Source: an uncultured Bacteroidales bacterium (GTDB lineage Bacteria > Bacteroidota > Bacteroidia > Bacteroidales > Paludibacteraceae). From it: a DNA stretch of 42,260 bases. The notes under the pieces were generated by a model. That model was not told the DNA's origin. It did not search any database and worked only from the letters and a program-made list of their open reading frames with translations. The stretch lies in assembly GCA_902784425.1 (NCBI GenBank), contig CACZUS010000058.1, positions 1-42,260 of the forward strand, read 5' to 3'. The position numbers and the translations under genes were made by a program. This document shows, in pieces, positions 1 through 42,260 of this stretch (positions within the stretch are counted from its first letter, which is position 1; each line of letters starts with the position of its first letter).

Positions 1-642
1 GCAACAATGCCTGCCGAGAATGTGACTGCAACAGGCTCATTCAAAGTGAAGAGTTATGTACTCACCTACAAGGTGGATGGCAAGGTATACCAACAAGACA
101 CCATTGCCTTCGGTGATTCGATTGTTCCTGCTAAAAAACCAACCAAAGAGGGTTACTCCTTCAGTGGTTGGAAGAATCTGCCAGCAACAATGCCTGCTGA
201 GAATGTGACTGCAACAGGCTCATTCAAAGTAAAGAGCTATGTACTCACCTACAAGGTGGATGGCAACGTATATCAACAAGATACAATTGCCTTCGGTGAA
301 TCCATTGTAGCCATTGAAGCACCAACGAAAGACAATTATAGATTTGTAGAATGGAAGAATTTGCCAAGCACTATGCCTGCGAAGAATATCACAGTAAGTG
401 CTATTTATGAAGAAATTTCAGGGGTATCATTACAAGCAAACAACGCAACCCTTGTTTGGGCGGAAGATGGACAAATCTTCATCCACACAGAGGCAGAGAC
501 TCCTTATCGTGTCTATAATATGTTGGGACAACAAAAAGCTTATGGAATGACGGAAAAAGATGAAACACGTATCGTAATGTCTCAAAAAGGCAGTTACATT
601 GTTCTCTTGAAGGATCAAAAATATAAAGTCATCATAAGATAA
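1..642 (+). CDS. Partial secreted/surface protein with InlB B-type repeats and a C-terminal sorting domain
   Basis: The frame is open to the left edge, so the N-terminus lies outside the window. What remains is two near-identical 61-residue (183-bp) repeats, at 7-189 and 190-372, followed by a diverged partial unit. They carry the YxLTYKVDG, GxSI and GYxFxxW pattern of the Listeria-Bacteroides (Flg_new / InlB B-repeat) family, extracellular beta-folds used as stalks. The last ~75 residues (from GVSLQANN) look like a T9SS-type C-terminal domain: YRVYNMLGQ, then a short beta segment ending in YIVLLKDQKYKVIIR. I infer a surface-exposed or secreted protein; its ligand cannot be told from this fragment. 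A strong terminator follows. The repeats are nearly identical in DNA as well as protein, so copy number may vary. Confidence 0.8.
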   Translation, partial: ATMPAENVTATGSFKVKSYVLTYKVDGKVYQQDTIAFGDSIVPAKKPTKEGYSFSGWKNLPATMPAENVTATGSFKVKSYVLTYKVDGNVYQQDTIAFGESIVAIEAPTKDNYRFVEWKNLPSTMPAKNITVSAIYEEISGVSLQANNATLVWAEDGQIFIHTEAETPYRVYNMLGQQKAYGMTEKDETRIVMSQKGSYIVLLKDQKYKVIIR

Positions 643-672
643 GTTCCATAATAAGAATTCACAGAAAATTCA

Positions 673-711
673 ACGCAGGGTGATCCGTATGGATGACCCT
701 GCGTTTTTTTG
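673..711 (+). terminator. Rho-independent terminator
   Basis: A 14-bp stem with one mismatch (arms 673-686 and 691-704) and a 4-base loop is followed by a run of T. It ends the transcript of the upstream surface-protein gene. Confidence 0.88.
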
Positions 712-785
712 TAGATTTACCGAAAAATCCGCAACTATGCCCCAAATATACGAACCATATATTTTGATTTATCAATCATCATCTT

Positions 786-793
786 TATATTTG
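786..793 (+). promoter_or_regulatory. Putative Bacteroidetes -7 promoter box
   Basis: TATATTTG matches the TAnnTTTG -7 consensus about 95 bases upstream of the DUF4010 membrane protein start. No clear -33 element was checked. Confidence 0.45.
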
Positions 794-888
794 TATAAAA
801 GGAATACATATCAATTCCCTCAATAGAATATTCACTGGAATCACTTCTTAAATCATAAGAAGTCTTCTATAAACGAATTTAAAACATC

Positions 889-2172
889 ATGGAAACAACA
901 AGCATACTCTCCACAGACTTCATCAACTTCTTAGTAGTCTCCGTCTTATCATTAGTCATCGGACTCTCACAAAGAAAACTATACTTAAAGAACAGTGATG
1001 AGCCTAAAATCTTTGGATCGGATCGAACCTTCACACTAATAGGCATTTTCGGTTACATACTCTATGTGATTGGTGGTGATTGCCTGACGCCCTTCCTCTG
1101 TGGTGGTGCAGCATTAACCCTACTGTTAAGCATCATGTATGCGCACAAAATATTTGTCCGCAACCACATGGGTATCACCTCCATCATGATTGCCCTCATC
1201 ACCTATTGTTTAGCACCCATCACCTATAAGATGTCCATCACAATCACCTTATTGATTGTTGTATCCATTCTGATTCTGTCGGAGATGAAAGAAAAATTCA
1301 CCCGTTTCACACAGAACATGAACGATGAGGAGTTTATCAATCTGGCTAAGTTTCTAATCATTGCCGGTGTTATTCTGCCGATACTTCCCAAAGATGAACT
1401 AATCGAAGGTTCTGGGCTCACCCCCTACACCATTTGGTTGGCTACTGTGGTGATATCAGGTATCTCATACGCCAGTTATCTCGTCAAGAAATACATCTTC
1501 CCAAATGGAGGTGTCATCATAACAGGTATCTTAGGTGGCATCTATAGTAGCACCGCCACTTGCCTCATCCTAGCAAAAAAGGCAAAGGATAAAAATGAAG
1601 GACTATCGGAATATGCCGCTGCCATCTTCTGCGCCATCACCATGATGTACTTCAAAATCCTTATTTTATTAGGTATCTTCAATCTTACGTTGATGCTGAA
1701 ATACTGGTATCTATTCGCTATCATGATTGTTATCACAGCCCTGGTTGCTCTCTATTTTTACATGAAGAACAAAAAAGACAAATTGGGAGAAGAGGATCAA
1801 AACAATATCGAAGAGGAGGAAAAGAACCCACTGGAATTTAAGGTAGCTATTCTTTTCGCTATCCTTTTCATCGCCTTTACTTTGGTCACTCATTATGCCC
1901 TTCTTTACTTTGGTGATAGCGGTCTCCGTATTCTCTCCATCATCGTCGGAGTCACAGACATCAATCCATTTATCATCAATCTATTCCAAGCACAACATAA
2001 CGTAACAGAATCTCTGCTGATATTAGCTGCATTTCAAGCCATCATCAGCAACAATTTCGTAAAGATGATATACGGAATCGTCTTTTCAGGGAAGAAACTG
2101 CTGAAACTGCTCATCACTGGATTCAGCGTTATCTGTATTTCAAACATATTACTAATATTACTTGCTCTGTAA
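889..2172 (+). CDS. MgtC/SapB-like membrane protein with DUF4010 domain
   Basis: A 427-residue polytopic inner-membrane protein with roughly ten or more hydrophobic segments. The N-terminal ~150 residues resemble the MgtC/SapB membrane region, with the LVIGLSQRK-type segment near residues 22-30 and a charged loop following it. The C-terminal part carries the DUF4010 hallmark ISGISY..LV and the GGIYSSTAT motif at about residues 216-224. A charged cytoplasmic-looking linker of Lys/Glu residues lies near 290-315. The family is widespread in bacteria; its substrate is not established, although the MgtC portion suggests a link to cation or stress homeostasis. The gene stands alone, with its own putative promoter and no co-directional close neighbour. 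Confidence 0.82.
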   Translation: METTSILSTDFINFLVVSVLSLVIGLSQRKLYLKNSDEPKIFGSDRTFTLIGIFGYILYVIGGDCLTPFLCGGAALTLLLSIMYAHKIFVRNHMGITSIMIALITYCLAPITYKMSITITLLIVVSILILSEMKEKFTRFTQNMNDEEFINLAKFLIIAGVILPILPKDELIEGSGLTPYTIWLATVVISGISYASYLVKKYIFPNGGVIITGILGGIYSSTATCLILAKKAKDKNEGLSEYAAAIFCAITMMYFKILILLGIFNLTLMLKYWYLFAIMIVITALVALYFYMKNKKDKLGEEDQNNIEEEEKNPLEFKVAILFAILFIAFTLVTHYALLYFGDSGLRILSIIVGVTDINPFIINLFQAQHNVTESLLILAAFQAIISNNFVKMIYGIVFSGKKLLKLLITGFSVICISNILLILLAL

Positions 2173-2212
2173 AATTTTCGAATGTCAGATACATAACTTG
2201 AATAAAAAGGTA

Positions 2213-2220
2213 TATATTTG
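2213..2220 (+). promoter_or_regulatory. Putative -7 box upstream of the palindrome cluster
   Basis: TATATTTG fits TAnnTTTG. A transcript starting just downstream would carry the three palindromes at 2241-2318 in the 5' leader of the secreted protein gene at 2375. Confidence 0.35.
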
Positions 2221-2240
2221 TCTGTCGGACACGACACAAC

Positions 2241-2318
2241 GGACACGGAATGTCATGTCCCCACCATAGAGACGTGGCACGCCGCGTCTCTACCACAAAG
2301 ACGCGGAACGTCGTGTCA
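2241..2318. repeat. Three tandem imperfect palindromes of the GACGTGG-N4-CCGCGTC type
   Basis: Three short inverted repeats occur in a row. 2241-2260 has arms GGACACG and CATGTCC. 2267-2292 has 11-base arms beginning TAGAGACG and ending CGTCTCTA around a CACG loop, with one G-T pair. 2300-2317 has arms GACGCG and CGTGTC. They are separated by CCACCA-like spacers. The middle copy shares its core with a further copy at 21392-21411. They resemble dispersed extragenic palindromes; in transcribed form each could fold as a hairpin. Confidence 0.7.
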
Positions 2319-2374
2319 CCACCGAAATTCCACGAAATGAATTTATAGAACCCTCCTTAATAGTTATAAGAATC

Positions 2375-5300
2375 ATGAAGACACGCATTTTATCCTTTTT
2401 CACCTTGTTTCTGATGTGTCACTCCTTTGTGAAAGCTGACATTGACATCACAGACCTGTATTTGGAAAATGCAGGATTTGACGATGCGAACTATTATGAT
2501 TATAAAGTCTCCGACTACGGGAACGTGGCTCAAGAGATTCTTTCCATCCATGGGTGGAACAAGGATATCGGAGTGGATTACACCGTTACGGGCATCTATG
2601 AACTGGGTACAAGCAAGACATTCAACACGAATGGAAAGGTGCCATCTTCTGGCTATGACGGTTCAAAAGGAGGTTGTCTGGTTTTAAGTACAGGATGGGA
2701 TGAATCGCTCAAATATTATCAAGATGTGAAACTTCCTTCGGGTTCGTATAAATTGCAAGCGGCCTTCTACAATGGAAGTAACTCTGCCAATGGTGCCAGT
2801 CTGTTGGGATGGATTCCCGACAACAATAATAACACCTCTCGTCTCTCCTCCATCACTTCCTTCTCCATGAACAGTTGGACACTCGACGAAGTCTCCTTCA
2901 ATCTCTCCTCAACCACGGAGGGTCGCGTGCAAATTGGTTTCAAAGGAGCATCTGGCGGTTCTGCCAACTCAGCCAAAGTGGTGGTCGACTTTGTGAAAAT
3001 CATTCTTGTCGGAGACGATAACACATTGATATCCAACATTCGAGCAGAATTTAAAAACACCCTTTCATCCGCCAATTCCACCTACGGAAATGGTGAAGGC
3101 AAAGAGGCTAACCTATTAAAAAATGCGATTGACAAGGCTCAAGAGGTCTGCGATAACACCTCAGCCTCCTATGCCGATCTCTTCAAAGCAAACAAGGCAA
3201 TTCAAGTAGCATTGGTCAACTACGAATTGGCAAATGCCACCATGCAACATCCAGTCGACGTTACCACATTAATCATAAATCCTAATTTTGAAAAAGGATT
3301 TGACGGATGGTCATACGCTAATCTTCAAACACAGACCAACACCTCATTTGCACAAAAATCAGGAAATATCTACATTGAAAAATGGGTATCTGCGGGTTCG
3401 CAAGTAGGTGATGCTAATGTGATACAGACAATTAATCAAAATCTAAATAAAGGCTTTTATCTGTTGAAAGCAAACGCACAGAACACGCAAAACGGACGAA
3501 GTGCCCAAGGTGCATGGATCATCGCAGGCAATGATAGCGTGGAGGTATCCGAAGCCAAAGAATACACCCTTCAATTCATCCAGATGGAAGATGAACTAAC
3601 GTTGGGTTTGGTGGCACATCAAGCTAGCGGCAATTGGATTTCCGTAGACAATTTCCGTCTTTACTATGGTGCCGCTACCACAGACGACTATAAAGAGGAA
3701 TTACAAAAACGCATTGATGTTGCACAGCAACTCATGCAAAAAAACATAGGGACCAGCTGTCAGGAGACTTTAAACTCCACCATTCAAAAAACGGAAAACT
3801 GGATTAGTCATCCTGATATGGAAACACTATCATCCATATCTCGCACGTTGCGCAATGCCATTCAAGAGGCACAGAACTCCCTAGCAAAGGCTGAATTCAG
3901 AGAGAAACTCGAAAATGCCACAGGACCTGTTCCTTCTGTCACGACAGATCCACGTCATGCACGAGGAGCCACTATGGCCTTTGGTCGCGCCACCTTCTCA
4001 GGCAACAACATCATGGAGAAAGGATTCTGTTGGAGCACACATAAGAATCCCACCGTATTGGACAATCGTTCCACGCTCTCCTACAGCAATAACGGCGACA
4101 TCTATGTGATGGACGGTCTGCAACCCGCCACACAATACTATATCCGAGCCTATGCCATCACCAATGGCTATGCCGTAGATTATGGTGATTGCATTCGTAT
4201 CTGCACGCTTCCGATGGGTAATGTCACATGGACCTACAACAACGGCGGTTCGGATGAAGAAAACAAGAGAATCAACAGTGCCATCGAAGATGCTGTGAAT
4301 GTATGGAACCATATCACAAGTATAAAAGGACTACGCCTATCCGTCTCCTACGGAGCCAATACACAAACAGCAGATTGCAGCTACGGAGGCTCCATGCGTG
4401 TGGGTCCAAACGCAAGCTATCAACGCACGGGAACCATCCAACATGAGATGTGCCACGCAGCAGGCGTTGGTACCACCGAGACATGGTACAACTCATCCAT
4501 CTACCGTCAAGAAACCAGCAAAGGCTTCTGGTTGGGCGAACGAACCGACCAAGTGGTTCAATTCCTCGACAACGATAACACGGCACAGCTGCATGGTGAT
4601 AACACCCACTTCTGGCCTTACGGAATCAATGGCGCACACGAAGATGACGGAACTCGCATTCTCTACTACGCCAATGCCTTGATTATCCAAGCATTGGGAG
4701 AAGACAACCTGCCTCCTGTTTCAGGTGCGTTCGCCTCTCCTGCCTATACCTTCATGCAGGATGATGACGAGGTCTATTATATTCTAACAGCCAACGAGAG
4801 CATCCGAAACATACCAACCATGCTGAAGACTAACTCATCCAATAGTGTAGCACTCCAAAACACTGATTGGAAAGAGTCCCTCTCCGACAACGCCTTCGCT
4901 TGGAAAATCACATTCAACCCTCAATCACAGACCTACGAAATGCGTAATGTTGCAACCAATTCAACACTAAATAACAACAACGCTAATGTCACATTGAGTT
5001 CAAATGAGAATTATAAAATACAATTGTTAGGCTCCAGACAGAAAGTGTCCAACGACTATTTCAATCTGAAATCTTATTGGATGACCTTCTCCGAGAACAA
5101 TAATCGTCCGATGACCCTTACAGCCAACCAAAGCAACGGTAATCTCAATGTCTCATGCACTCGATTCGACCATCAAAACTCCGCCAGTCAACAACGATGG
5201 ATCATCCTTTCACAAAAGGAGGTGAAGGCATTGGCAGGTGATTATTCAGCACTTCAAGAGAGTATCAACACAACCTCTCTCATCGCATATGGCGGTAAAG

Positions 5301-5467
5301 GGGAAATCATCTGCGAAACCTTCGATGAAGGCAAATGGATCATCATCCATAACCTATTCGGACAAGTGGTCGATCAGTTCTATATGCAAGCAGGCATGAA
5401 GATGAGCAAGAGCATCAAAGCAGGAGTCTATATTGTAAACGGACAAAAAATAATAGTAAATTCATAA
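2375..5467 (+). CDS. Large secreted multidomain protein with HExxH metallopeptidase-like motif and T9SS-type tail
   Basis: 1030 residues with a signal peptide (hydrophobic to about residue 21, ending VKA). In order: a beta-sandwich, carbohydrate-binding-like region (about 25-215); a second CBM-like region around NPNFEKGFDGW (about 305-430); helical linkers; an FN3-like domain with GFCW and L.P.T.YY.RAYA (about 517-612); a putative peptidase region with H690-E691-M-C-H694-A-A-G697; a ricin/beta-trefoil-like region (about 790-950); and a C-terminal sorting domain ending in GVYIVNGQKIIV. The motif HExxHxxG is metzincin-like, but the usual third ligand position is Thr700. A further HGDNTHFWPYG segment at 740-750 could provide ligands. 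Likely an exported zinc peptidase acting on glycoproteins or proteins; the substrate is unknown. The palindrome cluster lies just upstream, and the helicase gene starts 15 bases downstream. Confidence 0.75.
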   Translation: MKTRILSFFTLFLMCHSFVKADIDITDLYLENAGFDDANYYDYKVSDYGNVAQEILSIHGWNKDIGVDYTVTGIYELGTSKTFNTNGKVPSSGYDGSKGGCLVLSTGWDESLKYYQDVKLPSGSYKLQAAFYNGSNSANGASLLGWIPDNNNNTSRLSSITSFSMNSWTLDEVSFNLSSTTEGRVQIGFKGASGGSANSAKVVVDFVKIILVGDDNTLISNIRAEFKNTLSSANSTYGNGEGKEANLLKNAIDKAQEVCDNTSASYADLFKANKAIQVALVNYELANATMQHPVDVTTLIINPNFEKGFDGWSYANLQTQTNTSFAQKSGNIYIEKWVSAGSQVGDANVIQTINQNLNKGFYLLKANAQNTQNGRSAQGAWIIAGNDSVEVSEAKEYTLQFIQMEDELTLGLVAHQASGNWISVDNFRLYYGAATTDDYKEELQKRIDVAQQLMQKNIGTSCQETLNSTIQKTENWISHPDMETLSSISRTLRNAIQEAQNSLAKAEFREKLENATGPVPSVTTDPRHARGATMAFGRATFSGNNIMEKGFCWSTHKNPTVLDNRSTLSYSNNGDIYVMDGLQPATQYYIRAYAITNGYAVDYGDCIRICTLPMGNVTWTYNNGGSDEENKRINSAIEDAVNVWNHITSIKGLRLSVSYGANTQTADCSYGGSMRVGPNASYQRTGTIQHEMCHAAGVGTTETWYNSSIYRQETSKGFWLGERTDQVVQFLDNDNTAQLHGDNTHFWPYGINGAHEDDGTRILYYANALIIQALGEDNLPPVSGAFASPAYTFMQDDDEVYYILTANESIRNIPTMLKTNSSNSVALQNTDWKESLSDNAFAWKITFNPQSQTYEMRNVATNSTLNNNNANVTLSSNENYKIQLLGSRQKVSNDYFNLKSYWMTFSENNNRPMTLTANQSNGNLNVSCTRFDHQNSASQQRWIILSQKEVKALAGDYSALQESINTTSLIAYGGKGEIICETFDEGKWIIIHNLFGQVVDQFYMQAGMKMSKSIKAGVYIVNGQKIIVNS

Positions 5468-5482
5468 TCACCTAATAAATAA

Positions 5483-8232
5483 ATGATTACTGACAGCGAT
5501 AATTATCAAATCAATCTAAAAAAGAGGAAGAGATATTTTGAATTGGCTCATTTCAAATATCAATGGAGATCCTACCAAAAGAGAATATTAGATGATTTGG
5601 ATTATCACATGAATGATAATGCATTGCACATCGTGGCACCTCCTGGATCAGGAAAAACCATTTTAGGCTTGGAAGTGGCTGTCAGACTGAATAAGCCAAC
5701 GCTCATTTTAGCACCTACATTAGCCATCAGAGATCAGTGGACTCAATGGAATGGATCACCACAGATATACATCATCCAAAATACCTCACAATTATCACCT
5801 ACCAAGCGCTACACGCAGTTGCTACCAATACAAAGGTGATTGAGGTAGAATCATCAGAAGAGGAAGAGGTAGACGATGAGGAGACCAACCTCCCAGCAGT
5901 CAAAGCTGCATATACCGATCAACTCATCAAGAGTCTTGAGGATGTTCAAATCGGAACAATCATATTGGATGAAGCTCATCATCTAAAGAAAGAATGGTGG
6001 AAAACACTTTTTGCCATTAAGACATCCATCAAAGCAAAGATTGTAGCACTAACGGCCACGCCTCCCTACGACGTGTCGCCTACCGAATGGAATAAATATG
6101 TTCAGTTAAGCGGTGAGGTCGATGAAGAGATCTTCATTACCGAACTAGTCCGAGAAGGTGATATATGTCCCCATCAAGACCTCATCTACCTTTCTCAACC
6201 AACAGACGAAGAGCTTCTTGTCATCCATTCACAAAAAGAAAAACTCACAGCAGATTTCAATGCCCTTCTGGAAGATCCCATCTTACTGGAAGCATTTTAC
6301 AACCATCCCTTTCATCAAACCCCTCTAAAATATATCAAGGACATCCTTGATAACATAAACTACTATTATGCAATATGCATCTATCTCAAGGAACGAAATC
6401 AGATTCTGAAAGAAAACTTCATCAATCCATATTACTCACGATGTATTGACAGTCGATCGTTTGATTACTCATGGGCAGAAATATTGCTAAATGGATATCT
6501 GAAAGGAAGTGATGATTATTTAAATAAATACAAAGAGCATCGAAGAAACCTATATAATCATTTAAAAGAGGATGGATTCATAGAAAACGGAATCGTCAGT
6601 TTCACCGATCTTTCGTGGTTAAACAAGCGACTCTCCTCATCTTTAAGTAAATTAGAGAGCATTCAGGAGATTGTGGCACGAGAATATAAAAGCATGAATC
6701 AAGATCTTCGAATGGTGATTCTGACTGACTATGTACGAAAAGAGTTTCTGAATGCCAATCCGAATAACAAGATTGATAAAATAGGCGTTATTCCCATCTT
6801 CGAGCATCTTCGAAGGAAGAATCAAGCCCCCATCAAGATGGGAGTTCTAACGGGAAGTATTGTGATCATACCCGCAAGCAGCATCAGCAGAATGGATAGT
6901 TTATCACAAAACTCCCATGAGGGAAAGGAGCTGAGCATCACGTACGAACCACTTACATTTGCAGAGGAGTACGTTATCGTCTCCCTATCCAGCGACAAGA
7001 AAAACAAATTGGTGGAATTTACCACCCAATTGTTCGAAGAGGGAGAGATAGAACTTCTTATCGGCACCAAATCCCTATTGGGAGAAGGTTGGGATGCGCC
7101 ATCCATCAACTCTCTTCTATTAGCCACATTCGTAGGTTCTTACGTGCTATCCAATCAAATGAGAGGACGAGCTATTCGATCATCAAACAGTAATCCACAC
7201 AAAGCAAGCAACATCTGGCATCTTGCTTGCGCTTCAGATATGCTTACTCACGGAGGCAATGATATTAGGCTACTAAGGAAACGATTTCGCTCGTTTGTAG
7301 GACTCACCAACACATCCCCACATTACATAGAAAAAGGAATAAAAAGATTAATGCTTCCTTCTCAATTCGATGCACAATCAATGAAGGAATACAACGACTT
7401 CAGTTTTCATCTGTCAGACGAACAATCCACTCTAAATGAGAAATGGGATGAAGCACTCAAAAATGGTTCCGACTTCATGGAATTTGTGCATATTCCACAT
7501 CCGTTGTCCAAATCAAAATACACCGATCAAATCACGGAAATAGAGAAAAAGAAAAAGAATAGTCTCACCAAAACAGGCGTCTCTCTTCTTGTGATTTCAA
7601 CCATCATGTTAATTCCAGGACCTTTTAACAAACTCGCATGCATCAGCATACCTCTCGCATACACATTATTCAACGCATATAAGTCCCTCTCTTCATATAT
7701 AAAGGAACGGAAATATAATATTTCAAGGCATATAAAATCAATCGCTATGGCTCTTGTTCAAACGATGCAAGAAGAGAATATGATAACCCATTCAGATATC
7801 AAGATAGAGGTATTGAAAAAAGATGACGGCTCTGTGAATTGTCACCTAATAGGAGCCAGTTATGCAGAAGAGAAATTATTCACTAAGATGTTTGTAGAGT
7901 TGTTCGAACCAATCAACAACCCTCGATACATGATAAAAAGGATAACCGAAAACGAACCCGTCAACAAACTGCCTCAAAAGAAGGATGAACAAGAGTTGGA
8001 GTTCGACTTTAAAAACAAAATCTATTTTGCCGTACCTGAGATGTTGGGATTAAACAAGATATCAGCCAACCATTTTGCCACGAACTGGGAGGAATATGTA
8101 GGGAAATGCGAACTCATCTATCTCAAAAATCAGAACGGACACAAAGAGTTACTGAATGCCAAGACATTAGCTCTAGAAGAGCACAAAGATGATGAGGAAG
8201 AAGATACTATCATCGAACGATGGTCTAATTAA
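5483..8232 (+). pseudogene. SF2 DEAD/DEAH-box helicase interrupted by a one-base frameshift
   Basis: Two frames together give one helicase of about 916 residues. The first (from ATG 5483) holds the Walker A motif APPGSGKT at residues 52-59 and motif Ia (LAPTLAIRDQW). The second continues with HHPKYLTIITYQALHA, the DEAH box, TATPPYD (motif III), the RecA2 motif GTKSLLGEGWDAP and motif VI QMRGRAIR. The frames meet near 5747-5754: reading tgg-gaa-tgg, i.e. with one extra G, joins DQWTQW to EWITTDIHHP smoothly. A one-base deletion or a sequencing error is therefore likely, rather than two genes. No classical slippery heptamer is seen. The C-terminal third has two hydrophobic helices (about 640-690) and is family-specific. 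The role, in DNA/RNA remodelling or defence, is unknown. Confidence 0.85.
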
Positions 8233-8241
8233 AAAATTTTA

Positions 8242-8249
8242 TACCTTTG
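8242..8249 (+). promoter_or_regulatory. -7 promoter box for the DUF4250 gene
   Basis: TACCTTTG is a perfect TAnnTTTG match 35 bases upstream of the 8284 start codon, consistent with a short leader. Confidence 0.65.
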
Positions 8250-8283
8250 CAGTCGAATAAGACAATAAATTTCAATTAAGAAA

Positions 8284-8460
8284 ATGGAGTACGAATTACC
8301 AAAAGACATCAATATGCTCTTCAGTTTCATCAATATGAAATTGAGAGACGAGTATTCATCGCTCGACTCACTCTGCGACGATCTCAACGAAGAGGAGCTG
8401 GTTCATAAACTTGCCTCTGCTGGATTTGAATACAACAAAGAGATGAATAAGTTTTGGTAA
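8284..8460 (+). CDS. DUF4250 family small protein
   Basis: A 58-codon gene from ATG 8284 to TAA 8460. The protein begins MEYELPKDINMLFSFINMKLRDEY and ends FEYNKEMNKFW, which matches the DUF4250 pattern LPKDpxMLLSFxNxKLRDxYxSLDxLCxDLx...LxxxGYxYNxExNxFx. The family consists of small acidic cytoplasmic proteins found in Bacteroidales and Firmicutes; the function is unknown. A perfect -7 box lies 35 bases upstream, so it has its own promoter even though it follows the helicase closely. It converges with the SF1 helicase gene at 8505. Confidence 0.88.
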   Translation: MEYELPKDINMLFSFINMKLRDEYSSLDSLCDDLNEEELVHKLASAGFEYNKEMNKFW

Positions 8461-8504
8461 GTTTTTATAAACACCTTATTATTTGCACCTTAGCAATAGC
8501 TTCT

Positions 8505-10343
8505 TCACTCCATACTCTCATATAATTTTCGATAGAAGGGATGTTTTGTCAAGGTAGAGACATTGCCGATGATGAAGAGTTTCATCCTCGCACGTGTCAT
8601 AGCGACATTCATTCTTCTCAGTTCTCGAAGGAACCCAATATTTCCCTCCTCGTTAGAGCGAACCAGACTGATGATGATCACATCTCTCTCCTGCCCTTGA
8701 AATCCATCCACTGAATTGATTGTGATTTGACGACGAAACGGTTTCAACACCTTATTCTGATTCACCAACCTACGCAGATAATAGACCTGTGCTTTGTAGG
8801 GTGAGATCACCCCGAAGTCTATTCTCTCCTCCTTTACGCGATGGAAGCCTATTTTTTCAATAAAATGCTCCAAGACCTGGATTACCAGTTCCGCCTCCTG
8901 CCGATTGACCCTACCTGCCGTCTGCTCCACATACTCCTCCGAGAAATCGAAAGGTTCCGTATTTATCCATTCCATCGGTTTTTCATAGTCTAACACTCCC
9001 CTATACCGAACCTCCTCGGCAGCCGTCAGTTGCCCATCATAAAACCAATCGGAGGAGAATCGCATGATCGATTCATTCATCCTGTATTGCACATTCAGGA
9101 GCGACACCACAGAGGGTTTGCGTTCCGTCAGTTTCTCCATCAACGTATGAGCCAATCCGGCTCTCTCTGCCTCAAAACACTTAATGGTGGGTGGCAATTG
9201 CTGATGATCACCCGCAAAGATCACACGATGACACTTCGTGATGGGAATCCAACAAGCCGCCTCGAGGGCCTGCGCAGCCTCGTCGATGAACAACGACTGA
9301 AAGGTTCGTCCGTATAGCAGATGATTGGCTGCCCCCACTAACGTACAAGCCACCACTCTCGACTCAGCAAACAGGCTCTCTCGTATCTCATATTCAAGAG
9401 ACTCCGCTTTCTCCTTCACCGCCATCGCCTTATCCTTGTTGGTACGATACAATTCACGCACCGTCTTACGCATACCCCACAACGTAGCATATTGCGGATG
9501 AGACTCAAACCTACGCTCATAGGTATAAGAAAGCATCTTATCATTCACACGAGTCGGGTTACCAATGCGCAGCACATTCACCCCACGATCTACCAACTGT
9601 TCCGAGATCCAATCCACCGCCATATTGCTCTGCGCACAGACCAGGATCTGACTCTCCCGGCGCAACGTCTCATAGATTGCCTCGACCAAGGTGGTGGTCT
9701 TGCCCGTTCCCGGAGGACCATGAACAATGGCAACATCCTTTGCCCTTAATATCAGATTGATAGCCTTCTCTTGTGAGGCATTCAGCCAAGGGAATCGAAC
9801 AGGACTGAATTGAAGGAAGCTAGCTTCTTTATTGCCCAACAATATCTCACGAAGGTCGAACAAGCGACCATCTTTCACATGCATCACCCGATCGAGTGCT
9901 TCAAACATCGCCCGATAACTACTCTCGTCAAAGCTCAACTGAATACCCAACCGATCATAACTCTCCAAAACCAACGATGAATCCCTACTCGGCAACACCA
10001 CCACAAGCGTATCGGCAGTTGCATAGCTTACCTGACCCGTCACCTTTATCGGACGAACCTCATCAGTCATGGAGACACTGAAGAAATCGACCGATCTACC
10101 ATATTCAAAATGATCCTCCTCCTCATCACAGCCACGAGCATGAATCTCCACGACATACTGATCCAAAGAGTTATAATAAGAGCGTCCTATTGAGATAGGA
10201 TAACGACAGATACCAGCCGCCACCTTCTTATCCACCGACATAAAACCTGATTGATGTTCAAAGCATTTCTTATCATATTCATACTCCATCTGCAGCAGTT
10301 CGCGATGTTTCTGTAGTGATATTATGGAAAGATCCGTATTCAT
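8505..10343 (-). CDS. UPF1/SMUBP2-like superfamily 1 DNA/RNA helicase (AAA_11/AAA_12)
   Basis: 612 residues with all main SF1 motifs. Walker A GPPGTGKTT is at 209-217, motif Ia AQSNMAVD follows, the Walker B/DEAA box is in FIDEAAQALE, motif III is AGDHQQLPPT, motif IV/V is VDGFQGQERDVIIIS and motif VI is NVAMTRAR. The N-terminal ~180 residues look like the beta-barrel 1B-type region found in IGHMBP2-like helicases. ATP-dependent unwinding of nucleic acid is expected; the bacterial role of this clade (often called DNA2/NAM7 helicase family) is not settled. The ATG at 10343 lies 27 bases from a perfect -7 box on the same strand, which supports the start. Confidence 0.92.
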   Translation of the reverse strand: MNTDLSIISLQKHRELLQMEYEYDKKCFEHQSGFMSVDKKVAAGICRYPISIGRSYYNSLDQYVVEIHARGCDEEEDHFEYGRSVDFFSVSMTDEVRPIKVTGQVSYATADTLVVVLPSRDSSLVLESYDRLGIQLSFDESSYRAMFEALDRVMHVKDGRLFDLREILLGNKEASFLQFSPVRFPWLNASQEKAINLILRAKDVAIVHGPPGTGKTTTLVEAIYETLRRESQILVCAQSNMAVDWISEQLVDRGVNVLRIGNPTRVNDKMLSYTYERRFESHPQYATLWGMRKTVRELYRTNKDKAMAVKEKAESLEYEIRESLFAESRVVACTLVGAANHLLYGRTFQSLFIDEAAQALEAACWIPITKCHRVIFAGDHQQLPPTIKCFEAERAGLAHTLMEKLTERKPSVVSLLNVQYRMNESIMRFSSDWFYDGQLTAAEEVRYRGVLDYEKPMEWINTEPFDFSEEYVEQTAGRVNRQEAELVIQVLEHFIEKIGFHRVKEERIDFGVISPYKAQVYYLRRLVNQNKVLKPFRRQITINSVDGFQGQERDVIIISLVRSNEEGNIGFLRELRRMNVAMTRARMKLFIIGNVSTLTKHPFYRKLYESME

Positions 10344-10369
10344 CGAATAAAAAACACATTTTTATTGGG

Positions 10370-10377
10370 CAAAGGTA
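10370..10377 (-). promoter_or_regulatory. -7 promoter box for the SF1 helicase
   Basis: CAAAGGTA on the plus strand reads TACCTTTG on the minus strand, a perfect TAnnTTTG match 27 bases upstream of the start at 10343. Confidence 0.65.
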
Positions 10378-10406
10378 TAGAAAAAATTCAAGACATCATG
10401 TACAGA

Positions 10407-10443
10407 TACAAAAACGGCCGTCCCTTATACAGAGGCGGCCGTT
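10407..10443 (-). terminator. Rho-independent terminator of the LRR gene
   Basis: On the minus strand, arms AACGGCCG and CGGCCGTT (10436-10443 and 10413-10420) are followed by a T run. It sits directly beyond the stop codon of the LRR gene at 10452. Confidence 0.75.
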
Positions 10444-10451
10444 GTAACAAC

Positions 10452-12524
10452 TTATTTCACAATCAGTTTCTTTATGCTTCCTTCCAATTCAAATATGTAG
10501 GAACCAGGAATCAAGTTGGAGATATTGATCTCTTCGTCTTTCTCTGTGGTACCCGATTGCAACAATGTTCCGTTGATATTGTATATTTTATAATCACCGG
10601 CTACAGATACACTAACATACTCTATTGCAGGATTCGGATAGAGAGAAAAGGCGATACCAGACTTGATGTATGGCACACCATTACCCTTCTTATGAATCAG
10701 ATTCAATGTATATTCAATAGTAATGTCTTCACGTGCCGTGTATTTATAAGTCACCTTTATCGTATCAGACTCACTATTCTCATCCACTTTCAGAATACCA
10801 TCATTTTCTACAGCATTACCCGAAGTAATGGTCATCTTTGTATGATCGAAGTTACCTGGCAATGTAGATAAATCAAAAGTATAAGTTTCATCAATTTTTG
10901 CCGTATACGTGTTGTCTGAGCAATCAAATTCATTCCAATAAGAATCCAACTCCAATTCCTTATTTTCTGATAAATCTAGTGATGTCAAATGATTATCATT
11001 ACAATTCAGTTCCACTAAACTTGTGTTGTTTATCAGATCCAAAGCAGTTAAATCATTAGAATTACATTTTAAGTATTTCAAATTTTGGTTATTGGACAAA
11101 TCCAAACTCGTCAGTTTATTATTTTGACAGTACAATTCTTTCAATGCCATATTATTAGAAATATTCAAATATGACAATTGATTATCGTAACATTCAAACC
11201 ATACCAATTCAGTATTGTTAGACACATCAATGGATGATAATTGATTGTTGTAACAATATAATTCTGTCAAATCAACATTGTTTGACACATTCAATATAGT
11301 CAACTTGTTATTAGAACAATACAATTCTTCCAATGCCGTATTCTTGAACAAATCTAAACTTGTCAAATCGTTTGAAGAACAAACCAGATACGTCAATGCC
11401 GTATTACTGGATAAATCCAAACTGGTCAAATCGTTTGAAGAACAATCCAAATCCGTCAATGCCGTATTACTGGATAAATCCAAACTGGTCAAATCGTTTG
11501 AAGAACAATCCAAATCCGTCAATGCCGTATTATTGGACAAATCCAAACTGGTCAAGTCGTTTGAATAACAATCCAAATCCGTCAATGCCGTATTCTTGGA
11601 CAAATCCAAACTGGTCAAGTAGTTTGAAGAACAAGACAAATCCATTAATGCCGTATTACTGGATAAATCCAAACTGGTCAAATCGTTTGAATAACAATCC
11701 AAATCCGTCAATGCTATATTACTGGACAAATCCAAACTGGTCAAATCGTTTGAAGAACAATCCAAATCCGTCAATGCCGTATTACTGGACAAATCCAAAC
11801 TGGTCAAATCGTTTGAATAACAATCCAAATACGTCAATGCCGTATTACTGGATAAATCCAAACTGGTCAAATAGTTTATAGAACAATCCAAATACGTCAA
11901 TGCCGTATTACTGGATAAATCCAAACTAGTCAAATAGTTTGAATAACAAGACAAATCCGTCAATGCCGTATTACTGGATAAATCCAAACTGGTCAAGTCG
12001 TTTGAATAACAAGACAAATACGTCAATGCCGTATTACTGGATAAGTCCAAACTGGTCAAATCGTTTGAAGAACAATACAATTCCGTCAATGCCGTATTAC
12101 TGGATAAATCCAAACTGGTCAAATCGTTTGAAGAACAATACAATTCCGTCAATGCCGTATTACTGGATAAATCCAAACTGGTCAAATCATTACCTCTACA
12201 ATCCAACTTTTCCAAAGCGACATTTTTAGAAACGTCTAAAGTTGTCAAGTAACTGTAGCTGCAGTCCAATTCTGTTAGTGCAGTAAAATATTCAATACCC
12301 TTTAAATCTGACACATATATCCATGATAAATCCATCACTTTTGCATTCGCAATCTCTGATGACGATAGTTCGTCATCTGTATCTGTATCAAAATTTCTTG
12401 ACACAAAGTCTCTGAATGCTTCATCAGGAAAGTTCGTCTCGTTGATAGTCACTTGAGCCGATAATTGTTGAACACCCATGATTGTCAACACACTCATGAT
12501 TAATTTTTTTGTAAAATACCTCAT
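10452..12524 (-). CDS. Secreted leucine-rich-repeat protein with T9SS-type C-terminal domain
   Basis: Start ATG 12524 is preferred over 12581 because the protein then opens with a signal peptide (MRYFTKKLIMSVLTIMGVQQLSAQ), with likely cleavage after SAQ. The mature N-terminus (TINETNFPDEAFRDF) is a capping region common in Bacteroidetes LRR proteins. About 21 repeats of 21 residues follow, each pairing LTSLDLSxNTA with LTxLxCxxNx, i.e. short LRR half-units; roughly 14 in the middle are nearly identical. Next comes a beta domain (about residues 535-600 of the mature region), then a sorting domain with SLYPNPAIEYVSV and YKIYNINGTLLQSG, ending ELEGSIKKLIVK. It is predicted to be exported by T9SS and anchored or released at the surface, acting in adhesion or protein binding. 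The ligand is unknown. Confidence 0.88.
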   Translation of the reverse strand: MRYFTKKLIMSVLTIMGVQQLSAQVTINETNFPDEAFRDFVSRNFDTDTDDELSSSEIANAKVMDLSWIYVSDLKGIEYFTALTELDCSYSYLTTLDVSKNVALEKLDCRGNDLTSLDLSSNTALTELYCSSNDLTSLDLSSNTALTELYCSSNDLTSLDLSSNTALTYLSCYSNDLTSLDLSSNTALTDLSCYSNYLTSLDLSSNTALTYLDCSINYLTSLDLSSNTALTYLDCYSNDLTSLDLSSNTALTDLDCSSNDLTSLDLSSNIALTDLDCYSNDLTSLDLSSNTALMDLSCSSNYLTSLDLSKNTALTDLDCYSNDLTSLDLSNNTALTDLDCSSNDLTSLDLSSNTALTDLDCSSNDLTSLDLSSNTALTYLVCSSNDLTSLDLFKNTALEELYCSNNKLTILNVSNNVDLTELYCYNNQLSSIDVSNNTELVWFECYDNQLSYLNISNNMALKELYCQNNKLTSLDLSNNQNLKYLKCNSNDLTALDLINNTSLVELNCNDNHLTSLDLSENKELELDSYWNEFDCSDNTYTAKIDETYTFDLSTLPGNFDHTKMTITSGNAVENDGILKVDENSESDTIKVTYKYTAREDITIEYTLNLIHKKGNGVPYIKSGIAFSLYPNPAIEYVSVSVAGDYKIYNINGTLLQSGTTEKDEEINISNLIPGSYIFELEGSIKKLIVK
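11330..12210 (-). repeat. 63-bp tandem repeat array encoding LRRs (about 14 near-identical copies)
   Basis: Within the LRR gene, a 63-bp unit (21 codons) recurs about 14 times with only a few substitutions per copy. Changes cluster in the codons before and after the second Leu and at the last residue of the unit (Asp/Tyr/Glu and Ser/Asp/Tyr/Val swaps, mostly single-base). More diverged units flank both sides. Confidence 0.88.
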
Positions 12525-12696
12525 TTTTGTTTGATTTTTTTGTTCTCTTATACCTATTATTTTTTGAAATTTTTTATTCACATCTCATTCATAAAAAAAT
12601 AAAATAAATTGTATCATCTACCAGATTCTATACTCTTATCTTCCACATAACTGAACCCTCATTGTGAAAAAAAGCCATATTTTATTTAATGCGGTG

Positions 12697-12704
12697 CAAA
12701 ATTA
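12697..12704 (-). promoter_or_regulatory. -7 promoter box for the LRR gene
   Basis: The minus strand reads TAATTTTG (TAnnTTTG). A TTTG lies 19 bases further upstream (minus-strand sense, 12724-12727), matching the -33/-7 arrangement. The leader to the 12524 start would be about 165 bases. Confidence 0.5.
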
Positions 12705-12797
12705 CAAAACGTCTATAAATCGACAAAAATTCTCACAAATATTTACCAAGTTTTTTTAACAAGAAGATTTTACGGTGAATTTATAGGTTTCAGAAAT

Positions 12798-14114
12798 TTA
12801 ATCAGATTGACGTAAAATTGTTTCTGTTAACCACAACTCATAGAGCGGAATATTTAACAATGTTCCGTCCTTTCGGAAGTTTTTCAACGATGTACGTATC
12901 GCTATTTCAGGTTGATATTTGTTCATGAAAACTTTCAAACTTTGCGCCCTTACATTCAGTCCTGCCTTCGCTTCGCATGGAATAACCTTGCCCTCATAAG
13001 AAAAGATGAAATCCACTTCGGACTCTGCGCCTTCCGACCAATAATATATGCTTTTGAACAATCCTGATGCGTGTAGTTCCTGCAAGACAAACTGTTCAGT
13101 CAGCACTCCGCAAAATTCGGCAAAGACAGTTTCAGAACCAATGATGACGGATGGCTTTATCTCACACATACTGCAAAGCAGACCAATGTCCAAATGGTAA
13201 ATTTTAAATGTTTTCAAATCCTCATAAGCTTTCAGAGGCAAGCGGGCACCCTTCACCAATCCCACTCTCCTGATAAGTCCACTGTCTTTCAACCAAAGCA
13301 ATGCATCTTTGTATTCTCGCGCCCGGGCTCCCTCTCGAACCACGCCATAGACAAACTTTTTGTTTTCCTTTGCCAATTGGCTGGGAATAGAATTCCACAC
13401 ATGGTGAATTTTGGGCACAATTGTTCGATGAGCATGTTTCGAAAAATCGTTTTGATACGATTTCAAGATTGCATTTTGAATTTTGGCAGTTCTGGAGAAG
13501 TCGTGCGTTTTTACCCATTCGTTCACAACCTGTGGCATTCCTCCTACGACAAAGTATATTTTCAGATAGTCGATAATTTTTTCGATTGTTGCCTGTGGCA
13601 ATCCTTCAGCATAATATTTTTCGATAAAATCAAGCATCGGCTCCTCGCCGTTTGCCAACAAGAACTCTTTGAACGTAAGTGGCTGCAACGTAAGAAAGTC
13701 AACCTTCCCTACTGGGAATGATGTCCCTTCGTGCAACGTTACCCCAAACAACGAACCTGCACAACAAATGGCATATTCAGGGGCCTCCTCTGCAAAATAT
13801 TTAAGCGAAGTAAGGGCTCGAGGCACCTCCTGCACTTCGTCAAAAATAATCAGAGTCCGCTGCTTTTCTATTTTCTTGCCGTTATACGACCCCAAGAAGT
13901 CAATAATTCTCTCGGTACTGATATTACCATCGAACAACTCTTTCAACTGCCCCGGTTGTTCAAAATTCACATAACACACATCATCGAAACATTTGTTACC
14001 AAATTCCTTTAGCAGCCATGTTTTCCCGACTTGCCTAGCCCCAAACAAAATTAGCGGTTTGCGGCCGGCTTTGTTTTTCCAAGCGATAATATTTTCAATT
14101 TCAGAACGATACAT
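12798..14114 (-). CDS. AAA_14 / DUF4143 ATPase
   Basis: About 438 residues from the ATG at 14114; an upstream TTG at 14123 is possible, but the -7 box at 14141-14148 favours the ATG. The Walker A motif is GARQVGKTWL near the N-terminus and Walker B is LIIFDEVQEVP. The C-terminal half matches DUF4143, with YFVVGGMPQVV, a winged-helix-like middle, and the PD-(D/E)XK-like segment SEVDFIFSYEGKVIPCEAKAG. Members are single-gene ATPases with a nuclease-like C-terminus, abundant in gut Bacteroidales; their biological role is unproven. It lies downstream of the 92-codon ORF and a second, unrelated-looking paralogue at 14559, all on the minus strand. Confidence 0.88.
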   Translation of the reverse strand: MYRSEIENIIAWKNKAGRKPLILFGARQVGKTWLLKEFGNKCFDDVCYVNFEQPGQLKELFDGNISTERIIDFLGSYNGKKIEKQRTLIIFDEVQEVPRALTSLKYFAEEAPEYAICCAGSLFGVTLHEGTSFPVGKVDFLTLQPLTFKEFLLANGEEPMLDFIEKYYAEGLPQATIEKIIDYLKIYFVVGGMPQVVNEWVKTHDFSRTAKIQNAILKSYQNDFSKHAHRTIVPKIHHVWNSIPSQLAKENKKFVYGVVREGARAREYKDALLWLKDSGLIRRVGLVKGARLPLKAYEDLKTFKIYHLDIGLLCSMCEIKPSVIIGSETVFAEFCGVLTEQFVLQELHASGLFKSIYYWSEGAESEVDFIFSYEGKVIPCEAKAGLNVRAQSLKVFMNKYQPEIAIRTSLKNFRKDGTLLNIPLYELWLTETILRQSD

Positions 14115-14122
14115 ACTATACA

Positions 14123-14214
14123 ATCACATTTTACCAACCGCAAATATATAATATTTTCACATTTTCCGTACCGTCAACGCTTCAAAGTATCACATTTTTC
14201 GGACCATCAACTCC
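14123..14214. repeat. Short degenerate direct repeats (TCACATTTT core)
   Basis: A core TCACATTTTnCGnACCnTCAAC occurs at about 14157-14180 and 14191-14211, and a weaker form (TCACATTTTACCAACC) at 14124-14139. On the minus strand two copies spell ...VRKM-stop, so the 3' tail of the 92-codon ORF appears to be duplicated. The repeats also flank the promoter of the ATPase gene. Confidence 0.5.
14141..14148 (-). promoter_or_regulatory. -7 promoter box for the DUF4143 ATPase
   Basis: The minus strand reads TATATTTG, 27 bases upstream of the ATG at 14114. Confidence 0.55.
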
Positions 14215-14468
14215 AAATATACGCCTTCTTTTTTTCTGCGAGCTTCCTTCTCGTTTATTTTTGATAATAACTCTTGAAAATCATCTTCCTTTGTTTTTGG
14301 TAATTGTGGTTGGTTCTTCAAATTTTGAGGAAAATTATAATCGTCAAGATGATTATGAAGCAAGTCCTTAACTGCCTCTAAAATTTTATTGGCATACACG
14401 ATACGGTTGCCATATCTATTCAAGACATGATTGACTATTGCTTGTGATATGTTTTCTCTAAGTGACAT
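14190..14468 (-). CDS. Hypothetical small protein, possibly an accessory to the DUF4143 genes
   Basis: 92 codons from ATG 14468 to TGA 14190. The predicted protein is helical and charged: an N-terminal NISQAIVNHVLNRYGNRIVYANKI segment, a proline-rich middle, and a Lys/Glu-rich C-terminal helix ending LELMVRKM. I recognise no family. It sits between two DUF4143 ATPases on the same strand, 90 bases after the end of one and 75 bases before the other. It could be an antitoxin- or regulator-like small protein or a remnant; no motif decides this. Confidence 0.5.
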   Translation of the reverse strand: MSLRENISQAIVNHVLNRYGNRIVYANKILEAVKDLLHNHLDDYNFPQNLKNQPQLPKTKEDDFQELLSKINEKEARRKKEGVYLELMVRKM

Positions 14469-14558
14469 GAATACAGTAGCTTTAAATTAACGGTTATCAA
14501 CCAACAAATCTTTAATAGGTAATTGCTCACGAAGTGTATTCCGCGTCTCACCCCGAAA

Positions 14559-15812
14559 TCACACCTCCATCAGCCACTTCCAAACTGGCACCACAGTTAT
14601 TCCCTCTTCCGCACCCTCCTCATCATACGTAATCAGCAGGCATTTCCAGTCCTCGTGCGCTTTGGCATACTTCGCTAATGGTGGCACCTCTCTGTTGTAG
14701 GTTGACTCCTCCTTGATGCTATACGACACTTGGATGGCTAGTTTCTCATCAGGTACTATGAAGTCTATCTCTTTATTAGCATTTAGATAATACACATTCT
14801 CCTTGCCGTATCGTCTGAATAGTTCCACTGCCACCATGTTTTCCAGTAGCGATGTCTCTGAGTTCATCAAGAACAGATTAAGCAATCCGTTGTCTATAAA
14901 ATAATACTTCTTTTGCGTCTCCTTTTCAGTCAGCTTACCCACCTCGTTCTCCATAGGTAGTATCAGCCAACTGTCAGCGGCATAACCCGCATAGTCAATC
15001 GTGGTAGGCACACTAATAGGCGACCCCGTTGACACAATCACATTCTTCAGTCTGTTATACGACAACGGTTGCTTCACGCTCTCTGCCATCTTCTTGATTA
15101 GGATGTTCAGCACCCTGTCGTTCTTAATATTGTTTCGGGCACAGATGTCACCTAGGTAAATCTTCTGGTACAGGCTCGAAAGCATAGCTCGCTTGTTCTT
15201 AAACGACAGAATCTCTGGCAGACCTCCGTAATAGAAATATTCATTCAAATGCCGCTTCACCTCACTTCTCTGTATCGTGTCATACTCCCAATGCTCTTTC
15301 AGTTCCACCTGCTGCGCTGCCAGATACTCTTTGAATGAATATGGGTACGCATCATAGATAAAGAACCGTCCGCCCAGCGTAGTTGCCACCTCTTTGCTCA
15401 GCATCTTCGCATTGCTTCCCGTTACATACACCCTGTATTTCGCATCAGCCAATCTCCGCACGAACTTATCCCAGTGCGGAATGTTCTGCACCTCGTCCAA
15501 AAACACCACCGGCTTCTTACCATACAGTTCCAGATGAGCCTCTAGCAGACTGTTGAAGTCCTCCGTCTGGAATTCCGCCAGACGCTCATCCTCAAAGTCC
15601 ACAAACAGAATCTCGTCCCATCCCTTTCCTGCTGCCTGCAACTGACGCACACGCTGATACAGCAGGTACGACTTACCCGCATGTCTCACGCCAACTATCA
15701 CATAATTGCCATTCTCTTCAAAGTCAGTGGGACGGTTCATAATCACCGCCTCATCCACTTCGCGCTGCTTACTAATTAGGCACTGTTTGATGACATCCTT
15801 ACTGATACTCAT
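14559..15812 (-). CDS. AAA_14 / DUF4143 ATPase (second copy)
   Basis: 417 residues from ATG 15812. Walker A is GVRHAGKSYL (41-50), Walker B is PVVFLDEVQNIPHWDKF, and the sensor-like segment YVTGSNAKMLSKE follows. The C-terminal DUF4143 part has FYYGGLPEIL, NVIVSTGSPIS and a nuclease-like ELFRRYGKENVYYLNANKEIDFIV with a downstream Gln-Val-Ser. This is the fuller, more canonical DUF4143 subtype. It differs strongly from the 12798 gene, so the two look like independent acquisitions rather than a recent duplication. A TAACTTTG box lies about 50 bases upstream. Confidence 0.9.
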   Translation of the reverse strand: MSISKDVIKQCLISKQREVDEAVIMNRPTDFEENGNYVIVGVRHAGKSYLLYQRVRQLQAAGKGWDEILFVDFEDERLAEFQTEDFNSLLEAHLELYGKKPVVFLDEVQNIPHWDKFVRRLADAKYRVYVTGSNAKMLSKEVATTLGGRFFIYDAYPYSFKEYLAAQQVELKEHWEYDTIQRSEVKRHLNEYFYYGGLPEILSFKNKRAMLSSLYQKIYLGDICARNNIKNDRVLNILIKKMAESVKQPLSYNRLKNVIVSTGSPISVPTTIDYAGYAADSWLILPMENEVGKLTEKETQKKYYFIDNGLLNLFLMNSETSLLENMVAVELFRRYGKENVYYLNANKEIDFIVPDEKLAIQVSYSIKEESTYNREVPPLAKYAKAHEDWKCLLITYDEEGAEEGITVVPVWKWLMEV

Positions 15813-15860
15813 ATAAATTATATTTAATAAGAGTTATGTGATTTTATAAAGTTTGGTTTA

Positions 15861-15868
15861 CAAAGTTA
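15861..15868 (-). promoter_or_regulatory. -7 promoter box for the second DUF4143 gene
   Basis: The minus strand reads TAACTTTG (TAnnTTTG), 49 bases upstream of the start at 15812. Confidence 0.6.
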
Positions 15869-15986
15869 AGTATTTTCTATAAAACAGAATTAATAAACTC
15901 TGATTTTTTACTATATTTTCACATTTTTTTATCGCGACCACTATTTTTCTGCTATCCATGTGCCAGATTTTGCCTATTGTATGGCA

Positions 15987-16106
15987 TCAAAGATTTCCAC
16001 CAGATACGACACAATCCTTCTTCCACGTTGCCACTTCATCGCTATAAGTGAGTTCCACTCGCAATGGTGCTACATATTTTGCCGATGTCACTGTAATTGA
16101 ATTCAT
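15987..16106 (-). pseudogene. DUF2442 family remnant
   Basis: A 39-codon minus-strand frame (MNSITVTSAKYVAPLRVELT...) matches the N-terminal half of DUF2442 proteins, small proteins usually about 80 residues long. It then loses similarity and stops at 15987. Its ATG overlaps the TGA of the DUF4160 fragment (ATGA), as in intact DUF4160-DUF2442 pairs, and AAAGGAGG lies 11-18 bases upstream. The C-terminal half is missing, so I call it broken. Confidence 0.55.
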
Positions 16107-16207
16107 ATTTTTCCACGACCTCCTTTTGTCACATGGACATGAATCGGTTCGTGTTCATTAGACCAAAAATAAAATATTAATCCAAAATACTCATAGATCT
16201 TAGGCAT
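16103..16207 (-). pseudogene. DUF4160 family remnant (truncated)
   Basis: A 34-codon minus-strand frame begins MPKIYEYFGLIFYFWSNEHE and continues PIHVHVTKGGRGKI. This is the typical start of DUF4160 proteins, including the conserved HEPIHVHV segment, but family members usually run to about 90-100 residues. The 3' part is gone and the frame ends on the start codon of the DUF2442 remnant. DUF4160/DUF2442 pairs are common small mobile gene pairs, sometimes listed as toxin-antitoxin candidates. Confidence 0.65.
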
Positions 16208-16218
16208 AATTAATAAAT

Positions 16219-16386
16219 TTAGTAAAATAATGTCTCTTGGCATGTAGTTGTCACATCTACGAAAAAATACTCATATGACATTTGATCTTCAACAGATTTG
16301 CCCACAAGTTGTGGGTGATTTTCAAGTACCTGATTATAAAGCAAATAAAATCGCTTGATATAGTCAATGTTTGTTGGGGATTTTGC
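16219..16386 (-). pseudogene. DUF1016-like (PDDEXK nuclease family) N-terminal fragment
   Basis: A 55-codon open stretch on the minus strand contains KSPTNIDYIKRFYLLYNQ and ENHPQLVGKS. This is like the SPxNLxYMxxFYxxY region of DUF1016/YhcG-type proteins. There is no start codon and the frame ends within about 25 residues of the similarity. I infer a decayed fragment; the family call is tentative. Confidence 0.4.
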
Positions 16387-16480
16387 CTATCAATCATATG
16401 AATAAAATTACGTCATTGGGTATAACCCAACAGAGAACATAATTCTCTCTCCAACACTCAGTCTCGTAAATCATGCAGAC
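16386..16480 (-). pseudogene. DinD/Bro-N-like fragment with an in-frame stop
   Basis: One minus-strand frame reads VLERELCSLLGYTQ, a TGA, then RNFIHMIDRQ. DinD/BRO-N proteins typically carry xxARELxxxLGYxxWRNFxxVIxKA, so the TGA sits where a Trp codon would be. Another TGA lies just upstream. This looks like a short remnant joined to the DUF1016-like fragment. Short matches like this could be chance. Confidence 0.4.
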
Positions 16481-16532
16481 TGCTTCTTAAGTGAAATTAA
16501 TACAAAGGGAATAGCATTTAAAATTTTTTGTT

Positions 16533-16540
16533 TAACTTTG
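16533..16540 (+). promoter_or_regulatory. -7 promoter box for the lipoprotein gene at 16563
   Basis: TAACTTTG lies 22 bases upstream of the start codon at 16563. Confidence 0.6.
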
Positions 16541-16562
16541 AGAAAAACCTAATTTACAAAAC

Positions 16563-17231
16563 ATGAAATCAACAAAATTCTTTTATCATATCTCTTTGTT
16601 ACTATGTTGTATAGTGTTCTGCTTATGGAGTTGTCGAGACGAAGAAGACAAGACTCCAGAGGATTCATGGGAATCAAAACATCTTATTAGTTGTTATACC
16701 ATACCTGATTCTATCGAGGTAACTTTTCACAGACAAGACTCATATTTTTATCTGGCAATAGATATGACTGGGAAGAAAATAATTTCGTATGGAATAAACG
16801 ATACGTTATCTCCAACAAGAGAACTATTTGATTCCTTAGCAAAAGCAAACAATGACACATCTTGGTATGGCACATCAAGTCACATTGCGGAAGCCCTAGC
16901 ATATCCAGTAAAAACTATTTCAATTATTTCGGATACAGATTATACAACAGGTTGTACTGCTGGTACAGATTGGGTGGAATTTGGAACTGTCTGCGCAGAC
17001 TCTTGGGGCTCATTTGTATCAAATGGATATCCACTGCATGACGATCATGTAAAATATATAGAGAAAAAATTCAAAGATTATTCTTTAGAAGAAAGAAGTT
17101 TATGGTATGGAGGCGGATGCAGTATAAATTTTCCATATCCAAATACGCTACAGACTCATAATCTGACAGTCACTGTAACTTTTGAAAATGGATTAACTCT
17201 TTCAACAACAAAACGCATAGATCTATATTAA
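16563..17231 (+). CDS. Hypothetical lipoprotein
   Basis: 222 residues with a lipoprotein signal (hydrophobic SLLLCCIVFCLWSC, lipid-bearing Cys at 24), followed by acidic residues, as in Bacteroidetes surface-exposed lipoproteins. The mature part is beta-rich (YFYLAIDMTGKKIISYG, LTVTVTFENGLTLSTTKRI), with several Cys and Trp residues in the C-terminal half. No known family is recognised. The neighbouring GH53 gene has its own promoter, so a link to galactan use is only suggested by position. Codon use is AT-rich. Confidence 0.7.
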   Translation: MKSTKFFYHISLLLCCIVFCLWSCRDEEDKTPEDSWESKHLISCYTIPDSIEVTFHRQDSYFYLAIDMTGKKIISYGINDTLSPTRELFDSLAKANNDTSWYGTSSHIAEALAYPVKTISIISDTDYTTGCTAGTDWVEFGTVCADSWGSFVSNGYPLHDDHVKYIEKKFKDYSLEERSLWYGGGCSINFPYPNTLQTHNLTVTVTFENGLTLSTTKRIDLY

Positions 17232-17275
17232 GGTGAGTTCTGTAAAATTCTCCTCCTTTAATCCAAAGAATATTA

Positions 17276-17283
17276 TATATTTG
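17276..17283 (+). promoter_or_regulatory. -7 promoter box for the GH53 gene
   Basis: TATATTTG lies about 30 bases upstream of the GH53 start codon at 17314. Confidence 0.6.
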
Positions 17284-17313
17284 CAAACAACAAAACACTT
17301 ATAATTTAGTACC

Positions 17314-18501
17314 ATGAAAAAAATTTTATTCTCCCTCATATCCATAACTATACTTAGTTGGCAGATGGCTTTTGCTCAAACCACCATCTATATCCATCAA
17401 AAAAACAACTCATCAGTCATCACCCTTGAATCGGTGGATAGCATCACCTTTCAGGCTCCATCTCATCATGAACCTGATGTAACTATGTTCGTGGGTGGAG
17501 ATATCTCCATGCTACCCAAATATGAAGAGCATGGCAACACTTACTACGACATTAATGGTAAAAAAGTAGACGTACTACCCTTCTTTCAACAAGTAGGACT
17601 CAACAGTATGCGTGTGAGACTGTTCGTAGACCCCACCAAAGCTAGTAGAGAAAACATTGGCTCGGGCGTTGTTCAAGATCTGAATTTCGTCGTGAAACTT
17701 GGCAAACGAATCAAACAACAGGGATTCAAATTCATGTTGGACTTCCACTACTCCGACTCGTGGGCCGACCCTGCTCAACAAACCATGCCCGACTCATGGA
17801 AAAATGCCTCTGCTTCCGCTCTGAACGATACTCTTTACAATTATACCAAACGCTGTTTGAAAACCTTGAACGACAATGGCGCATCACCCGATTTCATCCA
17901 AATCGGTAATGAGATATCTTACGGCATGCTGTGGAACATAGGGAAAGTATATCCTACCGACAATAACAACTGGAACGTCTTCTCCAATTTCCTAAAATCA
18001 GCTAGCAAAGCTTGTCGTGAAGAGTGCCCTAACGCTCAAATCATCATCCACATAGAACGTTCTGGTAAGCCAGACGTCTGCAGACAATACTATCAAAGAG
18101 TAAAAGATTTTGGTATCGATTATGATATCATCGGACTTAGCTACTACCCATTCTGGCACAACGACTTATCTACTTTGAGTTCCACACTAACCACCCTGGA
18201 ACAAAACTTCCCTGACAAGAAAATTCAGATAGTGGAAACGGCATACTATTATCAATGGTTGCCACAAGTAGACTACGATTTCAGTTCCAAATGGCCAATC
18301 TCTGCCGAGGGACAAAAGAAATTTTTGGAAGACCTAATATCCACAATCAAAAAACATGCTAACGTCAATGGTCTATATTGGTGGTTCCCAGAGGAAAACG
18401 GTAATGGGGTGATTGACAACTGGGTCAACCGTGGTCTTTTCGACGACAATAACGGAAAGGCCTTGCCTGCTCTCTATATTTTAGGAGACTTCGCCAAATA
18501 A
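17314..18501 (+). CDS. Glycoside hydrolase family 53 arabinogalactan endo-beta-1,4-galactanase
   Basis: 395 residues with a signal peptide (to about residue 21, MAFAQ). A short beta region (YIHQKNNSSVITLESVDSITF) precedes the (beta/alpha)8 barrel. The barrel has the GH53 landmarks GGDISMLPKYEE, VRLFVDP, LDFHYSDSWADP, QIGNEIS and IVETAYYY. Glu200 (in GNEIS) is the expected acid/base and Glu308 (in VETAYY) the nucleophile. It should cleave beta-1,4-galactan of type I arabinogalactan/pectin side chains in the periplasm or outside the cell. No SusC/D pair is adjacent, so this is an isolated enzyme rather than part of a visible PUL. The end of the gene overlaps a short hairpin shared with the convergent SanA-like gene. 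Confidence 0.92.
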   Translation: MKKILFSLISITILSWQMAFAQTTIYIHQKNNSSVITLESVDSITFQAPSHHEPDVTMFVGGDISMLPKYEEHGNTYYDINGKKVDVLPFFQQVGLNSMRVRLFVDPTKASRENIGSGVVQDLNFVVKLGKRIKQQGFKFMLDFHYSDSWADPAQQTMPDSWKNASASALNDTLYNYTKRCLKTLNDNGASPDFIQIGNEISYGMLWNIGKVYPTDNNNWNVFSNFLKSASKACREECPNAQIIIHIERSGKPDVCRQYYQRVKDFGIDYDIIGLSYYPFWHNDLSTLSSTLTTLEQNFPDKKIQIVETAYYYQWLPQVDYDFSSKWPISAEGQKKFLEDLISTIKKHANVNGLYWWFPEENGNGVIDNWVNRGLFDDNNGKALPALYILGDFAK

Positions 18502-18517
18502 GAGTTGTGACTCTTAT
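18498..18517. terminator. Hairpin between convergent genes
   Basis: Perfect 8-bp arms (ATAAGAGT / ACTCTTAT) surround a TGTG loop between the convergent GH53 and SanA-like genes. The T run is weak, so termination is a modest inference. Confidence 0.45.
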
Positions 18518-18528
18518 CTTTAGCGTAC

Positions 18529-19188
18529 TTAATCAATGGTGATTGGTTCACCACTGAACTTCGGTTGTTTATTGATAATAAGATCGATAAAGAGTTTCAC
18601 CCGAGCAAGACGCTCCCTCATCATGGTTTTCAAACCATAAAATTTACTTACATCTTCCGCACAAAATCCAACGGATGCAATCTGATGATGACGTGCTAAA
18701 AAAACAGCCCTTTCATCATGAAATCTTTGTGATATGATAGTGATGGACGATTGTCCGAAGATATCCCGGCAACGCACAACGGAATCCAACGTACGAAAAC
18801 CTGCATAATCCAAGAAAATACGTTCTTCTGGAACACCGCCTGCCACTAAATCATTCTTCATATCCGTAGGTTCATCATACTCTGCTCTCGAATTATCACC
18901 ACTCACAATGATGAAATCAATTTTATGTGCGCGAAACAACTGCAAAGTCGCTTCTATACGATTCTGATAATAGTGATTCAAGCGACCATTGCTTAAATAT
19001 TTTGAAGTACCCAACAGAAGTCCCACCCGATTATACGGAATTGTTTCCACATTATTATAAAGGAACTGCTGCGTACTCTTCTTTACAGCCATATCAGTAA
19101 AGATCAAAGCAACAAGAGAGAACAGCAAAAGATCCTTGATGAGATTTTTTACCATTCTACCGTATTTTTTTATGCGTGTACATTTCAT
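18529..19188 (-). CDS. SanA/ElyC/YdcF-family (DUF218) membrane-anchored protein
   Basis: 219 residues with one N-terminal transmembrane segment (about 14-33). The DUF218 domain shows LLLGTSKYLSNGRLNHYYQNRI, IIVSGDN, EPTDMKNDL, RIFLDYAGFRTLDS and ISQRFHDERA, all characteristic of SanA-like proteins. SanA of Escherichia coli affects vancomycin resistance at high temperature and envelope integrity, so a periplasm-facing envelope role is likely. Start ATG 19188 gives a longer, basic N-terminus; an internal Met at 19155 would also leave the anchor intact. The gene is single and convergent with the GH53 gene. Confidence 0.88.
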   Translation of the reverse strand: MKCTRIKKYGRMVKNLIKDLLLFSLVALIFTDMAVKKSTQQFLYNNVETIPYNRVGLLLGTSKYLSNGRLNHYYQNRIEATLQLFRAHKIDFIIVSGDNSRAEYDEPTDMKNDLVAGGVPEERIFLDYAGFRTLDSVVRCRDIFGQSSITIISQRFHDERAVFLARHHQIASVGFCAEDVSKFYGLKTMMRERLARVKLFIDLIINKQPKFSGEPITID

Positions 19189-19343
19189 CTGAATTCAATA
19201 TTTATGCTAAGGTATAAAATTACAACTGAATCTTCCTCCTTTCTCACTATTTTCTCCACACTTACCATAAGAATATTCGATTCTTTCAATTTTTTTTCAT
19301 AATTTGGGTAATCGATTCTAAACACTAACCAAACGACAGAAAT

Positions 19344-21071
19344 ATGAAGAATTCCCATAAAATAATCAGCCTTTCCTTCGTGTTTTTCATCTCATCCATC
19401 TCATGGGCTGAGAACACTCGTCAAGACCTCGATTATACAGATGCAACAGAAACATTAGAAAACCCTGGCATTGGTTTTTACAGAACACAATGTCAACACT
19501 TTACATACGACAATAACAAGGCTACAAATACTTGGGGAAACCTATCTCACCTTAGAATGGACATTTCAGAGTTTTCCAACAAAGCCATCCTTAAAATAGA
19601 CGAAACAACGAACGACACCACCTTTGGCATTGCTCGTCCACTCTCCGACGATATGCTCAGTGCCTTCGAAGCCACCTTAGATAATATCCGGCAACGAGGG
19701 AAGAGTGCCATTGTGCGTTTTTCTTACGACCCCTATTTCAACGGCTCCGTTAAATGCGACCCCGAACAGTCCGTTATTTTGGGTCATCTCAAGCAATTAG
19801 GAGAAGTCTATGCTCGCAACACGGATGTCATCACCTACGTGGAGCTTGGTATGTACGGAAGCTATGGCGAAATGCACTCCAGCAATGTGGGAACCAACGA
19901 AAACATTGCAGAAGCCCTGCAAACACTACTTAGTTGCACACCACCAGAGATAAAGATAGGAGTCAGGCGACCAGACATCATCGCCTACTGGCTCGGTGTT
20001 AATCAAGGCAATAATTATTCAGATTTCGATATTCACTCTGAAAAATTCCAACAGGCAGTCATGGCAAAGGGTGACACCATCTATAGAGTTGGCATGTACA
20101 ATGATGGTTATTTGGGTTCTTACAGTGATCTGGGCACCATTGGGATGGGTGCAAGCGGACATCAATTGACACGTGAAATGATGATTGAGTGGCTCGAAAC
20201 CTACTCACAGCACACACCATACGGAGGAGAACTCGTTGCCAACTATAACGGAGACAATCCGATTAACACACCAACCTACCTCTCTAACGAGGGCTTTCGC
20301 ACCCACACCTCCTACCTCAACTACGAATGGCATCAACCCACCATACTCAGTTGGAAGGATTCCATCTTCAATGGAAACGATCCAGAATACAAGGGCGCAA
20401 CAGGCTACACCTATGTTGAAAATCACTTAGGCTACCGCTTCATTCTTCGCGATGCCTACCTTCCCGATTCCGTCTCTCCAAACGATCACCTGAATGGGAA
20501 ACTAAAGATAGAAAACGTGGGATTCGGCAATATGGTACAAAAAGGGAAAGTCTCTTTTGTTCTAAAAAATGAAAACAATCTGTTTGAGATAGAACCAGAC
20601 TCCCCGATTGATCCACAACAATGGCTGTCAAGACAAACCACTACAGACTCCTTTCAACTCACACTACCCACATCCATTCCAGAAGGAGAATACGACCTTT
20701 TCATCCGCATTTCTAAATATGCAGATCTAACAAACGATAAGAATTACCACTGCATACAATTCGGCAACCCATCCCAACAATACGACAAGAACATCGGTGC
20801 TAATCGCATTGGGAATATTTTCATTAATTCCAAAACCACCGACCTTCAGGAGACAAAAGAGGCAAATCAAACACTCCATCTACACGGCGGATTCTTATAC
20901 CTATCAGGAGAAGGCTTTGTTAGTGTTTATAAGGCAGATGGGAAACAGATCCTCAATGCATCCGCAGATTCTCAAAAGCCGATTGACCTAACCCATTATA
21001 GAGGAGAGGTTCTGCTAATTGTTGTCAATACAGGAAAGAATTCATACACTTATAAAACAATGGTTCAATAA
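19344..21071 (+). CDS. Secreted DUF4874/DUF4832 protein (glycoside hydrolase-like)
   Basis: 575 residues with a signal peptide (about 1-22, ending SWA). The DUF4874 region starts with TLENPGIGFYRTQ and includes KSAIVRFSYDP and YVELGMYGSYGEMHSS, a barrel-like fold. The DUF4832 region follows (LGYRFILRDAYLPDS, then a beta-sandwich with ENVGFG and EGEYDLFIRI). The last ~65 residues (GGFLYLSGEGFVSVYKADGKQI) look like a secretion/sorting domain. These DUFs occur in secreted proteins tied to polysaccharide use and are structurally like glycoside hydrolases, but no activity is established. Position near the GH53 gene is suggestive only. Confidence 0.8.
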   Translation: MKNSHKIISLSFVFFISSISWAENTRQDLDYTDATETLENPGIGFYRTQCQHFTYDNNKATNTWGNLSHLRMDISEFSNKAILKIDETTNDTTFGIARPLSDDMLSAFEATLDNIRQRGKSAIVRFSYDPYFNGSVKCDPEQSVILGHLKQLGEVYARNTDVITYVELGMYGSYGEMHSSNVGTNENIAEALQTLLSCTPPEIKIGVRRPDIIAYWLGVNQGNNYSDFDIHSEKFQQAVMAKGDTIYRVGMYNDGYLGSYSDLGTIGMGASGHQLTREMMIEWLETYSQHTPYGGELVANYNGDNPINTPTYLSNEGFRTHTSYLNYEWHQPTILSWKDSIFNGNDPEYKGATGYTYVENHLGYRFILRDAYLPDSVSPNDHLNGKLKIENVGFGNMVQKGKVSFVLKNENNLFEIEPDSPIDPQQWLSRQTTTDSFQLTLPTSIPEGEYDLFIRISKYADLTNDKNYHCIQFGNPSQQYDKNIGANRIGNIFINSKTTDLQETKEANQTLHLHGGFLYLSGEGFVSVYKADGKQILNASADSQKPIDLTHYRGEVLLIVVNTGKNSYTYKTMVQ

Positions 21072-21191
21072 CCAATGATAAAAAAAGGATAATACTTTTT
21101 ATAACATCTTCAACAAGACATTTTATGATTACCAACATCATCTTAACAAAAAATACCATTTATTGAAAATAATTTTAATTTTAATCATAGT

Positions 21192-21208
21192 TTGGCACGA
21201 ATTTTGTA
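21192..21208 (+). promoter_or_regulatory. Putative sigma-54 (-24/-12) promoter
   Basis: TTGGCACG, four bases, then TTGTA reproduces the sigma-54 consensus TTGGCACG-N4-TTGCA with GG (21194-21195) ten bases before GT rather than GC. No ORF follows, only a terminator at 21321. Confidence 0.45.
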
Positions 21209-21360
21209 TTATATTTAAAGAATTTCAAACTAGAAATAAACAGTTATAAATTTGTCCATACTTAATCAAAAAAAATACATAAGTAATTAAATTTCAATTC
21301 GTTTTATGTGATTAATTCAAACAGCCATCCACACGAGAGTGACGATGGCTGTATTTTTTT
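21209..21360 (+). ncRNA. Possible orphan transcript between sigma-54-like site and terminator
   Basis: About 110-150 AT-rich bases lie between the sigma-54-like site and the terminator at 21321-21359. I find no start codon that opens a frame of useful length. If transcribed, it would be a small RNA. Purely an inference from promoter and terminator placement. Confidence 0.3.
21321..21359 (+). terminator. Rho-independent terminator
   Basis: Arms ACAGCCATC (21321-21329) and GATGGCTGT (21344-21352) are followed by a T run. It lies 250 bases after the DUF4874/DUF4832 gene. Confidence 0.8.
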
Positions 21361-21391
21361 CATTAACATTAGGATAATTAATGTGGATGAG

Positions 21392-21411
21392 GGACGTGGA
21401 GTACCGCGTCC
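21392..21411. repeat. Single copy of the GACGTGG-N4-CCGCGTC palindrome
   Basis: Eight-base arms GGACGTGG and CCGCGTCC flank AGTA, with one G-T mispair. The core is the same as in the middle copy at 2267-2292, which marks this as a dispersed repeat. It lies between two terminators. Confidence 0.65.
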
Positions 21412-21435
21412 GATGCAATGTTTTCATCCATAACA

Positions 21436-21473
21436 GAAAAAAAAATCCCGTTCTATCGAAGAAGAACGGGATT
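21436..21473 (-). terminator. Rho-independent terminator for the DUF4270 gene
   Basis: On the minus strand, arms AATCCCGTTC (21464-21473) and GAACGGGATT (21444-21453) are followed by a run of T. It lies just beyond the stop codon at 21496. Confidence 0.8.
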
Positions 21474-21495
21474 ATATCAACTGAAATGTGAAAAA

Positions 21496-22977
21496 TTATT
21501 CTCTACGAGTATAAACGACATCCAAACGAGGTCTTAAAGAGTCCGTCTCGGCAGTAGCTCCATAGAACATGGTAGAGGACATCCATAATTGCTGACGATA
21601 ATAAACCACGCCATTCTCCGCCACACGAATAGCAGGGACCAGCACTAAGTCATCATCGTAATAAGAGCCATGATTTCTCAGCTTATTCTGAACAGAAGCG
21701 GTAATATAAAATGAATAGCAATTCTTTGCAGTATCAGCAGCAGCGACAAACGAGGTGAGTCCGTCTGGCAATTGATTCTTATAAAAGAAATCAGCCACTT
21801 TGCTTTTAGACATAAGCAAAAGATAAGAACTAGCCTTTAGTTTTGTATTCCAATTCAATTCATGGCGATAAAGAGTCAATTTCACCATATTAAGCATCAC
21901 CTTTGTTGTATCGGGAGCATATCTCTTTACTGAATCCATCAACGTTTCGTATGGCACATGAATCGCTGTATAAAGTCCGGAAGGACTAAATGTGTAGGTA
22001 TAATCTTCTTTATTCAACGATCCAACCAAATCCGTAAGGTCGTCCTTTTGAATGACATTCACACGATTAACCGTCTTATTAGCCGACAAGAAAACACTTG
22101 CCACCAAAGGGTTGATATATTTACCATCCTTGTTTTTCACCTGCGAACCCTTCACCACGACACTTTTTCCATCATAGGTAGTAGTGATATCCGCATCATA
22201 GTGATAAAATATTTGGACACCAGCAACAAGGATTTGCATGAAGGTACCTTGATTAAACGTATGACTCACATAGACACCAGGGAAGAGTTTGTTGAATTGT
22301 TCTTGTGTTTTGATCTCCGATCCACTTTGATAAGCAGACAAGATGCGCTCTCCCACCTCATTGTCTAACGGAATATTGATTACTCTTTTGTTTTGCAACT
22401 GATAATTTTTCTGTCCAAGAAATTTTTTCTTATCACAAAAATCAGACACAGAGGCGTTTGTATAATATTTTTTATCTTCCATTGGAGAAGAGAGTTCATA
22501 CACCGAAATAGCCTGCATAGCCGTTGTGTCGCCAAAGATCTGGTCGGAATATTGAATATAGAAGCGAGTAGAATCAACCACAACATTAGAAGGAGAAGTG
22601 ATGGATTTGATATCACCATATGAAGCATCAATATCGGTCAACAGAGTTTTCAAAATACCAGAAGCAGCAGAATTATAAGAGACGACAGTGGTGTCTGGCA
22701 CGTACAAGCCATCCACACGTCCATCCAACTGAGTCATAAACTCAGCAGCCACCTCACCAAACTTAGCATCACGAAATCTGCCCAATATAAAGTAATCGTA
22801 TCTGCTCAAAACAGAGTCGGTCAAAACAGAACTAGTAACTACATCTACTTTATTAGAATAGGTTGATAATACATCTTCCGAAGGCTGAATGGAAGAACCC
22901 ACACCCTCATCATCTTCACAACTTAGCAGTGCGGTTAATGGAATTACCATCCATAACAATCTAAAAATTCTCGACAT
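21496..22977 (-). CDS. DUF4270 family lipoprotein
   Basis: 493 residues with a lipoprotein signal (MVIPLTALLSC, Cys20, then EDDEG). The body follows the DUF4270 layout: SYSNKVDVVTSSVLTDSV, SRYDYFILGRFRDAKFG, YNSAASG, and late beta strands with SYLLLMSKS. DUF4270 proteins are Bacteroidetes outer-membrane-associated lipoproteins of unknown function. This gene is commonly next to the glycogen/starch synthase-like gene and panC-panD, as here. It is 134 bases downstream of the GT5-like gene on the same strand, so the two may be co-transcribed. Confidence 0.9.
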   Translation of the reverse strand: MSRIFRLLWMVIPLTALLSCEDDEGVGSSIQPSEDVLSTYSNKVDVVTSSVLTDSVLSRYDYFILGRFRDAKFGEVAAEFMTQLDGRVDGLYVPDTTVVSYNSAASGILKTLLTDIDASYGDIKSITSPSNVVVDSTRFYIQYSDQIFGDTTAMQAISVYELSSPMEDKKYYTNASVSDFCDKKKFLGQKNYQLQNKRVINIPLDNEVGERILSAYQSGSEIKTQEQFNKLFPGVYVSHTFNQGTFMQILVAGVQIFYHYDADITTTYDGKSVVVKGSQVKNKDGKYINPLVASVFLSANKTVNRVNVIQKDDLTDLVGSLNKEDYTYTFSPSGLYTAIHVPYETLMDSVKRYAPDTTKVMLNMVKLTLYRHELNWNTKLKASSYLLLMSKSKVADFFYKNQLPDGLTSFVAAADTAKNCYSFYITASVQNKLRNHGSYYDDDLVLVPAIRVAENGVVYYRQQLWMSSTMFYGATAETDSLRPRLDVVYTRRE

Positions 22978-23111
22978 TTCCGAAAATATAATTTACGGTG
23001 GGCGCTATATCAACCCACAATTCATACAAACTTTTTGTCTAATCGATGAATTATAAAAATTCACCTTATAATAGAAACGTATCTTTAATCAGCATAGTAT
23101 ATGTGTCATCA

Positions 23112-23933
23112 TCATTTGCATGACTCCAACACTTTGTCGTAAAACTCGTTATAAGCATCGACATAGTTATCAGCATCTGGGGTTGGCAAATAAAGTTTTC
23201 CTGATTTTGCCACATAATCAGCCAACTCTTTATTAACTGATGGAGAAGCGATAACGGCACCATCTGAATATTCCAAAGCAAACTTCGTTAAATCTGCAAA
23301 TGAAACTTCTTTATGCAAGATACTCTTCAAATCATCATCCGTGATACCATCCAATTTCAGTTTTTCAGAGAAAGAGGAACTGAATGGTTTCTTGAAATCA
23401 TCACCATATATAGAATAAATCACTTTAGAATTCTTAAAGAACGGATCCGTGTTAAATGCTTTTTTGATGTAGATAGGCGTCAATGCCGTCATCCAACCTT
23501 GACAATGAATGATATCTGGTGTCCAACGCAACTTCTTCACTGTCTCCAACACGCCACGCACAAAGAAGATGGAACGATCCTCATTGTCATCAAACTCTAC
23601 GCCAGACTCATCTGCCACTGTGAATTTACGATGGAACAAATCATCATTATCTATGAAATAAACCTGCATACGTGCAGATTGAATGGATGCCACTTTAATA
23701 ATCAACGGATGGTCCGTATCATCTATTATTAGATTCATGCCAGAAAGACGAATCACCTCATGCAACTGGTTCCTTCTCTCGTTAACACACCCAAACCTTG
23801 GCATAAAAGTTCGTATCTCTCTTCCCTTTTCCTGTATTGCTTGTGGCAAATATCTACTCATATTAGCCACTTCGTTCTCTGGCAAATACGGAGTTATCTC
23901 TTGTGAAATGTATAAAACCTTAACTGTATCCAT
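23112..23933 (-). CDS. Half-length glycogen/starch synthase-like protein (GT5 N-terminal domain only)
   Basis: 273 residues. The start VLYISQEITPYLPENEVANMSRYLP resembles the ADP-glucose-binding N-terminal domain of GT5 glycogen synthases (the KxGGL-like loop is replaced by ENEVANMS). DIIHCQGWMTAL corresponds to the conserved HxHxW segment. The whole C-terminal nucleotide-binding half is absent, yet the reading frame is clean and such short proteins recur across Bacteroidetes next to panC, so this is probably a real domain-reduced family rather than a broken gene. Catalysis without the second Rossmann domain is doubtful; a regulatory or binding role is possible. It is divergent from panC. Confidence 0.8.
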   Translation of the reverse strand: MDTVKVLYISQEITPYLPENEVANMSRYLPQAIQEKGREIRTFMPRFGCVNERRNQLHEVIRLSGMNLIIDDTDHPLIIKVASIQSARMQVYFIDNDDLFHRKFTVADESGVEFDDNEDRSIFFVRGVLETVKKLRWTPDIIHCQGWMTALTPIYIKKAFNTDPFFKNSKVIYSIYGDDFKKPFSSSFSEKLKLDGITDDDLKSILHKEVSFADLTKFALEYSDGAVIASPSVNKELADYVAKSGKLYLPTPDADNYVDAYNEFYDKVLESCK

Positions 23934-23952
23934 TCGTTTTTAATTTGTCATA

Positions 23953-23960
23953 CAAAAATA
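23953..23960 (-). promoter_or_regulatory. Putative -7 box for the GT5-like gene
   Basis: The minus strand reads TATTTTTG, 20 bases upstream of the start at 23933. Confidence 0.4.
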
Positions 23961-24110
23961 GGAAAAATGAACCAAAATGCCAAATTTTCATTTTTTTTCT
24001 TTTTAATGCTTTCGACTCTCAAATATAATTGTTTCCTTTGCAGAATATTTCGTAGCAATGATTGTTGCATGGCAACTTTTTGAAAATTGAAAAGACAAAA
24101 TTAATAAGAT

Positions 24111-24956
24111 ATGAAGGTTTACAAAACAGTTTTAGGCCTTTCCAATGCATTGGAAAAGTACCGCAAAGAGGGCAAAAAAATTGGATTTGTCCCTACTATG
24201 GGTGCCTTACATAATGGTCACCTATCCTTAGTGAAAAAATGTGTTGCTGAAAACGACGTGTGTGTAGTGAGCGTCTTCGTCAACCCTACTCAATTCAACA
24301 ACAAAACGGATCTCGAAAAATATCCGCGCACTGTTGATGCTGATGTGAAACTACTTCAAAGCGTAAACTGCACCATTGCCTTCGTCCCTTCTGTTAAACA
24401 GGTATATCCTAAACCAGACAAGCGTCAATTCAACTTCGCTCCGCTCGACCAAGTAATGGAGGGTCCATCTCGTCCTGGTCACTTCAACGGTGTGGCTCAA
24501 GTGGTAAGCCGCTTCTTCGATATCGTAAAACCTCAAAAAGCTTACTTCGGAGAAAAAGACTTCCAACAACTTGCTATCATCCGCGAAATGGTGAAACAAC
24601 TTAAATTGCCTATCGAAATCGTTGGATGCCCTATCGTCCGCGAAGCTAGCGGATTGGCTCTCAGCAGCCGCAACGCTCGTCTCTCCGCTTCCGAGAAAAA
24701 AACAGCTGTCAAAATATCTAAGGCTTTGTTCGAAAGCGTCGATATGATGAAAACAAAAAGCGTCGAAGAGGTGAAAAACTGGGTGATCAACAAAATCAAT
24801 GAAGATCCTATTCTGAATGTTGAATACTACGAAATTGTTGATTCCTTTACTCTTCAGAGCATAAAGAAATGGTCGGACTCAGACCATATCACAGGATGCA
24901 TCACCGTCTACTGCGATGAGGTGAGACTGATCGATAATATCCAATACAAGAAATAA
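24111..24956 (+). CDS. panC: Pantothenate synthetase (pantoate-beta-alanine ligase)
   Basis: 281 residues, a normal length. It joins D-pantoate and beta-alanine with ATP to form pantothenate, the vitamin B5 precursor of CoA, in the cytoplasm. Signature motifs: [10 protein letters not shown] (28-37, HIGH-like ATP site), [24 protein letters not shown] and [13 protein letters not shown] (KMSKS-like region). panD follows after 6 bases, so the beta-alanine producer and consumer are co-expressed. A box reading TTCCTTTG at 24033-24040 (one off TAnnTTTG) may be its -7 element. Confidence 0.97.
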
Positions 24957-24962
24957 TCGCTT

Positions 24963-25316
24963 ATGCAAGTTCAATTGTTAAAATCAAAAATCCATCGTGT
25001 GACCGTCACGGAAGCCGATTTGAATTACATAGGTAGTATCACCATTGACGAAGAGCTGATGGAGGCCGCAAACATTCTCCAAAACGAAAAGGTCTTCATT
25101 GTCAACAATAACAATGGAGAACGATTGGAGACCTACGCCATCAAGGGTGAGCGTGGTTCTGGCGTCATCTGTCTCAATGGCGCTGCCGCTAGAAAGGCTG
25201 CACCTGGTGATATCATCATCATCATGGCCTTCGGCATAATGGACTACGAAGAGGCAAAGACATTCAAGCCTGCCGTTATCTTCCCTGATACAGCAACAAA
25301 CAAGCTGATTAAATAA
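24963..25316 (+). CDS. panD: Aspartate 1-decarboxylase precursor
   Basis: 117 residues. It makes beta-alanine from L-aspartate for pantothenate synthesis, using a pyruvoyl group formed by self-cleavage. The cleavage site Gly-Ser is visible in NYIGSITID near residues 24-25. Other landmarks: [16 protein letters not shown] at the N-terminus, [12 protein letters not shown], and the [13 protein letters not shown] loop. It is 6 bases after panC and clearly in the same operon, ended by the hairpin at 25379-25409. Confidence 0.97.
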
Positions 25317-25378
25317 TTCTTCTATAAACAATGCGCAGACAAAACTTGACGTGCGCATAACCTAAATTAAGAGACAAA

Positions 25379-25409
25379 AAAAAGAGACGATTTGTAATCG
25401 TCTCTTTTT
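25379..25409. terminator. Bidirectional terminator after panD and the convergent lipoprotein gene
   Basis: A perfect hairpin AAAGAGACGAT / ATCGTCTCTTT with a TTGTA loop has A-runs on one side and T-runs on the other, so it can end transcripts on both strands. Confidence 0.85.
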
Positions 25410-25429
25410 GCTTTCTATTCTATCGCTAA

Positions 25430-26056
25430 TTATTTCAACTTTATCGTCTTGATTATATCTGTACACTCTTCGTATGCGTTCGCCGAACTAATATCATCCA
25501 ACACACTCACCATGGCGCCATAAATCACACCATTGTTATAGAACATATACAAATCTCTCTTACCTGTGTGGGTACTGCGTGAACCACCCAATGTTGCTTG
25601 TAAATAATAACATGGATATCCATTCACCATAGTACCTGTGTATTCTGGTACCGAAGAATAATCTACTGTCAACAAATTCTCAAACACTTTCTTTCTATAC
25701 TGTACAATGAAATCTACTGCATCCTCTTCTGATGTAGGTTGATACAAGAAACGCAAGAGATAAATACTGGTTGGATACGATACCTTTCCAGTCTCCGCAT
25801 TCACAATCGAGTCTTTTCTCAAAGCTAACGTCACCACACTGGCTGAATCACCCAACACAGTAGCATCCAAATAATTATTCGTCCATGCATCAACCGGACA
25901 AATAACTGATATGCCATACTTATCATTCACCTTTACATGATCTGGATCTACAACATCTTCTGGTCTGACGTTATTATTTCCTTCATCCTCTTTTTGACAA
26001 GAGACGAACATAGAAGAAAAAATGGAGAGAATTAACAAATAAAAAATTTTTTTCAT
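25430..26056 (-). CDS. Hypothetical lipoprotein
   Basis: The ATG at 26056 (MKKIFYLLILSIFSSMFVSC) is preferred to the TTG at 26065. Lipid-bearing Cys20 is followed by QKEDEGNNN, typical of Bacteroidetes. The ~190-residue mature region is a mixed alpha/beta domain (YGISVICPVDAWTNN, VVTLALRKDS, GYPCYYLQATLGGS, IYGAMVSVLDD, TIKLK). It recalls the PsbP/DUF1795-like folds in which a protein surveys cell-wall or membrane state, but the match is weak. No partner gene; it faces away from the tRNA pair. Confidence 0.7.
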   Translation of the reverse strand: MKKIFYLLILSIFSSMFVSCQKEDEGNNNVRPEDVVDPDHVKVNDKYGISVICPVDAWTNNYLDATVLGDSASVVTLALRKDSIVNAETGKVSYPTSIYLLRFLYQPTSEEDAVDFIVQYRKKVFENLLTVDYSSVPEYTGTMVNGYPCYYLQATLGGSRSTHTGKRDLYMFYNNGVIYGAMVSVLDDISSANAYEECTDIIKTIKLK

Positions 26057-26123
26057 GATACCCAAATTTTATATAAACACACAAAATAAATAAACACACA
26101 TTGAATAATATATCACTTGAATG

Positions 26124-26207
26124 TGCCCAAGATGAGATTCGAACTCACACGCCGAAACCGGCACTACCCCCTCAAAGTAGCGTGTCTACCAATTCCACCA
26201 CCTGGGC
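26124..26207 (-). tRNA. tRNA-Leu (GAG)
   Basis: Minus-strand cloverleaf: acceptor GCCCAGG / CTTGGGC with discriminator A at 26124, D-arm GGTAGACACGC, anticodon loop TTGAGGG (GAG), a long variable arm and GTTCGAATC T-loop. The 3' CCA is not encoded. Confidence 0.95.
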
Positions 26208-26246
26208 AAAAAAAATTGACAGCCTCAACTGTCAATTTCAGAGGAG

Positions 26247-26319
26247 AGCGAAAAACGGGACTCGAACCCGCGACCCCAACCTTGGCAAGGTTGTGCTCTA
26301 CCAACTGAGCTATTTTCGC
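26247..26319 (-). tRNA. tRNA-Gly (GCC)
   Basis: Minus-strand cloverleaf: 5' GCGAAAA, D-arm AGCTCAGTTGGTAGAGC, anticodon loop TTGCCAA (GCC), T-loop GGTTCGAGTCC, discriminator T. Transcribed first, before tRNA-Leu, 39 bases upstream of it. Confidence 0.95.
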
Positions 26320-26421
26320 ATTTAAAATTCTTCAGTTCAATAAGACCTTTCAACACCTCTCATCAAACCTCTTCAACAAGTTTAATCTGCACGTCTGCAC
26401 GATTATTTCTCATTTGCGTTG

Positions 26422-26429
26422 CAAAGGTA
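26422..26429 (-). promoter_or_regulatory. -7 promoter box for the tRNA pair
   Basis: The minus strand reads TACCTTTG, a perfect -7 box about 100 bases upstream of tRNA-Gly. Confidence 0.6.
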
Positions 26430-26507
26430 TAATAAAATTTGATTCCGACAAAATTTAGCAAGACAATTTTAGCATAAAATTAGCATACTTTTTTGTCTTT
26501 TATATCA

Positions 26508-27603
26508 TCACGACATTCGGCTTTTATAATCTTCATAACCGAATTCTCTCAATTTCACCAATTTATCCTCCTTTGTCCACAAATACAAGGCTGGGTGTGA
26601 GATACCATTGAACATCGTTGTTTTCACCGTCTACCTGCAACTCATGATCAAACTTCCAATCGCCATAGAAATCACCCGACAGACAACTATTGCCTCCCAT
26701 TCGATAGGTATAGGCGCCATCCTCCACCGAACTTAATATGGCTGGCTGATACGGCATCTCCAAACAATCCGGCATGTGACATGCAAAAGAGACATTCAGA
26801 ATGGCTGTCTTTATTCCGTGATTTTCAACAATGTCAACCACCTTAGACACCAACTCTCCCGTCTGCCATGCAAAGGCACTGCCTGGCTCCAATATCACCT
26901 GCAACCATGGATAACGCGAACGGAAAGCCGTCAGCACCTTAATCAGATGCTCTACATCATAGTCTGCCCGCGTCATCAAATGGCCACCGCCAAAATTAAT
27001 CCACTTGATCTGCTTGAAAAATTTAGAGAACTTCTCCTCCACCACTGCCAACGTACGCTCTAAATCATACGATGTCGATTCACATAACGTGTGGAAATGA
27101 AGTCCTTCAATTCCTTCGGGCAATTGATCGCCCAACAGATCAACCACAACACCCAATCGCGAACCGGGTGCACAGGGATTATATAAATCAGTCTCCACAT
27201 CCGAAAACTCAGGATTAACACGCAATCCACACGAAATGGGATGCGAAACCTTCTTGGTCTCCGGATAGAAACGAGAAAACTGTGTCAATGAATTAAAGGT
27301 GATGTGACTACTGCACTGTGCTATCTTGGGGAACTCCTCCTCGGTATAGGCTGGCGAATAGGTATGCGCAAGATTTCCCATCTCCTCGACCGCAAGACAA
27401 GCCTCAGAAAGGGAACTTGCCGTTGAATAAGGGATATACTCACGAACAATGGGGAAAACCTTCCACAAAGCAAACGCCTTGAAAGCAAGGATAATCTCCA
27501 CTCCTGCCCTCTCCTTCACCGATTTGATCAGGGAAAGATTGCGTCTAAGGCGAACCTCATCCACCACATAGGCGGGTGTGGGCACTTGTGCATAGTCAAT
27601 CAT
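26508..27603 (-). pseudogene. nspC: Carboxynorspermidine decarboxylase with an internal deletion and frameshift
   Basis: PLP-dependent fold III enzyme that makes (nor)spermidine from carboxy(nor)spermidine. The PLP Lys is K42 (LAFKAFALW); FNFGGGH-like INFGGGH, LEPGSAFAW and the catalytic Cys307 in NSCLSGD are present. After residue ~326 (ELQVDGE) the frame changes: the stop-bearing frame ends KGG at 26563, whereas another frame (26508-26615) continues TTMFNGISHPALYLW to KSRMS, the normal C-terminus. About 13-15 residues (normally FEDMxHYTxVK) are missing in between, a small deletion not divisible by three. That lost segment contributes to the active site, so the product is probably inactive. 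It sits 12 bases from aspartate kinase, which supplies the aspartate semialdehyde route. Confidence 0.85.
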
Positions 27604-27615
27604 ACGCCACTCGGT

Positions 27616-29001
27616 TTATTTTGTTACACAAAGTGCATTGTTCAAGGCAACAATCGCAGCTGAATAATCCTTTCGATCAATAACAAACTGCATATTCACC
27701 TGACGCAATGACTGTGCAAAACATTCAATATTGATATTATTGTCACACAACGCCTTGGCTGCCTTATACAAGAAGCCTGGGTGAGCTATGTTGGTACCCA
27801 TACAACAAACGATAGCCACATCCTTGACTGTCACTTGATAGAACTTCTCCGACAACTCTTCAATCAAACCTTTAGATTTAGGTTTGTCCCAAATCACCAT
27901 CGTGATACTATTGGCATTGGTGGATTTCAAGATATAACTAACATCATGTTTTTCAAATACTTGCATAATACGGAGGTCGAAACCAACTTCACCTACCATC
28001 ATAGGGTCGTGAACCTCAACAGCCAATACCTTGTCTGTACCAGAAACGATCTCAATACGAGATTTCTCCGCTACATAGTTCTTAGAGATCAACGTACCAG
28101 GATGCTCTGGTTCAAAGGTATTTTTAATACGGATATTGATTCCTGCCAACTCCAACGGCTTAGATGCCTTAGGGTGGATAGCCTCCATACCTACATCGGC
28201 CAACTGATCAGCCACCATGAAATTGGTGTTACCCACGATGATGGAATTCTCCTTACCCACCAACTTAGGGTCGGCAGAAGACAAGTGGAACTCTTTATGG
28301 ATAACAGCCTCATCCGCCTTCACCTCGACAGCGATCTTTGAGAATGTCACCTCAGAATAACCACGGTCGAAAGCACGCATGATACCTTCAGTACCTTTGG
28401 TGTAACCTGTAGCCACGCAAAGTGTCTTAGAGAAATCAATTCCTTCGAATGCTTTATGGATACGTTGGTCGATGGTCAATGCTTCAGAATCGTCGAAACC
28501 ACAGAGGTCGATGAACTTAGCATTGATACCATTATTCTTTATAATATTTACAGAATTGAAAGCAGAGTGAGCCTCACCTATGGAGGACAAAATCTCGCGA
28601 GCCGCCAGATAGAGATCTTTACGATCGACATAGCCAGAAGCCAAAACATTATGCATAGAACGCAAGAAGCTCTTTGCCTTTTCTATACGGTTGATGATAA
28701 ACTCATCGGCTACCTTCTGATCCAATTTGATCTCTTCATAATCACGGTTGAGAGCGATCAGTTTCTGACAAAGCTCATCCAGAGCAGCCTCGTAATTGTC
28801 ATCATTCAAAAACTTCACATAAATACCAGGTGCACCTGTTTTCTTGTGTTCCAACAACCAGTTTGTCACATTATTGTAGGCAGACACCACGAAAATACGG
28901 TTATACATCTCTGCCCCACTTCTCTTACCGATGATAATGTTGTTCAAGACATCCTTGAACTGCGACATGGAGGTTCCTCCAATTTTTTCTACTGTTAACA
29001 T
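27616..29001 (-). CDS. Aspartate kinase
   Basis: 461 residues. It phosphorylates L-aspartate, the first step to lysine, threonine, methionine and, via aspartate semialdehyde, carboxynorspermidine. The catalytic entry motif is KIGGTS (6-11); GYTKGTEGIMRAFDRGYSEVTF and the GNTNFMVADQLADVG segment form the substrate and ATP sites. The C-terminal ~150 residues contain two ACT domains (VHDPMMVGEVGFDLRIM; CMGTNIAHPG ... ECFAQSLRQVNMQFVI), usual for feedback control by lysine or threonine. Its downstream neighbour is the nspC gene on the same strand. No homoserine dehydrogenase is fused. Confidence 0.93.
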   Translation of the reverse strand: MLTVEKIGGTSMSQFKDVLNNIIIGKRSGAEMYNRIFVVSAYNNVTNWLLEHKKTGAPGIYVKFLNDDNYEAALDELCQKLIALNRDYEEIKLDQKVADEFIINRIEKAKSFLRSMHNVLASGYVDRKDLYLAAREILSSIGEAHSAFNSVNIIKNNGINAKFIDLCGFDDSEALTIDQRIHKAFEGIDFSKTLCVATGYTKGTEGIMRAFDRGYSEVTFSKIAVEVKADEAVIHKEFHLSSADPKLVGKENSIIVGNTNFMVADQLADVGMEAIHPKASKPLELAGINIRIKNTFEPEHPGTLISKNYVAEKSRIEIVSGTDKVLAVEVHDPMMVGEVGFDLRIMQVFEKHDVSYILKSTNANSITMVIWDKPKSKGLIEELSEKFYQVTVKDVAIVCCMGTNIAHPGFLYKAAKALCDNNINIECFAQSLRQVNMQFVIDRKDYSAAIVALNNALCVTK

Positions 29002-29040
29002 ATAATGTTTTCTTTTTATTATTCAAAATAAACCAAGGTG

Positions 29041-29048
29041 CAAAAGTA
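29041..29048 (-). promoter_or_regulatory. -7 promoter box for aspartate kinase-nspC
   Basis: The minus strand reads TACTTTTG (TAnnTTTG), 40 bases upstream of the aspartate kinase start. Confidence 0.55.
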
Positions 29049-29098
29049 AGAAAAAACATATTATTAACCTAAGATGAGGCGACTTAAAACAAATTTTT

Positions 29099-30016
29099 TT
29101 AAGTGTGAGAAACACTTTTCCATACATACTTCACATCCATATTTATCCATATATCTGGCATATTTTCGACTTTCCGTAACATATCATCATCTCCAATTGT
29201 TTCTGCTGTTTTTCTCACCTCTTCTTGCAACATTAACGTGCTTGCTTTAAATGACATCTTTTTGGGCAAATAAATTTTGTCTGCAATTTTCTCAAATTCT
29301 ACTTTCAGCGTATTCGAATCTATTTTTATCAATGACCAACTGTCACTTGTTATCCATACATCCATCTTCATGGTGTATCCTTTCTGTTTTTTCGTTCCTC
29401 GACATACGTATATAGAAACATCATCTTGTTGAATAGTAGAAATCAATGACCACTGCATTTCATCTACTTGTTTTTTAACATTTTTACTATCAAAATTAAA
29501 TAGTCCAAGAACTTTTGTATCATCTTCATCTGGTAATAACGTCTTTATTTCCTTCTGAGTCAATGGCACATTGCAACTATCCAGTTTAGCGTTCAATCCT
29601 TTTTCCGTTTTTCCATCAAAGGTTAAATCTTGTGACACTTGGGCAGAAAGTGTTGGATGATCGAAGAAAAGGTTCACCAGCTTTCGATATCTTGAAAACA
29701 ACAAGGCTATTTTGGCAATTCGTTTCCACTTTTTGGGTACTTCATTAATGTTTTGACTATAGCGACGAACCTCTGATGCCTGATAACTCTTTATTCTACC
29801 GATATTTTTTTTGTTATTTTCAATCATCTTCATTATGATCATTTTAGCAGATTTCACGCTATCGGTTACGATAACCTGTGGCAATAAAGTTTCATCCATC
29901 AAAGAGTCTTCATAGCTCTCAAAGAGATTCTCATTCTCCTGAGCACAAACAAAAGAGAAAGGTATCAAGAACGAAACCAAAATGAAAATTTGTTTTACAA
30001 AACTATCTGACTTCAT
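29099..30016 (-). CDS. Hypothetical exported protein
   Basis: 305 residues with a signal peptide (about 1-25, ending VCAQ). The mature part is highly charged: an N-terminal helical segment (VKSAKMIIMKMIENNKKNIGRI) precedes a beta-rich region (YTMKMDVWITSDSWSLIKIDS, VEFEKIADKIYLPKKMSF). This layout is reminiscent of the middle of DUF5686-type outer-membrane proteins but lacks a barrel, so I do not assign a family. It is probably periplasmic. A perfect -7 box lies 21 bases upstream. Confidence 0.7.
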   Translation of the reverse strand: MKSDSFVKQIFILVSFLIPFSFVCAQENENLFESYEDSLMDETLLPQVIVTDSVKSAKMIIMKMIENNKKNIGRIKSYQASEVRRYSQNINEVPKKWKRIAKIALLFSRYRKLVNLFFDHPTLSAQVSQDLTFDGKTEKGLNAKLDSCNVPLTQKEIKTLLPDEDDTKVLGLFNFDSKNVKKQVDEMQWSLISTIQQDDVSIYVCRGTKKQKGYTMKMDVWITSDSWSLIKIDSNTLKVEFEKIADKIYLPKKMSFKASTLMLQEEVRKTAETIGDDDMLRKVENMPDIWINMDVKYVWKSVSHT

Positions 30017-30036
30017 ATCACTATCATAATTTCTTT

Positions 30037-30044
30037 CAAAGGTA
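30037..30044 (-). promoter_or_regulatory. -7 promoter box for the exported protein
   Basis: The minus strand reads TACCTTTG, 21 bases upstream of the start at 30016. Confidence 0.6.
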
Positions 30045-30076
30045 TATTTAATTATGGGGGTTCTGAAATTTTTCTT

Positions 30077-30084
30077 TATCTTTG
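30077..30084 (+). promoter_or_regulatory. Putative -7 box for the four-helix-bundle gene
   Basis: TATCTTTG occurs 207 bases upstream of the start at 30291, leaving a long leader in which no other gene was seen. Confidence 0.45.
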
Positions 30085-30290
30085 TATCGCTATTACAGAT
30101 TTATTGTGATGGCAACAAAATATACTGCCACAGTGTTTGCTAACTGACAACTATATGATTAGATATGGGAAAAGAAGCATGTATTGTTAAAATGCAGAAT
30201 CTAAGTATATGTTTACAGAGCACGGAGTGGCACTGCTTGTAAATTATTGTATTAAAAACATCTATCTATAACAAAAAATAAAATACAGCT

Positions 30291-30845
30291 ATGGCAGAAT
30301 CTGGCTTTATTCCAACACATGGTAATTATAAAGAATTACGATCGTATAAAGCGTCGGTCATAATATATGATGCGACAGTATTATTTTGTAGACGGTTTCT
30401 AGAAAAGCGTGATCGCACGGTGGATCAGATGGTGCAGGCCGCACGGTCGGGCAAGCAGAATATCATCGAGGGGTCGATGGCATCCGGCACGTCAAAGGAA
30501 ACAGAGATTAAGCTCACCAACGTGGCCCGAGCAAGTCTAGAGGAATTGTTGGAAGATTATAGGGACTACATCCGAAATCACCAAGGGGAGCTTTGGACGA
30601 AAGATAGTCGAGAGGCATTGTATGTCAGAAGGTTAGTACATAGACCTGATAATTCGTACGAAACCTATCGTGAGTTTTTTGAGACTCGTAATGGAGTGGT
30701 TTGTGCCAACATCATCATCTGTCTGATTCACCAGTGTAATTATTTACTAGACAACCAAATACGCAGGTTGGAGAAGGATTTTATGGAGCAAGGAGGATTG
30801 AGGGAACGCATGTCAAATGCACGGAGGAAGCATAGGGGGTATTAG
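30291..30845 (+). CDS. Four-helix-bundle suffix domain protein
   Basis: 184 residues. The body reads as a helical bundle with the conserved YKASVIIYDATVLFCRRFLEKRDRTVDQMVQAARSG stretch (given in parts) and GKQNIIEGS. It ends with a suffix GGLRERM followed by a basic tail, matching the 'four helix bundle suffix domain' family, cousins of the 23S rRNA intervening-sequence protein. Function unknown; relatives often sit beside ribosomal RNA insertions or mobile DNA. A 9-bp tandem repeat follows 36 bases downstream, and the next gene is a truncated DUF5131. Confidence 0.82.
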   Translation: MAESGFIPTHGNYKELRSYKASVIIYDATVLFCRRFLEKRDRTVDQMVQAARSGKQNIIEGSMASGTSKETEIKLTNVARASLEELLEDYRDYIRNHQGELWTKDSREALYVRRLVHRPDNSYETYREFFETRNGVVCANIIICLIHQCNYLLDNQIRRLEKDFMEQGGLRERMSNARRKHRGY

Positions 30846-30881
30846 AGGATGAGAGAGAAAAAATAAGTAGGACATAATAGG

Positions 30882-30960
30882 ACTGATAAGACTGATAAGA
30901 CTGATAAGACTGATAAGACTGATAAGACTGATAGGACTGATAGGACAGATAGGACCGATA
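30882..30960. repeat. 9-bp tandem repeat (ACTGATAAG, about 8.8 copies)
   Basis: Five perfect copies of ACTGATAAG are followed by three variants (ACTGATAGG twice, ACAGATAGG) and a partial unit. The repeat unit is a multiple of three, so ORFs crossing it are open on either strand without being genes. It lies in a short intergenic gap and may vary in copy number by slippage. Confidence 0.9.
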
Positions 30961-30994
30961 AAAAAACTCCCACGAAATAATCAACAAGTAAGTT

Positions 30995-31270
30995 ATGGCA
31001 ACAAAAACCACCAAAATAGAATGGACCGACAAGACGTGGAACCCCATCACTGGATGCACCAAGATTTCGCAAGGTTGTGCCCACTGCTATGCAGAAGTGA
31101 TGACAAGGCGATTGAATGCCATGGGGCTTGAGAAATACGTCAATGGGTTTAATGTGACACTGTATGAGGAGTGTATTGAAGAGCCATTGGCTTGGAAGCA
31201 ACCCCACACCATATTTGTATGCTCAATGAGCGATTTGTTCCGCATAGTGTTTCAGGCTATGCCAGGGTGA
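30995..31270 (+). pseudogene. DUF5131 (phage Gp37/Gp68-like) protein, truncated
   Basis: 91 codons. The start matches DUF5131 well: [25 protein letters not shown] (a Cys cluster like that of radical SAM/SPL-type proteins) and [16 protein letters not shown]. Family members are ~230-280 residues; here the frame runs into IVFQAMPG and stops at 31270. The break coincides with the start of a repeat-rich stretch with hairpins. I treat it as a truncated gene. It lies just after the 9-bp repeat array. Confidence 0.8.
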
Positions 31271-31500
31271 AAAAGGTGGTAGAACAACAAAAGCCACACT
31301 AAAAAGCGTGGCTTTATATGGGTAGTGACGTATGCGGCTTGCCCTCGCGGGAAATTTATCTGGACAGTCCAATTGCTTAGACATTGTAAATATACACAAT
31401 AAATGCCCTTCCCGCAAAAGTTTGTTGCTGAAAATTGTTGGGCTGGGTGAAAAAACAACAAAATCTTTCCTCCCCACCCTCGATATATCTCAAAAAATTT

Positions 31501-31508
31501 TATCTTTG
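31501..31508 (+). promoter_or_regulatory. -7 promoter box of the putative small RNA
   Basis: TATCTTTG, a TAnnTTTG match, with a hairpin terminator 45-65 bases downstream. Confidence 0.5.
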
Positions 31509-31515
31509 CATCTGT

Positions 31516-31576
31516 CGCATGTGTCTTGATTGATGCTTGCGGTGCTTACTAAAAGCGTTACTGACGCTTTGTTTTT
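31516..31576 (+). ncRNA. Candidate small RNA with own promoter and terminator
   Basis: About 60 bases between the -7 box at 31501 and a hairpin AAAGCGT / ACGCTTT (31552-31570) followed by GTTTTTG. No ORF starts inside it. The compact promoter-transcript-terminator layout suggests a small RNA. Confidence 0.4.
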
Positions 31577-31767
31577 GTGATTCGAAATTAGTTTTCTGAT
31601 TCATTTCTTCTTTGTTACGATTGAACAAAAATTCGTGTAACATTTGGAGAATGTGAAAAGATGTGTGTCAATGCTTTATGACAATAAGCACAACCTTATA
31701 TACATCTTGAAATAACCCAATTTGAGCAACTTACAACATTGTAGAATTATAAGCAACTGTATAAAAT

Positions 31768-32607
31768 ATGGATAAACAGGGCTTTATCGATTTCAACACT
31801 CGTCTTTCTCCAGAAAATTCAGGAAAAGCAGACAGCTATGCTCGTGCAATAACGATTCTGAACGAAGTGCTACAATATCAAAACAAGATAGACCTACAGG
31901 GACAGTCGCTCTATGACATTTCCGACATAGCCACCATCGAGGCTGTATTGCGCTTGGTTAAAGACGAAGTGAAGAAAATGAGAAATCAACAGCAAAATAT
32001 TTTCGACTATGGCAATCCTAACCAAAAGAGCTATCCTCGGAATAATTTTTGCTCAGCTGCCCTGAATAGTCTGAAGATGTATGCCCAATATGAACAAGAC
32101 ATAAAAAAGGCGGATGATATTGTGTCTCAGGAGAAAAATCCACGTAAAATCTCCGAAAAACTCATCTGTCACTTTGATATAGAGAAAGAAGGTGAAGACA
32201 TTGTCTCCGCAACAAAACGGAGGAAAGGTCAAGAGTATTTCCGCCACATGATAATAGCTAACTATGGCGGACGTTGTGCCCTGACTGGAATTAACGTGCC
32301 TCAGTTACTATTAGCTAGTCATATAATACCATGGGCAGAGAAGTCTCACAAAAAAGACCGTCTGAATCCCTGCAACGGCATCTGTCTCTCAGCACTATAC
32401 GACAAAGCTTTCGACAGGGGTCTGATCACCATCTCACCAGATGACTATACCGTCCGTCTTTCATCCGTTTTGCGTGAGTATGAAACGCAGGAGTTTTACG
32501 ACCGTCATTTCGGCTGTATTGCAGGAAGACAGATAACAATGCCTATTGAGTTTAAGCCCAATCAGGAGTTCCTGAAATATCATCAAGATTACATTTTCCA
32601 GCAATAA
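31768..32607 (+). CDS. HNH endonuclease (HNH_2 type)
   Basis: 279 residues. The N-terminal ~110 residues form a helical region. The C-terminal HNH_2 domain has RCALTGI, the metal-site His in ASHIIPW (His185), KKDRLNPCNGICLSALYDKAFD and DRGLITI. It is expected to be a sequence-nonspecific or modification-dependent nuclease of restriction type. The stop codon at 32607 is 16 bases from the start of the PLD-helicase gene, which is followed 13 bases later by a Nudix gene, so all three look like one operon. No methyltransferase is adjacent, which argues against a classical R-M system. Confidence 0.88.
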   Translation: MDKQGFIDFNTRLSPENSGKADSYARAITILNEVLQYQNKIDLQGQSLYDISDIATIEAVLRLVKDEVKKMRNQQQNIFDYGNPNQKSYPRNNFCSAALNSLKMYAQYEQDIKKADDIVSQEKNPRKISEKLICHFDIEKEGEDIVSATKRRKGQEYFRHMIIANYGGRCALTGINVPQLLLASHIIPWAEKSHKKDRLNPCNGICLSALYDKAFDRGLITISPDDYTVRLSSVLREYETQEFYDRHFGCIAGRQITMPIEFKPNQEFLKYHQDYIFQQ

Positions 32608-32623
32608 AACAAAAAAAATACAT

Positions 32624-35600
32624 ATGAAACTTGTTGAAGGTGTTTACGAATCTCTTATCAGTACGGCCATTACAGAAAAATTGCAGCATGACTTCCCGGA
32701 GTGCAACTATTATGTTAAGAAGGAGCCAATAGACAGTGCAGAATCTCACACAATGTTATCACAATATCTCGCCAATATAGTATCTGCCATTTTAAAGGAA
32801 CATTTTCATGACAAAGAAGGAACTGTAACAATTAGCAAACAGGTGGAATGCGTCAATAAAATTCTTCACTATATTGAAAACGAATGGAAAGTGGAAAATC
32901 TTGAGAACGACATGTTAACCAAAGAAGATGAGACGAACTTTCTTCGGGCCATATATAGTAAAACGGGATACACAGAAGAACAAATTAAACACAAAGCTAA
33001 AATACACCCAGAAACAGGCTACAGAGTGAGCAATTTGTTCACCGGAGCCTATGGTCTTTCTATCGATGAAGAAATCAAAAAGGACATTCAAACCGCTGAC
33101 AGCATAGATCTTGTTGTCTCATTTATAAAGTTCACAGGCCTTAGACTTATATATGACGAGCTTAAAAAGTTTCTTTCTAAAAAAGGAGCCAAACTACGCA
33201 TCCTTACCACAACCTATATGGGGGCAACCGATGTAAAGGCGGTGAAATCTCTGTTGGATTTAAAGAATTTTGGCGATATTGAAATAAAAGCCTCCTACAA
33301 TACGAATGACGAACGATTGCATGCGAAAGCTTATATATTTAAGCGTGAGAATGGATTTGACACCGCTTACATTGGTTCATCAAACATTTCACACTCAGCG
33401 TTGACAAAAGGATTGGAATGGAATATGCGAGTAACTAATGTAGAGAATCCTCACATAATTCGTTCTACCCAAGCCACTTTTGATTCATACTGGAACAGTG
33501 CAGTCTTTGAACCTATAGAAAATGATGATGACATAAGACGCTTTGCTCAATCCATTGATGAAGCACGCAATAAGAAATCAAACATAGATAGTCCAGAAAT
33601 CATCACTCGATTTGTTCGGAAAACCCATCAGGTAAAGGTTTTAGAAAAGTTGCAATATGAACGAGAGAAACGCAATAATTATAGAAATCTTATTATAGCG
33701 GCAACTGGTACAGGAAAGACAGCTATATCAGCTTTCGACTATAAAGATTTCAACCAAAAATTTAAGAAAGAGAATGGTCGAGAAGCCCGTTTGCTTTTCA
33801 TCGTTCATCGTGAGAAAATACTAAAACAGGCCCGAAGCACATACCGCTCTGTAATGGTAGATGGGAACTTTGGTGAAATATGGACTGGCAATATCAAGCC
33901 CACATATGGCAGTAACATCGACCATCTGTTTATCACCATTCAGACATTGAACAACCATATAGATGAGTTGAGTGTTTTTGGCGCAGACTATTATGATTAT
34001 ATCGTGCTCGACGAGGTACACCATAGTCAGGCAGACTCTTATAGAAAGTTATTCGACGTTTTCAATCCGAAAATACTTATTGGTCTGACAGCCACCCCAG
34101 AGCGTATGGACAATAAGCCCATAACCCCAGATTTCAATGATAGGTTCTCCGCAGAGATACGATTACAAGATGCGCTTAACCAGCAATTGCTATCACCATT
34201 CGCTTATTTCTGTGTCACAGATGATACAGTTAATCTAAGTCGCTTGGCGTGCAGCGCAGATGGCAAGTATGACGTCAGCCAACTTGAAAAGCAGTACATC
34301 AATAACATGGACCGTTTCGGAAAAATTCAAGACGCAATCAATCGTTATCTAACCGATCCGCAGGGATGCAAAGCTGTATGCTTCTGTTGCTCAATAGCCC
34401 ATGCCGAATGGATGGCTACCATGTTTAACAACAGTGGATACAAAGCAGCTTCAGTCACATCAAAGAACAGCAGTGAAATTGACAACTACTCAGAACAACT
34501 AGCTCAGGGGAAAATAAACTATCTTTGTGTGGCTGATATTTTGAATGAGGGTATCGACATCCCCGAAATTGACACTGTACTTTTCTTACGTCCAACAGAA
34601 TCTCTCACAATATTTCTGCAACAGCTAGGACGTGGTCTTCGTCTGGCTGATGGAAAAACAGAACTGACAGTGCTTGACTTTGTAGCACAAGCAAATGTCA
34701 AATACAGCTATGAAAGTCGCTTCCGTGCTCTAATGGGGCCATCTAACACCTCAGTCAAAGAACAGGTGACCAATGGCTTCACCATGTTGCCTCGTGGTTG
34801 TAGCATCAATATGGAATTGCAAGCGCAACAGTATATCCTTAACAATATCAGTGAATGTATTTTCAACTTGTCTCGTCTACTCCGTGAAGTGAAGCATTTT
34901 GAACATGAAACAGGACAAGCACTGACGTTAAAGAATTTCCTTGAGAATTTCTCATTGGACTGGAGACTCATCTACAAATACAAAGACAAATACACATGGA
35001 CTGAACTTAAACATCTGGCTGGTATCAATGTGAAAGGCTACGATCGCACAAAAGAGGTCATCAATATGGAGAAGGGACTCACAAGATTGTATCATACAAA
35101 TTCTACCGATTATCTGCTATTTATCCAACAACTGTTAGATAATAGTTTTAAACTAGCAGTATCTAATAAGAGAGAAGAGATATTCAAACGTATGTTTTAT
35201 TATACTATATGCTACGATAAGTTGTCAAAATACAATGATAAGTATGGTCATGATTACAAAACTGAAGAGGAAGCTATCCAGGCCTTGAACAATTACCCAT
35301 ACTTTAAAGAAGAACTTCAAACCTGCGTAGAACTGAGACTTTCTCAACTTTTTCAAACCACAAAGTGGGTATCTGTTGGTAATGTTGAGTTGGAACTGTA
35401 TGGTTGCTATTCTTCTGACGAGATTCATATAATGTTCGAAGGAGATATACGTCGTGGTAATATTCTTGGTACACAGTATTTACAGGAACAAAAAATAGCA
35501 TTAGTGTTTGTCTCAACCAACAAATCTGACAAAGATTATTCACCATCTACGCTCTATCAAGACTATGCTATCAGTGAACGCCAATTTCACTGGCAATCAA

Positions 35601-35842
35601 AGCATGATGTTCGGATACAAAGCAATGACGGCCAACGAATTATTCATCAGAAAGAAAACGATTGGAAATATTTGCTCTTTGTAAGAGACCGCAAGAAAGA
35701 TGAATTTGATTTTACCAACGCATACTATTTCCTTGGTGAAATGGAATACGAATCCTCACACGGTGAATGTCCGATGAACGTTATCTGGAATATGAAAAAC
35801 GACATTCCAGGCAACATTCTAGAACTCACAAAGGCCGTATAA
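32624..35842 (+). CDS. PLD-nuclease / SF2 helicase / DUF3427 fusion protein
   Basis: 1072 residues. A PLD-like domain (about 140-300) has LHAKAYIF (His233, Lys235) then YIGSSNIS, one HxK motif. The SF2 helicase follows with Walker A ATGTGKTA (361-367), DEVHH (463-467), TATPERMD and motif VI QLGRGLRLA (arginine finger near 670-673). The C-terminal third (from about 720 to the end) matches DUF3427, with YIKG-like GINVKGYDRT and a beta-rich end. This is a multi-domain nucleic-acid processing protein of the kind seen in phage-defence islands. It is cotranscribed with an HNH nuclease and a Nudix hydrolase. Confidence 0.9.
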   Translation: MKLVEGVYESLISTAITEKLQHDFPECNYYVKKEPIDSAESHTMLSQYLANIVSAILKEHFHDKEGTVTISKQVECVNKILHYIENEWKVENLENDMLTKEDETNFLRAIYSKTGYTEEQIKHKAKIHPETGYRVSNLFTGAYGLSIDEEIKKDIQTADSIDLVVSFIKFTGLRLIYDELKKFLSKKGAKLRILTTTYMGATDVKAVKSLLDLKNFGDIEIKASYNTNDERLHAKAYIFKRENGFDTAYIGSSNISHSALTKGLEWNMRVTNVENPHIIRSTQATFDSYWNSAVFEPIENDDDIRRFAQSIDEARNKKSNIDSPEIITRFVRKTHQVKVLEKLQYEREKRNNYRNLIIAATGTGKTAISAFDYKDFNQKFKKENGREARLLFIVHREKILKQARSTYRSVMVDGNFGEIWTGNIKPTYGSNIDHLFITIQTLNNHIDELSVFGADYYDYIVLDEVHHSQADSYRKLFDVFNPKILIGLTATPERMDNKPITPDFNDRFSAEIRLQDALNQQLLSPFAYFCVTDDTVNLSRLACSADGKYDVSQLEKQYINNMDRFGKIQDAINRYLTDPQGCKAVCFCCSIAHAEWMATMFNNSGYKAASVTSKNSSEIDNYSEQLAQGKINYLCVADILNEGIDIPEIDTVLFLRPTESLTIFLQQLGRGLRLADGKTELTVLDFVAQANVKYSYESRFRALMGPSNTSVKEQVTNGFTMLPRGCSINMELQAQQYILNNISECIFNLSRLLREVKHFEHETGQALTLKNFLENFSLDWRLIYKYKDKYTWTELKHLAGINVKGYDRTKEVINMEKGLTRLYHTNSTDYLLFIQQLLDNSFKLAVSNKREEIFKRMFYYTICYDKLSKYNDKYGHDYKTEEEAIQALNNYPYFKEELQTCVELRLSQLFQTTKWVSVGNVELELYGCYSSDEIHIMFEGDIRRGNILGTQYLQEQKIALVFVSTNKSDKDYSPSTLYQDYAISERQFHWQSKHDVRIQSNDGQRIIHQKENDWKYLLFVRDRKKDEFDFTNAYYFLGEMEYESSHGECPMNVIWNMKNDIPGNILELTKAV

Positions 35843-35855
35843 TATAAAAACAAAG

Positions 35856-36248
35856 ATGAAACAAATAAAAGTCGTAGCAGCAATAATTTGCAAAAGAGAT
35901 AAAATTTTCTGCACTCAACGAGGATATGGAGAATGGAAAGATTGGTGGGAATTTCCCGGTGGCAAAATAGAACAAAACGAGACACCAGAGAATGCTCTAC
36001 ATCGTGAAATACGAGAAGAGTTGAATTGTGAAATAAAAATTGAGGAAATTCTGACTACTGTTGAGTATGATTACCCCAACTTCCATCTATCCATGCAATG
36101 TTATCTATGTTCTCTATCTTCTGATGCACCACAACTATTGGAACACAAAGATGCAAAATGGTTGAATTTCGAAGAATTGGATAGCGTAAATTGGCTACCT
36201 GCAGATGAAAATGTCGTTAAAATATTAAAGCAGAGAAACATGCAGTAA
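35856..36248 (+). CDS. Nudix (MutT-like) (deoxy)nucleoside triphosphate pyrophosphohydrolase
   Basis: 130 residues. The Nudix box runs G36-x5-E42-x7-R50-E51-x2-E54-E55, with Gly replaced by Asn57 near its end. The N-terminal VVAAII, GEWKDWWEFPGG and the C-terminal WLNFEELDSVNWLPAD segments are typical of the MutT/NudG-like pyrophosphohydrolases that clear oxidised or modified dNTPs. It starts 13 bases after the DUF3427 helicase and is the third gene of the likely operon; a role in handling modified nucleotides is an inference. Confidence 0.9.
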   Translation: MKQIKVVAAIICKRDKIFCTQRGYGEWKDWWEFPGGKIEQNETPENALHREIREELNCEIKIEEILTTVEYDYPNFHLSMQCYLCSLSSDAPQLLEHKDAKWLNFEELDSVNWLPADENVVKILKQRNMQ

Positions 36249-36252
36249 CCGT

Positions 36253-36624
36253 ATGGTCGAAGCCTGCAAGAATGCCAAATTACCAGAACCCGAATATGGT
36301 ACGAATGGAGCCTTTGTTTGGATTACATTCAAACGTCCAAGTTCTAACACCAACTCTGACAGTAACTCTGACACTAGTTCCATTATTGTGCACGGTCTGT
36401 CTGACAAACAGAAAGAAGTGTTGTCATTCTGCATTTTTGAAAGAAGTAGTCGTGAGATATTAGATCACATAGGAGTGACTTATCATAGTAAAAATATAGA
36501 AAAGTTTATCAATAGTCTGGTTGACGCAGGCCATCTTAAAAGGACCATACCCGACACACCTAACTCCCATCTCCAAAAATATATGACAAAAAAAGGAATG
36601 AATTTATTAGAATGCGCAATCTGA
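36253..36624 (+). pseudogene. C-terminal fragment of a RecG-like/AlbA_2 ATPase (HATPase_c_4) with winged helix
   Basis: The frame starts with MVEACKNAKLPEPEYGTNGAFVWITFKRP, the well-known tail of the COG2865-type regulators. A winged-helix-like segment follows (LSDKQKEVLSFCIFERSSREILDHIGVTYHSKNIEKFI). The N-terminal AlbA_2 ATPase portion is absent; the fragment begins at the very end of the Nudix gene (5 bases after it). It is likely a remnant, although a standalone winged-helix protein cannot be excluded. Confidence 0.6.
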
Positions 36625-36724
36625 GATTGCTGAATATCAGCGTAATCTGATTCCTCAAAAGGTTATGCATCGATTGCAGGAAGAGTATTGTGAATTCCTT
36701 CATAAAGAACAAAATAAAGTATGA
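36611..36724 (+). pseudogene. Short coding-like tail of an unidentified gene
   Basis: In a different frame from the preceding fragment, NAQSEIAEYQRNLIPQKVMH and then RLQEEYCEFLHKEQNKV run uninterrupted to a stop at 36724. It reads as a helical C-terminus with a sensible amino acid mix but has no start. I could not assign a family. Confidence 0.35.
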
Positions 36725-36766
36725 TTTATGCCTGCCGAGTTCCTTCCCCATCTCCCAAATTTTTCG

Positions 36767-36774
36767 TAACTTTG
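36767..36774 (+). promoter_or_regulatory. -7 promoter box for the first RhuM gene
   Basis: TAACTTTG fits TAnnTTTG and lies 27 bases before the ATG at 36801, which favours that start over an upstream in-frame one at 36690. Confidence 0.6.
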
Positions 36775-36800
36775 GAAAATTAATTTACAAGATAATACGT

Positions 36801-37622
36801 ATGAAATCAATCAACATGACCTGTCCTAAATGCCAATCTCAAGAGGTACAGTCCGTCGGAAACAGGTATCGTTGCCAAGCCTGTGGCTGTGAGTGGCAGT
36901 TTGCAGAAGATGCACCCGTGCATGAAAAAACGTTGTCCATCCGCAATAGCACGGCCGAGTTCCTGATCTTTCAGGCTCAGAGCCAAGCGAACGGGGTGGA
37001 AGTGCTGTATGCCAATGAGACTATATGGTGTACACAGAAAGCTATGGCAGCTCTCTTTGAAATTGACAGAACTGTAATCACCAAACATCTGAAAAATATT
37101 TTCGATTCAGGTGAATTACAGTTGTATTCAGTATGTGCAAATTTTGCACACACTGCTAATGATGGCAAAAGCTATCAGACAAAATTCTACAATTTAGATG
37201 CCGTCATCTCCGTAGGTTATCGAGTCAACTCCACCCGTGCCACACAGTTCCGCCAATGGGCCACAGCTGTGCTCCACCAGTTCGCCATCCGTGGCTACGT
37301 GCTGGACAAGAAACGTATGGAGAATGGCGCCTTCCTCTCAGTGGATTATTTCGAACATCTATTGTCGGAAATCCGCGAGATACGTATGAGCGAGCGCCGT
37401 CTCTACCAGAAAGTGACCGACCTCTACGCCACTGCTATCGACTACAACAAGGATGCTCCGACCACACGCCAGTTCTTCGCGAAGGTGCAGAATAAGCTAC
37501 ACTACGCCATACATGGACACACCGCCGCTGAATTGATCGTCAGCCGTGCCGATGCCAACAAGGAGCACATGGGTCTAACCACATGGGAGAACGCACCCGA
37601 TTCCGCATCATCGGTTGCATAA
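36801..37622 (+). CDS. RhuM family protein with N-terminal zinc ribbon, C-terminally short
   Basis: 273 residues from ATG 36801. Residues 8-30 form a zinc ribbon (C8, C11, C25, C28, C30). The RhuM domain follows: NSTAEFLIFQAQSQANGVEV, TQKAMAALFEIDRTVITKHLKNIFDSGEL, YNLDAVISVGYRVNSTRATQFRQWATAVLHQFAIRGYVLD, EIREIRMSERRLYQKVTDLYA and KLHYAIHGHTAAELIVSRAD. Full RhuM proteins continue ~60-80 residues after MGLTTW; here it ends at SASSVA. RhuM was named as a Salmonella virulence-island protein; the molecular role is unknown. The next RhuM gene follows after 22 bases. Confidence 0.78.
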   Translation: MKSINMTCPKCQSQEVQSVGNRYRCQACGCEWQFAEDAPVHEKTLSIRNSTAEFLIFQAQSQANGVEVLYANETIWCTQKAMAALFEIDRTVITKHLKNIFDSGELQLYSVCANFAHTANDGKSYQTKFYNLDAVISVGYRVNSTRATQFRQWATAVLHQFAIRGYVLDKKRMENGAFLSVDYFEHLLSEIREIRMSERRLYQKVTDLYATAIDYNKDAPTTRQFFAKVQNKLHYAIHGHTAAELIVSRADANKEHMGLTTWENAPDSASSVA

Positions 37623-37644
37623 ATTCAAACTATCAGAAAAGACA

Positions 37645-38643
37645 ATGGACAAAACAAATAAACTAATACTCTATAAAGACGATGAAGGCCGCATAAGCGT
37701 CAATGTGCGCTTCGCCGACGAGGATGTGTGGCTGACAAGAGAATATCTTGCAGACATATACGCTACTACACCACAGAATATAAGTCTTCATATCGGCAAT
37801 ATTTATCAAGATAAAGAACTCACCGAAGAGGCAACTCGAAAGAAATTCTTTCTAGTTCGCCAAGAGGGCAAACGTCAGGTCCAAAGGGAGATCGACCACT
37901 ACAACCTCGATATGATCATCGCCCTTGGCTACCGCGTGCAATCACCTGTGGCGGTGAGGTTCCGTCGGTGGGCGACACAACGGTTGCACGAGTATATCCA
38001 AAAAGGATTCACCCTGGATGATGAGAGACTGAAGCAGGGAGGAAACCGCTACTTCAAAGAGTTGCTGCAACGCATCCGCGACATCCGCAGCAGCGAGCGC
38101 AATTTCTACCAACAGGTGACGGACATCTACGCCACATCCACCGACTACGATCCTCGCTCCTCCATGACGAAACAATTCTTCTCCACCGTGCAGAACAAAA
38201 TGCACTATGCCGTACATGAACATACGGCTGCGGAGTTGATTTATGAGCGGGTGGATAACGAAAAACCCTTCGTCGGCATGACCAACTTCAAGGGCAACTA
38301 CGTGACCCGTGACGACGTGAAGATCGCCAAGAACTATCTGACAGAATTGGAACTGCAACGATTAAACCTGCTCACCTCCCAATTCCTCGATTATGCGGAG
38401 TTTCAAGCTTTGGAGCAGAACCCCATGACCATGGCCGACTGGATCGCGGCACTCGACGACCAAATTCTACGTCTTCGGAAAAACATATTGGAAGGCAACG
38501 GAACAATTTCGCACCAAGATGCGATTGAAAAGGCGGAACGTGAGTTTGAAATATACCGAGAAAGAGAAATGCGGATGCTGGAAAGCGACTTCGACAAGGC
38601 AATCAAAATGCTTAAGGAGAACCCGACAAACAACGATGATTGA
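37645..38643 (+). CDS. RhuM family protein (full length)
   Basis: 332 residues from ATG 37645; the frame also opens upstream but that stretch overlaps the end of the previous gene. The RhuM domain is complete: VWLTREYLADIYATTPQNISLHIGNIYQ, YNLDMIIALGYRVQSPVAVRFRRWATQRLHEYIQKGF, IRDIRSSERNFYQQVTDIYA, MHYAVHEHTAAELIYERVD and the C-terminal FLDYAEFQALEQNPMTMADWI stretch, ending in a charged coiled helix. It is an independent, diverged copy of the gene before it, not a recent duplicate. The pair probably share a promoter at 36767. Confidence 0.9.
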   Translation: MDKTNKLILYKDDEGRISVNVRFADEDVWLTREYLADIYATTPQNISLHIGNIYQDKELTEEATRKKFFLVRQEGKRQVQREIDHYNLDMIIALGYRVQSPVAVRFRRWATQRLHEYIQKGFTLDDERLKQGGNRYFKELLQRIRDIRSSERNFYQQVTDIYATSTDYDPRSSMTKQFFSTVQNKMHYAVHEHTAAELIYERVDNEKPFVGMTNFKGNYVTRDDVKIAKNYLTELELQRLNLLTSQFLDYAEFQALEQNPMTMADWIAALDDQILRLRKNILEGNGTISHQDAIEKAEREFEIYREREMRMLESDFDKAIKMLKENPTNNDD

Positions 38644-38670
38644 TAGATTTGAATAGTGATAGAAGAGACA

Positions 38671-40029
38671 ATGCTGACATTTCATCCGTTGACCATTTCC
38701 GACCGCAAGGCTGTGCAGTCCGTGTCGCTCAAGGCGGGACGACGTAATTGCAACTACACGTTTGCCAACCTTGTGGGCTGGCAGTTTTGGTTCCACACCG
38801 AGGTCTGCTTATGCAAGGAGGCTGTGGTGCTGCGCTTCACCTTCGAGGGCAAACGGGCCTATATGGTCTGCATGGCGGGTGATTTGCAACCGGAACTGCT
38901 GACGGCGCTGTTCGAAGATAGCGATGGCAATCTAATGATAATCGGTCTGGAGGATTCGCAACTGCAAGCCATCCATCCCCATACTGCATACACCGTTAAA
39001 ATTGAACCGTGTCGTGATCAATACGACTATATTTATCTCCGAACCGATCTCGCATCGCTTCATGGGAAAAAGCTCAACGCCAAACGGAATCACGCCAACC
39101 GCTTCCGAGCAGAACATCCCGATTTCATCTATCGTCCGCTCACACCAGACCTTTTCGATGATTGCCGCCGACTCATGGCAGTATGGCAGGAGGAGAAAAC
39201 GGATGATAGCGTGACCATCGAAGCCGAACGGCAGGTGATGGAGACTGTCTTTGCCAATTGGGAGGCGTTGGAAATGATGGGCGGAAGCATTTTTGTCGAA
39301 GGACGAATGGTGGCATTCACCTATGGCGCCGCCGTGACGACCGACACCTTCGACATCTGCGTGGAGAAAGCCGACCGCCATGTGGAGGGTGCCTTCTCCA
39401 TCATCAACCAGCAATTCGCCGAACATCTGCCCGAACAATATATCTACCTGAATCGTGAAGAGGACATGGGTATTCCCGGGCTTCGGCAATCTAAATTGTC
39501 GTATCATCCCGAAACACTGCTGACCTACAATTCAGTAAAGATTAACAAAGCGTATGTCTTAAAGCGGATGACCGCCGATGATGCGCCACTGACGGTTGAC
39601 TGGATGGTCCATCAATACGGGTTCGACCGTCATGAGGTGGAGACGTGGGTGCGCGACCTACATTTCAACTGGTCGTTGAGCGTGAAAGCCGTGGACACCG
39701 ACGGGATGGTGGTCGGTCTGCTGAACATGAGCGACTACCGCATAGAGGAAGAATCATCACAAATAGCCACCGAGGCTCCCGATTTACTTGCCAGCCTTAA
39801 CGCACGTCGCTACACGGCGGTTTTCTCGTTCATCGTAGCCGAGCCCTACCGTGGAACACGTCTGAACTACGACATGCTCAATTCCATAATGCCCGAGTTG
39901 AGGTCTCGCTACGACTTCGTTTTCATCCCCGTGCTTCACCGCCTCAAAACCCACCAGTATTGGCAACGCTGGGGAGCCACCGAGTTTTACCGTGATGCGG
40001 AATGCGTCTATTACAAACTTGAACTGTAG
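38671..40029 (+). CDS. DUF2156/phosphatidylglycerol lysyltransferase-like protein with C-terminal GNAT-like domain
   Basis: 452 residues from ATG 38671 (GTG 38656 would add five). The N-terminal ~290 residues follow the DUF2156 soluble LPG-synthetase fold: NYTFANLVGWQFWF, YLNREEDMGIPGLRQSKLSY. The remaining ~160 residues look like a GNAT domain (AYVLKRMTADDAPLTVDWMV, FIVAEPYRGTRLNYDMLNSI, YWQRWGATEFYRD). An aminoacyl- or acyl-transfer role is likely, the acceptor unknown. The codons are clearly more GC-rich than those of the DUF3427 operon, which suggests a different origin. It converges on the AraC-family gene 6 bases downstream. Confidence 0.75.
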   Translation: MLTFHPLTISDRKAVQSVSLKAGRRNCNYTFANLVGWQFWFHTEVCLCKEAVVLRFTFEGKRAYMVCMAGDLQPELLTALFEDSDGNLMIIGLEDSQLQAIHPHTAYTVKIEPCRDQYDYIYLRTDLASLHGKKLNAKRNHANRFRAEHPDFIYRPLTPDLFDDCRRLMAVWQEEKTDDSVTIEAERQVMETVFANWEALEMMGGSIFVEGRMVAFTYGAAVTTDTFDICVEKADRHVEGAFSIINQQFAEHLPEQYIYLNREEDMGIPGLRQSKLSYHPETLLTYNSVKINKAYVLKRMTADDAPLTVDWMVHQYGFDRHEVETWVRDLHFNWSLSVKAVDTDGMVVGLLNMSDYRIEEESSQIATEAPDLLASLNARRYTAVFSFIVAEPYRGTRLNYDMLNSIMPELRSRYDFVFIPVLHRLKTHQYWQRWGATEFYRDAECVYYKLEL

Positions 40030-40035
40030 TGTGCA

Positions 40036-40923
40036 TTAAGCCGCCCTGTATTCGGAAGGCGTTTTGCCAGTTTTGCGTTTAAAGAAGCGGACGAAGTGCT
40101 GCGGATAGCCGAATCCCAGTCTATTGCTGACCTGGGCGATGCTGAGCGTCTGGCTGTTAAGCAACTCCTTGGCACGGCTGACTATGTGGTCGGCAATGAA
40201 ATCCTGCGCAGTCTTGCCACTTTCCACTTTCACCAATTCGCCAAAATAGCCTGGGGTGAGATTACATTTTTCAGCGAAATAAGCCACGGTTGGGATACCT
40301 TTGGTTTCAGCCTGATTGTCGATGTAATCGTTCAGCAGTGATTCGAATTTCTGCACGGTCACATGGTTGATTTCCTCTCGGGTGATGAATTGACGGTCGT
40401 AGAAACGCAGACAATAGTTGAGCAAGAGTTCGATATTGGAAACAATCAGTTCACGACTATGCTTGTCGATAGCGTGTTGCAGTTCCTGCTGAATCATCGA
40501 CAAGACGCCACGGAAAATCTCCATTTCGCCAGAGGAAAGATGCAACGCCTCATTGCTTGAATAAGAGAAGAACTCATAACGGGAAATCTGTCGTCCGAGC
40601 TGTGTCCGAGCCAGGAAATCAGGATGGAAGAGCAAGCCCGTCCACTTGGGATTCGGGACTTCGGGATTCGGCTCGATATGGATTGTTTGTCCAGGAGCGA
40701 ATGAGGTGACAGTCATCTCGTCGAAGTCATATTTCGTGCGGCCATACGAGAGTTTACAGCCTTTGTTTTCCTTTAAGAAGAGCGCATACAAACCGTAGTG
40801 AACCAAACATTCATCGATAGGCAGTTGCTTATCGTAGCGCACCACACTCACAAGCGGATGTAGGGTCTCAAATCCGTAGTAGTCGTTAAACTGTTGTACC
40901 GAATTGAAATGTATCTCGTTCAT
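40036..40923 (-). CDS. AraC-family transcriptional regulator
   Basis: About 295 residues from ATG 40923; a TTG at 40929 is less likely. The N-terminal sensor region is cupin-like (DKQLPIDECLVHYGLYALFL, SFAPGQTIHIEP). The C-terminal ~100 residues form two HTH units (IPTVAYFAEKCNLTPGYFGELVKVESG; SIAQVSNRLGFGYPQHFVRFFKRKTGKTPSEYRAA). It is presumably activating the flavodoxin and reductase genes that lie on the same strand, and sits 31 bases downstream of the flavodoxin gene. Ligand unknown. Confidence 0.92.
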   Translation of the reverse strand: MNEIHFNSVQQFNDYYGFETLHPLVSVVRYDKQLPIDECLVHYGLYALFLKENKGCKLSYGRTKYDFDEMTVTSFAPGQTIHIEPNPEVPNPKWTGLLFHPDFLARTQLGRQISRYEFFSYSSNEALHLSSGEMEIFRGVLSMIQQELQHAIDKHSRELIVSNIELLLNYCLRFYDRQFITREEINHVTVQKFESLLNDYIDNQAETKGIPTVAYFAEKCNLTPGYFGELVKVESGKTAQDFIADHIVSRAKELLNSQTLSIAQVSNRLGFGYPQHFVRFFKRKTGKTPSEYRAA

Positions 40924-40954
40924 AATCAATTATTATTGAAAAACGCACAAGGAA

Positions 40955-41521
40955 TCATTGTTCTTTCACGAAGTTCTGCAACTCTTGCTTACTTGCGGAG
41001 TTGAGCAATCGTCCATTTTTGATATTGATATCAGGATAAGCCGCTTTCAAGTCACGAACAGCCTTGTCGATGGTACTTCCGCCACTTGTAGCAAACAAAT
41101 AGACGGTTTTGCCTTTGAAATCATAGCTTTCGAAGAAGGTGTTGATGATTGTAGGAGCAGTGTACCACCAGATAGGGAAACCCACGTAAATTGTCTGATA
41201 GTCGGACATGTTAGCAAGTTTATCCGTGATGGCAGGACGAGAATTCTTGTCGGCCATCTCCACAGAGGAGCGTGAGTTCTTGTCGTGCCAATCGAGATCA
41301 GCGCTGGTATAAATCTTTTCGGGTTTGATTTCGTGGAGATCGGCATTTGCCACTCCCGCAAGTTCCTGAGCCACCTTTTTCGTTACACCCGAAGCCGAAA
41401 AATAAGCAACTAACGTTTTGTTTTCCATTTGATTAGGATTTTGTTTGTTGTTATTACTTTGAGAACATGCACTTAATGCAACTGCAATAAATGCGGTGAT
41501 GAATAAAACTATTTTCTTCAT
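40955..41521 (-). CDS. Flavodoxin-like lipoprotein
   Basis: 188 residues from ATG 41521. A lipoprotein signal (VALSAC, Cys19) is followed by a NNNKQNPNQ spacer, then a flavodoxin fold: [16 protein letters not shown] (FMN phosphate loop), [23 protein letters not shown] and [16 protein letters not shown]. Electron transfer on the outer face of the inner membrane or in the periplasm is inferred. It is 18 bases downstream of the FMN-reductase gene, same strand. Confidence 0.9.
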
Positions 41522-41545
41522 TTTCACTTTATCTTTTTATCGTTA

Positions 41546-42169
41546 TTATCTAATAAAATGCATAGGTTTCCATTCTTCCCGTTCAGGATAGAGGGGCGTT
41601 CCATTGGCATGAATCTGTTTGAGCAGGAATGCCATGTTGTTGGCTAGCGTACGCATAGTTTGCATACCCTCCGTATCGAGAGAAGCCTGACCCTCTTCAC
41701 GCCCGTAAACGATGTTCCAATATTGCGAACTCACAACGGGCATGTTCATCATCTGGAAAGGCATATTCAGCGTCTGGAACGCAGCCGTTGCACCCCCTCG
41801 ACGACACACACAGACTGCAGCCGCCGGTTTATTCTGCACCTTTTCACCTGCCGAGAAAAACATTCTTTGAACAAGAGAAAGCACTGACCCATTCGGTTGT
41901 CCGTAATAGACGGGAGAACCTACTACAAGGGCATCTGCGCCGTCCATCTTTTCCACTACACGATTGCAAATATCATCGTCGAATACGCATCGGCCCAATT
42001 GCTTTGTTTGGCATTGCGCACATGCGATGCATCCCCTGACAGGTTTTGTGCCAATCTGAACGATTTCCGTTTCTATGCCTTGTTTCTCCAATGATTTAGC
42101 CATTTCGTTCAAGGCAAGGAACGTATTGCCGTTTTTGCGAGCACTGCCGTTAATTAATAATACCTTCAT
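41546..42169 (-). CDS. NADPH-dependent FMN reductase / flavodoxin-family protein
   Basis: 207 residues from ATG 42169. FMN-site LLINGSARKNGNT at the start, a Cys cluster (C47, C50, C53, C61 in GCIACAQCQ...GRC) that may bind a metal or FeS group, and the GSPVYYGQPNGSV motif. It belongs to the iron-sulfur-flavoprotein-like group of NAD(P)H:FMN reductases. With the downstream flavodoxin it could form a small electron-transfer pair under the AraC-type regulator. Confidence 0.9.
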   Translation of the reverse strand: MKVLLINGSARKNGNTFLALNEMAKSLEKQGIETEIVQIGTKPVRGCIACAQCQTKQLGRCVFDDDICNRVVEKMDGADALVVGSPVYYGQPNGSVLSLVQRMFFSAGEKVQNKPAAAVCVCRRGGATAAFQTLNMPFQMMNMPVVSSQYWNIVYGREEGQASLDTEGMQTMRTLANNMAFLLKQIHANGTPLYPEREEWKPMHFIR

Positions 42170-42211
42170 GTTTTTTGCTGTATAAATTTAATATATTCCT
42201 ATCCATCCGTT

Positions 42212-42260
42212 TCATTTCAAATTCTCCTTGAAAAACGTCTCGATTTTATCGTACGGTATC
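42212..42260 (-). CDS. C-terminal end of an upstream gene (partial)
   Basis: The minus strand reads IPYDKIETFFKENLK then TGA at 42212, open to the right edge. The composition and clean frame suggest the end of a real protein, but 15 residues are too few to name it. It lies 43 bases from the FMN-reductase start, so it may head the same operon. Confidence 0.45.
   Translation of the reverse strand, partial: IPYDKIETFFKENLK

Follow-up and report, generated by a model that had tools for sequence, protein, structure and literature searches.

SauUSI is the described enzyme closest to the one studied here. It combines a PLD nuclease carrying an HxK motif, an SF2 motor and a DUF3427/SRA reader with F, D and W residues in its base pocket (PDB 7clg) and, according to excerpts of PMC3874153 and PMC7913695, cuts DNA containing 5mC or 5hmC. 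A Nudix gene lies directly beside its gene, and a Staphylococcus record places the end of the Nudix gene 1 bp ahead of a protein whose match to 7clg spans all 953 residues. This neighbourhood is already mentioned in two papers, and among the matches listed from excerpts of open-licence papers none gave a mechanism for the pair. Two characterised Nudix enzymes are relevant as well, namely Bacteroides fragilis Q5LBB1 (PDB 3gwy) and Escherichia coli NudG, both 5-substituted (d)CTP pyrophosphohydrolases. For 3gwy, excerpts of PMC5158307 give kcat/Km values of 4.8e6 for 5-Me-dCTP, 4.4e6 for 5-MeOH-dCTP and 8.5e4 for 5-OH-dCTP.

A SauUSI-family enzyme between an HNH gene and a Nudix gene

The window, a stretch of 42,260 nucleotides from an uncultured Bacteroidales bacterium, had been described in the initial annotation as encoding a compact trio of an HNH_2 nuclease, a PLD-helicase-DUF3427 protein and a Nudix hydrolase at 31768-36248, and both the ORF coordinates and Pfam bore this out. 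The three ORFs (279, 1072 and 130 aa, in 5' to 3' order) all lie on the + strand and are separated by gaps of 16 and 13 bases, neither of which contains a terminator-like site. The absence of a methyltransferase nearby was likewise confirmed: the C5-cytosine methylase family PF00145 had zero matches on the window's contig, its three matches in the genome being located on contigs C18 and C12, and no other methylase family was found among the 17 window proteins scanned with Pfam. As in SauUSI-type systems, no cognate methyltransferase turned up among these 17 proteins.

On sequence grounds, the 1072-aa protein (32624..35842, + strand) is a SauUSI-family Type IV restriction enzyme that has kept the nuclease, the motor and most of the reader residues. 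Pfam detected PLDc_2, ResIII, Helicase_C and DUF3427 in it, its best PDB sequence match was SauUSI 7clg (E 3.4e-147, profile A1), and 7clg was also the top Foldseek hit of its AF2 model (pLDDT 79.5; E 3.4e-45 over 957 columns). Its identity to SauUSI is 28% (alignment A4). Within the PLD domain (PF13091, residues 158-290, 33095..33493, + strand), H233/K235 align with H119/K121 of SauUSI. The SF2 helicase-like ATPase occupies the middle of the protein (ResIII and Helicase_C, residues 334-674, 33623..34645, + strand), in agreement with the 7clg Foldseek match, and DUF3427 with its SRA-type reader lies at residues 815-1067 (PF11907, 35066..35824, + strand). In the reader, the alignment shows F962, D980 and W990 to be kept, and the equivalents of SauUSI F841, D858 and W868 were conserved in all 13 rows of alignment A4. 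The enzyme differs from SauUSI in having Q951 at the position of Tyr831, which in SauUSI is described as facing the methyl group, and in about 130 additional N-terminal residues that have no SauUSI counterpart (residues ~1-138, 32624..33037, + strand; the 7clg match starts at profile position 129). For residues 1-140, the pLDDT of the model is mostly below 60.

Family membership supports a predicted defence role for the trio, given the matches of the enzyme to PADLOC mREase_IV (PDLC03659, E 4e-172) and of the Nudix protein to the PADLOC candidate PDC-S07 (E 6e-53). The idea of a defence module put forward in the initial annotation is upheld to that extent, though not in the parts concerning signal nucleotides and the position of the Nudix gene (see below).

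The HNH gene (31768..32607, + strand; PF13391, E 3.5e-12) precedes the enzyme gene, which is not the case for SauUSI. Its product has a conserved C-terminal half (residues ~107-278; PADLOC PDLC04132, E 5e-48 over 107-278), no family was detected in its N-terminal half, and its AF2 model, at a mean pLDDT of 46.2, was too poor to draw on. The protein shares its C-terminal HNH half with PADLOC HNH and PT-DNA_restrict proteins, from which it differs in the unmatched N-terminal half and in a score far under the NCBIfam cut-off. The profile for PT-dependent HNH restriction enzymes (NF045808) gave 51.8 bits against a curated cut-off of 180 and matched residues 98-278 only. No relatives of the protein were found in viral contigs. 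Among the loci read, the HNH-enzyme-Nudix order was absent outside the window, while the same three gene kinds occurred as Nudix-enzyme-HNH in three loci (L042, L053 and L080). The annotated gene order is hence conserved for the enzyme-Nudix pair but not for the HNH gene, which looks optional and whose product is probably an additional, optional nuclease.

Recurrent adjacency of enzyme and Nudix genes

We considered a Nudix gene adjacent when it was located at most 150 bp from the enzyme gene on the same strand. Such a gene was present in 44 of 112 enzyme loci, window included, 34 of them with the Nudix 5' of the enzyme and 10 with it 3', so that a Nudix as third gene, regarded at first as the unusual part of the operon, turned out to belong to a common pairing. 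In the window, the Nudix gene is downstream of the enzyme gene; in SauUSI, it is upstream. When only genome-contig loci flanked on each side by 400 bp or more were counted, 28 of 69 carried a Nudix, compared to 5 of 535 non-adjacent gene slots of the same loci, which is far above background and argues for more than chance. Same-strand adjacency on either side was seen in both Bacteroidota and Bacillota, 25 of the 40 5' pairs overlapped by 4 bp, and in a FastTree phylogeny covering 93 enzymes the Nudix state changed at least 20 times. Across 395 genomes of the window's phylum, all eight SauUSI-type genes adjoined a Nudix, as did 11 of the 31 window-type genes (window included); five of these eight, for which the start was read, share 43-47% identity with SauUSI and 29-34% with the window's enzyme. 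The phylum to which Bacillus fonticola belongs, sampled with 194 genomes, had a Nudix at 8 of 26 DUF3427 places, seven of them on the same strand. This seems to be a recurring and hitherto unexplained pairing in distant bacteria.

Two entries required separate treatment: locus L099, which shared only a methyltransferase domain with a fused neighbour, was counted as lacking a Nudix, and a 4425-aa frame in L006 was discarded as a product of masked N. A MazG-like gene follows the enzyme gene in two Lactobacillaceae plasmids (Pfam MazG-like for the first); as this gene adjoins a Schlafen-type helicase in one plasmid, we regard it as a lead only.

A Nudix branch with an aspartate at the base-recognition position

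The 130-aa Nudix protein (35856..36248, + strand) was assigned to a D117/H97, NudG/CTP-pyrophosphohydrolase-like type based on Pfam NUDIX, PADLOC and homologues. By the Nudix box consensus, its catalytic residues are G36, E42, R50, E51, E54 and E55, with N57 standing at the last glycine of the consensus. These catalytic residues were also present in all 50 adjacent Nudix proteins. Position 117, presumably the base-recognition position by correspondence to D116 of mycobacterial MutT2, carries the aspartate of NudG-like enzymes. D117 together with H97 was found in 50 of 50 distinct enzyme-adjacent Nudix proteins, whereas 11 of 11 gammaproteobacterial MutT-like proteins carried N at position 117 and lacked H at position 97. 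The Nudix of locus L281, located after an enzyme, has A instead of H97. As D117 also occurred in all 18 non-adjacent PDC-S07-type proteins, it marks a branch of Nudix proteins rather than partnership with the enzyme. The protein does not fit the MutT 8-oxo-dGTPase type, having D rather than N at position 117 and a TIGR00586 score of 91.9 bits, below the cut-off of 97.9.

Among PDB entries, 3gwy ranked second as a match to the window's Nudix (E 1e-24). The two proteins are 39% identical and share E-H at 96-97 and A-D at 116-117, and the Nudix box is common to the window's protein, 3gwy and NudG. Searches for the genomic context of Q5LBB1 in 61 and 301 genomes around L034 yielded no match above 55% identity and brought no restriction-enzyme neighbour of 3gwy to light. 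Judged by its residues, the window's Nudix falls into the D-type branch, one member of which has been characterised as a 5-substituted-(d)CTP hydrolase and, by analogy with 3gwy, we infer that it may hydrolyse 5-Me-dCTP. The earlier suggestion that it handles modified nucleotides is thereby supported through a homologue that hydrolyses 5-Me-dCTP and 5-hydroxymethyl-dCTP; for signal nucleotides as substrate, also suggested at the time, we found nothing.

A possible nucleotide-pool cleaner for modification-dependent restriction

Type IV enzymes are usually regarded as requiring no self-protection, as the host is simply without the mark. If degraded DNA or phage metabolism can feed marked nucleotides into the pool, the host must have some means of keeping them out. 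We propose, with about even confidence, that the operon forms a modification-dependent restriction module of the SauUSI type in which the Nudix serves as a built-in cleaner of the nucleotide pool. The enzyme would detect 5mC- or 5hmC-like marks in invading DNA, translocate and cut. Modified deoxycytidine nucleotides could arise from the degraded marked DNA or from phage metabolism and might turn into triphosphates, which the Nudix would cleave, as 5-Me-dCTP and 5-hydroxymethyl-dCTP, to the monophosphate. The polymerase would thus be kept from writing the mark into the chromosome, and host DNA, lacking the marks attacked by the cell's own enzyme, would be spared. More tentatively, modification-dependent restriction might in this way gain self-immunity from a pool enzyme that hydrolyses the triphosphates of the very bases read by its partner nuclease. 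Such a guard, which we put forward with the same reserve, would be neither a methyltransferase nor an antitoxin, and would be one left unexplained even beside SauUSI. If true, a recurrent 5-methyl/hydroxymethyl-dCTPase beside SauUSI-family enzymes would be a means of excluding marked nucleotides.

Several observations speak against this pool-cleaning role, including Q951 at the Tyr831 position, the change of H97 to A in L281, D117 in non-adjacent members of the branch, the lack of such an enzyme near most Nudix loci of gut Bacteroidaceae, the C5-cytosine methylase matches elsewhere in the window's genome and the barely correlated enzyme and Nudix distances in divergent pairs (r 0.11). In addition, 63 of 112 enzyme loci lacked a same-strand Nudix within 3 kb (40 of 60 at <80% identity). 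Among 48 enzyme-bearing genomes searched, 26 had no adjacent Nudix; in nine of these the PDC-S07 profile found nothing at E 1e-20, and 11 of them had an N-type protein as the match read. The missing partners would also suit a general housekeeping sanitiser that is carried in defence islands and functionally unrelated to the restriction enzyme, as would the D-type Nudix loci that have no such helicase within ~1.5 kb (23 of 25 in gut Bacteroidaceae, L240-L264, and 12 of 16 in L208-L223). Yet hitchhiking accounts poorly for the either-side adjacency in two phyla, the frequent overlaps and the repeated state changes, and we deem this explanation unlikely.

The substrate predicted from 3gwy, and the occurrence of the Nudix with defence genes, would also fit an attacking role, in which phage modified dNTPs such as 5-hydroxymethyl-dCTP are destroyed and phage DNA synthesis is starved or the modification stripped. 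As a matter of argument, however, phage DNA stripped of its mark would be recognised less well by the partner enzyme, setting the two parts against each other, and such a role appears improbable to us. Some defence systems work by depleting nucleotides, and the Nudix could conceivably be an effector that depletes dCTP or CTP, or cleaves a messenger, upon infection. The table excerpted from PMC5158307 does list NudG with CTP activity, but excerpts of the same paper describe 3gwy as far less active on canonical NTPs, and Pfam found no second domain in the window's Nudix, which makes an effector of this kind very improbable.

The pool-cleaning proposal, if true, would also give a reason for PDC-S07, a recurrent and unexplained defence candidate. 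Its profile accepted an N-type gammaproteobacterial protein as well (E 6e-42) and therefore fails to separate the D and N branches. Occurrences of PDC-S07 in suis are reported in excerpts of PMC12813430.

Organization of the operon and its SauUSI-family enzyme

The three genes that the initial annotation had placed in one compact operon were recovered at the same coordinates, all on the + strand: the HNH_2 gene (31768-32607, 279 aa), the enzyme gene (32624-35842, 1072 aa) and the Nudix gene (35856-36248, 130 aa), with intergenic gaps of 16 and 13 bases. Pfam bore out the domain content as well, with HNH_2, then PLDc_2, ResIII, Helicase_C and DUF3427, and finally NUDIX in gene order. No terminator-like site was found in either gap, and an Rfam scan of window positions 30200-38700 returned no family at or above the gathering score. 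Upstream, at 30868-31270 (+), lies a gene for a truncated DUF5131 protein (N-terminal third; Pfam, and PADLOC PDC-M41B/M30B), preceded by nine-base tandem repeats (30868-30975). A 123-aa ORF (36253-36624, +) starts 4 bp past the Nudix stop and, matching only Fic-like_C in Pfam, resembles the leftover C-terminal end of a larger protein. It is followed by two adjacent RhuM-family genes (36690-38643, +; PADLOC PDC-S05); a weak zinc-ribbon-like match falls close to the start of the first.

The window's long protein matched PADLOC profile PDLC03659, a Type IV methyl-directed restriction enzyme, with E 4e-172. A profile built from 18 of its relatives (A1) matched PDB 7clg, the Type IV restriction enzyme SauUSI of S. 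aureus (E 3.4e-147), which was also the top Foldseek match of an AF2 model of the enzyme (E 3.4e-45, 957 columns; model pLDDT 79.5, pTM 0.51). SauUSI, according to PMC7913695 and PMC3874153, comprises a PLD nuclease, an SF2 motor, a coupler and an SRA reader, and cleaves DNA that carries 5mC or 5hmC within S-mC-NGS. When aligned with SauUSI (alignment A4), the window's enzyme retains the nuclease residues H233/K235 and the reader-pocket residues F962, D980 and W990. It differs in having about 130 extra N-terminal residues, poorly modelled by AF2, and in carrying Q951 at the position of Tyr831, which is said to face the methyl group in the SauUSI structure paper; there the base is contacted specifically by Asp858 and stacked upon by Trp868. 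As the pocket F/D/W and HxK residues are kept but Tyr831 is replaced, membership of the SauUSI family is clear at the sequence level, and the mark it reads may be 5mC/5hmC-like. A short second piece of the family on another contig of the window's genome (locus L283, 2403-2972, - strand), spanning the N-terminal region and the start of the PLD domain, is apparently a remnant.

Linkage of Nudix genes to the enzyme

We surveyed 112 enzyme loci: 30 from the window's phylum, assumed to be Bacteroidota (window included; the best 30 from a search of 395 genomes, 222 of which matched at E 0.001, many through other SF2 helicases), 80 from genome_contigs (the best 80 of at least 585 enzyme relatives) and two from viral_contigs (the full-length loci among 33). 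A same-strand Nudix gene lay 5' of the enzyme at 34 loci and 3' of it at 10, in each case no more than 150 bp away; five had one beyond 150 bp within 3 kb, and 63 had none. The 69 genome_contigs loci flanked on each side by 400 bp or more gave 21, 7, 5 and 36, against a background of 5 in 535 non-adjacent gene slots; other neighbour clusters in the survey had at most six members each. Thinning the set to below 80% identity left 60 loci (16 adjacent, 4 near, 40 without Nudix), and a FastTree tree of 93 enzymes requires 20 or more switches of Nudix state.

In whole-genome coordinates, the 43 strongest enzyme matches from the same 395 genomes showed an adjoining Nudix gene at 8 of 8 SauUSI-type enzymes, 11 of 31 window-type enzymes (window included) and 1 of 4 fragments. 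SauUSI type was called from the match score and a match start beyond residue 140; five of the eight (L151, L157, L158, L164 and L165) share 43-47% identity with SauUSI and 29-34% with the window's enzyme over their first ~500 residues, the other three being classed by score and start alone. In the phylum to which Bacillus fonticola belongs (194 genomes), judged by coordinates and frame lengths, a Nudix gene stood beside 8 of 26 DUF3427 places (seven same-strand, one convergent; two, in G408 and G421, already known from loci L059 and L086), with one further place having a Nudix 2.4 kb off. About 0.007 adjacencies were expected by chance (70 Nudix places; 2,700 genes per genome assumed).

The pairing extends to SauUSI itself. 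Record OR845003.1, an unverified entry submitted as a Staphylococcus phage, encodes a 953-aa protein that aligns with 7clg along its full length (2065.7 bits), and a 133-aa Nudix gene stops 1 bp ahead of it. In S. aureus NZ_CP077890 such a gene, annotated as a (deoxy)nucleoside triphosphate pyrophosphohydrolase, adjoins an unannotated, broken enzyme frame. Titled only 'Mutator mutT protein', structure 5x1x ranks first among the PDB matches to the window's Nudix and, compared by eye over one stretch, reads almost the same as this S. aureus neighbour. The pair also occurs on plasmids of Lactiplantibacillus, Latilactobacillus, Limosilactobacillus (enzyme frame broken) and Hymenobacter canadensis; it was absent from the examined plasmids of Peptoclostridium, Hymenobacter swuensis, Neotabrizicola, Spiroplasma, Paracoccus, Fusobacterium and Pseudoalteromonas. 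Two contigs from the human gut, both submitted as phage, differ: in L281 the enzyme is followed by a Nudix on its 3' side, and L275 lacks one. On two Lactobacillaceae plasmids a nucleotide pyrophosphohydrolase gene directly follows the Nudix-SauUSI pair (L268, 5796-6116, MazG-like by Pfam; L273, 5867-6178), possibly a second pool cleaner. A figure legend in Bell et al. 2020 (PMC7641849) notes MutT homologues adjoining SauUSI homologues in Streptococcus; the portions of literature searched yielded no mechanism for the pair, and the words mutT and operon are absent from the main text of the SauUSI mechanism paper.

Nudix type and likely substrate

All 50 distinct adjacent Nudix sequences carry D117 and H97, the former presumably equivalent to the cytosine-recognising D116 of mycobacterial MutT2; the MutT-like proteins of enzyme-bearing gammaproteobacterial genomes without a neighbouring Nudix have N117 and no H97 (11 of 11). 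The L281 Nudix has A at 97 despite following an enzyme. Non-adjacent proteins of the type of PDC-S07, the PADLOC defence candidate matched by the window's Nudix, have D in 18 of 18 and H in 17 of 18 (five lie near an enzyme of this kind, and 13 show none in the stretch examined), so the signature is not exclusive to pairs. In the window's genome, the operon's Nudix alone matched PDC-S07 at E 1e-20 among the 10 of 12 candidates scored. The window's Nudix shares the E-H and A-D features of 3gwy (B. fragilis Q5LBB1), for which PMC5158307 gives kcat/Km values of 6.7e6 for 5-Me-CTP, 4.8e6 for 5-Me-dCTP, 4.4e6 for 5-MeOH-dCTP and 8.5e4 for 5-OH-dCTP; its Table 3 lists 5-methyl-dCTP among the substrates of E. 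coli NudG. Pfam also revealed D-type (D117) Nudix fusions to beta-lactamase-fold (L211), alcohol-dehydrogenase-like (L216, L220), methyltransferase (L089) and GNAT (L108) domains, and other loci within L209-L222 have frames of similar length.

A proposed role in self-protection and its alternatives

We propose that the Nudix protein may clear the dNTP pool of the modified bases that the partner enzyme reads. The homologue's measured substrates include the triphosphates of both bases SauUSI reads in DNA. In bacteria, modified nucleotides would presumably come from salvage of degraded DNA or from phage enzymes. For human DCTPP1, PMC4491611 reports that 5-methyl-dCTP in the pool can accompany higher DNA methylation and that the pyrophosphatase can lower both. 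A pool cleaner would make the mark scarcer in any DNA being synthesized. Since phage DNA with less of it would be a poorer target for the restriction enzyme, cleaning would benefit the cell only where its own DNA is at risk; self-protection is therefore favoured over an attack on phage dNTPs.

That most surveyed enzymes have no adjacent Nudix counts against the pool-cleaner reading. Among 48 enzyme-bearing genomes searched, 26 were without one: nine gave no hit to PDC-S07 at E 1e-20, 11 were gammaproteobacterial with N-type (N117) proteins (one of two matches read in L104's genome), four had a D-type Nudix elsewhere, L071's genome had a PDC-S07 match of unread type, and L039 had a fused Nudix 423 bp from the enzyme. 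A housekeeping sanitiser would accord with the free D-type genes common in gut Bacteroidaceae, where 23 of 25 loci in one set and 12 of 16 in L208-L223 had no such enzyme in the stretch examined. Enzyme and Nudix distances correlated over 48 pairs (r 0.72, a value reached in none of 2000 permutations); divergent pairs alone showed hardly any correlation (r 0.11), and partners thus seem to have been exchanged over long times. The closest Nudix to the window's among these pairs, from the clostridial locus L069 (61%), likewise lies 3' of its enzyme, which is 41% alike to the window's. C5-cytosine methylase matches elsewhere in the window's genome suggest that some 5mC may be tolerated.

The HNH gene

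The HNH half of the first gene's product resembles PADLOC HNH, weakly PT-DNA_restrict, and PDB 6yex. Relatives occur in 109 of the 395 genomes, by eye within ~10 kb of the enzyme only in the window, G080, G026, G163 and G223. A relative adjoins the enzyme at L042, L053 and L080 (order Nudix-enzyme-HNH) and at L076, and sits beside it on the other strand at L012 and L043. Five aligned relatives are 22-26% identical to the window's HNH protein, with a different N-terminal half, and three of four tested matched nearly the full length of PT-DNA_restrict, below the cut-off. We treat the HNH protein as an optional extra nuclease.
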